A stretch of DNA of 52,396 nt from Candidatus Aminicenantota bacterium (lineage in GTDB: Bacteria; Acidobacteriota; Aminicenantia; Aminicenantales; Aminicenantaceae), in the NCBI GenBank assembly GCA_011773465.1, contig WVXO01000018.1:9976-62371 (forward strand), written 5' to 3'. A program made the position numbers and the translations under genes. How positions within the stretch are numbered: position 1 is the first letter of the stretch; the number at the start of each line of letters is the position of its first letter. Below, one piece after another: positions 1-52,396 of this stretch. The notes below the pieces were generated by a model, which was not told the origin of the DNA, searched no databases, and saw nothing but the letters and a program-made list of their open reading frames with translations.

Positions 1-80
1 AGATGTGTCAGGCAGTCTACAATAAAAAATAGAGGAAATTTTTCCTTGTTTTCAATTAAATTCCTACAAAAGGAGAAGCT

Positions 81-1724
81 ATGTCCGATAATAGCATGGA
101 AAGAAGGGATTTTCTAAAGGCCCTGCTTGCCGGGATACCCTTGGTTGCCATAGACTGGGATGCTTTGCCAAAGAGCAAAGATGCCAGTCTAGGCAATAAA
201 GATTTTGACGCGGTGATTATTGGCTCAGGACTCGGAGGGCTGTGTTGTGCAGCTGCCTTTGCCAGGCAGGGATTCAAAGCGCTGGTCCTGGAGCATCACA
301 GCAAGCCAGGTGGATATGCAACAACATTCAAGCGACCCGGGGGATATGTCTTTGATGTCTCCCTGCATTCTACAACAGTTGGAGAGCGAGACGGAATACA
401 CAATCTCATACCTGGTTTTCCTGAAATAAAAGATATCGAGTTTGTGCCTCATCTCTACCTCTACCGGATTATCTATCCTGATTACGATTTCCGTGTCGGC
501 CAGAAAAACCTCCCTGGCTACATTCGCACCCTGATTGGCTACTTCCCAGAAGAAAAAGAGGGAATTCAAGGAATCTTCGACGATATGAAAGGTTTAGCTC
601 AGGATATCAATAAGTACTCAAACGCGGGGGGTCAGGTCGACATGATGAACTTCCCTCGTGAATACCCTTATCTATTCAAAAGTTACAACAAAACATGGGG
701 CGAGATGTTGAACGCACGCATCAAGAATCCCAAATTAAAGGCCATCGTCTCCTCCCTTTGGGGTTACTACGGGCTGCCGCCGTCTAAACTGGCCAGTCTT
801 TACTATGCCCTTCCCACTATAGGTTATCTTCAAGAGGGTGGCTATTATCCCATAGGCAGGTCACAGAAGATAAGTGATGCCCTGATGAAATTCATTGAAG
901 AACGCGGTGGCAAGGTTATGCTCAAAAATCTGGTGAAAAAAATACTGATAAAAGATCATTCTGCTTACGGAGTAAAAACTGCTGATGGTCGAGAATATGC
1001 CGGAAAAGTAGTTGTCTCAAATGCTAATGCCTACGATACCTTTCACACGATGATGGAAGAGAAGGAGTATCTAAAAGACTATCTGGCAAGGATGAATAAA
1101 TTCACAACAAGCCTTTCGTGTTTTCAGGTATTTCTGGGATTAAAAGAAGACCTGGTCGGAAAAATTGGGATTAAAGACACAGAAATCTTCTATGAAACAG
1201 GCTATGATATCGAAGCCAGCTACAAGGCAGTTCTTAACGCAGAACTGGAAAATCCTGGATACGGCCTCATGCTCTACGATAATCTTTATAAAGGCTATTC
1301 CCCCAAAGGGAAAAACACAATGAATATCATCACCCTCCAGGGATATGACCATTGGGAGAAATACGAAGCTGACTACTGGAAGGGCAATAAAAAGGCCTAC
1401 CGGGCAGAAAAGGAGCGTATGGCTGATATTCTGATTGACAAGGTAGAAAAAACACTTCTCCCGGGTCTCAGAAAAGCAATAGAGGTCAAGGAAATCGGCA
1501 CCCCCTTGACAAACGTCCGTTACACGAAAAATTATCGTGGAGCGATATACGGCTGGGATCAAACCTTGGATAACTCTCCCCCGAGGCGGCTTCCACATAA
1601 AACCCCGATTAAGAACCTGTATCTATCCGGTGCCTGGACTAATCCTGGCGGAGGCTACAGCGCCGTAATTGGAAGCGGCTTAGAATGCTTCAGAGAAATT
1701 ATGAATGAATGGGAGAAGCAATAA
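81..1724 (+). CDS. Exported FAD-dependent oxidoreductase, CrtI / carotenoid isomerase-like
   Basis: Flavoprotein of the phytoene desaturase / carotenoid isomerase / retinol saturase group (547 aa, usual length). The Rossmann motif GSGLGG is at residues 48-53, followed by LVLEHHSKPGG, whose acidic residue normally binds the FAD ribose. The C-terminal stretch LSGAWTNPGGGYSAVIGSG is the second FAD-contacting motif of this fold. The N-terminus has RRDFLK followed by a hydrophobic run to about residue 25, a plausible Tat signal, so the protein may cross the membrane already folded with FAD. AAGGAG at 68-73 fits the ATG at 81 rather than the in-frame ATG at 96. The gene faces a lipoprotein gene tail-to-tail and has no carotenoid genes beside it, so the substrate is unknown. 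Family call is firm; exact reaction is not. Confidence 0.8.
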   Translation: MSDNSMERRDFLKALLAGIPLVAIDWDALPKSKDASLGNKDFDAVIIGSGLGGLCCAAAFARQGFKALVLEHHSKPGGYATTFKRPGGYVFDVSLHSTTVGERDGIHNLIPGFPEIKDIEFVPHLYLYRIIYPDYDFRVGQKNLPGYIRTLIGYFPEEKEGIQGIFDDMKGLAQDINKYSNAGGQVDMMNFPREYPYLFKSYNKTWGEMLNARIKNPKLKAIVSSLWGYYGLPPSKLASLYYALPTIGYLQEGGYYPIGRSQKISDALMKFIEERGGKVMLKNLVKKILIKDHSAYGVKTADGREYAGKVVVSNANAYDTFHTMMEEKEYLKDYLARMNKFTTSLSCFQVFLGLKEDLVGKIGIKDTEIFYETGYDIEASYKAVLNAELENPGYGLMLYDNLYKGYSPKGKNTMNIITLQGYDHWEKYEADYWKGNKKAYRAEKERMADILIDKVEKTLLPGLRKAIEVKEIGTPLTNVRYTKNYRGAIYGWDQTLDNSPPRRLPHKTPIKNLYLSGAWTNPGGGYSAVIGSGLECFREIMNEWEKQ

Positions 1725-1738
1725 GTAAAGCTTTACTT
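1723..1738. terminator. 16-bp palindrome over two convergent stop codons
   Basis: AAGTAAAGCTTTACTT is a perfect palindrome covering both the stop of the flavoprotein gene and the stop of the opposing lipoprotein gene. It could end transcription from both sides, but it is AT-rich with only a short T-run, so a terminator role is a weak inference. Confidence 0.3.
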
Positions 1739-2740
1739 TATATATAATACAATGCGAGCAAGGTGAAATTTTCCCTTGTTCCTCAGGATAACATTCGCAG
1801 ACTGTCCATCTCCTGGAATCTCAACACGATAATCAATATCTTTCTTGATGTGTTTTGGTAAGAGCCCAACTTTCTTTATCGCAGAAAGGTTGAAATCTTC
1901 GGCACTCAACTCGATGGCATCCGTTTCGCGGAGGTCGACTCTGCCCTGAAAGTCTTCGAAGCTAACATCTTTGATTTTCATCCCTGAAAGACCGAGAAAT
2001 GAGCCTTTTATCTTTCCCTTCGCTTTAAGATTTTTCTTGGTGTCTGCAAGGTAATACACAGAATTTAGCCTTGAGTCTAGATCAGTATTCTGGCCTTGTA
2101 AATTTTCTGCTTGTTGATTAAGGGAGTCGATATTAGATTTGAGTTCTTCTCTTTTTTTCTCCAATTCCTCTATCTTCGCTTTGCATTCCATGCCCTGTTT
2201 TTCAATCTCTTCTTTCAGTTTCGCAATTTCATTCTCTAACTTTAGTCTCTCCTCTGCTATTTTCTTGGTATCTACCCTAATAAGAGAGCCAGGACATGCT
2301 TTCGCGCTTCCTTGCAGAACAAAGCTTCCGTACTGTCCTTCATCCATAAAATTCCAGACCTTGAAACCGACAAGTAGCGGATCCAAAAGATAAGCATTGG
2401 CCAGCATTCTCTCAGCTTCCTCAGGAGAAACGCCCCGTTTTGTAGTCAGATAATCATAACCAATCTGCCAATGATTGTCTCCTGGTTGCACCTCGTAGGC
2501 TAAAGGAAGCTGTCTTGTGATACGTGCGTTCTCTTCATTCAAACGATTGATTTCAGCGTCTTTTCCGGCTAAATCTCTCTGTAGTGCGTCCACTTGCGCT
2601 TGAAGATCTGGAACCTGCGGAGTTGGCTCTACCGCTTTCTTCTTACAGGAAATTAAAAATAGAGCCCCAAGAATCAAGACAAAACAAAGAATTAAGACAG
2701 GCGAATTTCTGATTGAAATTCTTTTTTCTATTTCTTTCAT
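1733..2740 (-). CDS. Coiled-coil lipoprotein with LysM-like segment
   Basis: 335-residue predicted lipoprotein. A basic N-terminus and hydrophobic stretch lead to a lipobox LISC with the lipidated Cys at about residue 32, followed by KKK. Residues about 45-75 and 165-225 are heptad-rich coiled coils (many E, K, L and Q). Between them YEVQPGDNHWQIGYDYL resembles the start of a LysM peptidoglycan-binding repeat. The C-terminal third has no recognised domain. By inference it sits in the cell envelope and may link membrane and peptidoglycan. The next gene on the same strand is a LapA-like membrane protein, which points to an envelope role. Specific function unknown. Confidence 0.7.
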   Translation of the reverse strand: MKEIEKRISIRNSPVLILCFVLILGALFLISCKKKAVEPTPQVPDLQAQVDALQRDLAGKDAEINRLNEENARITRQLPLAYEVQPGDNHWQIGYDYLTTKRGVSPEEAERMLANAYLLDPLLVGFKVWNFMDEGQYGSFVLQGSAKACPGSLIRVDTKKIAEERLKLENEIAKLKEEIEKQGMECKAKIEELEKKREELKSNIDSLNQQAENLQGQNTDLDSRLNSVYYLADTKKNLKAKGKIKGSFLGLSGMKIKDVSFEDFQGRVDLRETDAIELSAEDFNLSAIKKVGLLPKHIKKDIDYRVEIPGDGQSANVILRNKGKFHLARIVLYIK

Positions 2741-2809
2741 GATGCCCTCCTGAATTATTTTTTCTATTATTTAATAAATTATTCAGAATAAGTCAAATAT
2801 GAAAATATT

Positions 2810-3031
2810 TTAGCTTCGCTTTCTAAAAGAAAGCTCGACCAATTTACCGATGATATAACCTAAGAACATAGCCACAAGGATGAAAATAACTTTCTGAGCT
2901 GAAAACCGCCAAAAAAGAACATTAAAATTCACGGAATCAGAATTCTGAAAAAGAACGATAAGAACGACAAACGAGATTAATGTCAGAAGTGTTAATGCTT
3001 TGTGCCTTCTGGCAAAAGTAATAAATTTCAT
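2810..3031 (-). CDS. LapA-domain (DUF1049) small membrane protein
   Basis: 73-residue protein with two transmembrane helices (about residues 13-30 and 43-63) separated by the polar segment QNSDSVNFNVLFW. That segment is typical of LapA/DUF1049 proteins, which help lipopolysaccharide assembly in proteobacteria. The C-terminal cytoplasmic tail is basic. A GAGGA ribosome binding site lies 8 bases before the ATG. It is transcribed in the same direction as the lipoprotein gene downstream and may share a transcript. Function outside proteobacteria is not established. Confidence 0.7.
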   Translation of the reverse strand: MKFITFARRHKALTLLTLISFVVLIVLFQNSDSVNFNVLFWRFSAQKVIFILVAMFLGYIIGKLVELSFRKRS

Positions 3032-3097
3032 TTTCTATGTCCTCGCTTTTAAAATATTGGGCGGCTGCCTGTTACATTGAGAAACAGGTTATTTCCT

Positions 3098-3126
3098 TTG
3101 ACATAATATAGTAATTTCAATAATAT
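3098..3126 (+). promoter_or_regulatory. Strong sigma-70-type promoter for the MpgP-family gene
   Basis: TTGACA at 3098-3103 and TAATAT at 3121-3126 are separated by exactly 17 bases. Transcription would begin near 3133, about 45 bases before the TTG start at 3177. No other gene lies between. A small inverted repeat (CCTGTT/AACAGG, about 3068-3087) lies just upstream. Confidence 0.65.
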
Positions 3127-3176
3127 TATAAGTAATTTCTTTTTATTAAATATTTTAAATTTTTGGGGAAGATTCT

Positions 3177-4025
3177 TTGATTGACTACGGATACGAGAAG
3201 GACTGCCATTTCCTGGTTTTTACTGATTTAGATGGAACTCTTCTCGATTATGAAACTTATTCTTTCAAAAGAGCTCTTCCTGTCATAAGAATCCTCAAAG
3301 AGAAGAATATCCCTCTTATTTTTTCCACAAGCAAGACAAGAGCTGAAACAGAAGAGGTCAAGTTACAGCTAAAGAATACTCATCCCTTTATCTCGGAGAA
3401 CGGCGGGGCAATTTTTGTTCCCAAGGCTTACTTTTCCCTAAAGTTCAATTTTACTAGAGAAGATTCTGACTATCTTATAATTGAGCTTGGAACTCCTTAC
3501 ACTAAGCTAAGAGAGGCCTTTAAGGAAATAAGCTCCCTTTTTCCAGGAAAGCTTAAGGGATTTGGAGATTTTAGCTCAAGGGAAGTGGCGGATCTCTGTG
3601 GCTTTTCTTCAGATCAAGCTGAGCTGGCCAAGCAGAGAGAATATGATGAACCTTTTATACTGGAGGATGGGGAATCTGAAGCAGAAATTCAAAGAATTGT
3701 CGGCCGTTTAAACCTTCAGATCACCCGGGGGGGACGCTTCTACCACCTCACCGGCCAAAATGATAAGGGAAAAGCAGTCTTAATTCTCAAAAACATATAT
3801 GAAGACATATGTATGGGGAAATCCGAGAACTTAAAGACGATTGCTCTTGGCGACAGTTTCAATGATAAGTCGATGCTTGAGGTGGTGGATTATCCTATTC
3901 TGGTTAAAAAGCCTGATGGCAGCTATGACCCTACGATAAAGCTTGATAATATGATCTTGGCTTCTGGAGCTGGTCCAACCGGGTGGAGTGATGCTTTATT
4001 AAAATTATTGGATAAACTATGGTAA
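3177..4025 (+). CDS. mpgP: Mannosyl/glucosyl-3-phosphoglycerate phosphatase (HAD-IIB, MpgP family)
   Basis: HAD-superfamily phosphatase that would remove the phosphate from mannosyl- or glucosyl-3-phosphoglycerate to give the compatible solute. Catalytic motif I is TDLDGTLLD (nucleophile and acid/base Asp) near residues 17-25, with a Ser/Thr motif (FSTSKTRAETEEV) and motif IV ALGDSFNDKSML near residue 220. The 282-residue length and type IIB cap match MpgP. The start is TTG at 3177, supported by GGGGAAG at 3164-3170. It lies 30 bases before a GpgS gene. This pairing suggests that the true substrate is glucosyl-3-phosphoglycerate, because no mannosyl-3-phosphoglycerate synthase is visible. Sugar specificity cannot be read from sequence. 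Confidence 0.78.
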   Translation: MIDYGYEKDCHFLVFTDLDGTLLDYETYSFKRALPVIRILKEKNIPLIFSTSKTRAETEEVKLQLKNTHPFISENGGAIFVPKAYFSLKFNFTREDSDYLIIELGTPYTKLREAFKEISSLFPGKLKGFGDFSSREVADLCGFSSDQAELAKQREYDEPFILEDGESEAEIQRIVGRLNLQITRGGRFYHLTGQNDKGKAVLILKNIYEDICMGKSENLKTIALGDSFNDKSMLEVVDYPILVKKPDGSYDPTIKLDNMILASGAGPTGWSDALLKLLDKLW

Positions 4026-4055
4026 AAACTTAAATCGCTTACAAAGGAGGTCCCA

Positions 4056-5264
4056 ATGGCCGACTTTTATCAAACTGGTGTGATATCTACTTTTCATCGC
4101 TTTGGCAGCCCTGATCTCGGAATGATGGAAAGTAAATTAGCTGAATTTAACCGCCACCGCCCTATAGCCCTGGTTCTCCCCTCCACCTATGCAGAATTAG
4201 AAGCCCCTGCTATAAAACAGATTATAAAGGAAATTAAAGAAGCCCCATACATCCACGAGATCGTGGTAACCATGGGAAGAACAAATCAAGAACAGTTTAA
4301 AAAGGCAAAAGAGTTTTTTTCCTCCTTGCCCCGCAGAACTCGAGTCATATGGAATACAGGTCCAGCTATAGGAAAACTCTACAAGCTCTTAGAAGAGAAC
4401 GGCCTTTTTGTTGGCGAAGACGGCAAGGGTCGTTCTTGCTGGACAGCGTATGGATACATACTATCCAGAGAAGAAAGCAAAGTCATTGCCTTGCATGATT
4501 GCGATATTGTCAACTACTCCAGAGAGATCCTCGGGAGATTATGCTATCCGGTCGCATCACCCAGCATAGATTATGCATTTTGTAAAGGTTATTATGCTCG
4601 GGTTACTGACCGAATGCACGGGCGAGTTACCCGTCTTTTTGTCACCCCAATCGTTAGGAGTTTAGAAAAACTCCTGGGACCTCTTCCTCTCCTAACTTAC
4701 TTGGATAGCTTTCGTTATCCTTTGGCTGGAGAGTTTTCCATGACTGTTGATCTTGCTCGGATCAACCGGATACCAGGCGATTGGGGAATAGAGGTTGAAA
4801 CATTAGCTGAGGTTTATCGTAACTGTTCTCTTAAAAGAATCTGCCAGATTGAACTCTGCGAAACCTATGAGCATAAGCATCAGCCTCTCTCTGCAGAAGA
4901 TCCTAGAACAGGTTTGATGAAGATGTCCATAGATATTGCCAAAGCAATCTTCAGAAATCTCGCCATTGAAGGGGCCGCCTTGAGCGAAAGCCTTCTTAAC
5001 ACTTTGGTGGTTACCTACCTCCGCACAGCGCAGGATACCATTAAGCGTTATAATGATGATGCGGCTATAAACAGTCTCTTCTTTGACCGCCACCAGGAGA
5101 CAAAAATGGTGGAGGCTTTTACAAGAGCCATTCAGATAGCTGGGAAAGAATTCCAGGAAGATCCATTTTACTCTCCTCTAATCCCCAATTGGAACAGAGT
5201 CACGTCAGCTATCCCTGATTTCTTGGAAAAACTGCAAGAAGTGGTGGAGGAGGAAAATAGCTGA
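4056..5264 (+). CDS. gpgS: Glucosyl-3-phosphoglycerate synthase (GT81)
   Basis: Retaining GT-A glycosyltransferase that transfers glucose from a nucleotide sugar to 3-phosphoglycerate, giving glucosyl-3-phosphoglycerate, the precursor of glucosylglycerate. The metal-binding DxD is in IALHDCDIVNY (about residue 147). The acceptor-side signature YPLAGEFSMTVDLA and the following WGIEVETL are typical of GpgS, and 402 aa is the usual length. AAAGGAGG at about 4040-4047 gives an excellent ribosome site for ATG 4056. It follows the phosphatase by 30 bases and both are probably co-transcribed from the promoter at 3098. The solute protects against heat, salt or nitrogen stress in other organisms; that role here is inferred. 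Confidence 0.82.
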   Translation: MADFYQTGVISTFHRFGSPDLGMMESKLAEFNRHRPIALVLPSTYAELEAPAIKQIIKEIKEAPYIHEIVVTMGRTNQEQFKKAKEFFSSLPRRTRVIWNTGPAIGKLYKLLEENGLFVGEDGKGRSCWTAYGYILSREESKVIALHDCDIVNYSREILGRLCYPVASPSIDYAFCKGYYARVTDRMHGRVTRLFVTPIVRSLEKLLGPLPLLTYLDSFRYPLAGEFSMTVDLARINRIPGDWGIEVETLAEVYRNCSLKRICQIELCETYEHKHQPLSAEDPRTGLMKMSIDIAKAIFRNLAIEGAALSESLLNTLVVTYLRTAQDTIKRYNDDAAINSLFFDRHQETKMVEAFTRAIQIAGKEFQEDPFYSPLIPNWNRVTSAIPDFLEKLQEVVEEENS

Positions 5265-5430
5265 AGAGATAAGAAAGACCTATCTGAATTTGCTATTTTT
5301 CATCTAAAATGAGGTTATCTTGTCGAATTTCTCTTTTCGTTCAGATAATCTTAAAATTCTTTACTTTTAGACTTATTTCCATTAAATTCTGATTTAGATT
5401 CTCTCATAAATTTAAGAAAAGAATTACGCT

Positions 5431-6705
5431 ATGGCAAGTGTTGTAACAGCAATTTTAGCAGGTGGTCCTGGAAGACGCCTCTATCCATTAACAAAAAAGC
5501 GAAGCAAACCAGCCGTTCCTATCGCTGGAAGATTTCGGCTAATTGATATTCCCATAAGTAACTGTATACATTCAGGCTTACGGAAAATTTTCATACTCAC
5601 GCAGTTTAGCAGCGAATCACTTCACCGTCATATATTCCATACATACCGCTTTGATAATTTTAGCAAAGATTTCTTAACCATTCTCTCCGCCCAACAGACA
5701 ATTGAAAGTGCTGATTGGTATCAGGGGACTGCCGATTCAGTCCGGAAGAACTTACGTTTTCTAAAGGAATGGGAATTGGCTTTAATTCTGTCTGGTGATC
5801 ATCTCTATCGAATGGATTACAATAAATTCATCGATTTTCATCTGCAGAAAAAGGCAGATATCAGCATATCTGTCAACCCTGTTCACTATGACCAAGCTCC
5901 CGAGTTTGGAGTAATGAAAGTAAACAAAGATAGTCAAATTGTAGATTTCTGTGAAAAACCAAAGGAGCTTGAAGAACTGGATAAAATGAAAGTTCCGGAG
6001 GAAGCTTTTCAACAATTCCAATTAGATGCAGCGGGCAGGACACATCTTGCTTCAATGGGTGTCTATCTTTTTAATCAGGAAGTTCTTAAGGAATTGCTGG
6101 AAAATACCGATTTCGAAGACTTTGGTAGAGATGTCATACCTTTTACCATAAAGCGGAAAAAAGTATACGGATACTTTTTTGATGGATACTGGCAAGATAT
6201 TGGTACCATTAAAAGCTTCTTTGAAGCCAACATTGCTTTAACAGAACCGCTCCCCAAGTTCAATTTCTACAATGAAGAAAGACCTATCTTCAGCCGAGCA
6301 CGTTTTCTGCCAGGTTCTAAAATTATATCATCGGAAGTTAACAATTCTATTTTGTGTGAAGGAAGTATAATCAATTACTCAAAGATTAATCACTCTATAG
6401 TCGGAATACGCTCGCGAATCGGAGAAAATTCAGTTATTGAGCGAAGCGTAGTTATGGGCGCTGACTTTTTCCAAACGTATGACGAAATAGCTCAAAATGA
6501 AAAAAAGGGTATTCCAAACATAGGAATAGGGAGTAATTGTGAGATTCGTGAGGCAATTATCGATAAGAATGCGCGTATCGGAAAAGGAGTGAAGCTTATT
6601 AATACTCGCGGCATAAGTGATGAGACTTCGGAAAATTATGTGATTAAGGATGGGATTATAGTTATTCCTAAAAATACGATTATCCCTGATGGAAAAGTGA
6701 TTTGA
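5431..6705 (+). CDS. glgC: Glucose-1-phosphate adenylyltransferase
   Basis: Makes ADP-glucose from ATP and glucose-1-phosphate, the committed step of bacterial glycogen synthesis. The N-terminal nucleotidyltransferase motif is ILAGGPGRRLYPLTKKRSKP (residues 8-27). WYQGTADSVRKN and LSGDHLYRMDY are the GlgC signatures for nucleotide and metal binding, and FCEKPKE is the glucose-1-phosphate site. A left-handed beta-helix with hexapeptide-like repeats (residues about 290-400) follows, as in the family. 424 aa is normal. The GalT-like gene begins 19 bases downstream and is probably co-transcribed. GlgA and MalQ lie on the other strand at 18-21 kb. Confidence 0.9.
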   Translation: MASVVTAILAGGPGRRLYPLTKKRSKPAVPIAGRFRLIDIPISNCIHSGLRKIFILTQFSSESLHRHIFHTYRFDNFSKDFLTILSAQQTIESADWYQGTADSVRKNLRFLKEWELALILSGDHLYRMDYNKFIDFHLQKKADISISVNPVHYDQAPEFGVMKVNKDSQIVDFCEKPKELEELDKMKVPEEAFQQFQLDAAGRTHLASMGVYLFNQEVLKELLENTDFEDFGRDVIPFTIKRKKVYGYFFDGYWQDIGTIKSFFEANIALTEPLPKFNFYNEERPIFSRARFLPGSKIISSEVNNSILCEGSIINYSKINHSIVGIRSRIGENSVIERSVVMGADFFQTYDEIAQNEKKGIPNIGIGSNCEIREAIIDKNARIGKGVKLINTRGISDETSENYVIKDGIIVIPKNTIIPDGKVI

Positions 6706-6724
6706 AATCAAAAAGGAGACATAA

Positions 6725-7756
6725 ATGCCTGAGCTCAGATATGACCCTTTACAGCATCGATGGGTAATCATTGCCACTGAAAGAGGCGCCCGGCCTTCGG
6801 ATCTACAGGACACAACTAAATACAACCATATAGAGCATTGCCCCTTTGATGAAGGCAATGAATCTTCCACACCTCCAGAAATATGGGCTATTAGAGAGCC
6901 AAACTCTCCTCACAATTCTCCTGGATGGAAGGTGAGGGTTGTTCCAAACAAATACCCTGCTCTGAATATCGGACCCGAAGGGAAAAGAATTGGCGTTGGC
7001 TACTACGACATGATCGAAGGAACAGGAGCCCACGAAGTGATCATAGAGACTCCAAGGCATGACCTCAGCATGGCTGACCTTCCGCCTGATCATATAAAAT
7101 TGGTACTTTTAGCTTACCGGGAGAGGCTAAGAGATCTTTATAAAGACCCTCGATTTAAATATGTATTAATTTTTAAAAATCACGGAAAGAGGGCGGGAGC
7201 CTCATTGGCCCATCCCCATTCCCAATTGATTGCTACGCCTATTGTTCCGCGAAATATAAGCATTAAACTTGATGCTGCAAAACAACACTATGAAAGGAAG
7301 GAGAGATGTCTCATATGCGACCTCATACAGCAGGAAATAAACACAGGTTCCAGGATAATTTTCTCAGAAAACGGATTTATTGCTGTTGCTCCTTATGCCT
7401 CGCGCTTCCCCTTTGAAGTTTTTATCGCTCCCGTTAACCACAACTGCAGCTTTACCGCGGTCGCTGATGAGGAATTAGATCGATTTTCTCATATTCTGAA
7501 AAAGATACTCCTCCGTTTAAAGAGTGTACTCCAGGATCCACCTCATAATTTTGTTCTCAACACATCACCCAATATCGAAGCAAAGCCTAAGTTTTCAGAC
7601 CAATGGGTTACCCTTAATTATGATTATCACTGGCATTTTGAGATTATCCCCAGACTTGTCAGAATAGCTGGCTTTGAGTGGGGAAGCGGATTTTATATAA
7701 ATCCATCCACACCTGAGATGGCAGCTCAATATTTGCGAGAGGGGAAGATTGAATAG
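6725..7756 (+). CDS. galT: Galactose-1-phosphate uridylyltransferase-like (GalT/HIT family)
   Basis: HIT-superfamily nucleotidyl transferase that swaps hexose-1-phosphate and NMP through a His-NMP intermediate. The active-site motif reads HPHSQ within ASLAHPHSQLIATPIVP, and the second conserved motif is HWHFEIIPR. Classical GalT has HPHGQ; a Ser in that place is common in archaeal and thermophile relatives and in ADP-sugar phosphorylases. The usual zinc pair CxxC near the N-terminus reads CPFDEGNE here, so one Cys is Asp. A second pair CLIC occurs near residue 196. It follows glgC by 19 bases with AAAAGGAG before the ATG, so an ADP-glucose-related activity is worth considering. 343 aa is normal. 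Confidence 0.78.
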   Translation: MPELRYDPLQHRWVIIATERGARPSDLQDTTKYNHIEHCPFDEGNESSTPPEIWAIREPNSPHNSPGWKVRVVPNKYPALNIGPEGKRIGVGYYDMIEGTGAHEVIIETPRHDLSMADLPPDHIKLVLLAYRERLRDLYKDPRFKYVLIFKNHGKRAGASLAHPHSQLIATPIVPRNISIKLDAAKQHYERKERCLICDLIQQEINTGSRIIFSENGFIAVAPYASRFPFEVFIAPVNHNCSFTAVADEELDRFSHILKKILLRLKSVLQDPPHNFVLNTSPNIEAKPKFSDQWVTLNYDYHWHFEIIPRLVRIAGFEWGSGFYINPSTPEMAAQYLREGKIE

Positions 7757-7834
7757 TCAGAAAATATATGTTTCTCGCTTACAGTATTGATTATTTCTTG
7801 AATATACTTTTGACTTTCATAAAAATAAGAGCAC

Positions 7835-8164
7835 TCAAACAATAATATAGTTCTGGTCATAGAAGGATTTGATCCTCTCTTTTATCTCTATTTTAGATCT
7901 CCTCCAGCTTTGCCAGAAACGACTTCGAAGTTCTTCAAGTGATTGCTTGTTGTCTTTGGCTTTTTCAAATAATTTAATAGTGGTCGGACCTGGATTTTCT
8001 ACAACAGTTCCCGTTTCCAAGTTAAAACCAATATATCCCTTTCCATGATAGGCCTTATCAGCTAAAGATGAAGGATTCAGATGTGCAATTCTTTCTAGGG
8101 CTTTTGATTCGTCAACACATGTTACAGTTCCATATCCGTGAACCATAATTTTCATTTTTCTCAT
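7835..8164 (-). CDS. Conserved-looking hypothetical protein, 109 aa
   Basis: Not recognised. A short beta-rich start (MKIMVHGYGTVTCVD) is followed by a mixed segment with GKGYIGFNLETGTVVENPG and a charged helical C-terminus. Cys is present only once, and there is no signal peptide or membrane segment. Two further in-frame ATGs follow the first within seven codons, so the exact start is uncertain; GGAAGG about 14 bases upstream favours the first. It lies downstream of the methyltransferase/ATP-grasp gene on the same strand, with a 60-base gap, and may share its transcript. A purine-rich, gene-like codon pattern and the dense conserved-type residues support a real gene. Confidence 0.5.
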   Translation of the reverse strand: MRKMKIMVHGYGTVTCVDESKALERIAHLNPSSLADKAYHGKGYIGFNLETGTVVENPGPTTIKLFEKAKDNKQSLEELRSRFWQSWRRSKIEIKERIKSFYDQNYIIV

Positions 8165-8224
8165 CTTTCATTTTTTCCTTCCAGCTCAGGTTCGCTTCTT
8201 TGACAATATCTCGATATTGATTAT

Positions 8225-10234
8225 CTATTTGGGATTGAAGCTGATTAAAGTCTTATTATTATGGCTGCTTTGAAGAACCTGTTTACCCGTTCTTTTTTTG
8301 TTGTTTAATTGAAATCCAATTCGCAGGCCAGCTGCTCTTAGAATTGCCTCTAGCATTTCGGTATAAGACATCATTGCAATTTTCGCCATTTTTGCCAGGT
8401 GGCCATCCCAACACCATCCAGGATTCGGATTCACCTCAAGAATTCGAGGCACTTCTTTTGCATCCAATCTCCAATCAAACCGACAGTAATCCCTGCATTC
8501 CAGCCTCTCAAATAACTTCAAACACCATTCTATGATAAATCTCTTTGTCTCTTCTGGAAGTTCTGCTGGAATGGACTTGATATTCCAATAGGGAGAGTCA
8601 GGAAGCCACTTGGCCTCATAGCCGCAGATTTCTGGCAGACCATCTGGAAGTAATGAGTAATCTTCTTCAATAATGGGGAGCACAGTATAATCTTCAGGAT
8701 GATTCCCTATTATTCCTACACTCAGGTCTTTTCCAGTTAGGAATTCTTCTACAAGAACAGGCTTATCATAGCCAAATTTCTCTCTTATTTCTGAGATAGC
8801 ATTGACAAGTTCCTTTATGTTATTTGCTACACTTTTTTGGGTTATGCCAAAGCTAGAATCACCGAAATTAGGTTTTACAATAACAGGAAAATCAAAAGGA
8901 AGCTCAAAAGCGCTATCTTCCGGCTTTATGAAGAATGCATCAGGAACAGGGATTCCCATCTCTTTGGCAATTCCACGTACAAGAGATTTATCATAACAGT
9001 ATGCAAGACATTGAGGCCCGGAACCGGTGTAGGGCAGGCCAAGCAATTCAAGCAAACCCGGCACATGGAGTTCGTTTCTGGCATCATTGTAATAGCCCTC
9101 ATCACACAAGTTAAAAACAAGGTCAATTTTCCCCGTCAGCTTCATCAAATCTTGGATTAAGGTATCATGATTGTCCAGATACAGAAAATGACAGGTCTCA
9201 ATTTCCCTCAGAGCTGATTTTAATTGGTCAATGGTATAAAAATCATCGTCGTCATAAATCGAGAATGGTTTCAAAGAATCAGGTTTGCTTGGGTCCCCAA
9301 GGACCACTGCGATATTCTTAATCTCTTCTTTTGGTCTCTTTTTAAGAGGGCTCCATTCTTTTCTTACAACGGCGGTGACGATCAAACGCCTTTCCATCAT
9401 GCCCAAATCCTGATTTCGCTCAGAATCAGGCGAAAATTCGCTATGAAAAATCGTGTCATTAAAGCCAGCTGTTTTTAAGATTTGAGGAATGGTTTCTTTA
9501 GAATATAACCTTTCTGCATAGAATTGATCTGCGATTACTCCCTTTTCTACATTAGTGATAACCTCTCTTGAGATAAGACGCTGCTCATCTAAAGACAGGC
9601 TTCTTTCCCTGCAAACAAAAAGCTTTCTGTCTATCCATTCCCAGGAGCGAGGTTGAAAATTTTCTTTAAGATATCCTCCGTCGGCCACATCAATAAGAAG
9701 CCTTCCCCAGGGTTTCAAAACCCTGAATACTTCCTTTAACACTCTTAGGTCATCTTCTATTGTCTCAAAATAACCAAAGCTGTTCCCTAGTATCATAACC
9801 ACATCAAAAGTATCGGGTGTATATGGAAGCCTTCTGGCATCTCCTTCTCTGAACCGAACATCCAATCCCTCTTTAATTGCCTGTTTCTTGGCTCTTTGAA
9901 TAAGGTAATGGGAACGATCCAGGCCTTCAATAAATTTAAAACCTCTTCTTGCTAATTCCAAAGAATGTCGTCCTTGTCCGCAACACAAATCCAGAATTCT
10001 ATCCTCTTTTGAAATCTTGAGGATGGACAAGAATTGATCAAGCTCTTCATTTGTTATTCTCTGATCCTCCACGACATCTCCATCCGTTTTAAGGTAAAGA
10101 GAATTAAAGATATTACGCCACCAGGTAGGGTAAACGTGCTCTTCAAGATTGGCCACAGGCCCTAATACCTTGCATTTGAGCTTATCTCTACTGTAATTAT
10201 TTGAATGCTTGGTTTTGGATATATCTTTATCCAT
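8225..10234 (-). CDS. Fusion: class I SAM methyltransferase + D-Ala-D-Ala-ligase-like ATP-grasp
   Basis: 669-residue two-domain protein. Residues about 40-290 are a class I methyltransferase: motif I ILDLCCGQGRHSLELARRG, acidic motif II GLDRS, then GDARRLPYTPDTFDVV and VLKPWGRLLID. Residues about 310-640 are an ATP-grasp ligase of the D-alanine-D-alanine ligase type: LVFNLCDEGYYND and LLGLPYTGSGP (substrate lobe), FPVIVKPNFGDSSFG (ATP-lysine loop), VEEFLTGKDLSVGI, and RILEVNPNPGW (metal-binding Glu/Asn). Both active sites look complete. The probable product is a methylated peptide-like or amide-linked small molecule, but the substrates cannot be told. The decayed groES and a minus-strand sigma-54 promoter lie immediately upstream and could drive this gene. 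Confidence 0.8.
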   Translation of the reverse strand: MDKDISKTKHSNNYSRDKLKCKVLGPVANLEEHVYPTWWRNIFNSLYLKTDGDVVEDQRITNEELDQFLSILKISKEDRILDLCCGQGRHSLELARRGFKFIEGLDRSHYLIQRAKKQAIKEGLDVRFREGDARRLPYTPDTFDVVMILGNSFGYFETIEDDLRVLKEVFRVLKPWGRLLIDVADGGYLKENFQPRSWEWIDRKLFVCRERSLSLDEQRLISREVITNVEKGVIADQFYAERLYSKETIPQILKTAGFNDTIFHSEFSPDSERNQDLGMMERRLIVTAVVRKEWSPLKKRPKEEIKNIAVVLGDPSKPDSLKPFSIYDDDDFYTIDQLKSALREIETCHFLYLDNHDTLIQDLMKLTGKIDLVFNLCDEGYYNDARNELHVPGLLELLGLPYTGSGPQCLAYCYDKSLVRGIAKEMGIPVPDAFFIKPEDSAFELPFDFPVIVKPNFGDSSFGITQKSVANNIKELVNAISEIREKFGYDKPVLVEEFLTGKDLSVGIIGNHPEDYTVLPIIEEDYSLLPDGLPEICGYEAKWLPDSPYWNIKSIPAELPEETKRFIIEWCLKLFERLECRDYCRFDWRLDAKEVPRILEVNPNPGWCWDGHLAKMAKIAMMSYTEMLEAILRAAGLRIGFQLNNKKRTGKQVLQSSHNNKTLISFNPK

Positions 10235-10297
10235 CGCATTTCCTCCTATTTTAATCTATATGATCCAGGGGTCTGAGTTTTTTCTTCTTTTCTACGT

Positions 10298-10579
10298 CTA
10301 GTGACTTTTTACGCTGGAAAGAGCAAGAAATAACTCTTTTTAATTTAGTTGAATTTTCTCTGGATCTGTTTATTACTCTTCCATGAATTTTTTCTTCTTT
10401 TTTCACAGTGAGCGTGATAACTTTCCTCTCATCGCTGATACATCCCTTCCTTATTGCGATAACTTCTGCCTCCAGACTTTCTTCTTTGGCTGTCTCGGGA
10501 ATAATTATTGCCCCTTTCTTTACCTCTTGTTTTCAATTCTTCAAAGAAGAACTCGGTCATGTTAAGTTATGGCTTTTAT
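10298..10579 (-). pseudogene. groES: Decayed groES (Cpn10 co-chaperonin)
   Basis: Reading the minus strand through three frames gives a GroES-like protein. From an ATA where ATG is expected (10579) it reads IKAIT, stop, HDRVLL, stop, RIEN. After a one-base shift it reads KKGAIIIPETAKEESLEAEV, then IAIRKG and CISDERKVITLTVKK. After another shift it reads TDPEKIQLN, stop, KELFLALSSV. This follows the Cpn10 order: DRV start, GGIVIPDTAKE mobile-loop end, VIAVGKG, and TEIKLDGEEYLIL. At least five stops and two frameshifts make it non-functional. A GAGGA ribosome site is still visible 7 bases before the former start. No groEL is next to it. The homology is read by eye but follows the family along nearly its whole length. 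Confidence 0.75.
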
Positions 10580-10640
10580 CCTATACTCCTCTATCAGGAT
10601 TAAATTAAATATCTTATTCGTTGAATTTCACAAATCTTAA

Positions 10641-10657
10641 AGCGAAAAATGTGCCAA
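10641..10657 (-). promoter_or_regulatory. Sigma-54 promoter (minus strand, toward groES remnant)
   Basis: On the minus strand TTGGCACATTTTTCGCT has the -24 GG and -12 GC separated by exactly ten bases, as sigma-54 requires; the -24 hexamer TGGCAC is perfect and the -12 is TCGC instead of TTGC. It points at the groES remnant, whose former start is about 50 bases from the predicted transcript start, and then at the methyltransferase/ATP-grasp gene. Confidence 0.6.
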
Positions 10658-10728
10658 AATTGGCCTCAACTTTCCTTCTCTTAAAAAGCACCTTCTTAAA
10701 ACAAAGAACATTTCGTAATAAGAACTAA

Positions 10729-10757
10729 AAGTTCCTAAAAACTAAAATTCGGAACTT
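10729..10757. promoter_or_regulatory. Inverted repeat AAGTTCC-N15-GGAACTT, candidate activator site
   Basis: A perfect 7-base inverted repeat with half-sites 22 bases (two helical turns) apart lies between two divergent sigma-54 promoters, about 75-100 bases behind one and about 150 behind the other. This is where an NtrC-type activator would bind. The activator gene begins at 11424. The binding itself is inferred. Confidence 0.4.
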
Positions 10758-10907
10758 AAACTTCTTTTTTATCTTTTCTATTGATATCAGGCCATGGCAA
10801 TCTTTTTTGGTGTTCTCTAAAATCAATATATTATTTTCCTGGGGGAAAACATTTATGGCTTGCTAGCTGGTGAAGAAATGATCCTCTTCAATTAAAAAAA
10901 TCCATTT

Positions 10908-10923
10908 TGGCACGTTTAATGCT
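10908..10923 (+). promoter_or_regulatory. Sigma-54 promoter (plus strand, toward OB-fold-like gene)
   Basis: TGGCACGTTTAATGCT has GG and GC ten bases apart and a perfect -24 element. Transcription would start near 10934, about 35 bases before the ATG at 10969. Together with the minus-strand copy it forms a divergent sigma-54 pair close to an enhancer-binding protein gene. Confidence 0.65.
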
Positions 10924-10968
10924 CATCCAAATATTGTTTGTCAAAATGATAAGAACGAATCTAAGGAA

Positions 10969-11265
10969 ATGATTGAATTAGAAAAAAATAGGCGGCTTAC
11001 CGCATTAAAAGGTATTATTATCCCAGTGGATTGGGATCAAAAGGGGAATCCTATTTCTGTCGCTATTGCGACTTATACAGAAGAACAATATCTTGTCAGC
11101 AATAATTCAAAAGGAAAAGAATTGTTCGATTTTATCAGAGAAAGAGTTGAAATTACTGGCCTAGTGAAAGAAATTGCAGGAATAAAAATAATAAAAGTGA
11201 AGGATATAGCTAGATGTAAATTTAATAATTCCTTTGGACCGAATGATCTAACTGGCAAGAAATAA
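10969..11265 (+). CDS. Small OB-fold-like conserved protein
   Basis: 98-residue cytoplasmic protein with alternating strands: LKGIIIPVDWDQKGNP, SVAIATYTEEQYLV, then a helix KGKELFDFIRERV followed by EITGLVKEIAG and KIIKVKDI. This order looks like the small OB-fold-like proteins often encoded beside sigma-54 activators; that resemblance is from memory and not confirmed. It has a clear sigma-54 promoter 35 bases of leader away but only a poorly spaced purine run (TAAGGA, 1 base) before the ATG. The sigma-54 activator gene follows after about 160 bases. Function unknown. Confidence 0.6.
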   Translation: MIELEKNRRLTALKGIIIPVDWDQKGNPISVAIATYTEEQYLVSNNSKGKELFDFIRERVEITGLVKEIAGIKIIKVKDIARCKFNNSFGPNDLTGKK

Positions 11266-11423
11266 TAAAATATTAATTCAATATTGAGAATAAATTTCTA
11301 CAACCTCACTCTCTGCTCCTGAAATTGACCTCACTTCCATCAATCATAAATTTTTTCTCTTCAGAATAAATAGATATGATATAATCTTTTAACGAACAAT
11401 TTCCTAATGTTCAAATTACATAA

Positions 11424-12824
11424 ATGAATTCCATCCTAGTCGTAGCTAAAGTACAAGACACTTTCCAGACATTCCATTCTTGCTTTCAATCGCAGTACAA
11501 GGTTGCTAAAGCCTCAGATAAGAATTCAGCCTTAGATATGCTCCAAAAGAGACGTTACGATTTCATCTTCTTCGATCTAGAAATTCTCAAAGAGTCAGTT
11601 TCGGAAAATGATTACAAAACAGCTCTGCAACCATTCTGGCGTTTGTTTCCCACTATTGAGATTATTATCATGTCTTCACAAGAAATGATTCGGGAAACCA
11701 TGGCGGCCATAAAGGCAGGTGCCAGTGATTTTTTAATTTACCCAATAAATCCGGAAGAACTGAAATATTTAGTTGAAAATATCAAAAAATCTAAAATCAT
11801 ACACTCTGAGCTTAACTACCTTCGTGAACAATTTTGGCAATCAGATGCATTAGATATTATTCAGACCAAGAATTCAGTAATGCAAAAAGTATTCGATAAA
11901 ATCCGGGCTGTAGCTCCTACTAGAAGCACAGTGCTTCTGACGGGTGAAACTGGGACTGGGAAAGGAGTGCTAGCAAATCTTATCAACCAGCACAGCAATC
12001 GGAAAAACAAACAATTTATAAGCGTCCACTGCGGAGCAATTCCGGATACTCTTCTGGAAAGCGAACTCTTTGGACACGAGAAAGGAGCATTCACTGGAGC
12101 TGATCGAAGAAAACTAGGGAAATTTGAGATCGCTAACGGCGGAACAATCTTTCTTGACGAGATAGGAACCATTACTCCCTCCGCCCAGATTAAGCTATTG
12201 CAAATCCTGCAAGATCAAACTTTTCAACGCGTCGGAGGAGATGAATTTCTTAAAACCGACATTAGAATTATTGCAGCCACAAACATAGATCTAAATAAGA
12301 TGTGTGAGGAGCGACAATTCAGAAGGGACCTTTATTACCGTTTGAATGTGTTTCCCATAGAAGTCCCCCCTTTACGAGAAAGAACGGATGACCTGCCTCA
12401 TCTTGTCAAAATGATCTTGAACAAGATGAACAAGATACATCTTAAGGAGATTCACGACATCCACCCTCATGTAATGGAAACCTTTCAAAGATATTCTTGG
12501 CCTGGAAATATTAGAGAATTGGAAAACCTCATTGAACGGGCATACATACTCGAAAGTTCTTCTTTATTGACTCCTGAAAGTTTTCCGACTGAGCTTTTCG
12601 AATCAGAAGCACCTGCGGCAATAATCCCTACAGATTTATCCCTTACCCTGGCAGAGGTGAGACAAAAAGGAATAGAAGACATTGAAAGGTGTTATTTGAA
12701 AACTCTCTTAGCAAATAATAAAGGGAGAATAAAGGGCTCTGCTGCTGCAGCAGGAATTTCCACTCGGCAACTACATAAATTAATGAGAAAATATGGAATT
12801 CGAAAGGAAGAGTTCAAACCTTAA
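11424..12824 (+). CDS. Sigma-54-dependent activator (NtrC-type) with degenerate receiver
   Basis: 466 aa with three parts. Residues 1-120 form a receiver-like domain: the acceptor-site strand is FIFFDLEIL, but the usual acidic pair after the first strand is missing (ILVVAKVQD), so phosphorylation may be lost or altered. Residues about 145-375 are the AAA+ domain, with Walker A GETGTGKG (about 174), the sigma-54 contact loop GAFTGAD (about 221), Walker B GGTIFLDEIG and an arginine-finger region RRDLYYRLNVFPIEVPPLR. Residues about 425-460 are a Fis-type helix-turn-helix (GSAAAAGISTRQLHKLMRKY). It probably acts on the divergent sigma-54 promoters at 10641 and 10908. No histidine kinase is adjacent. 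A UPF0316 gene follows after 55 bases. Confidence 0.88.
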   Translation: MNSILVVAKVQDTFQTFHSCFQSQYKVAKASDKNSALDMLQKRRYDFIFFDLEILKESVSENDYKTALQPFWRLFPTIEIIIMSSQEMIRETMAAIKAGASDFLIYPINPEELKYLVENIKKSKIIHSELNYLREQFWQSDALDIIQTKNSVMQKVFDKIRAVAPTRSTVLLTGETGTGKGVLANLINQHSNRKNKQFISVHCGAIPDTLLESELFGHEKGAFTGADRRKLGKFEIANGGTIFLDEIGTITPSAQIKLLQILQDQTFQRVGGDEFLKTDIRIIAATNIDLNKMCEERQFRRDLYYRLNVFPIEVPPLRERTDDLPHLVKMILNKMNKIHLKEIHDIHPHVMETFQRYSWPGNIRELENLIERAYILESSSLLTPESFPTELFESEAPAAIIPTDLSLTLAEVRQKGIEDIERCYLKTLLANNKGRIKGSAAAAGISTRQLHKLMRKYGIRKEEFKP

Positions 12825-12879
12825 GTTATGTTCGTTAGTAAATAAAATATAAAATGTCTCTTTAGAGGAGATTTTTACG

Positions 12880-13485
12880 GTGAATCTGGAAGCGATTGCT
12901 GGATCAGAAATTTTCAAGTGGTTCATTTTACCGCTTCTTATTTTTCTGGCCAGAATCATCGATGTTAGCCTGGGCACAATTCGCATTGTTTTTATCTCAA
13001 GAGGACTAAAATATTTTGCACCCGTTGTTGGGTTCTTTGAAGTTATAATCTGGCTTCTTGCTATAAGAGTAATCATGCAAAATTTGAATAACTTTGTTTG
13101 CTATATAGCCTACGGGGCTGGCTTTGGAATGGGTACTTTTATCGGAATTATCATTGAAAAAAAATTGGCCATTGGCAGGTCGATAATCCGCATCATCACT
13201 CAGAACGATGCAACACCATTGATTAACCATCTCAGATCAGAAGGATATGGTGTTACTAGCCAGGATGCTCAAGGCACCAAGGGGCAAGTTAATGTTATTT
13301 ACATGGTAATTAGACGTCATGATTATGAAAAAATCGCAAAGATCATCCAAAGATTTAATCCCAAAGCATTCTACACAATGGAAGATGTCAGTCTGGTAAG
13401 TGAAGGCATATTTCCCATAAAAAGACGCTATTTGCATTCCTTCCCTCTTGTTGATGCTTTTAGATTTTGGAGAAAGGGAAAGTAA
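12880..13485 (+). CDS. UPF0316 / DUF2179-type membrane protein
   Basis: 201 aa. Three transmembrane helices (residues about 12-32, 45-65 and 70-95) contain the family signature FLARIIDVSLGTIRIVFISR. The GTFIGIIIEKKLAIG linker leads to a cytoplasmic domain with GYGVTSQDAQGTKGQVNVIY and KAFYTMEDVSLVSEG, as in UPF0316/DUF2179 proteins. Function in the family is unknown; the soluble domain resembles small ligand-binding modules. The start is GTG at 12880 with AGAGGAG upstream. It directly follows the sigma-54 activator gene. A hairpin-forming repeat (AAAGCCAA ... TTGGCTTT, about 13530-13590) lies downstream and may end the transcript. Confidence 0.8.
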   Translation: MNLEAIAGSEIFKWFILPLLIFLARIIDVSLGTIRIVFISRGLKYFAPVVGFFEVIIWLLAIRVIMQNLNNFVCYIAYGAGFGMGTFIGIIIEKKLAIGRSIIRIITQNDATPLINHLRSEGYGVTSQDAQGTKGQVNVIYMVIRRHDYEKIAKIIQRFNPKAFYTMEDVSLVSEGIFPIKRRYLHSFPLVDAFRFWRKGK

Positions 13486-13679
13486 AGGAGATTCTGACGG
13501 ATCTGAGGTTGTACAAGAAGGGCAATTTTAGAAAAGCCAAAGGATTCTCAAAGGGAATTTATTGATAATCATTCGTTCTTGGCTTTCTGTTTATTTTGTT
13601 CAAAAAAGGGAAAAAATACCCTTCTCCTCCTTTAAGGTTTCATTATTATTAGAGAATAATTAGGTTCTAGTCTTAACTT

Positions 13680-13754
13680 CTATTTCTTTTTGCCTTTCCC
13701 TTTAGGTTTGGTTGCTTTTTTAGCGGCTTTTTTAGGTTTTGCTTTCTTGGCCAT
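13680..13754 (-). CDS. 24-residue Lys/Ala-rich mini-protein
   Basis: An ORF of 24 codons plus stop on the minus strand: it begins MAKKAKPKKAAKKA and ends KGKGKKK. It has 14 Lys, and otherwise only Ala, Pro, Gly, Thr and Met. AAGGAG lies 8 bases before the ATG, an ideal ribosome site, and the codons are all in frame without interruption, which supports real translation. The composition resembles the basic tails of bacterial histone H1-like or HU-tail proteins, so DNA or RNA binding in the nucleoid is a reasonable inference. It stands alone in a 460-base gap between two forward genes. A low-complexity chance ORF is possible. Confidence 0.55.
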   Translation of the reverse strand: MAKKAKPKKAAKKATKPKGKGKKK

Positions 13755-13948
13755 TATTCAACTCCTTTTTAGAAGTATTTGCTTTAGTACCTTAGTTTAT
13801 TCTCCTGATTACTTCTATTATTTAAAATAATATATATTTTAATTTTATAAAGTCAACTTTTTTTTAAATATTATATAAATTATTTAAGTTGAGATTGAAT
13901 ATTTTAGAAATATTTATATAATAATTTTATAAATCTATAATCAAAAAA

Positions 13949-14365
13949 ATGTTGCGATCATTAAGACAATTTGTCATAAGGAAATTAAGAGAACCGACAG
14001 AGAAGCAGCTTGATAAGGATATTGAATGGGTATGCAATAGTTTTGGTTTTATAACGCCTCGGGATCAAGATAAGACCGCTTTTAAGATATTAAAGGCCTT
14101 AATTAAATCAGCCAAAGAATCCAAAGGTTTAACGAGTGAAGAACTAGCAGAATTAGTGGAACCTACGATAGGATCAGTAATATACCATTTAAAAAGATTA
14201 ATGAAGGCAGGCCTTGTTGTTAAGTTGGACTCAACCTATGAGCTCAGAATGAGTAGCCTCCGAACGACAATAGAGGAAATAGAGAAAGAAATTAGTCTGA
14301 CCCTTACTGATATTAAAACAGTAGCAGAGGATATTGATAACAAAATAGGATTAGAACATAGATAA
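13949..14365 (+). CDS. Winged-helix transcriptional regulator, archaeal-like
   Basis: 138 aa. Residues about 45-90 form a winged helix-turn-helix: KILKALIKSAKESKGLTSEE, LAELVEPTIGSVIYHLKRLM, KAGLVVKLDSTYELR. This order resembles ArsR/TrmB-type DNA-binding domains, with the wing after the recognition helix. The C-terminal third (EEIEKEISLTLTDIKTVAED) is a coiled coil, probably for dimerisation. No ligand domain is visible. The gene sits in very AT-rich DNA with heavy use of AAA, ATA and AGA codons and looks archaeal in style. It precedes the isomerase and nucleotidyltransferase genes and may control them. Confidence 0.65.
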   Translation: MLRSLRQFVIRKLREPTEKQLDKDIEWVCNSFGFITPRDQDKTAFKILKALIKSAKESKGLTSEELAELVEPTIGSVIYHLKRLMKAGLVVKLDSTYELRMSSLRTTIEEIEKEISLTLTDIKTVAEDIDNKIGLEHR

Positions 14366-14628
14366 TCAGGAGGGAAAGAATAAAAACCCCAAAAAAATAA
14401 AAGTTATATTGCGATAATAAGCTTTTTTTTGCGCGTTTCACAGAAAAAATATTTCACTTCACTTAGCTTTTATTAGGGACTTGGTAAATTAATCTCCACA
14501 ATAATTAAATATTATAAGTCTTGAATCACATGGCCAGGAAATTGAAAAAAAGAACAAACATAATAAAAATTTCCCGATACGCTAAGAGAGTTTTTCTCTC
14601 TTTCGGTTTTTCTATTTGAGGTGAACCA

Positions 14629-15537
14629 GTGAAGTTCGGTTATAATTTTTCAAATCAATTGTTAAAAGATCCTTTTAATTATAGTGAAGAACGCATATTC
14701 AAATTATTCTCAGGGATAAATATAGATTGTCTGGAAATACAATTAGCAGCTGTAGGAATCATAGACAGCAAGGGCGCCGTAGACAAGACACAAAAAGAAA
14801 AAATTATAACGTTGCTTAAAAAATATAGGATCAGTGTTGGTTCTGTCCATGCTCCTTATCCTTTCTATGTTTCAAATTATTTGAATTTTAAAAAAGGAAT
14901 CCTGCATAAAAGGGCACTCAAGAGTTTGAAGAATAGTATTAATGTAGCCAATGAATTAGGTGTAAAGGTAGTAGTAATCCATCCATCACATACTCTGGGC
15001 TTCTATAAGAATGATGCCGAGTATGAAAAAAATATAACAGAAATCATTGTTGAGAATTTAAGCATAATCAGGGACTACATTGAGAAGAAAAAATATAACA
15101 TAAAAATTGGTTTAGAAACTATGGCTCCTAAAAAAGATAGAGTTATAGTTGGCGACAAACCACAGGAAATTGTAAACATAATAAAAGCTTTGGATAGCAA
15201 AAAAATAGGGGCAACGTGGGATATGTGCCATGCTTATAGGTCTTTAGTTAAATACAATTTAAGGGTAAAAGATTTTAAGGAACTGGCAAGGTATACCTAT
15301 CATATACATTACTCTTCTTTTTCTCCGATACTGTCCCAGTGTCATTGCCCAACTTACTATGGCAGGGAAAAACCGATCCAAAGGATGATTTCTTTGCTCA
15401 AAGATTATAATGGCATTGTTATTAATGAGATTTCACCAATAATGCTGATCTACCTCAACCCAAAAAGAACGTTAAAACAATGGTTTAACCTAATTATAAA
15501 ACAAAGCAGAGAGGATTTTAAAAAATGGATGCATTAA
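14629..15537 (+). CDS. Sugar-phosphate isomerase/epimerase-like TIM barrel (AP endonuclease 2 fold)
   Basis: 302-residue TIM barrel of the xylose isomerase / endonuclease IV-like group. Metal-ligand type motifs occur in order: SVHAPYPF, VVVIHPSHTLG, IGLETMAPKK, GATWDMCHAYRS, YHIHYSS and IVINEIS. These supply the His, Glu and Asp ligands of the fold. GAGGTGA precedes the GTG start at 14629. The stop overlaps the next gene by 13 bases, so both are translationally coupled. The pairing suggests that it makes or modifies the polyol phosphate used by the fused nucleotidyltransferase. Substrate unknown. The AT-rich codon use matches its two neighbours. Confidence 0.7.
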   Translation: MKFGYNFSNQLLKDPFNYSEERIFKLFSGINIDCLEIQLAAVGIIDSKGAVDKTQKEKIITLLKKYRISVGSVHAPYPFYVSNYLNFKKGILHKRALKSLKNSINVANELGVKVVVIHPSHTLGFYKNDAEYEKNITEIIVENLSIIRDYIEKKKYNIKIGLETMAPKKDRVIVGDKPQEIVNIIKALDSKKIGATWDMCHAYRSLVKYNLRVKDFKELARYTYHIHYSSFSPILSQCHCPTYYGREKPIQRMISLLKDYNGIVINEISPIMLIYLNPKRTLKQWFNLIIKQSREDFKKWMH

Positions 15538-16871
15538 TCTTAGCTGCCGGAGACGGAACCAGGTTATTTCCTTTAACTAAGGATAAACCGAAAGTGATGA
15601 TAAAGATATATGGGATTCCTATACTTGAGAGGGCTTTATATGTTCTCAAAAATGTTGGTGTGAAGAGAGCTGTTATTGTAATTGGTTACAAAGGAGAGGT
15701 AATAAAAAGGTATTTTAACGATGAATGGGGGGGAATGCAGATAATTTATAAAGAAACAGATTGGCACGAAGATGGAATATTAAAATCTTTTATTAAAGCA
15801 AAAGAAGCTTTTAAGAATAGGTTTATATTTCTTTGTGGAGATACAATACCCGAAGAAAAAAGTTTGAAGTCAGCATTAGAAAAAGAGGGAGATGTAGTTA
15901 TTGGCGCCAGAAATCTGAATGAAGATTCTGTAGTTGCTCAAGTTTCAAAAAACGGAACAGTTAAAAATATAGGGATGAGAAAGGACATGAGAAAATTCAA
16001 TGCCACGGTTGCTGGAATTTCAGTTAACGAGCCTGTATTTTTTGATGCTGTTGAGGATTGTATCAAGAATAATAAATTTGACAGGCCAGATGCAATAGCT
16101 TGGATGATTAAAAAAGGACATAAAGTGAATTCTTCCGATATCTCAAACGACACGCTTTTAGAAATTGATAGTTTTGATGACCTTAAAGCAGCTAGGAAAG
16201 TCATTTTTGAAAGAGCTGTGAGGCAAAGAATAAAAAATCCGGGATTATTCAAGAAATTATTTAATTTTCCGATATCCAAACCACTTACTAAATTAGTGGC
16301 TAGAACAAACTTGAAACCAAATCAGATAACATTCATTTCATTGTTGCTTTTTATAGCTGCTGGGATTTTCTTTTCATTGAAACATTTTATTATTGGTGGA
16401 ATTTTGTGCTATTCGGGCGCCATGTTCGATGCTGTTGATGGAAAGATATCCAGACTCAAATTCAAAAGTTCTTATCTTGGAAAATTTTTTGATTCCATAT
16501 CTGACAGGTTTTGCGAATTAAGTGTAGTGATCGGATTAACATTCGGCATATATTTTTCATCGCATAAAAATCTAATTTTTTTATTAGGATTAATATCTAC
16601 TTTCTTTATATTAGGAAGATTCTACTCACAAGGGCTATATTATGAATATATGAATGAGAGAATTCACAGCTCAAAAAAATGGAAAGGAAGCAAATCAGCC
16701 AAAATTGTAGAGCTGGCAAACAGGGATTTAAATTTTTTTATTGTGTTAATCTCTTGCTTGGTCGGCTACCCTATCGTTGGCCTGGGCTATATGGCTTTTT
16801 CTGCAGCTCTGGCTTTTTTTATCAGAACAACTCAGACAATGATAGTCCTGAAGACGACAAAAAACCAGTAG
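15525..16871 (+). CDS. Bifunctional sugar/polyol-phosphate nucleotidyltransferase + CDP-alcohol phosphotransferase (IPCT-DIPPS-like)
   Basis: 448 aa. Residues 1-225 are a nucleotidyltransferase with ALILAAGDGTRLFPLTKDKP and metal-binding FLCGDTIPEE. Residues about 255-445 are a multi-helix membrane domain with the complete CDP-alcohol phosphotransferase signature: FDAVDGKISR, eight residues, then GKFFDSISD (D-x2-D-G-x2-S-R-x8-G-x3-D-x3-D; Ala of the usual A-R is Ser). This architecture matches the fused CTP:inositol-1-phosphate cytidylyltransferase/DIPP synthase of archaea and thermophiles, which make di-myo-inositol phosphate, and also related enzymes that make phosphatidyl-polyol lipids. 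No inositol-phosphate synthase is in the window, so the alcohol is open. Confidence 0.78.
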   Translation: MDALILAAGDGTRLFPLTKDKPKVMIKIYGIPILERALYVLKNVGVKRAVIVIGYKGEVIKRYFNDEWGGMQIIYKETDWHEDGILKSFIKAKEAFKNRFIFLCGDTIPEEKSLKSALEKEGDVVIGARNLNEDSVVAQVSKNGTVKNIGMRKDMRKFNATVAGISVNEPVFFDAVEDCIKNNKFDRPDAIAWMIKKGHKVNSSDISNDTLLEIDSFDDLKAARKVIFERAVRQRIKNPGLFKKLFNFPISKPLTKLVARTNLKPNQITFISLLLFIAAGIFFSLKHFIIGGILCYSGAMFDAVDGKISRLKFKSSYLGKFFDSISDRFCELSVVIGLTFGIYFSSHKNLIFLLGLISTFFILGRFYSQGLYYEYMNERIHSSKKWKGSKSAKIVELANRDLNFFIVLISCLVGYPIVGLGYMAFSAALAFFIRTTQTMIVLKTTKNQ

Positions 16872-16980
16872 CATGAGCTCGTTCATAAATATTCAAAATG
16901 GGCGTTTTAGTGTCCTATCTACTCTGCTACCTAAAGGTTTGAGCAGGAGAGCAATTCAAATGACAAAGGAGTAAGAATAG

Positions 16981-17739
16981 ATGAAGAAATTGTTTATCGG
17001 ATTGTTATGTTTACTACTTATTTTCCTGAGTAGTGCTGCCGTACAGGAGGAGGACCTGGAAGTGCCTTTCGTGCCGACGCCATATGATGTCGTAGCGAAA
17101 ATGCTAAGAATAGCAGGTGTAAGTAAGGATGATGTAGTCTACGACCTCGGTTGTGGTGACGGGCGTATCGTTATCATGGCTGCTGAAAAAATGGGCGCAC
17201 GTGGTGTTGGAGTTGATATCGACCCTGAACGCATTAAGGAGAGCAGGGAAAATGCGATCAGGGCAAAAGTGACAGACAGGGTACGTTTCTTACAACAGGA
17301 CCTTTTTAAGACCGATATCAGCGAAGCCACTGTAGTAACGCTTTATCTAACAGAGGAAGTTAACCTCAAGGTCCGTCCGAAACTTTTACGAGAGTTAAAA
17401 CCAGGCACACGAGTTGTATCGAACGATTTTGACATGGAGGAATGGGAACCCGAGAAAACCTTAGACGTAACTAGCGATTACGAAAGCTACACTATTTATT
17501 ACTGGGTTGTTCCCGCAAATGTAACGGGCACTTGGGAGTGGATCATGCCAGATAGCTCTGTCAAAGAGCGTTATATACTACAACTGGATCAGCGGTTTCA
17601 GACCGTTAATGGAATCGTCGCCATGGACACGACTAAAATGATTATAAAAGATTCGAAGCTCCTTGGAGACAGATTGCAATTCACTATAGATAAAAAGGTA
17701 AAGGGAAGAATAGAGACTATGGTGTTTGAGGGGTTCTGA
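16981..17739 (+). CDS. Class I SAM methyltransferase with a signal peptide
   Basis: 252 aa. The first 20 or so residues (MKKLFIGLLCLLLIFLSSAA) look like an export signal. The mature part begins VPFVPTPYDVVAKML, then motif I VVYDLGCGDGRIVIMAAEKM, acidic GVDIDPERIKE, and DLFKTDISEATVVTLYL. This resembles the FAM173-type protein-lysine methyltransferase group. Residues about 180-250 form a beta-rich C-terminal domain (GTWEWIMPDSSVKERYILQL). A SAM-dependent fold outside the cytoplasm is puzzling because SAM is not available there; the hydrophobic start could instead be a membrane anchor facing inward. GGAG about 10 bases before ATG 16981 supports this start. Confidence 0.72.
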   Translation: MKKLFIGLLCLLLIFLSSAAVQEEDLEVPFVPTPYDVVAKMLRIAGVSKDDVVYDLGCGDGRIVIMAAEKMGARGVGVDIDPERIKESRENAIRAKVTDRVRFLQQDLFKTDISEATVVTLYLTEEVNLKVRPKLLRELKPGTRVVSNDFDMEEWEPEKTLDVTSDYESYTIYYWVVPANVTGTWEWIMPDSSVKERYILQLDQRFQTVNGIVAMDTTKMIIKDSKLLGDRLQFTIDKKVKGRIETMVFEGF

Positions 17740-17984
17740 GAGGCGAATCTATTGAAGGCAGTGTGGAATTGAAGTCCGGAATGATAGTAGCAAAAAGCAA
17801 GTGGCTGGCGAAGCGTCATCCTTTTACTGCTAGCCCATTTGATAATGTGCGCAATCAAATGGTTTTGGACTAACTTTTCGATTTCTTTAGGGGATCTAGT
17901 CGAAGTTTAGCATGACGCACTAAAAGGTTATTTTTTTAGTTTGACTTTGTTTGATATCATCGGCTGCAAATTAACTCGTCTCTC

Positions 17985-19481
17985 TCATGTTCTTCCGTAG
18001 GTTCTTGTTATTTCCAAAAGTCTATCTTTTAATGCGGGTGATAACTGCTCAGGCAAAAGTCGCCACTGCCAGTTTCCTTTACTCGTAGCTGGTCGATTCA
18101 TCCTCGCCCACTCTCCCAGCCCCAGAAAATCTTGCATGGGGATTATCACCGTGTTCGCAACTGACAACATAGCCAGGCGGATAAACTCCCAATGGATTTC
18201 TTGCCCTGACACTTTTCGACCAAGGTAACGAAAGACTCTCCTCTTGTCCTCATGTTTTGCTTCTTTTTTTAGCCAGCCTCTCACTGTGTTGTTATCGTGA
18301 GTTCCTGTATAGACCACACAATTTTTATTATAAGTATGAGGCAGATAGGGATGCATAGGATCATTCTTGCCAAAGGCAAATAGAAGCACTTTCATCCCAG
18401 GAAATGCAAAATACTCCATAACCTTTTTCACATCAGGAGTGATAAAACCGAGATCTTCTGCAATGATAGGCAATCGACGGAACCGCTTATTCAGTTGATT
18501 GAAAAAGTCCAAAGCAGGTGCCTTCACCCATTTCCCTTTAACAGCCGTCTTCGCTTTAGAAGGAACTTCCCAATAGCCAACAAAGCCACGAAAATGGTCA
18601 ATTCTCGCGATGTCATAAAGTTTTATGTCGTTTTCTATTCTTCGAATCCACCAACCATATCCTTCCTTCTTAAGGACATCCCATCTGTAAAGTGGATTGC
18701 CCCATAGCTGCCCTGTTTTACTGAAATAATCTGGTGGAACACCAGAAACAGCGTAAGGTCTCTTATTTTTATCCAGTTTGAATATGTCTGGACAGGTCCA
18801 ACAATCGGCGCTATCATAATCCACATAAATAGGCATATCCCCGATTATACGAATCCCTTTTCCATGGCAATAAGATTTAAGTAAGAGCCACTGTTTAATA
18901 AATACATACTGAAGAAACCTGTGCATCTCAATCTCATCGTGAAGATCCTTTTTTAATGATTGAATAGCTTCAGGCTGTCTATCTCTTAGCTCAACTGGCC
19001 ACTCGCTCCAAACTCGCCCTTTAAAATGAGTCTTTAACGCCATAAAAATAGCGAAATCCTCCAACCAAGAAGAATTTTCAGTACAAAATTTTTCAAACTC
19101 GTAATCGGCTTTTCTTTTTTTAAAGTTTTCAAATGCTTTGCGAAAAAGATTTTTCTTGTAAATGATAACAGCCCTATAATTGACTCTATCTTGGGGAAAT
19201 TTTGGCATGGATTCCAAATCTGCTTTGTTAAGTAGGCCTTCTTGAGCCAAGAGCTCTGGACTTATCAGTAATTTATTGTTAGCAAAAGCGGATACGATAT
19301 GGTAAGGGGAAGTGTCAAAAGCCGAATTCATGGCGTTTAAGGGAAGAATTTGCCAGTAACTCTGTTTAGCTTGAGAAAGGAAATCAATAAACCTGAAAGC
19401 TCCTGAGCCAAAATCTCCGATCCCATACAAAGAAGGCAGTGAAGTGACATGAAGAAGGATACCACTCGCTCTTTTTCTCAC
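17985..19481 (-). CDS. malQ: 4-alpha-glucanotransferase (GH77)
   Basis: 498-residue amylomaltase that shuffles alpha-1,4-glucan chains between maltodextrins, working with glycogen turnover. Family signatures are ASGILLHVTSLPSLYGIGDF at the start, IGDMPIYVDYDSADCW, the region IARIDHFRGFVGYWE carrying the nucleophile Asp, IAEDLG (acid/base Glu) and YTGTHDNNTVRGW. Length is normal for GH77. It is the last gene of a minus-strand run behind glgA (149-base gap), so its expression may be linked to glycogen synthesis. Confidence 0.92.
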   Translation of the reverse strand: MRKRASGILLHVTSLPSLYGIGDFGSGAFRFIDFLSQAKQSYWQILPLNAMNSAFDTSPYHIVSAFANNKLLISPELLAQEGLLNKADLESMPKFPQDRVNYRAVIIYKKNLFRKAFENFKKRKADYEFEKFCTENSSWLEDFAIFMALKTHFKGRVWSEWPVELRDRQPEAIQSLKKDLHDEIEMHRFLQYVFIKQWLLLKSYCHGKGIRIIGDMPIYVDYDSADCWTCPDIFKLDKNKRPYAVSGVPPDYFSKTGQLWGNPLYRWDVLKKEGYGWWIRRIENDIKLYDIARIDHFRGFVGYWEVPSKAKTAVKGKWVKAPALDFFNQLNKRFRRLPIIAEDLGFITPDVKKVMEYFAFPGMKVLLFAFGKNDPMHPYLPHTYNKNCVVYTGTHDNNTVRGWLKKEAKHEDKRRVFRYLGRKVSGQEIHWEFIRLAMLSVANTVIIPMQDFLGLGEWARMNRPATSKGNWQWRLLPEQLSPALKDRLLEITRTYGRT

Positions 19482-19629
19482 GCTTCTTCCCTATTTCCAG
19501 GTAAAACCAAGGATTGAATCGAATTCTGCAAATTGCAGAGAGAAATACCATTAAAGAATTGTAAATAAATTAAGGCATGAATCTGGCTCCAAATCAAATC
19601 CATATATAGATCTCTCCAGAAAAAACTCT

Positions 19630-21090
19630 CTAAATTCTATTTAAAGCTTTATTATAAATATCAATATACTTAAGGGCTGACGTCTTCCAGGAAAAATCCT
19701 CCTTCATAGCATTTCTCATAAGCCTCAACCAGAGATCTCTATTCTGATAAGCCTCAGAAGCTTTCTTTACTCCTGTGACCATAGCACGTGGTGAATATTC
19801 AGCGAATTTAAAACCATTCCCTTTTTCTGTTTCAGGATCAAATTCTTTTATAGTATCTTCCAACCCACCGGTGGCTCTCACAATGGGAATGGTCCCATAC
19901 TTTAAACTGTACATCTGATTAAGGCCGCAGGGTTCGTAGCGCGAAGGCATCAAGAACATATCAGAGCCAGCCTCAATCTTATGGGCAAGAACAGTATCAA
20001 AAGCGATTTTCACTCCCAAACGACCCTTGTATTTTTTTCCTAATTCAGAAAATTTTTCCTCGTATTTTTCATCTCCCTTTCCCAATAAAACTAATAATAA
20101 CTTCATTCTCATCAATTCATCCATCGCATTGGCAAGAATGTCAAATCCTTTCTGGTCAGCGAGTCGTGAAATTATCCCTATGACAGGAGTCTTTACTGAT
20201 CCTTCTAACTCAAAAATCTCAATCAATTCCTCCTTGCAGTTCCTTTTGCCTGATATGTCTTCTGGATTATAATTAGCGGCAATGTGAGAATCTGTTTCTG
20301 GGCTCCATTCTGTATAGTCGACTCCATTTAAGACACCGTAGATGTCATTGCTTCTTTCCCTTAGAACTCCATCCAATCCGTAACCATATTCAGAAGTCTG
20401 AATCTCCCGGGCGTATTTCCCGCTAACCGTGGTTATGATGTCAGAGAATAAAATTCCCCCTTTCATGAAGTTTATCTTGCCGTAATATTCAAGCCCCTTT
20501 ATTGAAAAAAACTCAGGAGGTAACTCACTAACAGCCATATATTGTTCAGGAAAAACACCTTGATAAGCCAGATTATGGATGGTGAAGATGGTTCGAGCAT
20601 TACAAAAAAAAGGATCGTTTTTATACAGGCTCTTTAAGTAAACCGGCGCCAAGCTGGTCTGCCAATCGTTACAATGGATAACATCAGGCTGAAAGCCAGC
20701 TAACTTGCACAAATTCAGAATCCCCTTGCTAAAGAAGATAAACCTATCGGCGTTATCAGGATAGTCTCCTTTTGAAGTCCCGTATAACATGTCTCGGTCG
20801 AAAAATTCGTCTCGCTTGATAAAATAAATCAAAGGATTACGACCAGTCTCTGAATAAAAAACTTTATCTTTTATCAATCTTCCTCTGTGCGAAAGGTCTA
20901 ATGACTTTTCAAGAGATCTTAATTTAAAATTGCCTTTCATAACTGATCGGTACATGGGCATGATGACTCGCACCTGATGTCCTAAAGAGGCGATAGCGGC
21001 TGGTAAAGAGGCCGAGACATCGGCCAATCCTCCTGTTTTAGCAAAAGGAGTAACTTCTGAGGAAGCAAATAAAATTTTCAATTTTCTCAT
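19630..21090 (-). CDS. glgA: Glycogen synthase (GT5)
   Basis: 486-residue GT-B enzyme transferring glucose from ADP-glucose to the end of glycogen. The N-terminal sugar-nucleotide motif is ASSEVTPFAKTGGLADVSAS (KTGGL loop), with HCNDWQTSLAPVYLK and IHNLAYQG. The C-terminal lobe has GIISRLADQKGFDIL and the catalytic Glu region MPSRYEPCGLNQMYSLKYGT, followed by ATGGLEDTI. All key residues are present. It lies 28 bases downstream of the GT-A glycosyltransferase gene on the same strand, so both are very probably one transcript. GlgC lies on the other strand at 5.4 kb; no branching enzyme is seen in the window. Confidence 0.93.
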   Translation of the reverse strand: MRKLKILFASSEVTPFAKTGGLADVSASLPAAIASLGHQVRVIMPMYRSVMKGNFKLRSLEKSLDLSHRGRLIKDKVFYSETGRNPLIYFIKRDEFFDRDMLYGTSKGDYPDNADRFIFFSKGILNLCKLAGFQPDVIHCNDWQTSLAPVYLKSLYKNDPFFCNARTIFTIHNLAYQGVFPEQYMAVSELPPEFFSIKGLEYYGKINFMKGGILFSDIITTVSGKYAREIQTSEYGYGLDGVLRERSNDIYGVLNGVDYTEWSPETDSHIAANYNPEDISGKRNCKEELIEIFELEGSVKTPVIGIISRLADQKGFDILANAMDELMRMKLLLVLLGKGDEKYEEKFSELGKKYKGRLGVKIAFDTVLAHKIEAGSDMFLMPSRYEPCGLNQMYSLKYGTIPIVRATGGLEDTIKEFDPETEKGNGFKFAEYSPRAMVTGVKKASEAYQNRDLWLRLMRNAMKEDFSWKTSALKYIDIYNKALNRI

Positions 21091-21118
21091 CAGGGTTATC
21101 TCTTTAAATAAAGAATGG

Positions 21119-22363
21119 TTATTCCTTTTCCCATATTTTCAACAGATAGGGCTTAAACTGTTCAAAGGTTTGAGCTTGTTGTTCTATTATCTCCTCAGCC
21201 TGGTTATGGTTCATATCTTTAGTTCTATTGATAAAAGAGGCAACACGAGCATAATAAAGGGGCCGCATGATTTCCACTAGTTTTCCCCTGTCTCTTTTCC
21301 ATTGATGAAAAGCTGAAGCAAAATCGTAGACAATCTTTGCCCAATCTTCTGTGGGCATGAGGAAATTTTCTGCTTTTCTTTTTTTGATTAAGCTCTTGAT
21401 TGTAGCAAAGCTCTGCGGATTTATAATCTTTTCCCAAAGAACTGACAAGTTTTTAAATCCTCCCTTGAAATTTTCAATCATTCCTGGAAGATCCACCTCA
21501 AAGGCTTCGGGCTCCTTTTGAATAGGAGTTCCATACGTTGGTATGGAGATACTTTCTTCTATTTTTCGCCACTTATCCGAATAATCCCCCATCAATTGAA
21601 AAAGAGGAAAGACTACCTGCCTGAACATTGGTCCAAGGTTTTCAAGAGGATCCTTGACATCATGAACTTTGGTTCCCAGATAAGCCTGACAAATGGAAAC
21701 ATCCGCCAAAATGGCTGAAGTCGTCATCCAGATGTCAATCCCAAACTTTGCAATTTCAGTCATCCAGATATCTTCACCATAGTTAAAATAGCATTTGATC
21801 ATACTTCTGGAGAGACCAAAATCGCCTCCAATTGGCTGACGGACTCTCTTGCCATAAAGAGCACGGGTCAAATTATAAGCGATGTTATTGGTGATGGTTG
21901 CATCGTATTTATACCGAGTGTAAACGGGCGCGACAAAGTCATGTCCATGGTTCAATACGGGATCAGCAAGAAATTTGACCCATTCAGGAGTAATGCTCCT
22001 TAGGTCAGAATCGAACAAGAGGCAGACCTTTGCTTTGAGGGAGGAGGCTGCCTCGAAAATCATTCGCAGCGCACTCCCCTTGCCCGGGATTCCTCTATAT
22101 ATTGTCACTATTTTTTCTATGAAGGGATGGACCGTTTTGTCCCTGGCAATTTCTCTGGAGTCGTCGGTGGAGCCGCCGTCTGATATTATGATTAAAGCCT
22201 GGAAATCTTTATAGTATTTAGCAATTCCTTCGCTTATCATATCTATGACATGTTCAATCGTGGAATCATTGTTAAAGCAGGGAATTCCCACTACCATATC
22301 AACATGATCAATCTTCTCCAAACGCCTGTTTGCCCAAGGTCTGAGTGCAGTATGAAATTTCAC
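21119..22363 (-). CDS. GT-A glycosyltransferase, GT78/GT81-like (solute glycosylation candidate)
   Basis: 414 aa. Nucleotide-sugar domain: VVGIPCFNNDSTIEHVID, IISDGGSTDDS, YRGIPGKGSALR and metal-binding LLFDSDLRSITPEW. The acceptor motif QPIGGDFGLS matches in position the PLGGE/PLAGEF motifs of mannosylglycerate synthase and GpgS. A helical C-terminal region (residues 290-410) completes the size seen in that group. The gene precedes glgA by 28 bases, and a glycerate kinase gene lies upstream. Together with gpgS at 4 kb, a second sugar transfer onto glucosylglycerate (as in mannosylglucosylglycerate makers) is a good hypothesis. Donor and acceptor are not proven by sequence. Confidence 0.68.
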   Translation of the reverse strand: MKFHTALRPWANRRLEKIDHVDMVVGIPCFNNDSTIEHVIDMISEGIAKYYKDFQALIIISDGGSTDDSREIARDKTVHPFIEKIVTIYRGIPGKGSALRMIFEAASSLKAKVCLLFDSDLRSITPEWVKFLADPVLNHGHDFVAPVYTRYKYDATITNNIAYNLTRALYGKRVRQPIGGDFGLSRSMIKCYFNYGEDIWMTEIAKFGIDIWMTTSAILADVSICQAYLGTKVHDVKDPLENLGPMFRQVVFPLFQLMGDYSDKWRKIEESISIPTYGTPIQKEPEAFEVDLPGMIENFKGGFKNLSVLWEKIINPQSFATIKSLIKKRKAENFLMPTEDWAKIVYDFASAFHQWKRDRGKLVEIMRPLYYARVASFINRTKDMNHNQAEEIIEQQAQTFEQFKPYLLKIWEKE

Positions 22364-22683
22364 GATTCCTCCTTTAAAATATCAGTGAATTATTATCGCA
22401 ATTCTGAGAGATAAGGGAGCCTTTATATTATATCAAAATTATTACCTAATCCTTCTTAATCATTTTTAAGTATATTTTTCTCTTGGACAGACCTGTTAAA
22501 AATTAGTCTAATTAATCTTGGCTTTTACTAAAACAGGTTCTAAGATGTTTTTTTAATCCTTATTATTTTAACACTTCTACCTTGATCAAGTCTTTCGTCA
22601 AATGCACGTTTGAGAATCTCGAGATACAGAGAGGCAGAACCGATAGTGCAGGCTATTTTCGCCCTATTTATAGAAGGAACTTT
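22364..22683. other. Intergenic, no gene seen
   Basis: This 320-base AT-rich gap lies between the stop of the glycerate kinase gene and the start of the GT-A glycosyltransferase gene, both on the minus strand. I see no open frame with a ribosome site, no clear hairpin terminator and no recognisable repeat. A promoter for the glycosyltransferase-glgA pair must lie here, but no convincing -35/-10 pair stood out. Confidence 0.5.
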
Positions 22684-24012
22684 TCAACCCACTATCACCA
22701 ATTGCAGGTCCATCACATTGGTAAACGTTGGTCCGGTGATGAGTAAATCGCCAAGAGGCTTAAAAAAATGATATGAATCATTTTCCAGGAGGTGATGCTC
22801 TGCGTCCAGCCCCTGCGCTTTAGCTCTGTGCACTGTTTTTCCATCAGCAAGCGCACCAGCAGCATCTGTCGGCCCATCTGTTCCATCCGTGCCACCGCTT
22901 AAAATAACCACGTCCTCCAACCCATCAATTTCGATCGCTGCGGCCAGTACAAACTCTTGATTGCGGCCACCTAATCCTTTGCCCCGAATGGTGACCGTCG
23001 TTTCCCCGCCAGAAATGACACAGGCGGGCCTGGGGGCAGGAGTGCCCGTGTTGAGAATTTCCTTAGCCAGGGCGGCATGCACTTTGGCTACTTCTTTCGC
23101 TTCGCCTTCAACGAATGAGGAATGGATCAGGCTGTTATACTTCAGTTCTTGAGCTTTCTCCCTTGCTGCCTTGAGAGCAATCACATTGCTTCCGATAATT
23201 GCATTCTGAGTCTTTTTAAAGGCAGGGTCATCGGCCTTGGGTGTTTCTTTAACCTCACCCTTAGCGCCTCTCTCTAAATGCTCGATAACAGCGACAGGGA
23301 TTTTCTGCCTAAGGTTGTACTTATCCAGAATATGCAGGCAGTCGCTGAATGTGCTGGTATCAGGAGCAGTTGGTCCCGATGCAATGCTTTCTAATCTATC
23401 GCCGATGACATCAGAGAGAACCAGAGAAATTAAAGTTGATGGATAGGCCAATCGAGCCAGCTGCCCGCCTTTAACCTTTGATATGTGTTTTCGCACTGCG
23501 TTTATCTCGTGAATTGTGGCACAAACCTTTAGAAGGCACTTAGTTACCAGTTGTTTATTCTCTAAGGTTAACTCATCGACGGGACAGGGCAGCAGGGCTG
23601 ATCCACCTCCGGATAGCAAACAAATAACAAGGTCCTTTTCCCCTGTTTGCTGAAGGAGTTGAATGATTTGCCTGGTGCCCTTCAAGCCGGCTTCATCCGG
23701 CACAGGGTGGCCAGCTTCAATGACACGGACTATATTTAAGGGGACATCATGCCCGTACTTGACGTTGACAGCACCGCCCTCTATTCTATCGCCGAGAATT
23801 TCTTCTATGGGCTGAGCCATTGCTGCCGATGCCTTCCCTGCTCCGACTACATAGATTCTTTTATAATTCGCAAGGTCATATGTCCGGTTTTCTACTGATA
23901 AAATGCCATCTTCAACTCTGAAATACTGCTTGACGGCAATGACAGGATCAACCGCTTTGACACCAGCTTTAAATATAGCTAAGGCATCTTTTCTTAATTT
24001 TTTTGTTCTCAT
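22684..24012 (-). CDS. Glycerate 2-kinase (MOFRL / DUF4147 family)
   Basis: 442-residue two-domain kinase converting D-glycerate to 2-phosphoglycerate. N-terminal DUF4147 domain: VVGAGKASAAMAQPIEEIL, EAGHPVPDEAG, LLSGGGSALLPCP, NAVRKHISKVKGGQLARLA and LSDVIGD. C-terminal MOFRL domain: ISGGETTVTIRGKGLGGRNQ, LSGGTDGTDGPTDAAGA and the terminal TGPTFTNVMDLQLVIVG. All motifs are intact. It stands upstream of the GT-A glycosyltransferase and glgA on the same strand. Glycerate could come from hydrolysis of glucosylglycerate-type solutes, which would link this gene to the 3-5 kb cluster; serine or sugar-acid breakdown is an alternative source. Confidence 0.88.
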   Translation of the reverse strand: MRTKKLRKDALAIFKAGVKAVDPVIAVKQYFRVEDGILSVENRTYDLANYKRIYVVGAGKASAAMAQPIEEILGDRIEGGAVNVKYGHDVPLNIVRVIEAGHPVPDEAGLKGTRQIIQLLQQTGEKDLVICLLSGGGSALLPCPVDELTLENKQLVTKCLLKVCATIHEINAVRKHISKVKGGQLARLAYPSTLISLVLSDVIGDRLESIASGPTAPDTSTFSDCLHILDKYNLRQKIPVAVIEHLERGAKGEVKETPKADDPAFKKTQNAIIGSNVIALKAAREKAQELKYNSLIHSSFVEGEAKEVAKVHAALAKEILNTGTPAPRPACVISGGETTVTIRGKGLGGRNQEFVLAAAIEIDGLEDVVILSGGTDGTDGPTDAAGALADGKTVHRAKAQGLDAEHHLLENDSYHFFKPLGDLLITGPTFTNVMDLQLVIVG

Positions 24013-24086
24013 TATCCAAGTTCATCATACAAGACTACAGCGAATACTTAAGTTGGGGATAATAAGCTGCTTTTACTTATCTGCTG

Positions 24087-24542
24087 CTAAAAATAATACC
24101 GGACTCCGATACTCCATTCTAATCCACCAAATTCTGTGCTGGGAACCAAATCAAATAATGGCGCAAGCTCAAAGAAAATATCTAAAGGTGCCTTTTCAAA
24201 AATGTAACTTACACCGAAGGGAATACGAAAACCAAATTTAGTCTCATCCTCCGTATTGAGTCTAGCTCCAAGGCCAAAACATAGAGCAGCTTTCCCCCTT
24301 TTTACCGTGATTAGGTTGAAGCTGTGAATCAGGTAATCAGCGTGCACATGAAATGACCCACCATTTCTAAAAGACCAACCAACACCGCCGTCAAAGGCGG
24401 TTTTACTTCCAACCCATTTCTTGAAGCTAATCGCGGTTGGGTCTCCTAACATAAGACCTAATCCGAAACCCATTTCCTGAGCTAACACAGCACAGGGAAA
24501 AAACATAAATATAAGCATAAAAATCACAGCAAGTCTCTTCAT
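24087..24542 (-). CDS. Small outer-membrane beta-barrel-like protein
   Basis: The frame is open further upstream, but the ATG at 24542 is chosen because GGAGG lies 6-7 bases before it and a good signal peptide starts there (MKRLAVIFMLIFMFFPCAVL, cleavage after AQ). The mature protein of about 130 residues has alternating Gly and aromatic residues (FGLGLMLGDPTAISFKKW, FGLGARLN, FGFRIPFGVSYIF) and ends in aromatic YYF, as outer-membrane barrels do. Paired aromatic-Gly strands suggest about eight strands. It would sit in the outer membrane; function unknown. Confidence 0.65.
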   Translation of the reverse strand: MKRLAVIFMLIFMFFPCAVLAQEMGFGLGLMLGDPTAISFKKWVGSKTAFDGGVGWSFRNGGSFHVHADYLIHSFNLITVKRGKAALCFGLGARLNTEDETKFGFRIPFGVSYIFEKAPLDIFFELAPLFDLVPSTEFGGLEWSIGVRYYF

Positions 24543-24776
24543 TTTCAAACCTCCATTTAATCTGAAATAGAAGATTGCTTTTTTACTGATATTCCCAGTA
24601 ACGAATAAAAATATATAAGCTATAGAATTTGATGTCAAGCAACATGAAAATTTTTATTATTGTTTCTTAATTTTGCTTCTTATTGCCCTAAATTCTTCAG
24701 TACTTCTGCCCCTTAAAAGACAAGTCTATCCTTGGCTGCTTCTCGTTTGGCAGGCAAGCTACATATAAGATCTCTC

Positions 24777-26020
24777 TCAAACAAACATATCTAAGAAACT
24801 GTCGATTTGGTTTTTTAGCTGACCCTCAAAATAGTTTCTCTTTGAGATACTATCACAATCCAAGCTAAAGAAAGGGATTCCCTTTTTCTGAAATGCCTCC
24901 TTTATTATCTTTATCCGCCCGTTATTCCAGCGGCAGCCCCATTGAGCAAAGTGAAGAACGCCGTCAATCCTGTATTGCGCGGCAAGGTTTAAAAGAGTTT
25001 CTACATAATGATCAACCAACCGATTAGCGGTATTGGAAACCAATTTTTGAGCAACGGTTCTGAAGGGCTTTTCTGGATTTAGCTCAGGCCAGAAAATATG
25101 ATTTACTTCCTCAAAAGCAATCGAAGCTTTCCGTTCCAACTCTAAATAATGAAAAAGGCGATTCTTAAAGTAAGGTTTAATATGGAGCCAGAGCAGTCTG
25201 TATTTTTCTTCCCCAATTGGGGTGATTTTCTTTGCTACTCTGTTTTCCAGTTCTTGAGCCATACTCCGATAAATTTCCAGCGCTTCCTTAGATCCAAAGC
25301 CAATGCCGATCATGTAGAGGTAGCCGAGGGCTTCGCTTCCTCTCATAGGAGAGGGTACTGCACGGCGAAGCTCATTATCCCGCAGGGCAAACCCTCGGGC
25401 TTTGTTCGAGAGCTCGATTGCTTTTGCCAGTTTCTCTTTTTTTAATTTCTGACCTGTTATTTCTCTCAGGCTGAGGGCAATCTCCTCCAGCTGCTCTGCC
25501 ACGTAGGAGAGAGCTTCTTCTCCTCTCTCTTGAGGGATATCAATTAAGAAGTATTCACAGTCATAAACGCGACTTGCTGTAGAGACCATTTTAGCTCCTG
25601 CATCGCAGAGATGAGAGGCAGCAATAACAGCAGAGGGCTGGGGGGAAGTCTATCTAAAACTGCGCCGGCGGCACAGCGCCGGACTGAACATGTTTCAGGA
25701 GGATGAAAATTCTTTTCAGCAACGGCCAAGTACTCATCGCCCAAACCATAACTAGCCAAGAAAGTAGCGACTGATTCAACATTAATGGGGATTACATCAA
25801 GAGCGTACAAAATTTCAGAAGGACACCAGATAGAAGTGAGAACTACAGGTTTTTCAGCGCGAAGGGCTTTATTGCTGAAATTTATCACTATATCAGCCAT
25901 TTTGCTTGTGGCCTTAAGACGCATACCCCCTCTTCTGGCTAAGTTCAGGAGTTTCGCCTTAATATAAAAGCTTTCTTTCTTCAACATGTCTTTGGTTATT
26001 TTCCTCTCTTTTTCCCTCAT
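24777..26020 (-). pseudogene. 2-hydroxyacyl-CoA dehydratase-family protein (HgdB/BcrB-like), frameshifted
   Basis: Two open frames join by a single-base shift. The first (start 26020) carries VVLTSIWCPSEILYALDVIP and PPETCSVRRCAAGAVLDRLP, with iron-sulfur-type cysteines. The second continues with PSAVIAASHLCDAGAKMVST, VYDCEYFLIDIPQ, then LHFAQWGCRWNNGRIKIIKE and IPFFSLDCDS to the end. The shift falls in a run of six G (25640-25645); seven would restore one frame of 414 residues, the normal family size. A sequencing error in a homopolymer is as likely as true decay. The family carries a [4Fe-4S] cluster and dehydrates 2-hydroxyacyl-CoA or reduces aryl-CoA with an ATP-driven activator; no activator gene is visible. 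Confidence 0.75.
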
Positions 26021-26034
26021 TTTTTCTGCACTCT

Positions 26035-27116
26035 TTAAAGCATTTCTATAAACGCCTCAATTCTTGTTCTTATCTGACCAAGGTTTCCTCCCGGAAAATC
26101 ATTCTCAATCTGGTGCACAGGAACACGCATTTTTTGGAAGAAGTTTCTATAAAAAGGATAATCGTAGAGATGATTATCACAGAATTTAAGCGTCTGATAT
26201 ATGATTCCATCAACTTTATATTCTTTAGCAAGTTTCTTTGCTACCTCAAGGCGAAGTCCTGTCCTTTTCATCCGAGCGCAGGGAGCCTTGAGAAGATAGC
26301 GCGTGCTTATAGCTTTGATGAGATCATTTGTTTGTTCTATATTTCCTGCGAAGTAACGACTCCCAGAACACATGTCATCGCAGACAACATGAGCTCCTGT
26401 TTCTTCGACGATTTCAATAAGCTGGGAGTTATGGAGAAGAGAACCTACAATCATGATTCTCGGCCCCTCAAGCTCCGATGTTTCCGGCGCTTTATTTCTT
26501 ATCTCTTCAATAAATTTTTTAAGCTCTTTATTAAAAACCTTTTAAACATCCTTTGGCTTGCCTGGAGAATTTTGAAGACCGAAGTTCCCTTTAAACCGAG
26601 ATGCTCACTCTTTCTCAGTTCGTAGAGTTCTCTCATTAAATCCCTGCTCTTGTTGTAAATATCTATCGCTTCAGCAATGTCTGACTCTTTTATCTTGCGT
26701 CCTATGTGACTCTCTAGGGCGATTATGAGCTTTTGAATTTCCTGCTTAAAATAATCAACAGCTAGGGGGCTGGTAATCCTGGGGAGATTTATAAAATGGA
26801 CAAAGGAGCATGAGGAAACGTATTTTCGCCAGATATGATAAAGACTGCGCAGGGCATCGCAAGAATTAACGATAACAATTCCTTTCAGCTGTTTCTCTTC
26901 CATCCTCAACCCCATGTCCAGATAAATCCGAACATAAGGACAAAGATTATGGTGCAGATAAGTATCAGCCAACTTAGTTGAAGGGTTATTTTCGTTAAGG
27001 CGAAAGGGATGAAAGCCTGCAGCATAAATAATTTCTTCAGGTGTATAAGTGCAAACCCAGCCAATCAAGGGGAGCTTAGGCTTTGGGCCTTGTTCGGAAA
27101 ATTTTATTTCAGTCAT
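26035..27116 (-). pseudogene. Second 2-hydroxyacyl-CoA dehydratase-family protein, frameshifted
   Basis: Partner of the gene just downstream (14-base gap). The first frame (start 27116) has LPLIGWVCTYTPEEIIYAAG, HHNLCPYVRIYL, IVIVNSCDALRSLYHIW and stops at 26499. The second, after a one-base shift, reads IEEIRNKAPETSELEGPRIM, VGSLLHNSQLIEIVEETGA, VVCDDMCSGSRYF and LKFCDNHLYDYPF. The shift lies at a run of six T (26515-26520); adding one base gives 360 residues. Cysteines at the expected cluster positions remain. As with its neighbour, either homopolymer error or pseudogene. The two would form the alpha/beta subunits of a dehydratase-like enzyme. Confidence 0.75.
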
Positions 27117-27199
27117 AAAAGCTATCTTTCCAAAAATATGAATTAAGATTTTTAATGCAAATCTCTTCCTAAATCAAGGGATTATTTTAAAAAAAATAA

Positions 27200-27297
27200 A
27201 AAAAATAGGACAGGATGCTCTTTATTTCCAAAAGGTATCCTGATTTCTTCCTATTGGAAATTCCTGTTAAAAAAAAGTTGCCTGTCCCCTTTTTATA
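27200..27297. repeat. Long imperfect hairpin, MITE/REP-like
   Basis: Outer arms GGACAGG (27208-27214) and CCTGTCC (27281-27287) enclose a second inverted repeat, TTCCAAAAGG and CCTATTGGAA, which differ from full complementarity at one base. A/T runs flank both sides. It fills most of the 320-base gap upstream of the Nif3-like gene, where no ORF is seen. The outer arm GCCTGTCCCC resembles the ends of small non-autonomous elements; identity is not proven. Confidence 0.45.
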
Positions 27298-27436
27298 AAG
27301 TTTGGAGGGCGGCTATTTACTTTTGTTCTTTAACTTTCAAACTCATTTATAATAAGATATATTTAGAAATTCGAAGGGAAAGAAAACAAGAATTTAAAGA
27401 GAACAAAGAAAGACTTCTAAAAAAGGAGCACAAAGA

Positions 27437-28402
27437 ATGAAACTTGAAAAATTATACAGAAAAGCTGTTGAGATAGGGATTGAAAACGATTTAAGAGGAA
27501 AATCGGAGATAAAAACAATCTTGAAAGAAGAAAAAGAAAAATACAAAAAGCTCAACGGTGAAGAGGTTGAATACTATGATAAGGATAGGTTGTTTAATCC
27601 ATTTTCAGATACAAGAGTTTTACACGGAGACTTGAATACAGAAGTCAAGAAAGTAATAGTGGGGATCGATATGGAAGTCGGAGAGATAATCTTTACCTAT
27701 CTTCTCAACAAGGACCAGGATCAAAAAATCGACTTGATCATCGCTCATCACCCTGAAGGCTATGCCCTTGCCCAGTTATATGACGTCATGAAGCTACAAG
27801 CTGACTTATTGGCGAGTTATGGAATAACCGTCAGCGTAGCCGAACAATTGTTGGAAAAAAGAATAAGCGAAATAGAAAGAAGACTCATGCCTGTGAACCA
27901 TAACAGGTCTGTAGATATCGCCAGGGTTTTAGGAATTCCGATGATGTGCATCCATACACCTGCCGACAACTGCGTTACAAATTACCTGAAAAAAACATTC
28001 GAAAAAGAAAAACCCTATAAGCTAAAAGATTTGCTGAAAATCCTAAAGAATATTCCTGAATACAAAAAATTAGCCAAGTTACAAGTCCCTCCCAAGATAG
28101 TGAGCGGATCAGAAGACAGCAAATGTGGAAAAATATTTGTCGATATGACAGGAGGCACAGAAGGCTCGAAAGAAATCTTTGAGAAATACGCGAACAGCGG
28201 AGTCAGCACGCTAGTCGGCATGCACCTGAGCGAGGAACATCTCGAAAATGCAAAGAAGGCAAAACTGAATGTTATCATTGCTGGACATATTTCAAGCGAT
28301 GTTCTGGGCTTTAACCTCCTGTTTGATGAACTGGAAAAAGAAGAAAAATTGGAATTTATCGGAATATCAGGATTCGAGCGAATCAGGAAATTAAATAAAT
28401 AA
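27437..28402 (+). CDS. Nif3-like (NGG1p-interacting factor 3 family) metal-binding protein
   Basis: 321 aa. Core motifs are VIVGIDMEVGEIIFTYLLN, LIIAHHPEGYALAQLYDVM (metal-ligand His pair), MPVNHNRSVDIARVLG, CIHTPADNCV and the C-terminal LVGMHLSEEHLENAKKAKLN and VIIAGHISSDVLGFNLLFDE with further His and Glu ligands. This matches the Nif3/YbgI di-metal fold, though with an N-terminal extension of about 50 charged residues (KTILKEEKEKYKKLNGEEVE). AAAAAGGAG precedes ATG 27437. The family is widespread but its reaction is unsettled; a GTP-cyclohydrolase-type link has been proposed. It stands alone. Confidence 0.75.
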   Translation: MKLEKLYRKAVEIGIENDLRGKSEIKTILKEEKEKYKKLNGEEVEYYDKDRLFNPFSDTRVLHGDLNTEVKKVIVGIDMEVGEIIFTYLLNKDQDQKIDLIIAHHPEGYALAQLYDVMKLQADLLASYGITVSVAEQLLEKRISEIERRLMPVNHNRSVDIARVLGIPMMCIHTPADNCVTNYLKKTFEKEKPYKLKDLLKILKNIPEYKKLAKLQVPPKIVSGSEDSKCGKIFVDMTGGTEGSKEIFEKYANSGVSTLVGMHLSEEHLENAKKAKLNVIIAGHISSDVLGFNLLFDELEKEEKLEFIGISGFERIRKLNK

Positions 28403-28438
28403 ATAAAATCCCTCCATCAAAGGTTATATCCATTTCTT

Positions 28439-28590
28439 GTAGGTGCTTGATTTATCAAACACACATTTTTGATCATAAGAAATAAATAAGGTGGGTTTGA
28501 TGAATCAAACCCCTACGTTAACAATTAAAAGGTGGGTTTGATGAATCAAGGCCCTGTAACAAAACCGGGCTTGATAAATCAAGCCACTAC
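28439..28590. repeat. Cluster of four REP-like palindromes
   Basis: Four copies of a palindrome around GGTGGGTTTGATNAATCAA followed by (A/G)CCCCTAC lie at 28439-28465 (inverted), 28490-28516, 28531-28559 and 28566-28590. Each can fold into a short hairpin GGGTTTGAT/ATCAAACCC. They fill the space between the converging Nif3-like and MFS genes. A fifth copy is at 30129-30156. The arrangement is typical of REP elements, which may end transcripts or protect mRNA 3' ends. Confidence 0.75.
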
Positions 28591-28591
28591 A

Positions 28592-29755
28592 TTAATTATG
28601 CCTCTTTAAGGCGGGCGTAGGTGCTTTCCAAGTAAATATCAGGGTTGCCAAGAAAATGATTATTCCGGCCAAAAGATACATTTGTCTGTATCCGTACAGG
28701 TCAGAGATCCAGCCAAAAAAGACGGAGCCAAATCCCATTCCTATATCAAAAAAAGCCAGGTAAAGACTTATAGCCAATCCTTTATTCTCTCGACCCAGGA
28801 TATCAATAATATAGGTTGTCAAAGCAGGAAAGATAAGCCCCTGGCCAAAACCTCCGATTATGCCTGCTATGATAAACATCCAGAAGGATTTAACCTGAGA
28901 AATCAGAAGAAAGTTGAGGCTGATGATACAAACGGCAGGAAGGATGACCTGCTTTCGGCCATACTTATCAGATAAACCACCGATTCCGAGGCGAGTTAGA
29001 ACAGCCGCCCCTGAAAAGCAGAGAAAAAAAGGCCCCACTCTCTCAAAAGGGATTGATTTTCCGAATAGAGCGATGAAATAAACAACCGCTCCCCTGGTTG
29101 CTCCCTGGGAAATGGTCAACATTGATATAAGGAGAATAGTGATGATTGAAATATTCATGAAGGATTTTGACTTAAGGAAATGCTGGGAATTATCGGGTCT
29201 CGCGACTTCCCTGGTTAGCGAAACGCATAAGAAAGAAGCAAAAAGAAAGCCTAAACTTGTGTTAAAAAGCGCACTGTAGCCAAATCGATTGATGACTTCC
29301 TCAGCAACAACGGGGCCTAGAGCAACAGAAATAAGACCAGCCACTCCGATTATGCCCATAGAACGAGCTAATCTTTCCACTGGCGCTAAATCTGAGCACA
29401 TAGTCAAAGTGGCTGTCATACTGATACCCCAGCCTATACCTGTCAGGGCTCTTAAAATAATCGGCAAGAATCCTGCGTCTTTGATGAGGTGAAAAAATGG
29501 TAAAACCAAAATTAAGAATCCTATTCCAAAGAGAGATATATTCTTTCTGCCTTTTACATCAACTAAGCGTCCGAAAATCGGCCGAAAAAAAATGGCCATA
29601 AGACTGTGAATGCCCATAATCAATCCTATCTGGCTCTTTGAAGGATTGAACTGTTTGAGGAAAAGAGGAAACAGGAAAAAAAGGGTTATGCTCATGAATA
29701 AAAAGAAATACCCAAACAAAGCAATAATAAAATGTCTGTTCCAGAATGACTTCAT
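28592..29755 (-). CDS. MFS transporter
   Basis: 387-residue major facilitator with about 12 transmembrane helices. The loop 2-3 motif FGRLVDVKGRKNISLFGIG and its repeat LGIGGLSDKYGRKQVILPAV in the second half are the classic MFS signatures. RALTGIGWGISMTATLT and GFGQGLIFPALTTYIID are the conserved helix 4 and 10 segments. A drug or metabolite exporter or importer is possible; the substrate cannot be predicted. It ends against the REP palindromes and is not obviously in an operon. Confidence 0.88.
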   Translation of the reverse strand: MKSFWNRHFIIALFGYFFLFMSITLFFLFPLFLKQFNPSKSQIGLIMGIHSLMAIFFRPIFGRLVDVKGRKNISLFGIGFLILVLPFFHLIKDAGFLPIILRALTGIGWGISMTATLTMCSDLAPVERLARSMGIIGVAGLISVALGPVVAEEVINRFGYSALFNTSLGFLFASFLCVSLTREVARPDNSQHFLKSKSFMNISIITILLISMLTISQGATRGAVVYFIALFGKSIPFERVGPFFLCFSGAAVLTRLGIGGLSDKYGRKQVILPAVCIISLNFLLISQVKSFWMFIIAGIIGGFGQGLIFPALTTYIIDILGRENKGLAISLYLAFFDIGMGFGSVFFGWISDLYGYRQMYLLAGIIIFLATLIFTWKAPTPALKRHN

Positions 29756-29857
29756 TTTCTCCGGCTTTAAATTTTTCCTAAAAGAATATCTATTTCAGAT
29801 TTAGTAGTGTATTAAAAGAAAAACACCAGGTAAAGAAAAATTAGTATGAGATAGAGT

Positions 29858-29949
29858 GCTGGCTGTCTTGGGTATGGGGAAAATAAGTGAAAAGGGGATA
29901 ATGAAGGAGGGTTATATTAACCCTGCCCAGCCAGCAAAACAAGGTTTAA
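29858..29949 (+). ncRNA. Interlocked-helix element, copy A
   Basis: GCTGGCTG (29858-29865) pairs with CAGCCAGC (29928-29935). CCCTG just before the second arm and CAAGG (29940-29944) just after it can form a second, crossing helix, extended by TTAA/TTAA and with one mismatch. Four As separate the arms CAGCCAGC and CAAGG. The 55-base loop contains AAGGAGGG. Related copies lie at 33773, 33950 and 49667. Confidence 0.5.
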
Positions 29950-30128
29950 TTTAATTATATCAGACCTCAAAAAAAAAGCAATATTTTCATAAAAATTCCC
30001 TGCTGAACAGAAAAATTTTAATATATTTTGATGATCGACTCCACCTCAAATAAAATATAAAGAATAGGTAAAAAGATGATCATCCCCCAAAATACCATCC
30101 TTTTTATGTAGAGATTGGAATTATTAGA

Positions 30129-30156
30129 GGTGGGTTTGATAAATCAAGCCCCTACA
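30129..30156. repeat. REP-like palindrome, fifth copy
   Basis: GGTGGGTTTGATAAATCAAG followed by CCCCTACA matches the copies at 28.4-28.6 kb. It sits just past the stop of the saccharopine-dehydrogenase-like gene. Confidence 0.7.
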
Positions 30157-30182
30157 AATAAATCAAATCCATAAATGAATAA

Positions 30183-31343
30183 TTAATCAGAAATGATTTT
30201 GTGGGTGACAACCACGCCCCGTTCCTTCAAAGCATCCATGAGAGGTTGGTACAATTCGGCCTGAAAGATTTCTTCAGGAAAGAGGCTCCCTCTCTGGACA
30301 ATCTTCCCCGAAGTAATCATCTGGGCAGCAATAGAAGCAGGAAAGCTTGTTGTTTTTCCCATGGAAGTATAATTCTTCTCTGAGTCATAAAAGTCTATCA
30401 TTTCAAAGATATGGGTTGTGGGCTTACCTGATTTCTTCCCTTCGACAGTTATCCTTAGTAAAGTCACATCTCTCTCTGTTTCTAATTTCATCTCTGAATC
30501 TAAAAGGGCCTCGAGGAGTTCTCGAGGAATAATCTTCTTGTTATGAAGTGTGATGGGATGACGTGAAAAAAGGCCGCATTCCTTGAGGGTTTCAATACCT
30601 TGAGCATGGCCTTTATGGCGAATCGTTTTTTCAGCAAGTTCGCCTTTTATTTTCCTCTTCATTGTATGAACAAGAGAATTTAACCCGTCTGTGTAAAAGC
30701 ATTCCATCTCTGAAAAAGGATGAGGAAACTGGATAGATTCTAATCCAGATAATGGTGGGACCTCTTTTATTTTTCCCTTCATAAGAACTAAAGCTTTCCT
30801 TTCATAAAAATCGAGAAGACTCTCAACCGCATACAAAATCCTATAATTTAGAGGAGGCTTGGGATGAACAGGATTTCCTCCCACATAAATCATGGCTTTT
30901 TCTACCTCATCCAGCAGATGAGCTCCCCTTCCCACACAAATATTGGTAATACCCGGAGAAACTCCCAAACCAGAAATGAGAGTTACGCTTTTTTTCTTGG
31001 CCTCAGAATCATATCTAAGGCGATCTAAGGGCTTCTCGCCTACTAAATCCACAAAATGAACTCCTTTAAGGACCGCTGTTTCAAGTGCTAAAAAACTCTG
31101 TTTATGGAGAAGAGCAGCTAAAGCAACATCCTGCCCCTTAAAAATCTCTTGCCTCTGTTTCTCTTTCTCCAAATTTCTTTGCAGAGGAATTAGCCTCTCG
31201 CTACCTATGAATTTTTTAGCTTTTTGCAGCTGTTTTGAACTGATATCGACAAGAGTGACCGCATTTTGATCATCAGACTCAATAAGATCTTTGGCCAAAA
31301 CAATGCCCATCTTTCCTGCACCCATGACAAGATACCGACTCAT
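30183..31343 (-). CDS. Saccharopine dehydrogenase / lysine dehydrogenase-like
   Basis: 386-residue NAD(P)-dependent enzyme. The Rossmann motif is YLVMGAGKMGIVLAKDLIES at the N-terminus, with VTLVDISSKQLQKAKKF. The substrate domain has HFVDLVGEKPLDRLRYDSE, VTLISGLGVSPGITNICVGR (typical GLxPGxxN) and VHTMKRKIKGELAEKTIRHK. This fits the saccharopine dehydrogenase-like / amino-acid dehydrogenase family that forms or breaks secondary amines of lysine-type substrates. It starts 9 bases after an NhaC-type transporter gene ends on the same strand, so the two are one operon; the transporter may import its amino-acid substrate. Confidence 0.8.
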   Translation of the reverse strand: MSRYLVMGAGKMGIVLAKDLIESDDQNAVTLVDISSKQLQKAKKFIGSERLIPLQRNLEKEKQRQEIFKGQDVALAALLHKQSFLALETAVLKGVHFVDLVGEKPLDRLRYDSEAKKKSVTLISGLGVSPGITNICVGRGAHLLDEVEKAMIYVGGNPVHPKPPLNYRILYAVESLLDFYERKALVLMKGKIKEVPPLSGLESIQFPHPFSEMECFYTDGLNSLVHTMKRKIKGELAEKTIRHKGHAQGIETLKECGLFSRHPITLHNKKIIPRELLEALLDSEMKLETERDVTLLRITVEGKKSGKPTTHIFEMIDFYDSEKNYTSMGKTTSFPASIAAQMITSGKIVQRGSLFPEEIFQAELYQPLMDALKERGVVVTHKIISD

Positions 31344-31352
31344 TTCTCTCTC

Positions 31353-32747
31353 CTAAAACATTCCTATAATCAGATAAATGATGCAAGCAATAAATGCCAC
31401 TGCCAAAGCATAATAGATCTGGGTTCTCACGTGATCCATATGGTCACAAGCGCTACCCAAAGAAGAGAGGACTGTGGTATCTGAGAGAGGAGAGCAGTGA
31501 TCCCCAAACACTCCGCCTCCAGCCGTGGCAGCAATGGTTCCTAAAACAAGAACTGATACCTGCCCCTGGCTGAATTCAAAAGCCAAGGGCACAGCAATCG
31601 GAATAACGATAGCATATGTTCCCCAAGAAGTTCCGGTTGCGAAACTGATAAAAGCGCTAAGAATAAAAACCAAAAATGGCAACAATCCAGGATTAAACCA
31701 TCCCTCAGTTACACTTATGACGTACTGGGCAGTTCCCATTTCTCTGCTTACGCTATTAATGGCATAGGCAAAAGCCAGGATCAAAACGGCTGGCATGACT
31801 CCTTTGATTCCTGCTAGCATCGATTTCATCAGGCCGGCCAGGCTGTCAACTTTCTGGAAGAACATGACTACACCCAGTGCTGCTGCAGCCAACATGAAGC
31901 TATTCAGAACGCGAGCTTGACCTGTAAGGATAAAAGATCCCAAATTGAAAGCGATCACAATCAGCACAGGAGTAAAAAAATTCAGCCAGATATTAGGTCG
32001 ACCTTTTTCTGAGACCTGAAGGTTTGTTAGCTCAAAGCTCATCATGGGCACAGAACCTGAACGGAGAACTTGACCCGTCTCCATAGCTCTATGTTCTGCC
32101 CTTCGCATGGGTCCAAAATCAGGGAAAAGCTTCAGAGTAATCAATCCGACCATAATAACAGACAAGATAGCGTAAAAATTAAAGGGAATAGACTTAATAA
32201 AAAGAGACATGGCCGCCTCTTTACTTGCTGCATAGCCCGTGACTACCAGAAGCCCGCTTATGTAAACAGCCCATCCTGTAATGGGAGCTAAGACACTCAC
32301 AGGAGCTGAAGTAGAGTCGCAGATATAAGCCAGTTTTTCTCTTGATATTTTATGTCGGTCTGTCAATTTTCGCATCACTGGTCCGACAAAAAGAGGGCTA
32401 AAATAATCGCTGAAAAAAATGAACATCCCCAACACCCACCCCAGAAATTGCGTTTGTCTCCGAGTTTTTGTTATGAATTTTACCTTCTGGGAAAACATAT
32501 TCACTGCCCCGCATCTCTGGTAGAAAGCCACCAGTATTCCGATGCAGATCTCTATCAAACAGACCCACATGAAATCTCTATTCCCCAATGTTTTTGCTAG
32601 TAGCTCAGGAAATCCACCTGCTCCCTGCCCCATCAGAAGTACTCCTGTCAAACAGGCTACTGCCAAGCTGAAAACAGGCTCTCGAGTGAGGAAAGCTAAC
32701 AAAATAGCCAGAAGAGGAGGGATTAAGGAAAGCCATCCATAATTCAT
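31353..32747 (-). CDS. NhaC-family Na+/H+ antiporter or amino-acid transporter
   Basis: 464-residue protein with about 11 transmembrane helices. Signatures are FSDYFSPLFVGPVMRKLTDR, DSTSAPVSVLAPITGWAVYI, FATGTSWGTYAIVIPIAVPL and GGGVFGDHCSPLSDTTVLSS, all typical of the NhaC group, which also contains amino-acid transporters. It is the first gene of a two-gene operon with the saccharopine-dehydrogenase-like enzyme. That context favours sodium-coupled transport of an amino acid such as lysine over pure Na+/H+ exchange; this is an inference. Confidence 0.85.
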   Translation of the reverse strand: MNYGWLSLIPPLLAILLAFLTREPVFSLAVACLTGVLLMGQGAGGFPELLAKTLGNRDFMWVCLIEICIGILVAFYQRCGAVNMFSQKVKFITKTRRQTQFLGWVLGMFIFFSDYFSPLFVGPVMRKLTDRHKISREKLAYICDSTSAPVSVLAPITGWAVYISGLLVVTGYAASKEAAMSLFIKSIPFNFYAILSVIMVGLITLKLFPDFGPMRRAEHRAMETGQVLRSGSVPMMSFELTNLQVSEKGRPNIWLNFFTPVLIVIAFNLGSFILTGQARVLNSFMLAAAALGVVMFFQKVDSLAGLMKSMLAGIKGVMPAVLILAFAYAINSVSREMGTAQYVISVTEGWFNPGLLPFLVFILSAFISFATGTSWGTYAIVIPIAVPLAFEFSQGQVSVLVLGTIAATAGGGVFGDHCSPLSDTTVLSSLGSACDHMDHVRTQIYYALAVAFIACIIYLIIGMF

Positions 32748-32942
32748 AGCTTTATTCCCATTTTAAGCTTCGAATCACGAATAAAATCATACATTCTTTG
32801 AGAATGCAATAGATAATTTTTTAAGCCCGTGGAATTTTTTGATCGGCAAGGAATGATTTTTTCTTATAATACCATTGCTGCCGAAGGATTTTAAGGGGAT
32901 AAAGAGAGATTATAGCTTTTTTCTTTTACGTTTGTTACTTAA

Positions 32943-33533
32943 CTATCTTTTTTCTTTAATCTCTTGGACAAAGCTCTGATGAATATAGCCTGAAATGATA
33001 AGTCCCTCTTCATCTGGAGGAAGATTTACGAGATACCATTCCCCTGCTTTTCCTATTGCTTGAAGGGAAATTCCCAACTGAACCTGATGAATTACCTCGC
33101 TTGTAAAATCGGGCTCTGCTCTAATGTTTGTTTTCTCTAATAAAACCTGGATATTTTTAGGAGATTCAAATAAAACTTCTTCTACTACCTCCAGCTCCTT
33201 TAGCTGCTTTTCTGGCTCCTCTTTTTCTTCTTCCTCAACCTCGGGAACATCATACATCACTTCCACTGCAGACGCACGGATAAATCCAGTGAAGTTTATA
33301 AATTTCTTTTCAGAATAGAAAGAAACATAATACCAGTCCTCTCGTATTCTTTCTGTTGAGAGAAGACTAAGGATAGCTCCCCTCTCTGCCGTTTCAATTA
33401 TGGGGCTCTCTAAGTCTGGGTCGAGATATATACCTGCCCTTACCGCGATGACTATCATTTTATCTTGTTGCGGCAATAATGGAGATAGAAATAATAAGAA
33501 TATTAAAACAGACATAAATATTGTTTTTTTCAT
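32943..33533 (-). CDS. Exported protein with two SH3b-like domains
   Basis: The frame is open upstream, but ATG 33533 is preferred: GGGGATAATA precedes it and a clear signal peptide begins there (MKKTIFMSVLIFLLFLSPLL, then PQQ). Two bacterial SH3-type repeats follow: VIAVRAGIYLDPDLESPIIE with WYYVSF, and KTNIRAEPDFTSEVIHQVQL with GEWYLVNLPPDEEG. An acidic linker of about 25 residues joins them (EVEEEEKEEPEKQ). Such proteins bind peptidoglycan or proteins in the periplasm. No enzyme domain is attached. It is a single gene upstream of the NhaC operon on the same strand. Confidence 0.75.
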   Translation of the reverse strand: MKKTIFMSVLIFLLFLSPLLPQQDKMIVIAVRAGIYLDPDLESPIIETAERGAILSLLSTERIREDWYYVSFYSEKKFINFTGFIRASAVEVMYDVPEVEEEEKEEPEKQLKELEVVEEVLFESPKNIQVLLEKTNIRAEPDFTSEVIHQVQLGISLQAIGKAGEWYLVNLPPDEEGLIISGYIHQSFVQEIKEKR

Positions 33534-33772
33534 TATTATCCCCGGCCGTGTGCTATTTGTTGTCACTATTTATGAAGTTAAGTATAGCATAAAAAAAATC
33601 AGAGTCAAATTTCGATCCACTTTTGCGGTTCGGAGTCCTAACTTTTCTCTTTTTTCTGCCCCTTGCGAAAGCCTCTTTATCCTGCGATTAATCAGCAAAG
33701 CAGGAAAATCACCCCCAAAATCATCTTAAGAGGCGATTGATAATCTTGGTGGGCTGTGCGAATATGTGCTCG

Positions 33773-33859
33773 CCTTGTTTTTGCTGGCTGGGCAAGGTCA
33801 AGCCCACTAAAAAACATTCCATAATCCTCCTTCTGCTTATCTTCCCTAAACAGCCAGCA
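33773..33859 (-). ncRNA. Interlocked-helix element, copy B
   Basis: Minus strand: TGCTGGCTG pairs with CAGCCAGCA (9 pairs), and CCTTG before the second arm pairs with CAAGG after it. The linker between the second arm of helix 1 and the second arm of helix 2 is AAAA. The 53-base loop contains GAAGGAGGA. Same order and spacing as copies A, C and D. Confidence 0.55.
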
Positions 33860-33949
33860 TTCTATCCCCTTTCTAGATAGAAAAAATTCACCCTGCAAAT
33901 CACCGCGGAAGGTGATTGTAATTGCCAGTCTTTTTTGTCAATCTAAAAG

Positions 33950-34022
33950 AGCCTTGTTTAGCTGGCTGGACAAGGCTCCTATCTCCTCCTTCTCCAACCC
34001 TAAATAATCCTCAACAGCCAGC
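33950..34022 (-). ncRNA. Interlocked-helix element, copy C
   Basis: Minus strand: GCTGGCTG (34022-34015) pairs with CAGCCAGC (33968-33961), and AGCCTTG pairs with CAAGGCT (7 pairs), followed by CTTTT, so helix 2 alone could act as a terminator. The linker is TAAA. The 37-base loop contains GAAGGAGGA. Copy B follows about 90 bases downstream. Confidence 0.55.
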
Positions 34023-34108
34023 CTCTCTATTTTGCCCGTTTCTTTCGCGAATCAAGAATTTCCTTGGACCAAATTACCTTCCCTGAGAGGCGATAATCCG
34101 CATCAACG

Positions 34109-34417
34109 TTAAACCTTTAATCCTTCAAACTTTTCCCACTTTTCCTCTGTTTCTTTTATTACTCTCCTGAATAGGGCTGAAAATTCTTTAACTTCTTCCT
34201 TTCTCAACCTCGAAAATCTCACTATTATCCACAGAAGCTTTTCAAAAGACAACTCTTTTAGTATTCCATTTTGAAGATCATTTATTTCGTTATAGCGGCT
34301 GTCTGAGACCTTAAGATGTTTTCTCTTTTTTTGAAGATCAAAGAGCAAGTTATTAATTCCATCATATATTCTGCTTTCTAGTATCTGCTCGATCGAAATA
34401 AAAAGTTGCTTTTCCAT
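34109..34417 (-). CDS. Small helical hypothetical protein, 102 aa
   Basis: Not recognised. The sequence is almost entirely helical and charged (LLFDLQKKRKHLKVSDSRYN, FSRLRKEEVKEFSALFRRVI), with no signal peptide, membrane segment or Cys. GAGGT lies about 7 bases before ATG 34417, which supports translation. It sits between the cupin gene and the repeat region, on the same strand as the cupin, 52 bases downstream of it. Possible roles such as a protein-binding adaptor are guesses. Confidence 0.5.
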   Translation of the reverse strand: MEKQLFISIEQILESRIYDGINNLLFDLQKKRKHLKVSDSRYNEINDLQNGILKELSFEKLLWIIVRFSRLRKEEVKEFSALFRRVIKETEEKWEKFEGLKV

Positions 34418-34469
34418 TATTACCTCATCTATTAAGAATTTTTCTTATTCTCAACCGCCTTAATCTTTT

Positions 34470-34802
34470 TCAATCTAGGATAAAAACCTTTGCACCTTTT
34501 TCAGTATAAGCAAGATGTGGATTAACATCATCATCAGCAGCTTGAAAACTCATTCCAGAATCTAGCTTAAATTCTCTACCATCTTTAAGCTCGCACGTCA
34601 GTTCACCTTCTAAAACGAGCAAAATATGACCACGACTACACCAATGGTCCGCCTTATATGCGGGAGAATATTCAATCATTCTGACGCGGATATTGCCAAC
34701 TTCGAAAGTTCGCCAAAAAGAAGTTCCTGTTTCTCCCTTATATTCAGTAGGTACAATCTTACTCCAATCGGTCACGGAAAACGGCACATCCTGAATTTCC
34801 AT
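34470..34802 (-). CDS. Cupin-fold protein (DHCW-type)
   Basis: 110-residue single-domain cupin. It reads VRMIEYSPAYKADHWCSRGH, then ILLVLEGELTCELKDGREFK, LDSGMSFQAADDDVNPHLAY. ADHWC corresponds to the DHCW motif of a small cupin family, and the GELT turn and PH of the second cupin motif are present, giving candidate His metal ligands. AGGAG lies about 6 bases upstream of ATG. Enzymatic activity is unknown. The DUF2809 gene starts divergently 121 bases away. Confidence 0.75.
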   Translation of the reverse strand: MEIQDVPFSVTDWSKIVPTEYKGETGTSFWRTFEVGNIRVRMIEYSPAYKADHWCSRGHILLVLEGELTCELKDGREFKLDSGMSFQAADDDVNPHLAYTEKGAKVFILD

Positions 34803-34923
34803 TTCTCCTCCTTTCTTGTTGATAGACTGACGAAATTGTTACTTGACTTTTCAAAGCATTTGAAACTGTTTATTATATATTTTTTTACCCTATTAAAATA
34901 GGAAGGAAATCCAGAAGAAAAAA

Positions 34924-35316
34924 TTGTTCAAATCGAAAAGATTAAGATGGACGTTGATATCCGTGCTTATCATCACGCCGCTAGGCTTTTATAGCAAGTT
35001 TTACAATGGCCAAGCTGCACGCTGGGTGAATGACTCTCTTGGAGGCGTATTGTATGTTATCTTCTGGTGCCTGTTCGCTTTTTTGTTCTTGAGTGATACT
35101 AAGCCCTGGAAAATTGCTACTATAGTATTTGCCATCACCTGCTCTTTAGAGTTTCTGCAGTTATGGCACCTTCCTTTTTTAGAATTTCTTAGAAGTTATT
35201 TCCTTGGAAGAACACTTCTGGGTACTTCTTTCACTTGGAGTGATTTCCCGTATTATCTTGTGGGATGCGGAATAGGATGGCTGTGGATGAAATCTCTACA
35301 AAAACGCTCTAGATAA
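34924..35316 (+). CDS. DUF2809 family membrane protein
   Basis: 130 aa with four predicted transmembrane helices. Motifs SKFYNGQAARWVNDSLGGVL, CSLEFLQLWHLPFLEFLRSY and LLGTSFTWSDFPYYLVGCGI are the DUF2809 pattern. The start is TTG at 34924; GAAGGAAAT lies about 12-18 bases upstream, and the conserved N-terminus (FKSKRLRWTL) begins at once, so a later start is unlikely. Function in the family is unknown. The gene is divergent from the cupin gene. Confidence 0.72.
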   Translation: MFKSKRLRWTLISVLIITPLGFYSKFYNGQAARWVNDSLGGVLYVIFWCLFAFLFLSDTKPWKIATIVFAITCSLEFLQLWHLPFLEFLRSYFLGRTLLGTSFTWSDFPYYLVGCGIGWLWMKSLQKRSR

Positions 35317-35428
35317 AGTCAACACGAATCTTCCTCAAACTGTATTCCCGTCGGGTAGATAATCCATCAAAGCACCATTTACACAATAGAGAGGCAGTGG
35401 CAAACCGGCTTCCACCTGCATCAAAAAT

Positions 35429-36136
35429 CTACTTGATAAAATATGTAAAGCCTATGCTAAAATGTATAAAATGGCCGTTTTCTCCTGGATTATATAAAAA
35501 TCCAACTTCAGGACGGATGGCCCATTTTTCTAGATTTGTACTGATCGCAGTACCCAGATTAAAAGCAACCAGTGTGTCTTGCTCGCCCTTTAGTGGAATC
35601 AATACCTTTGCAGAAGGATTAAACTCAATGTATTTGCTGATGGGTAGAGTAATAAGTAATGTTGGATGGATTTGCCAGGTTTCAGAAACTTCAATGTCTT
35701 CACCAAAAGCAAATCCAATTGGAACATAGGCTGCCACCATATCTTTTACTACACTGAATTTTGGACCGAATCCAAGAACATTTACTCCTAAAGATTCACC
35801 GCCATCCATGTCTTGGATGTCAACACTTACACGCTCATAACGCAAACGAAAATCCATCATGCTACTAACACCTAGACCTGCCTGAATGCCATAGTGGTTC
35901 TGAACATGCCCTGATTCATCTTCGGAAGAAAAAGATACTGAGGAAAAGCTAGGCGTAACTTCAAGATGTCCAGGCCCAACCAGTTTTGCACTCTGCAATT
36001 CAGAAAAAACTGGCGCACACCCTGGGAATATGACTGTTAGGCAAACCAGCAGGAAGATAATCAAGGTAAATTGGCATACATAACAGATCTTTAAACCAGG
36101 TTTCAAAAATAAATCTAGGTTTTTTGATTGTCTCAT
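35429..36136 (-). CDS. Predicted outer-membrane lipoprotein, beta-rich
   Basis: 235 aa. After a basic N-terminus and hydrophobic stretch, the lipobox is IFPGCAPV with the Cys near residue 40. The mature part has many alternating beta segments (LEVTPSFSSVSFSSED, YGIQAGLGVSSMMDFRLRYE, VNVLGFGPKFSVVKDMVAAY, VGFLYNPGENGHFIHFSIGF) and ends in TYFIK. This suggests a beta-barrel or barrel-like surface protein. The lipidated start makes it unusual for a classical porin. No enzyme motif is seen. It is isolated. Confidence 0.6.
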   Translation of the reverse strand: MRQSKNLDLFLKPGLKICYVCQFTLIIFLLVCLTVIFPGCAPVFSELQSAKLVGPGHLEVTPSFSSVSFSSEDESGHVQNHYGIQAGLGVSSMMDFRLRYERVSVDIQDMDGGESLGVNVLGFGPKFSVVKDMVAAYVPIGFAFGEDIEVSETWQIHPTLLITLPISKYIEFNPSAKVLIPLKGEQDTLVAFNLGTAISTNLEKWAIRPEVGFLYNPGENGHFIHFSIGFTYFIK

Positions 36137-36455
36137 CGATTAACCTCCTAATGTCTTGTTGAGAGAAAATTCCTTTTAGTATTAGAAGAATAGATACTAA
36201 GGCTCCGAATTTTTTTTTACTCATTTCAATCCTCCTCTTGTAGCTTTTTCTTCCACTAGCAATTTAAACTTTAGCAAGAGGAAAGTTGTTAAAAATATGT
36301 TAAGAGTTTGTAAAGAATTTGTCAAAACTGCTGCCCTTTTGCTGAGAATTCTCTATAAAGTGAAAATTATCCTTAATCACAATTGATAAAAAAATAAATA
36401 TTTTCAACTTTTATATTTCTGTTGCGACCAAACTTGCGTGGAGGGATTAAAAACC

Positions 36456-37097
36456 ATGAGAAAATGCAAGTTTGAAGTTCTAATCGATAATTATTTACTG
36501 AATAGATTAGATGAGGACAAAAAGAAAAAATTTGAGGAGCATTATTTTAACTGTTCCTATTGTTTTGAGAAAATGGTGGAAAGAGACGAGCTTATTTCCA
36601 TCATAAAGTATAAAGGGGATATGATATTTCAAGATAAACACTTGGCGGAAAAGGCAGAAGGAGCAACCCAGCTTGAAAAAATCGTTTCCCTTCTTACTCC
36701 TAAGCAGTGGGCAACGGCAGCTGTTTCGGCATTTCTGCTCCTCATCATCTGCTGTTTCCTCTTCTATGTCATCCCTAATCGCGGGCCAACTCCGCCCTCA
36801 TTCTCCATATCGGATAGTAGCACTGAAAGGGGAGCACAAATAAAAATAAAAGTCGTCCCCTCAAAAATTGAATGGTCAAAATTGAATGAAGATGCAGAAT
36901 ACAAAATCTACATTTACAACAACGGGGACAAACTGTGGTCAACCGCAACAAAAGAAAATTTCATTGTTCTGCCAGAAGAAGTTAAAAACCGCATGACATT
37001 GGGAGAAATATATTCCTGCGAGGTAAAGGCGTTTTCTGCCCAAGGCTCCCTTATAGCTTCCGGCAAGACTCAGTTCAAGATTCGAAGATCCGAGTAG
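36456..37097 (+). CDS. Zinc-finger (zf-HC2-like) membrane protein, anti-sigma type
   Basis: 213 aa from ATG 36456, which has GGAGGG upstream; a GTG six codons earlier lies before that ribosome site and is less likely. The N-terminus carries the zf-HC2 signature HYFNCSYC (H-x3-C-x2-C), then a single transmembrane helix (about residues 86-108, AVSAFLLLIICCFLFYVIP) and an extracytoplasmic Ser/Thr-Pro and beta-rich domain of about 100 residues. This is the layout of anti-sigma factors that hold ECF sigma factors at the membrane. No ECF sigma gene lies next to it, so it may instead be a stand-alone sensor. The function is inferred. Confidence 0.65.
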   Translation: MRKCKFEVLIDNYLLNRLDEDKKKKFEEHYFNCSYCFEKMVERDELISIIKYKGDMIFQDKHLAEKAEGATQLEKIVSLLTPKQWATAAVSAFLLLIICCFLFYVIPNRGPTPPSFSISDSSTERGAQIKIKVVPSKIEWSKLNEDAEYKIYIYNNGDKLWSTATKENFIVLPEEVKNRMTLGEIYSCEVKAFSAQGSLIASGKTQFKIRRSE

Positions 37098-37346
37098 AGC
37101 ACTATCTTTCCACTTTCCCATCCTGAAAATATTACACTCAAATCCTCTTCTTTTTTTTCTTTCAATCTAGATTCTCATCTCGATTCTTGGCCATGATCTA
37201 TGGCATTAATTAAGGATACGATGAGGTGCGAAACTGTAGCTTAGCTAATCGATTGCAGCTGTCCAAATCCTTTGACGACATACAAGTATCTTTAGCCTCC
37301 CGTGGCTCCTCATTGTAGCTGACAGATATAAAATTGAAAGTATCCT

Positions 37347-38069
37347 CTAACGCCTATCTTCTGCATATTTTTCTAACAATCTAATTAATAAACTTGCCAA
37401 GGCTAAGTACTCAATAGCTCTGTTTCGGTCATCAAGTAAAACATTATCATGAGCTTTTCTATTTCTTATCCCAACTATTCCTTTGTATAAAAACATTAGA
37501 CCTCTTTGCTCATCTTTCTCTTCGTCAGAACTTAAATCATTAAATTTAATGATAGGGTCTTTATTATCGCATCCAAATGCTTGATTCATTAAGCTATCTC
37601 CATCATAAACTTTCCCAGTGAGACTTTTAACCTTTGCCTTTACTTCTTTAATCACTTTTTTAAAAGCTTCTTCTACGGCTTGAGCATAATGTTTATCTTC
37701 ATATAGTTTTTGGCTCACCTCTTTTATTTTGGGGCTAAAATCGTAATGTTCTAATGCAGTCAACCTGCTTGCATCTACCTCTCTAGTTTCTTTGAATCGT
37801 TCAGCCTCTGATAAAAATCCTTCTAGAAGAGCCTTCCTCTCGTTTAAATCTTTTACATATAATTGCTGCTGATGTCGTGGGTTGCTTGCCATTTTTCTAG
37901 GGCCAGACATTTTAAATAAATTGACATATGGTTCATCAAATAATTTCTTAATTAATTTCAGGGTTGCAGCTTCCCAAATTCTAAATTCTGGGCCATAAGC
38001 AACTCGACTCTTTAAGTTTTCAATTTCATCAATCTGTTCTTTTAATATCTTTATTTGTTTTATTTCCAT
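37347..38069 (-). CDS. TIGR02391 (Ymh) family protein with HEPN-type RNase motif
   Basis: 240 aa. The C-terminal half (residues about 105-235) matches the TIGR02391/Ymh domain of the HEPN clan: SPKIKEVSQKLYEDKHYAQA, VEEAFKKVIKEVKAKVKSLT, GLMFLYKGIVGIRNRKAHDN. RNRKAH at about residues 202-207 is the R-x4-H signature of HEPN ribonucleases. The N-terminal half is a charged helical domain. HEPN proteins often act in toxin or anti-phage systems by cutting RNA. No partner antitoxin (MNT-type) is adjacent. A kinase-family promoter and zinc-ribbon remnant lie 100-200 bases upstream and point toward it, so it may use that promoter. Confidence 0.75.
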   Translation of the reverse strand: MEIKQIKILKEQIDEIENLKSRVAYGPEFRIWEAATLKLIKKLFDEPYVNLFKMSGPRKMASNPRHQQQLYVKDLNERKALLEGFLSEAERFKETREVDASRLTALEHYDFSPKIKEVSQKLYEDKHYAQAVEEAFKKVIKEVKAKVKSLTGKVYDGDSLMNQAFGCDNKDPIIKFNDLSSDEEKDEQRGLMFLYKGIVGIRNRKAHDNVLLDDRNRAIEYLALASLLIRLLEKYAEDRR

Positions 38070-38174
38070 TTTTTACCTCCTTGCTTGGTTTTATTATACG
38101 CAAACCATAGCTTAAGAATTATCGCAAGCTGTCCAAATTTAGTTGAAACGAAACAGCTAGTAGAAGTAGGTCAT

Positions 38175-38269
38175 TTAGTCTAGGTCGAAATTACACTTGG
38201 GACATTTCATTCCCATTATTCCCCTAGATTACTCGGCAAAAGAATATCAATTTATGAAAGAAGTGTCAA
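38175..38269 (-). pseudogene. Kinase-family promoter and first 11 codons (remnant)
   Basis: On the minus strand TTGACA (38269-38264), 17 bases, TATTCT (38246-38241) is followed by a leader and ATG 38210 reading MKCPKCNFDLD and then a stop. The start is the CxxC zinc-ribbon start of the large kinases at 41759 and 48637, and the promoter has the same build as theirs. Only this 5' piece of a kinase gene survives. Confidence 0.6.
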
Positions 38270-38297
38270 TTTTTATGGAAAGAAGAGTTCAGCCCAT

Positions 38298-38337
38298 GTG
38301 CCACGCACGTGACAAAAATGACTAAAAATTGCTAAAA
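38298..38337. repeat. Direct repeat copy 1, shared with 49392-49428
   Basis: GTGCCACGCACGTGACAAAA followed by ATGACTAAAAATTGCTAAAA matches the copy at 49392, differing at only a few positions. The 49.4 kb copy overlaps the start region of a transposase pseudogene, so this is probably a leftover end of the same insertion element. Confidence 0.55.
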
Positions 38338-38436
38338 ATATGATACTGGAACTAAAAGAAGGATTAAAGGTAAGTCGCTGATAATATTGATATTTTTCTT
38401 AAAATCAAGGCCTTATGCATTTGGCTAGTCATCGTC

Positions 38437-38474
38437 TTGCGAACGCTGCGCTCTCCCAACTAAGCTAACCGCCC
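38437..38474 (-). tRNA. tRNA 5' half (remnant, breaks in the anticodon loop)
   Basis: Minus strand GGGCGGTTAGCTTAGTTGGG followed by AGAGCGCAGCGTTCGCAA reads as an acceptor 5' strand, D-arm GCTT/GAGC with the GG loop, and an anticodon arm with loop TTCGCAA (would be CGC). After the loop the sequence loses the tRNA pattern; no T-arm follows. A truncated tRNA gene, not functional. Confidence 0.55.
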
Positions 38475-38506
38475 ACTCTATATGGGTCCATGAAATTGGA
38501 CTTAAA

Positions 38507-38613
38507 GAATTTAGCACTTTAAAAGGGCTTTTTCTACAGTTCTGCGGCTAATGCAGGCGCAAAAATCACATATAAATTAAGATAACGAACGGCTTAGTCT
38601 AAGTGCTAAATTC
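38507..38613. repeat. 107-bp element with perfect 13-bp inverted ends
   Basis: GAATTTAGCACTT at 38507-38519 and AAGTGCTAAATTC at 38601-38613 are exact inverted repeats around 81 bases without an ORF. It lies directly after the tRNA half and before the kinase gene tail. It looks like a small non-autonomous element (MITE). No target duplication is obvious. Confidence 0.5.
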
Positions 38614-38681
38614 CAACCCTGGACTTTCGGATCTATTAGTTTACATAACCGGGCTTAGACGACGCAAATAAATGCACAAAA

Positions 38682-41600
38682 TTACTGGCCTTTCAGCCCA
38701 GACAGCCTCTTCCTCGCATCCTCAACCTCAGGAATACCAGGGTCAGCGTTTTTCCAGAGGTCAAGGAATTTTGAGTAATGTTCAATGGCTTTGGTATTGT
38801 CGCCTTGCTGTTCGTAGATCTTACCGAGCATGTAGAAGGATTTGGCATAGATGTCGCCATGAAAGAGTCTTCCATTTGTTAGATTAAGTATCTTTTCGTA
38901 CTCCTCCCGAGCTTTCTTCAGGTCTCCAGCCCTAAAATAAGTTACAGCTAAAGCTTCTATAAATAATCCATGTCTATGGTGATGAGAATGTTGAAAGGGT
39001 AACAAATTTATCGCTTTATCAAGATATTCTATCGCTTTGGTAAAATTCTCCTTTTCTAGCTCAATCCTGCCAACCAGATGATAGTAAAGTCTTATCAGAT
39101 TCTTGTTCATTCCTTCTTCAATTAATTCTTTAAGCTCATATGCAGCCTTCTGTGCTTCCTCTATTGATTTTTTATTAATATAGGCAAGTCCCCTAAAAAA
39201 TAAAGCAATTCTTCCCTGGATAGGATCATTCATCAATGTATCAAATTCCCTCAAAGCTTCTTCAGGATTTCCTGAGGCTAAAAGTCCATAACCTAAGAAT
39301 TTATGGAATCTATTTTCTGCTGACCTATCATCATTTCTTTTTGCTGTTACAATTCCTTGCTGTATAAGCTTTTTTAATTTTTTAAATCTTCCTTTATACA
39401 AATATAGACATCTAAACCTACCTATTCCATATCCATAATCTGCTGGGCCTTCTCTCTCCTTAAACTTCTGGTACTTCTCTTCAGCTTTAATCAAGTCCCC
39501 TTTACAAAGGTAAATATCACCCTTTATCCGGAAAAAACGACTTTCAGTTGGATCAATAGACAAAGCTTTATCTGCCTCAACAAGGGCAAGATCATATTTC
39601 CCTTGAGTAAGGTAATTTATAGCTAAATCGCCATGGATCAATGCATGATCAGGGAAATTATTTAGATAATTCTTAAGTACTTCTTCGGCCTTTTCATAAA
39701 GCCCCTTAGCTCTGTAGGCATCAGCTTGATTTGCATAGGGAGCATAGATTTCAGGCGTAATTTGGATACACGTTTCAAATCGCTCTATGGCCTTATCCCA
39801 CTCTTCTATGTTAAAATACAATATCCCTAAGTTTTCATTCCCTATCAAATCATCTGGGTACAGCTCCAATAATTTATTATATGCCTCGAATGCTTTAGCA
39901 TGTGTTTTCACTGATTTTCCATAGAAATCTCCCTGGATTTGAAAGCGTTCTCTTTCCGACACTCGATCTATCAATTCAATGGCCTTTTGAAGCCATTTCT
40001 TCCCCTCAGATTCATACCTCATATTCCAATAAGCCTTTGCCATGCTTCTGTAAGCGGTAGCAAACTGGGGGTCAATGGCTACTGCTCTTTCATAAAATTG
40101 GACAGCTTTGCGATTATCTCCCATATGCTGATATTTTTGCCCCTCACTATAATATTTATACGCTTCAGGAGAGTTGGTTGTGATCTTCCCAATTTCTCTA
40201 TCTATATCACTGGCTATCTCTTCTATAGAAAGCCTAAAATTCGCCTTGATTCTTCTTGTTAGTTCGTCCACTTTGGGAAAAACCTCTTCTTCGCCTCTTG
40301 CCTCCACCCTATCCGAGCCGATGAGTTCTCCTGTTTTGGCTTCTTGAAGAACAACATCAATCCTAAATGTCTCGCCCATCTTGGCATACTTTCCCAGCAA
40401 TAGATGGTTGACTCTTCCCTTTTCCGCTATCTTCTTCAAAACAGCTGCAGAATAAGTTTTTGTATCGAGCTGATTTAGCTCACTTAAGATTTCAAATAAT
40501 TTGTCCCCGCTTAAAATCCTCAAGTACTTGGATTGTGATAGGTCAGTGATTAACAAATCAGAGAGCATTTTTCTCAAATGATCCAGATTTTCATCTCCAG
40601 TGTTGTTTTCGAAGTAAATAACAGCAAGAGATGGTTTACCAGATGAGTCTGACGGGACTACTTCTTTTTGGGGAAGAAGCTGCCAGATAACAATCGCAAT
40701 AATGGCAAGAGAGACAACCACAGAAGGAATGAAGATCTTCTTTCGGATAAGTATGGCAATGAAAGTCTCTCGCCTGGGGAGAATCTTTGTACCAAGGGGA
40801 AGGCCATCCTCAATATTGTGTAGATCATTGAGAAGCGCCTCCGCCGTCTGATACCTCCTCTCTCTCTTCTTCTCCATGCATATCAGGATCAAACGACTGA
40901 GATTTTCTGAAATCTCTGGATTGAGCTTCTTTGGATTTGAAGGCAGCTTTGTTTTATGTTTTATAGCTACGCTAAAAGCCGTATCCCCCTTAAAAGGAAC
41001 ACTCCCTGTTACCATCTCATACAGAATGACTCCTAAGGAATAGATATCCGATCTCTGGTCTGCTTCCTCTCCCTCTGCCTGCTCAGGCGAGAGGTAATCA
41101 GGAGTACCGATCATGACTCCTGCTTTTGTGATTCCAGGAGCCTCGAACGAGCGGGCTATCCCAAAATCCATGATCTTCGCGTTGCCATCCTTGTCAATCA
41201 TGATGTTCTGAGGCTTCAAATCCCGGTGCACGACGCCCAGCCTATGGGCCTCAACCAAGCCTTCACATACCTCCTTGGCTATAAGTATTGCTTCATTGTC
41301 AGCTAGTTTTCCTTTTCTTCTTACCAAGCTCTTCAGATCCTCACCCAGAACATACTCCATAATTATGTAAGGAGTCTCTTCCTCTTTTGCAAGGTGGTAC
41401 ATCCGGCACACGTTTTTGTGAGAGATCTGACGGGCGAATTTTAACTCATTCCGGAAGCGGTCAACTATGCTTTCATCAGAAGCGATTTCAGGTTTTAAGA
41501 GTTTTACGGCAACTTCCTCGTTAATCTCTTTATCATGAGCCCTGTAAACTCGGCCCATGCCTCCTTTTCCAAGCTCCTCGATGATCTCGTATCTTTCTGC

Positions 41601-41759
41601 GAAAATTTTTCCTCTTGTTAATGCTTCTCTTTGTGTTTCAAGAGTTTTGGTAGGAGAGACTTTGATATCCTCGGCTGAGATAAGTTGTGTGCCACACTCT
41701 TTACAGAACTTGGAATCAGATGGGCTATCAAAATGACAATTAGGACACTTAGTACCCAT
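38682..41759 (-). CDS. Membrane Ser/Thr protein kinase with zinc ribbon, TolB-like domain and TPR repeats
   Basis: 1025 aa. Residues 1-25 form a zinc ribbon (CPNC and CKEC). Residues about 55-320 are a Hanks-type kinase: GKGGMG, VAVKLL, VVHRDLKPQNIMI, MDFGIARS, PDYLSPEQAEGE and YSLGVILYEMVTG. All catalytic residues are present. One transmembrane helix (about residues 340-362) leads to an extracytoplasmic region with a TolB/FlgO-like segment (LAVIYFENNTGDENLDHLRK) and about 11 TPR-like repeats (AYKYYSEGQKYQHMGDNRKA, FYERAVAIDPQFATAYRSMA and so on). It should sense envelope signals by TPR-protein contacts and phosphorylate cytoplasmic targets. Promoter TTGACT-N17-TATTCT (41816-41788) lies upstream. 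Confidence 0.88.
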   Translation of the reverse strand: MGTKCPNCHFDSPSDSKFCKECGTQLISAEDIKVSPTKTLETQREALTRGKIFAERYEIIEELGKGGMGRVYRAHDKEINEEVAVKLLKPEIASDESIVDRFRNELKFARQISHKNVCRMYHLAKEEETPYIIMEYVLGEDLKSLVRRKGKLADNEAILIAKEVCEGLVEAHRLGVVHRDLKPQNIMIDKDGNAKIMDFGIARSFEAPGITKAGVMIGTPDYLSPEQAEGEEADQRSDIYSLGVILYEMVTGSVPFKGDTAFSVAIKHKTKLPSNPKKLNPEISENLSRLILICMEKKRERRYQTAEALLNDLHNIEDGLPLGTKILPRRETFIAILIRKKIFIPSVVVSLAIIAIVIWQLLPQKEVVPSDSSGKPSLAVIYFENNTGDENLDHLRKMLSDLLITDLSQSKYLRILSGDKLFEILSELNQLDTKTYSAAVLKKIAEKGRVNHLLLGKYAKMGETFRIDVVLQEAKTGELIGSDRVEARGEEEVFPKVDELTRRIKANFRLSIEEIASDIDREIGKITTNSPEAYKYYSEGQKYQHMGDNRKAVQFYERAVAIDPQFATAYRSMAKAYWNMRYESEGKKWLQKAIELIDRVSERERFQIQGDFYGKSVKTHAKAFEAYNKLLELYPDDLIGNENLGILYFNIEEWDKAIERFETCIQITPEIYAPYANQADAYRAKGLYEKAEEVLKNYLNNFPDHALIHGDLAINYLTQGKYDLALVEADKALSIDPTESRFFRIKGDIYLCKGDLIKAEEKYQKFKEREGPADYGYGIGRFRCLYLYKGRFKKLKKLIQQGIVTAKRNDDRSAENRFHKFLGYGLLASGNPEEALREFDTLMNDPIQGRIALFFRGLAYINKKSIEEAQKAAYELKELIEEGMNKNLIRLYYHLVGRIELEKENFTKAIEYLDKAINLLPFQHSHHHRHGLFIEALAVTYFRAGDLKKAREEYEKILNLTNGRLFHGDIYAKSFYMLGKIYEQQGDNTKAIEHYSKFLDLWKNADPGIPEVEDARKRLSGLKGQ

Positions 41760-41787
41760 ACTTTTCCCGCTTGTTTAGTTCGGAGAA

Positions 41788-41816
41788 AGAATACCAATTT
41801 GGGGAAAAGGAGTCAA
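41788..41816 (-). promoter_or_regulatory. Promoter of the TPR kinase
   Basis: Minus strand TTGACT (41816-41811), 17 bases, TATTCT (41793-41788); the ATG is about 30 bases downstream. Same design as the promoters at 38264 and 48694. The bases between are pyrimidine-rich in all three. Confidence 0.6.
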
Positions 41817-41865
41817 ATTTATTCACACCATATCCCCTCGGATTTCATGGATGAATCTATTCAAT

Positions 41866-41895
41866 TTGACACTAGGTCTCACTTATTGTTATTTT
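41866..41895 (+). promoter_or_regulatory. Promoter of kinase remnant and TonB receptor
   Basis: TTGACA (41866-41871), 18 bases, TATTTT (41890-41895). It is divergent from the TPR kinase promoter and drives the zinc-ribbon remnant at 41926 and the TonB receptor at 42124. Confidence 0.5.
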
Positions 41896-41925
41896 ATTAC
41901 CTTACATTCAAGGGGTATAATAGGA

Positions 41926-42123
41926 ATGAAGTGTCTTAAATGTCATTCTTATAATCACGACGATACTATTTATTGTGGTAAATGTGCCACACCTCTTAAT
42001 CATATAGCAAAAACCCCTGTCGCTGCCACCAGAACTCTTCAAAAACCTGTATCAGAACTCCAGATTGAAAGCATACATGCAACAAGATTTAAAATCACTG
42101 AAATTTTAGGAAAAGGAGGAAAA
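41926..42123 (+). pseudogene. Kinase N-terminal remnant (zinc ribbon up to glycine loop)
   Basis: From ATG 41926 the frame reads MKCLKCHSYNHDDTIYCGKC, then ATPLN, a short linker with TRTLQKPV, and FKITEILGKGGK. This follows the kinase at 48637 (MKCPKCHFANPDDTLYCGKC, KTLETPV, YKIIEELGRGGMG) and stops exactly in the glycine-rich ATP loop. The frame then runs straight into the TonB receptor gene. The glycine loop DNA GGAAAAGGAGGAAAA provides the Shine-Dalgarno sequence of the receptor. A translated 66-residue zinc-ribbon leader is possible, as is a fusion, but the receptor has its own signal peptide. Confidence 0.65.
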
Positions 42124-45100
42124 ATGAAAAAAATCATAAAATTCTTTTTCATCATGCTTTTAGCTTTTGTTCTAACATCTATAACTTTCGCCCAAGGAAG
42201 ACAGACAGGTTCAATCCACGGCACAGTCGTAGACGAGCAAAGAAATCCCCTCCCAGGAGCTACCGTAACCCTTGCTGGCCCAGCAGTTATGGGAACCAAA
42301 ACCTATGTATCCAGCGAGACGGGAAAATTCCGTTTTCCTTCCCTTTTACCTGGCTCAGAATATGAAGTAAGAGTCCAAATGCCTGGGTTTAACATCACAA
42401 CCAGACGAGGCTTAATAGTCAGCGTTGGAAAAACAACTGAAATAATCATAACACTAGTGATGACAACTATAGAAAAAGAAGTAACCGTAACGGCTGTATC
42501 GCCAGTAGTAGATATCGAGACTTCAAAAGTCAGTGTCCACTACGACAGTGAATTCCTTGCAAGTATCCCTATGAGTCGAGACCTGTATGGTATCCAGAAC
42601 TCCATCCCTGGTGCCATTTCTGAAGGAGTTGATTACCGCCGGACCTCCTCTATACTCGGAGGGACGGTCCGGAGTCAGCTCTACCAGCTGGACGGTGTTC
42701 CGATGAATGATCCTGCCACGTTCTATCCAATGACCAACATCAACGTCGATGTCTACGAAGAGATTGAATTCGGGATCGGGTCGCTTCCGGCCGAAGTGGG
42801 ACAAGCTGACTCAGTGGTTGTTAACATCGTCACTAAGGCCGGTGGAAACAGGTTTTCAGGAAGCGCTGCCGCTTATTATACAGGCGATGCTTTAGTCGAT
42901 AATTTACTGTCTGCCGAAGATAACAAAGCGATTGGTGTCAATCCTCCCGAATCATTCCGGGATTACAAAGACGGCTCCTTGAGCTTTGGCGGTCCATTCA
43001 TCCAAGACAAGCTCTGGTTCTTCCTCAACGCCCGTCGCCTTGCCTGGGAGCAAGCCAATTTTGAGACTCATGATGTTCGTTTGGCAAATATCAACTTGAG
43101 GGAATGGACGTTCTCTCCGGCAGAATTGCAGCATTATGATTTCGAACATTATGAGTGGTTGGGCTTTGGCAAGCTGACCTTCCAGCTCACGGATAACATC
43201 CGGTATATGGGCATGTACCATTGGAACAATATCTATGAACCTGTTTACACAAACAGAACTGGCAATAATTACTCTTTTGCGCTCACGGTCGTCTGGGATC
43301 ACGAGAACACCCACACCACAACTCATCAGCTCAACTGGGTCCTGAACCAGGATACTTTCGTTGATGTTCGCGGGACATATGTCTACCGCCATTTTCCCCT
43401 CCTTCTGCGGCCAGAATTCAAAGACAATTATATGGTCTTTGACCGGAGACACCGAGTTTTCTGGGGCAACTCGTATTTCGGGGACGATTATATCCGTAAA
43501 AAGGCCCTTGCTTCGTTTTCGGTGACCCACTTTGCAGATGACCTTCTGGGAGCAAGCCATGAAATAAAGTTAGGCGGTGAATTCGAACACACTATTTACG
43601 GTTTCGACAGGTATAAGGACGGCAATCCCTACTACACGTACTGGAGAGATTATAACGCTCAAAACAAATATCACTACTCAAGTTCACGTCGCGAAGGCCG
43701 GCTCAGAGTGCGTCCTTTTGGTCCAAGAGGCACAGTGTGGAAATATGACAACACCCGCCGTTGGTCTGCCTATATCCAGGACAACATAGTCAAAGGGAAG
43801 CTGGCGGTCAACGTTGGTCTTCGTTTTGATTACGGCTACCAGTACGAACCCAAGCAATCACGGCCAGATATGATCGACATGTATGATGTCGGACCCGAAT
43901 TCCTGAACCCCGCTCTGACTGATCCTGCTATCGGTAATCTCCCTCCCACGATACTCATGCACGCCCTAAACGACCAGTATCACAACGATCCCGACATAGA
44001 GTTCAATCAAACCTCTGCTTTTGATGCGATCACTACTCCTTGGAAAAAAATTGTTGAGTTCACAACGTTCTCGCCGAGAATTGGAATCGTTTACGACCTC
44101 TTCGGTGACGGAAAGACGGCTATCAAGGCCTCTTTTAGCCGCTACTATGAGCCCGTCTGGTCCGCCAAGTACAATGCCGCCAATATTTTGAGCGGCATGG
44201 CTATGAACTGGTACTGGTACGACCTGAACGGCAACGAATACATGGATCTGCCCAGGCCCGGCGGTGCTTATGGATCACCTGTTCAGAATCAGTACCTTGA
44301 CGATGGTGCCGCAAATGATCCCGACGGAGATGGACAGGCTGGCGATCAGTACAGGTTAACAAGTTATGATGTTCAAAATCCCGATTGGAAATTCTATATA
44401 GACGACTTGAAGGCTCCCTATATGCATGAATTCATCCTGGGCGTCGACCACGAGCTGGTTAGGGACTTTAGACTGGGGCTCCAATTCATCTACAAGATTA
44501 ACAAGAATATCGTCGAGGACGTGGACATGAACAACGGCTATGATCCTAACCACATCGATGAAGCAACAGGACAGCCCACCTGGCTGCCGTATGCTTTTAC
44601 TGACCCTGGCTGGGATGGAGAATGGGGGACAGCAGATGACCAGCAAATGACCCTATACGGACTGGCAGATTACGCTCCTACAAGAGCTTGGCACGGTACG
44701 AATCCACCAGAGGCCAAGAGAACATACACGGCTGTAGTGCTGACTTTCGACAAGAGGATGTCAAACCGGTGGCAGCTGCAGGGCTCGATCCTGTATTCTG
44801 CCTTCAGAGGCAATGCCGATCCTGGATACAACGCAACAGAAGGCGAGTCAGGAATGTTTGACAATCCTAACGTGATGATAAACTCTTACGGCCCGCTATC
44901 GTTTGACCGCCCGTTCCAGCTCAAGCTTATGGGATCTGTCATACTGCCCTTCGACATAATCTTCACCGGCTATCTCCAGGGCCTTTCAGGATCACCCTGG
45001 AGAAGAGGAATTAGGCGCGTCTACTTCCCCTCAAGTATTGCAACTCAAGATACCTTCGTCGGAGTCTGGCCCGAAAAGAACGGATCCAGAAGAGATCCTC

Positions 45101-45345
45101 CCTACACAATGTTGGATATAAGGATTGAGAAATCCTTTAATATTGGCGATTTCGGCAAGCTGAGTCTCTATCTCGATGCCTTCAACCTCGGGGGAAGAAG
45201 CGGCTACATCATCAATGGGAACCCCGGTCCTGATATCTGGCCCTACAGAGATCCGCCGGAAATCGAACTCGACTCAACCTACGGACTCGTGAACAGCTGC
45301 TATGGTATCCGTTCTTTCCGTTTGGGTATAAGGTATACTTTTTAG
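42124..45345 (+). CDS. TonB-dependent receptor, Oar-like, with carboxypeptidase regulatory-like domain
   Basis: Chosen start ATG 42124 (1073 aa) rather than the longer open frame from 41851, because AAAAGGAGG lies 5 bases before it and a clean signal peptide follows (MKKIIKFFFIMLLAFVLTSI, cut after FAQ). Residues about 26-115 form a CarboxypepD_reg-like beta domain (GSIHGTVVDEQRNPLPGATV, GKFRFPSLLPGSEYEVRV). Next comes the plug (YQLDGVPMNDPATFYPMTNI, VVNIVTKAGGN), then a large beta-barrel ending IRSFRLGIRYTF, the C-terminal Phe needed for outer-membrane insertion. A calcium-like loop DDGAANDPDGDGQAGD lies near residue 730. It probably imports oligosaccharides or peptides, or serves in adhesion. 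No canonical SusD partner is adjacent. Confidence 0.9.
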   Translation: MKKIIKFFFIMLLAFVLTSITFAQGRQTGSIHGTVVDEQRNPLPGATVTLAGPAVMGTKTYVSSETGKFRFPSLLPGSEYEVRVQMPGFNITTRRGLIVSVGKTTEIIITLVMTTIEKEVTVTAVSPVVDIETSKVSVHYDSEFLASIPMSRDLYGIQNSIPGAISEGVDYRRTSSILGGTVRSQLYQLDGVPMNDPATFYPMTNINVDVYEEIEFGIGSLPAEVGQADSVVVNIVTKAGGNRFSGSAAAYYTGDALVDNLLSAEDNKAIGVNPPESFRDYKDGSLSFGGPFIQDKLWFFLNARRLAWEQANFETHDVRLANINLREWTFSPAELQHYDFEHYEWLGFGKLTFQLTDNIRYMGMYHWNNIYEPVYTNRTGNNYSFALTVVWDHENTHTTTHQLNWVLNQDTFVDVRGTYVYRHFPLLLRPEFKDNYMVFDRRHRVFWGNSYFGDDYIRKKALASFSVTHFADDLLGASHEIKLGGEFEHTIYGFDRYKDGNPYYTYWRDYNAQNKYHYSSSRREGRLRVRPFGPRGTVWKYDNTRRWSAYIQDNIVKGKLAVNVGLRFDYGYQYEPKQSRPDMIDMYDVGPEFLNPALTDPAIGNLPPTILMHALNDQYHNDPDIEFNQTSAFDAITTPWKKIVEFTTFSPRIGIVYDLFGDGKTAIKASFSRYYEPVWSAKYNAANILSGMAMNWYWYDLNGNEYMDLPRPGGAYGSPVQNQYLDDGAANDPDGDGQAGDQYRLTSYDVQNPDWKFYIDDLKAPYMHEFILGVDHELVRDFRLGLQFIYKINKNIVEDVDMNNGYDPNHIDEATGQPTWLPYAFTDPGWDGEWGTADDQQMTLYGLADYAPTRAWHGTNPPEAKRTYTAVVLTFDKRMSNRWQLQGSILYSAFRGNADPGYNATEGESGMFDNPNVMINSYGPLSFDRPFQLKLMGSVILPFDIIFTGYLQGLSGSPWRRGIRRVYFPSSIATQDTFVGVWPEKNGSRRDPPYTMLDIRIEKSFNIGDFGKLSLYLDAFNLGGRSGYIINGNPGPDIWPYRDPPEIELDSTYGLVNSCYGIRSFRLGIRYTF

Positions 45346-45442
45346 TTCTCTGAGATGAGAAAAGAGGGACTATGCTTAAATGAGTTCCAGAAACCGCGAG
45401 CAGACATAATCTTACTTAGACGACATAAACAAATAAAGTAGA

Positions 45443-45560
45443 TTACTTGCTCTTCAACACAGCCAGCTTCTTCCTCGCATCCTCAACCTCTGGAAAGACG
45501 CTGATTTCAGTATTGCTGAGGTTGAGGAATTTCTCGTTTTTCGCTATAGCTATGCCTATG
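45443..45560 (-). pseudogene. Kinase C-terminal tail remnant
   Basis: Minus-strand reading gives AIAKNEKFLNLSNTEISVFP and then EVEDARKKLAVLKSK before a stop. This closely follows the end of the TPR kinase (HYSKFLDLWKNADPGIPEVE, DARKRLSGLKGQ). It lies just past the stop of the kinase at 45593-48637, which has a different C-terminus. It shows that a TPR-type kinase once ended here and was replaced or recombined. Confidence 0.6.
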
Positions 45561-45592
45561 TTGTTCTGCTGTTTATAGTTTTTTCTGAGTTT

Positions 45593-48500
45593 TCATTTCA
45601 CAGGCCCCAAGTATCTATCCAGCCAACCAAGACTTATTTTTATCACTTCCTTCCTACTCCTGTGATTAAGTACGTAATGATCTGAATCGAGTATCTCAAG
45701 ACGTTTATGTTCTTCTGGAGTTCCCAGTGCTCGAAAGAGCGGCTTTACAGTCTTCTCTAATGGAAATGTAGTGTCATGCTGGCCGTGTATCATTAACATG
45801 GGGATCTTTACCCTGTGGGCACAACTATATTGATCACGATTCCTAATTGTACCAGCGATGAGGATTCCTGTTTTGATTCTTTTTTCCAATGCACAGGGGA
45901 ATGCTCCCATATGCGCTCCCCAGCTAACACCACAGTATGCCAATTTCTCACTGTCGATATCGTCTCTGCTCTCCAGGTAGTCAATAGATCGCATAATATC
46001 CTTCATATGTTTGACAGTCATATCTTTATTGTGCATCATTTCTCCAAAAAGTTGTTCACGATCTGGTATTTGAGCACCACCTCTCTCATAAGTCCCTTTA
46101 AGAATCGGATACAGGAGAGCCCTGCCATCCTTGACAAAATAATCAGTTTTCCGGAGAAGCAAATTTCCGTTTTGACTGGATGCGACGTAAGCAGCATTTA
46201 TACCTGGCCAATAAATAATTACCTGATATGGTGGTAAAGTATTTTTCGGAAGAAAGAGGTAGGCCAACATCCGCTCATTGTTGTAAGCCGCATCAAAGGT
46301 AATTTTCTCCTTTACCCAGTATTTTGGTGTATCATCCCTCAATTCAACCTTAGAGTTCAGAGGAGTCTTAGGATAAGAAATAAAGCTGAGCCAGGCGTTA
46401 AAGATGTCATCTGAAAAAGGTTTTTCTTTGCTCCAATCCAAGGGCGTAATACGATTAAGCGGACGTTCCAGATCTTCTGATGTTGACTCCTCTGTCAGTA
46501 GCTTCATGCAGCGGAAACCATTACCAGAGTCCCGATCAAAAGGAGAACGCACATCTGGCTCTGTAAAAAAATAGGTAGGACCTTTCCATGCGCCCCCAAC
46601 AGTGAACCGCATTTCTCCTGTGGAATTGGAGCACCATTCTCTTGCATTACCTGCTGTATCATATGTTCCATAAGTGCCGAGGCCTCCTTGGTAACTACCT
46701 ACCGGCGCCAGTCCTGAAGTCCCAAAATTACTTCCTGGGATAACATTTCCACTGTATCTTATAGAACTTACTTTTTCCCAATGGTAAATGGTAGGAAGTC
46801 TCTTGCCTATATACTCTGCATACGCTGCTGCCTCGTACCAGCTCACTCCAGTTACCGGAAATTCTTCCTGCCCCTCAGGGTAGTTGCCAAATTCCCAGGT
46901 TGCTGGGCCTGGCCGACCAGTGCTGTCACGGAAGAGAGCCATAGCTTCCTCCCAGGAAAGAATCTTCCCATTTTTTCGGAATTGATATTTCCAAAACCCA
47001 GGCTTCTCATACCCACCGCTTTCTACAAACTCTTTAAATTCCCTGTTTGTCACTTCAAACTTATCTATAAGGAAATCCCGTATCTGGACAAATTTTAAAC
47101 TTTCATAAGCATAAAGGGAAATACGAACCCTACGCTTCATTCTATCAACAGGAACTCTTACCATCCTTAGTGGGATACTTCCTTTCTTACTTAAAGTTCT
47201 GTTGACAGATATAGTATGCGCAACATCAAGTGTTTCATACCCTTCCTGTTGGATTTTTATCCGCGGAGTCCATCCAGACCAATATTTGGGAATTCTCATA
47301 AGTTCCTTTGAAGTCTTCCCAAAATACACCCATCCGCTCTCCTGGGCTCCAAGATCTTTCATAAAAACATCTGCGCCCAAAGGTTCTATTCTCATTGGAC
47401 GTTCGATAGAAATTGCTGGCCATATCTTGGCCAAAAGCGGATCTTCAGGGATGACTTTTTCAACCTCCCTGGCAAGTTTAAACGCTTCAAGGTAATTCTC
47501 CTCTTCAGCAAGCTGTATGATTTCAGGGATGATCTCATTCCTAGCCCATCGTACTTTGGTATTCCTCTTAAAACTCCATACAGCAAAAATACAGAGAGCA
47601 AGCACAACTAATACTGCAGGTATAGCCACATACGTCCTTCGCATTAGTCTTATTAATGACTTTAAGTCCTTTATTCCGACTTCTTCAGCTTTCAGGCTCG
47701 GCTTGTATTGCCTGAGGTCCTTCAACACCCCAGCCATACTCTGATACCGGGACTCCGGCTTTTTCTTCAAAGCACGATTGATGATCTTCGCAAACTCATC
47801 AGGAATTCCAGGCTTACTATCCTTGATTGGTTTAGGTTCCTCGTGCACTATGGAATAAAGAATCGAAGCCTCGGTCTCTCCTTCAAATGGCGTCTGCCCG
47901 CAAATCATTTCATACAAAACCACCCCAAATGACCAGATGTCTGTGCGGTGATCGACTGTTTTTCCTCTGGCCTGTTCGGGCGACATATAGGCAACGGTTC
48001 CGATGGTCGTCCCTTCTCGGGTAACCTGTGCTCCACCTCTGATCTTTGCCAACCCAAAATCCATGACCTTTGCCTGGCCTTTCCTGTCTACCATGATGTT
48101 GGCAATCTTGATATCCCTGTGGATAATACCTTTGTTGTGTGCCTCTTCCAAACCCTCGGCAACCTGTATGGCGATGTCTAATACTTCATCGACAGCCAGA
48201 GGCTTTTGCTCTATTCTTTTCTTCAAGCTCTGTCCTTCTACATACGCCATAGAGATATAGGCTTTGCCCTCGGCTTCATCAACTTCGTAAACTGTACAGA
48301 TGTTCGGATGATCCAGAGCTGCGGCAGCTTGTGCCTCTCGTACGAATCGCTCCTTTGCTTCAGGATCGCTGACTAACTCCTGAGGCAGAAATTTGAGGGC
48401 CACAGGACGTTTGAGCTTTGTGTCTTCCGATTTATATACTATCCCCATGCCTCCTCTTCCCAGCTCTTCGATAATTTTGTATTTTCCAGCAAAAGTTGCC

Positions 48501-48637
48501 CCTTTCTCCATTTCCATAACAGGAGTTTCTAGGGTTTTTGTGCGAGAAACAGATACTCCTTCTTTCAGAGGAGTGGCACACTTCCCGCAATAGAGAGTAT
48601 CATCAGGGTTTGCAAAATGACACTTAGGGCATTTCAT
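45593..48637 (-). CDS. Ser/Thr kinase + PEGA-like + formylglycine/sulfatase-modifying (FGE) domain + alpha/beta hydrolase
   Basis: 1014 aa in four parts. Residues 1-25 are a zinc ribbon (CPKC, CGKC). Residues about 48-330 are a Hanks kinase with GRGGMGIVYK, VALKFL, IIHRDIKIANIMV, MDFGLAKIR, MSPEQARGK and WSFGVVLYEM. A transmembrane helix lies at about 345-365. Residues about 430-500 are PEGA-like beta strands. Residues about 520-720 are an FGE/SUMF1-type domain (FLIDKFEVTNREFKEFVESG, FPVTGVSWYEAAAYAEYIGK, GGAWKGPTYFFTEPDVRSPF, GFRCMK). Residues about 790-1010 are a serine hydrolase: CGVSWGAHMG nucleophile elbow, IHGQHDTTFP Asp, DSDHYVLNHR His. Kinase signalling and an extracytoplasmic hydrolase are thus in one chain. 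Targets unknown. Confidence 0.88.
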   Translation of the reverse strand: MKCPKCHFANPDDTLYCGKCATPLKEGVSVSRTKTLETPVMEMEKGATFAGKYKIIEELGRGGMGIVYKSEDTKLKRPVALKFLPQELVSDPEAKERFVREAQAAAALDHPNICTVYEVDEAEGKAYISMAYVEGQSLKKRIEQKPLAVDEVLDIAIQVAEGLEEAHNKGIIHRDIKIANIMVDRKGQAKVMDFGLAKIRGGAQVTREGTTIGTVAYMSPEQARGKTVDHRTDIWSFGVVLYEMICGQTPFEGETEASILYSIVHEEPKPIKDSKPGIPDEFAKIINRALKKKPESRYQSMAGVLKDLRQYKPSLKAEEVGIKDLKSLIRLMRRTYVAIPAVLVVLALCIFAVWSFKRNTKVRWARNEIIPEIIQLAEEENYLEAFKLAREVEKVIPEDPLLAKIWPAISIERPMRIEPLGADVFMKDLGAQESGWVYFGKTSKELMRIPKYWSGWTPRIKIQQEGYETLDVAHTISVNRTLSKKGSIPLRMVRVPVDRMKRRVRISLYAYESLKFVQIRDFLIDKFEVTNREFKEFVESGGYEKPGFWKYQFRKNGKILSWEEAMALFRDSTGRPGPATWEFGNYPEGQEEFPVTGVSWYEAAAYAEYIGKRLPTIYHWEKVSSIRYSGNVIPGSNFGTSGLAPVGSYQGGLGTYGTYDTAGNAREWCSNSTGEMRFTVGGAWKGPTYFFTEPDVRSPFDRDSGNGFRCMKLLTEESTSEDLERPLNRITPLDWSKEKPFSDDIFNAWLSFISYPKTPLNSKVELRDDTPKYWVKEKITFDAAYNNERMLAYLFLPKNTLPPYQVIIYWPGINAAYVASSQNGNLLLRKTDYFVKDGRALLYPILKGTYERGGAQIPDREQLFGEMMHNKDMTVKHMKDIMRSIDYLESRDDIDSEKLAYCGVSWGAHMGAFPCALEKRIKTGILIAGTIRNRDQYSCAHRVKIPMLMIHGQHDTTFPLEKTVKPLFRALGTPEEHKRLEILDSDHYVLNHRSRKEVIKISLGWLDRYLGPVK

Positions 48638-48670
48638 AGTTTCTACAGTTCCCTACCGTTACTTGATTAT

Positions 48671-48699
48671 AAAATACTCCTTAATGAAGGAAGAGTCAA
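48671..48699 (-). promoter_or_regulatory. Promoter of the FGE/hydrolase kinase
   Basis: Minus strand TTGACT (48699-48694), 17 bases, TATTTT (48676-48671). ATG 48637 follows after a 33-base leader. Same design as the other kinase-family promoters. Confidence 0.55.
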
Positions 48700-48958
48700 C
48701 TGGATCAAATGCTTTAAATTAGTAGTGTATATTTTAGCGCAACTTATCACATAGTGATTGGCTCCTTGGGTGTATGGGATCTTATGGACAAAGGTTAGTA
48801 TGCACTTCTACCTCTTTTTTCCGGTCAGTAATTCGGTCAGTAAAATCAGACTAATTTCATGCTTAAAAAAGCTAATTCTGACTTAATCTGATTCACTAAA
48901 CCAAAATCACAAATAATCTGTAAATTGTTGATTTGAAGGCAAGAACAGGGAGAATCTC

Positions 48959-49011
48959 TGGTGGGCGATACTGGGTTCGAACCAGTGACGCCGGGCTTGT
49001 AAGACCGATGT
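48959..49011 (-). tRNA. tRNA-Val(TAC)-like 3' half (remnant)
   Basis: Minus strand reads GGTCTTACAAGCCCGGCGTC, ACTGGTTCGAACCCAGT, ATCGCCCACCA: anticodon loop CTTACAA (anticodon TAC), variable region, a perfect T-arm (CTGG-TTCGAAC-CCAG) and the 3' acceptor strand with CCA. No D-arm or 5' acceptor strand precedes it. Such 3' halves mark the ends of elements that integrate into tRNA genes. Confidence 0.65.
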
Positions 49012-49052
49012 CCATATATCAAAATATGTTTCTTTTTTTAGGTAGCGACATT

Positions 49053-49409
49053 TTATTTTAAGTACCATACTCTTCTCTTTAGCTTCTCTATACATTTTCT
49101 CCTCCAATATGCCCAATCATAAATCCAATCCGGACATCGCTTAACAGTAATTCCCTTAGCTCTTAGCCATCTCTGAATGGTCTTTCTTGGCACGTTTAGA
49201 AGCTTTGATGTAGCTCTAACCCCTATTTACGTTGCCTTTTCTATTACATATTCTTTTTGTTCTACAGTATAATGCCCTCCTGTTGGATTTAGACTTATGA
49301 AGTATGACAATTCCCTTCGATTCTCTGCTTCTATCCACATTCGGATTAATTCTCTTGTCTCTAGTTTTTTCATTAATAGACCTATCCCCCAGTGCCACAT
49401 GTGTGACAA
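49053..49409 (-). pseudogene. Transposase-like HTH protein with one in-frame stop
   Basis: The frame from ATG 49409 gives MSHMWHWGIGLLMKKLETRE and then GGHYTVEQKEYVIEKAT. It meets a TAA and continues in the same frame with IGVRATSKLLNVPRKTIQRW, LRAKGITVKRCPDWIYDW to a stop at 49053 (119 codons in all). The part around the stop is a helix-turn-helix of the kind found in transposase A-subunits and resolvase-type elements. A single-base change (GAA to TAA) would explain the stop. The promoter side overlaps the direct repeat at 49392. The downstream B-subunit is not seen, so the element is incomplete. Confidence 0.6.
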
Positions 49410-49428
49410 AAATGACTAAAAATTGCTG
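49392..49428. repeat. Direct repeat copy 2, shared with 38298-38337
   Basis: GTGCCACATGTGTGACAAAA then ATGACTAAAAATTGCTG. It is adjacent to the transposase pseudogene start and may be one end of that element. Confidence 0.55.
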
Positions 49429-49457
49429 AAACTACGGGATTATAAGTTAAAAGACAA

Positions 49458-49613
49458 AATCAAGAAAAAGCCTAAAAATAGGGGAAAAAGGCTGGCACTC
49501 CTCGGGAGAAAGATTTCGAACTATCTGTCCTGGTTAGAAAAGCATATCAATCGAATAAGTTAAATGAGTTGAAAGTTCTTGTTGAATCGGAAAATCTCGT
49601 GGCTGCTGCATAA
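49458..49613 (+). pseudogene. Gene-tail remnant 1 (unidentified)
   Basis: A plus-strand frame reads GKKAGTPREKDFELSVLVRK, AYQSNKLNELKVLVESENLV and then AAA before a stop at 49611. It has no start codon or ribosome site, and a stop lies immediately before it. A related tail lies at 51348-51500, and both are followed by terminator hairpins with similar stems. I do not recognise the family. Confidence 0.4.
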
Positions 49614-49625
49614 TCACTGTTTTAA

Positions 49626-49660
49626 GGGCGAGTCATGGTTGTTGGCTTGCCCTCTTTTTT
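49626..49660 (+). terminator. Intrinsic terminator after gene-tail remnant 1
   Basis: GGGCGAG (49626-49632) pairs with CTTGCCC (49646-49652) and is followed by TCTTTTTT. It sits just past the remnant stop and just before interlocked-helix element D. Confidence 0.7.
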
Positions 49661-49666
49661 GTGCTT

Positions 49667-49750
49667 GCCGGCTGTCGTCAGCAAAAGGGGGTTGATGGGA
49701 ACCAAAAAGGTAAAAACTCTCTCCAGCTGGCCAAAAAGAGTCTTTTTTTT
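49667..49750 (+). ncRNA. Interlocked-helix element, copy D (compensatory changes)
   Basis: GCCGGCTG (49667-49674) pairs with CAGCTGGC (49724-49731), and ACTCT (49716-49720) with AGAGT (49737-49741). The same order and spacing hold as in copies A-C, with linker CAAAA, but both helices have different sequence. A run of eight Ts follows at 49743, so helix 2 is also terminator-like. The 41-base loop is purine-rich. Confidence 0.6.
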
Positions 49751-49892
49751 ATACCAGAAATCTTCTTGACAATCTTAGTTTAATATAGTTTACTCACCTC
49801 AAAATAGCTAAAGGTTGGAAAGAAATAGGGAATGTAGGTTTACTGAAGAAATACCTGCTTAAACGTTAGAATAGAGGAGGAAAGGACTAGCC

Positions 49893-51125
49893 ATGTGTTC
49901 AAACCGATTCGAAACACGTTGTATTCGGTGCAGGTTGAAAAAGACATTAATTCTCAGTCTAATCCCGATAATTATGCTTGTGATGTGGCATTTTTCGCAT
50001 GCATATCACCAAGCACACAAATCGAAGGCAGACTTGCCTTATGCCAAAGAGCTCCAGGATGTACTGAAGATAGGCATTGAAACAAACAAAGGGACTGGAG
50101 TATCGGCAGCCGTCATTGTTCCGGGATCTGCTCTTTGGACCGGTGTGGCTGGAGTTTCTGATAAAACATCGGGAGAGGTTGTCAAACCCGAAATGCTCTT
50201 CCTGAGCGCCAGTATTGGAAAAAACTACCTCGCTACTTTGGTTTTGAAGCTGGCTGAAGAAGGGAAATTAAACCTGAATGATCCTCTGGACAAGTGGATC
50301 TCAGAGCATCCGAATGTAGACCGGAGCATCACTGTCCGTCAGCTTCTCAATCACACGAGCGGACTGTCAGATTACGTGAAGCATCCGAACTCACCTTACC
50401 AAACCCTTTATTCAACAATCGATTTCAAGAAGCTCTGGACTCCGAAAGAAATTGTTACTTCATTGGTTGGAAAGCCGTTTTCCCTTCCTGGAGAGAGCTG
50501 GCACTACTCTACGACGAATTATGTTCTTCTCAAGATGATTGTCGAGAAGATCACTCGTTCAACAGTACCTGCTGAACTACGAAAGCGTTTTCTCGATCCT
50601 CTCGGTCTGAAATCCACAGTTCCATTAGCTGACTCTATAATTATTCCACGAGGTCATAATATCGCACACAACTGGTTTGATGCCGACGCAGATGGAATTC
50701 TTGATGACATATCCTCTAAACCAAAGACCTGGCTCAGTATATCCCCGCATGTCATATTCACAACAGCAGAGGAGCTCGCCAGATGGTCAGATTTTCTGTT
50801 CAGAAAGCACGAAGTTTTGAGCAAGGAGTCCCTCAGAGAAATGCTTAACTTCCACTCACCCATATCAGATCCCAATGAACCCCTGATCGTGGGCTATGGA
50901 CTGGGAACGGCAGAGTTCCCCAGCCAATTATTCGGAGGAGATCAAGTGATAGGACACCTAGGTTGGGACTTTGGATGGATGGGGGCAATACTTTTTTTCC
51001 CGGAACATTCCGTGAGCGTAGCCATCTTGATGAATGACAACAACGAACGGTGTATAACCCATATAGCTGTGGGACTTTGGACCGTGATTAGAAAACATCT
51101 TGTCGCTACAAAAAAGCAAATTTGA
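49893..51125 (+). CDS. Exported serine beta-lactamase-like hydrolase (class C / DD-peptidase family)
   Basis: 410 aa. A signal or anchor helix lies at residues about 19-40. SASIGKNYLATLVLKLAEEG carries the S-x-x-K nucleophile motif (SIGK), and HYSTTNYVLLKMIV carries the second Tyr motif (Y-S-T). QLLNHTSGLSDYV is typical of the beta-lactamase/LACTB-type group. A DADADGILDD stretch near residue 263 looks like a loop insertion. The third motif is HLGWDFGWMGAI. The enzyme would cleave esters or peptides in the envelope; antibiotic resistance should not be assumed. GAGGAGGAAAGG precedes ATG 49893. The gene lies between two related gene-tail remnants. Confidence 0.82.
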   Translation: MCSNRFETRCIRCRLKKTLILSLIPIIMLVMWHFSHAYHQAHKSKADLPYAKELQDVLKIGIETNKGTGVSAAVIVPGSALWTGVAGVSDKTSGEVVKPEMLFLSASIGKNYLATLVLKLAEEGKLNLNDPLDKWISEHPNVDRSITVRQLLNHTSGLSDYVKHPNSPYQTLYSTIDFKKLWTPKEIVTSLVGKPFSLPGESWHYSTTNYVLLKMIVEKITRSTVPAELRKRFLDPLGLKSTVPLADSIIIPRGHNIAHNWFDADADGILDDISSKPKTWLSISPHVIFTTAEELARWSDFLFRKHEVLSKESLREMLNFHSPISDPNEPLIVGYGLGTAEFPSQLFGGDQVIGHLGWDFGWMGAILFFPEHSVSVAILMNDNNERCITHIAVGLWTVIRKHLVATKKQI

Positions 51126-51347
51126 TCGCAAACCTAGGGTCGGGCCACCCCCATATTCTGGTTGATAAAATAAAATTGTTTATGATATATAAGCTAAAGA
51201 AAGCTGATTTATATAATTTTAGAAACTTAATAAGATATTAAAAAGATATTGGGATATTTGTTCGGTATTTTAGCTAGATTTTAAGAATTGGAAACCAAAG
51301 AATAAGCCCTAGCCTCCCGATTCTGAAAAAAACACAAAACGAATTGA

Positions 51348-51500
51348 GCCCTTTATTTAGTTAGGAAAGGAAAAAACTGGCACGGCTGGCAGTACAAGTT
51401 TAGAACTCTCCTCATAAGGGCGTATGAGTCAAACACCCTGGAGAAACTGAGGGATTTCTTGACTGTGGAATCGCCGGAACTTCAACCAGAAGCAGTTTAA
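51348..51500 (+). pseudogene. Gene-tail remnant 2, related to remnant 1
   Basis: The C-terminal stretch LIRAYESNTLEKLRDFL aligns with LVRKAYQSNKLNELKVL of remnant 1. About 50 codons remain, with no start. Family unknown. Confidence 0.4.
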
Positions 51501-51517
51501 ATAATTAAGATTCAAAT

Positions 51518-51548
51518 GGCGGAGTCATTCGATTCCGCCCTCTTTTTT
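51518..51548 (+). terminator. Intrinsic terminator after gene-tail remnant 2
   Basis: GGCGGA (51518-51523) pairs with TCCGCC (51534-51539), followed by CTCTTTTTT. The left arm context GCGGAGTCAT resembles GGCGAGTCAT at the 49.6 kb terminator, supporting common origin. Confidence 0.75.
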
Positions 51549-51662
51549 GCACATTCGGGTTAAAATTTAGGGATTTACTCCCCATTTATTATCCAAAAAG
51601 GTGATAGAATAGAGGTGATTCCAACTAGGGCTGGAATTGAAAGAATTCTGAAAAAAGAAGAA

Positions 51663-52034
51663 TTAGGGTTTTAACTGGATGACTGGGAGCTCCGAGTAGC
51701 CCCACAGTTTATTCAAGGATACGTTCTTAATCTCACTGAAGATTGTGTAGCTGACTCCAAAGGCAACAAACAAGAGTAATCTATTTTTGGTGGGATTCAG
51801 GAACCAGCTTCTGCTCTTCGTAATCAGTGCCACAAGCCAGAAACAGCCGAGTGTAATCCCCACATCCCCCAGTGTGCAGTGGAACCTGTACCATATAATT
51901 GTATTGATCTGATCGCTGATATCGACAAAAAATGGAGTTTGCAGCACTTCCCAAACGAAATTCAGCAGAAAAGAAAAAAAAGCAATATTCAACTCGGGAA
52001 AGGATATAACTCTTTTCATCCCCTGAATTTTCAT
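51663..52034 (-). CDS. Hypothetical membrane protein, C-terminally short
   Basis: 123 aa with three transmembrane segments: LNIAFFSFLLNFVWEVLQTP, then LGDVGITLGCFWLVALIT, and LLLFVAFGVSYTIFSEIKNV. The pattern FLLNFVWEVLQTPF and YHCT/RFHCTLGD with an Asp in a membrane segment resembles small uncharacterised bacterial membrane proteins that usually continue with one more helix after WGYSELP. Here it stops after VIQLKP, so it may be truncated. Two close ATGs (52034 and the sixth codon) are possible starts. Function unknown. Confidence 0.5.
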   Translation of the reverse strand: MKIQGMKRVISFPELNIAFFSFLLNFVWEVLQTPFFVDISDQINTIIWYRFHCTLGDVGITLGCFWLVALITKSRSWFLNPTKNRLLLFVAFGVSYTIFSEIKNVSLNKLWGYSELPVIQLKP

Positions 52035-52255
52035 TTTCTCAAAATCCTTATCGATATTGTAAGAAAAATGAGAAAGATTGACAAATCATGAAGATAAAGG
52101 ACAGAAAATGTATTTAATTCGATTAATTTATGGGCTCAGTCTGCCGTTTCAAATATGAGGCCAAATTGTCTTTCATATGAATAATTGGCAAACGCATTTT
52201 CAGATTATTTGTTTAAGGAAGGTTATACAAGAAGTAAAAAAAATTAAAAAAATGC

Positions 52256-52285
52256 TTGACATACTATAGGGGGGTATACTATATT
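52256..52285 (+). promoter_or_regulatory. Promoter with CsoR-like operator
   Basis: TTGACA (52256-52261), 18 bases, TATATT (52280-52285). The spacer holds ATACTATAGGGGGGTATACT, a G-tract flanked by matching TATAC/ATACTAT arms, like operators of CsoR/RcnR-type metal sensors. A repressor bound there would cover the -35 to -10 region. It lies about 75 bases before the ATG at 52361. The sensor is not in the window. Confidence 0.5.
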
Positions 52286-52360
52286 ATATATGGAAACTAG
52301 GAAGGAAGATGCCAAAAAGAATTCGATGAAAAGGAAAGCTTCGAACAAGGAGGTTATCAA

Positions 52361-52396
52361 ATGATGTCAGGAGGTCAAGGATTCATGGGAGGAGGA
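52361..52396 (+). CDS. Start of a Gly/Met-rich protein (cut by window end)
   Basis: AAGGAGG lies 7 bases before ATG 52361. Twelve codons are visible, MMSGGQGFMGGG, then the window ends. The Gly/Met-rich start and the metal-type operator upstream suggest a small metal-handling or SHOCT-type membrane protein. Too little is seen to name it. Confidence 0.5.
   Translation, partial: MMSGGQGFMGGG

Follow-up and report, generated by a model that had tools for sequence, protein, structure and literature searches.

Kinase-family promoters before unrelated genes in Candidatus Aminicenantota suggest repeated promoter donation by decaying paralogs

Experimental evolution has established that a gene can capture a promoter through a deletion, as in the wrinkly spreaders of Pseudomonas fluorescens (PMC4395868) and in the E. 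coli Cit+ case cited there. Deletion-born gene fusions and promoter recruitment have also been surveyed, and the parts of these surveys available to us describe how distant gene pieces are fused and local transcription is remodelled (PMC12803068, PMC11101190); the main text of PMC12803068 makes no mention of microhomology, Shine or paralog. Most known cases of promoter capture come from laboratory evolution, and in the open-access literature we found neither a report of one paralogous family as a repeated promoter donor nor a study of the zinc-ribbon kinase family of Aminicenantes. Here, one expanded gene family seems to act as a standing donor.

The locus lies in a window of 52,396 nucleotides (the whole stretch of DNA analyzed) on contig C41 of a 2.59-Mb metagenome assembly with 74 contigs (G000). 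The comparison set consisted of 40 relatives (41 genomes with its own), mostly labelled Candidatus Aminicenantes or Acidobacteria MAGs. From these sequences, our analysis suggests that decaying kinase copies repeatedly pass their promoter to other genes.

The receptor gene and its kinase-type leader

A single frame is open from 41926 to 45345 on the plus strand (1139 codons). Its first 66 codons (41926-42123) encode MKCLKCHSYNHDDTIYCGKCATPLNHIAKTPVAATRTLQKPVSELQIESIHATRFKITEILGKGGK and are followed by ATG 42124, from which an outer-membrane receptor (CarboxypepD_reg, SusC/Oar-like) runs to 45345. This receptor begins with a hydrophobic signal peptide and carries a CarboxypepD_reg domain (PF13620, 3.4e-17). 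No barrel domain was matched in it by Pfam, and its homolog G016:3668785 matches OMP_b-brl_4 and, weakly and below its cutoff, Plug. Many genomes have receptor orthologs (60-75% in the N-terminal part), which start, with their signal peptide, at the equivalent of 42124. Consequently, 42124 is the real receptor start, as the first-pass annotation had placed it, and the 66 codons are foreign. That annotation had also described a kinase-type leader, which holds; the listed frame opens at 41851, but the kinase-type start is 41926. Frames such as 41851-45345 would be given a false N-terminus in routine annotation.

The 66-residue leader matches kinase N-termini at 22 further places in the same genome (23 with its own), with identity of up to 56%. 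Most of these places are kinase genes, the intact ones with frames of about 800-1050 aa, and the best match (E 8.6e-17) is the intact kinase 45593-48637. The leader comprises an N-terminal CxxC...CxxC zinc ribbon, a linker, and the start of the kinase N-lobe, and its four Cys are invariant in the kinase-family alignment (A1). Since no kinase domain follows the glycine loop (no Pkinase match was found by Pfam anywhere in 41926-45345), the leader is a relic rather than a family member. Of the glycine loop G-K-G-G-M-G, only G-K-G-G is left at the junction; where the earlier reading had the leader run to a GKGGK loop, the final K is a junction residue outside the kinase motif.

The genes on both sides of the fused frame are kinases of the zinc-ribbon family. 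Upstream and divergent is an intact zinc-ribbon/kinase/TPR gene (38682-41759, minus strand; PF00069, 4.1e-61). Downstream and convergent is the close match to the leader, 45593-48637 (minus strand), whose C-terminus is SUMF1-like and hydrolase-like. Adjoining the latter, a relic of a kinase C-terminus, the TPR end, occupies 45446-45589 (minus strand; 46% over 48 aa to the other kinase, E 6e-5), and its position behind a kinase with a different tail suggests that kinase tails are swapped as well. When the kinase remainder was sought beside the receptor, this minus-strand relic was all that was found, with no plus-strand tail; insertion of the receptor into a kinase is therefore not favored over replacement or deletion.

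The promoter before the leader also has the kinase-family design, as had been claimed from the letters alone. It consists of TTGACA (41866-41871), an 18-nt spacer, and TATTTT (41890-41895), and in a consensus scan it is the only sigma-70-like site on the plus strand of 41760-42200. We built a two-box matrix on the 33 best of 39 kinase upstream regions of the genus (consensus tTTGACt, 13-nt gap, TTgtTATtcTtTT.cca). Among all positions on both strands of the window, the site at 41865 (plus strand) ranks second with 29.8 bits, between 38270 (minus, 29.9 bits) and 41817 (minus, 27.2 bits); the next site scores 17.7 bits, and the best score in 2000 shuffles of the intergenic stretch was 14.9 bits. 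The 27.2-bit site serves the divergent kinase, whose kinase-type promoter is placed at 41816-41788 (minus strand) by matrix and consensus scan. The receptor promoter stands 61 nt before the leader ATG; for most kinases, this distance is 60-67 nt.

In the orthologs, the receptor is preceded by a different leader, and the kinase leader and promoter are absent. The best kinase-promoter score in the 500 nt upstream of each of 27 receptor relatives was 12.2 bits. The ortholog leader carries AAAGGAGGTGA about 100 nt before the ATG, an element that is absent from the window copy. Across the kinase-receptor junction, a search of the 40 relatives returned only the window's own copy, and no synteny of the window receptor shared with relatives was found. 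The pattern is that of promoter capture: a receptor preceded by a donor promoter and 5′ codons, with orthologs that are without the donor sequence.

Two side observations concern the upstream regions of these homologs. The ortholog leaders (L025-L035) have a perfect AAAGGAGGTGA at a long distance from the start codon; in G003, G004, G016, and G033, an inverted repeat, GGAGTG...CACTCC, also stands before the real Shine-Dalgarno sequence. The leader is possibly an RNA element that was lost in the window copy. The distant receptor homolog G016:3668785, from another genus, has a weaker, 17.5-bit kinase-like site exactly 60 nt before its ATG (L109:2729-2788, G016:3668728-3668787); a kinase gene of the same orientation lies upstream of this site.

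Kinase promoters before other genes

The window itself holds a second kinase-promoter capture, at 37347-38269 (minus strand). A kinase-type promoter without a kinase (TTGACA-17-TATTCT, 38241-38269), the best-scoring site in the window at 29.9 bits, is followed by a short kinase relic of 13 codons and a stop, MGMKCPKCNFDLD (38175-38216), and then by a Hypoth_Ymh gene (37347-38069; PF09509, 3.1e-27).

To cover the family more widely, truncated kinase copies were collected by a leader-profile (A1) search of 25 family genomes and read one by one, and a strict promoter pattern, TTGACWN{12,14}TTRNTATNYTNTTNCC, was used independently of the leader profile. The pattern has 88 sites in the 41 genomes, compared with 0 for the reversed-pattern control. 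About one quarter of the 88 sites precede a non-kinase gene, often with a kinase relic of 5-89 codons. Pattern sites and truncated copies together yielded 26 non-kinase genes that stand behind a kinase-type promoter and keep 0-89 kinase codons. They include the receptor, Hypoth_Ymh, PhoX, a metallo-beta-lactamase-fold gene, serine hydrolases, GH95, caspase-like and TPR proteins, and small membrane proteins. A widened family search added six genomes as a fresh sample, in which 9 of the 20 sites read belong to intact kinase starts and about 8 stand before other genes. In two of these cases (G043:C174, G050:C22), an in-frame leader is followed by a signal-peptide gene with an internal Shine-Dalgarno sequence. 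In all, about 30 unrelated genes carry the kinase promoter, often with a kinase stub, and captures occur on single-contig genomes too (G016, CP070825.1; G041). The first-pass annotation had proposed kinase-type control as a general way for this family to place genes, and these counts bear it out; at the level of sequence, there is good support both for kinase-promoter capture and for its generality.

Kinase codons (M..KCPKC or variants) can still be recognized at the kinase start position in more than half of the gene groups. A strongly hydrophobic N-terminus was scored in 18 of 23 captured gene groups versus 53 of the 157 genes (34%) in the regions examined, by a crude hydrophobicity threshold (P 1.6e-5), and most captured genes look exported or membrane-bound.

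Retention of the promoter can be followed on phoX. PhoX orthologs that are 84% identical occur in G000, G003, G008, and G016, which belong to three genera, and each is preceded by the promoter (25.7-33.0 bits); it is missing before the more distant orthologs of G014, G023, and G005. In G000, promoter and gene are still separated by a decayed leader, MKWPKRNTE, and in G003, G008, and G016, the phoX ATG is at the position where the kinase ATG would be. The promoter outlasts the relic, which suggests that the promoter is what is selected. It is also kept across species before a small membrane protein (G002, G006) and an ABM-like protein (G001, G003).

Some individual loci deserve description. At L087 (G003:C90:9503-17600, minus strand), three kinase-promoter units form a head-to-tail array: a leader with a serine hydrolase, an intact kinase, and a leader with a metallo-beta-lactamase-fold gene. 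At L227 (G042:C308:2831-2865, minus strand), the pattern match (TTTTTCC) is followed after only about 1 nt by the ATG of a secreted protein, which may give an mRNA with almost no leader. At L230, L231, and L168 (G043:C174, G009:C167), tandem secreted proteins of 174 aa stand behind kinase promoters; their leaders are decayed (ESPQC, ESPHN variants), with one still in frame with its gene.

Origin of the junction and competing explanations

The junction, GGAAAAGGAGGAAAA (42109-42123, plus strand), consists of glycine-loop codons that can also be read as a Shine-Dalgarno sequence: GGA AAA GGA GGA AAA ATG, compared with GGA AAA GGA GGC ATG GGC or close variants in the kinases. The 16S tail is predicted to pair more strongly at 42124 (-11.6 kcal/mol) than at 41926 (-7.8). 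The idea that loop DNA was reused as a ribosome binding site stands as far as the near-ideal Shine-Dalgarno sequence goes, but the origin of that sequence is ambiguous. Receptor orthologs have their own purine-rich Shine-Dalgarno sequence at the same spot (e.g., AAAAAAAGGAGGACAAATG in G016), and the kinase and receptor parents share about 10 bases there, so both the crossover point and the owner of the Shine-Dalgarno sequence are ambiguous. Use of the glycine loop as the receptor's ribosome site is plausible and is not attributable for the window gene. A clearer case is found on G003 contig C90, where the kinase leader ends in GGAAAAGGAGGCATATAATG and a TAATG both stops the leader and starts the metallo-beta-lactamase-fold gene, which has a signal peptide; the GGCAT at this junction is kinase sequence. 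No orthologs of that gene were found in the relatives at E 1e-40. In most other captured genes, the loop is not used as a ribosome site.

Breakpoints nonetheless cluster at the loop. With positions placed by eye, 8 of the 18 kinase breakpoints beyond codon 30 fall at codons 61-67, the glycine loop, where a uniform distribution would give about 1 (P 4e-6), and held-out genomes contributed two more. These loop breakpoints include plain internal deletions (G000:C63, G023:C225) and breaks without a gene start after them. Since this clustering includes breaks with no gene behind them, we take the loop to be a probable mutational hotspot, and its use as a ribosome site is probably a consequence of this in a few cases.

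From sequence homology, we consider promoter capture from a decayed kinase paralog the likely source of the receptor's promoter and leader. One of about 20 zinc-ribbon Ser/Thr kinase genes would have broken at its glycine-loop DNA (GGAAAAGGAGG) and been joined, via short purine-rich homology, to the Shine-Dalgarno region of the receptor gene. The receptor would have lost its own leader and would now depend on the kinase-family promoter at 41866 for its transcription. Translation would begin mainly at 42124, via a purine-rich stretch made of former kinase codons and the receptor ribosome site, with the 66 leader codons acting as a 5′ UTR or a short translated stretch. More broadly, kinase arrays would turn over repeatedly, and genes left behind a kinase promoter would keep it. 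What the genomes provide directly is the homology of leader and promoter, the absence of both from receptor orthologs, the recurrence of the arrangement, and the conservation of the phoX promoter; the activity of the promoter, the choice of start, and a regulation shared between kinases and captured genes are what we infer. The same distinction applies to the original proposal that a recombination had swapped the body of a kinase gene for a receptor: the body is gone, promoter and start are kept, and an unrelated receptor follows, while recombination is the presumed means.

The window junction rests on one metagenome assembly, so a misjoin has to be weighed, namely that the receptor belongs between a ROK-family gene and a sulfatase gene and was wrongly attached to a truncated kinase in C41. 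In G003 and G004, the receptor does lie between these genes, and in the 74-contig MAG studied here, the two genes lie at the ends of contigs C12 and C66, at the very place where the syntenic receptor would be expected (L197, L192): the sequence of C12 breaks off in a native receptor leader, and that of C66 sets in no more than about 3 nt from the expected receptor stop. This gap may reflect an unassembled syntenic copy, a collapsed duplicate, or a misjoin. However, the stretch shared at the junction is shorter than 20 nt, and the kinase relic is truncated wherever the receptor belongs. The window receptor is also more diverged than the syntenic ortholog should be. For the ROK and sulfatase genes, G000, G003, and G004 are about equally far apart (87-92%), whereas the window receptor is 79% identical to that of G003 and 75% to that of G004, which are 83% identical to each other, and in the receptor tree it falls outside G003+G004 on a longer branch. 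Low identity and tree position favor, short of proof, a diverged relocated copy, and we regard a misjoin as unlikely. Junctions of the same kind on the single-contig genomes G016 (CP070825.1) and G041 make the general result independent of the window junction.

The remaining readings differ in what they make of the 66 codons. A conserved zinc-ribbon-receptor fusion protein would agree with the single open frame of 1139 codons from 41926, but the search of related genomes that the first-pass annotation had called for returned this fusion in 0 of 40 relatives, and all receptor orthologs begin at the 42124 equivalent; this candidate is contradicted, and we consider it extremely improbable and reject it. 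A functional leader, kept to regulate or extend the receptor as a zinc-ribbon leader peptide or a cytoplasmic N-terminal domain, is a rather improbable reading that deserves more discussion. The four Cys are intact, and the frame is open and continuous with the receptor. Relative to 36 kinase leaders of the genus, non-synonymous divergence is ordinary in the zinc ribbon (z -0.4) and in excess in the linker (z 2.5) and in the segment before the glycine loop (z +6.6). The zinc-ribbon codons (41926-41997) are thus as conserved as in working kinases next to a decayed kinase segment, a pattern that a plain untranslated relic does not predict. Either the zinc ribbon has stayed under selection since an old truncation, or the donor kinase was divergent, which could give the same pattern in this single case of few codons. 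Against a functional leader, it would bury the signal peptide behind 66 residues, the receptor orthologs are without the extension, and the Cys are gone from other old relics (MKWPKRNTE, MNLESPQC, MGIRYPRVN). The remaining truncated leaders have no excess non-synonymous divergence in any segment against the same 36 leaders and are therefore recent. A constrained zinc ribbon in other relics was considered and dropped, as similar ones are recent and old ones have lost Cys. We likewise see little chance that the promoter simply defines a regulon of one sigma factor or activator, with kinases as its most numerous members, exported genes having acquired it independently and the receptor's adjacency being coincidental. 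Such a regulon would fit the loci that have the promoter without a recognizable kinase relic (L147, L171, L176, L178, L227) and the PhoX ATG sitting at the kinase ATG position in three genera. However, independent evolution would not give the kinase codons kept by the majority of gene groups, nor the 66 that the receptor retains.

Relation to known systems

Promoter capture also points to a testable route by which a bacterial regulon may grow, through the decay of paralogs. Unrelated, mostly exported genes appear to have been left behind the promoter of broken kinases, and in at least one case, phoX, the arrangement is conserved over several genera. A tentative extension, which we regard as possible, is that the shared kinase promoter is regulated as a unit, that array turnover recruits exported enzymes and receptors to it, and that glycine-loop DNA is a recurrent breakpoint through its resemblance to a Shine-Dalgarno sequence. 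Coding DNA that resembles a ribosome site, such as GxGG loops coded GGAAAAGGAGG, may then steer where genes break and rejoin.

The two parents of the fused frame are themselves familiar types. The zinc-ribbon Ser/Thr kinases of Aminicenantes, with a Pkinase domain and TPR or other C-termini, have a homologous leader and promoter; their kinase domain is gone here. With CarboxypepD_reg/SusC-Oar-like receptors, the window gene shares the domain, the signal peptide, and close orthologs, but their own AAAGGAGGTGA leader is absent. The likeness to the wrinkly-spreader and Cit+ captures is that a gene comes to lie behind the promoter of an upstream gene, sometimes in frame with its first codons (PMC4395868). 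Those cases arose under laboratory selection and from unrelated single promoters, whereas here one paralogous family appears to have been the donor many times in nature, and, unlike in those cases, one junction coincides with a coding motif that can be read as a Shine-Dalgarno sequence. The surveys of deletion-born fusions, in the parts available to us, focus on new genes and proto-genes (PMC12803068, PMC11101190); in the Aminicenantes, it is established exported genes that appear to gain a family-specific promoter.
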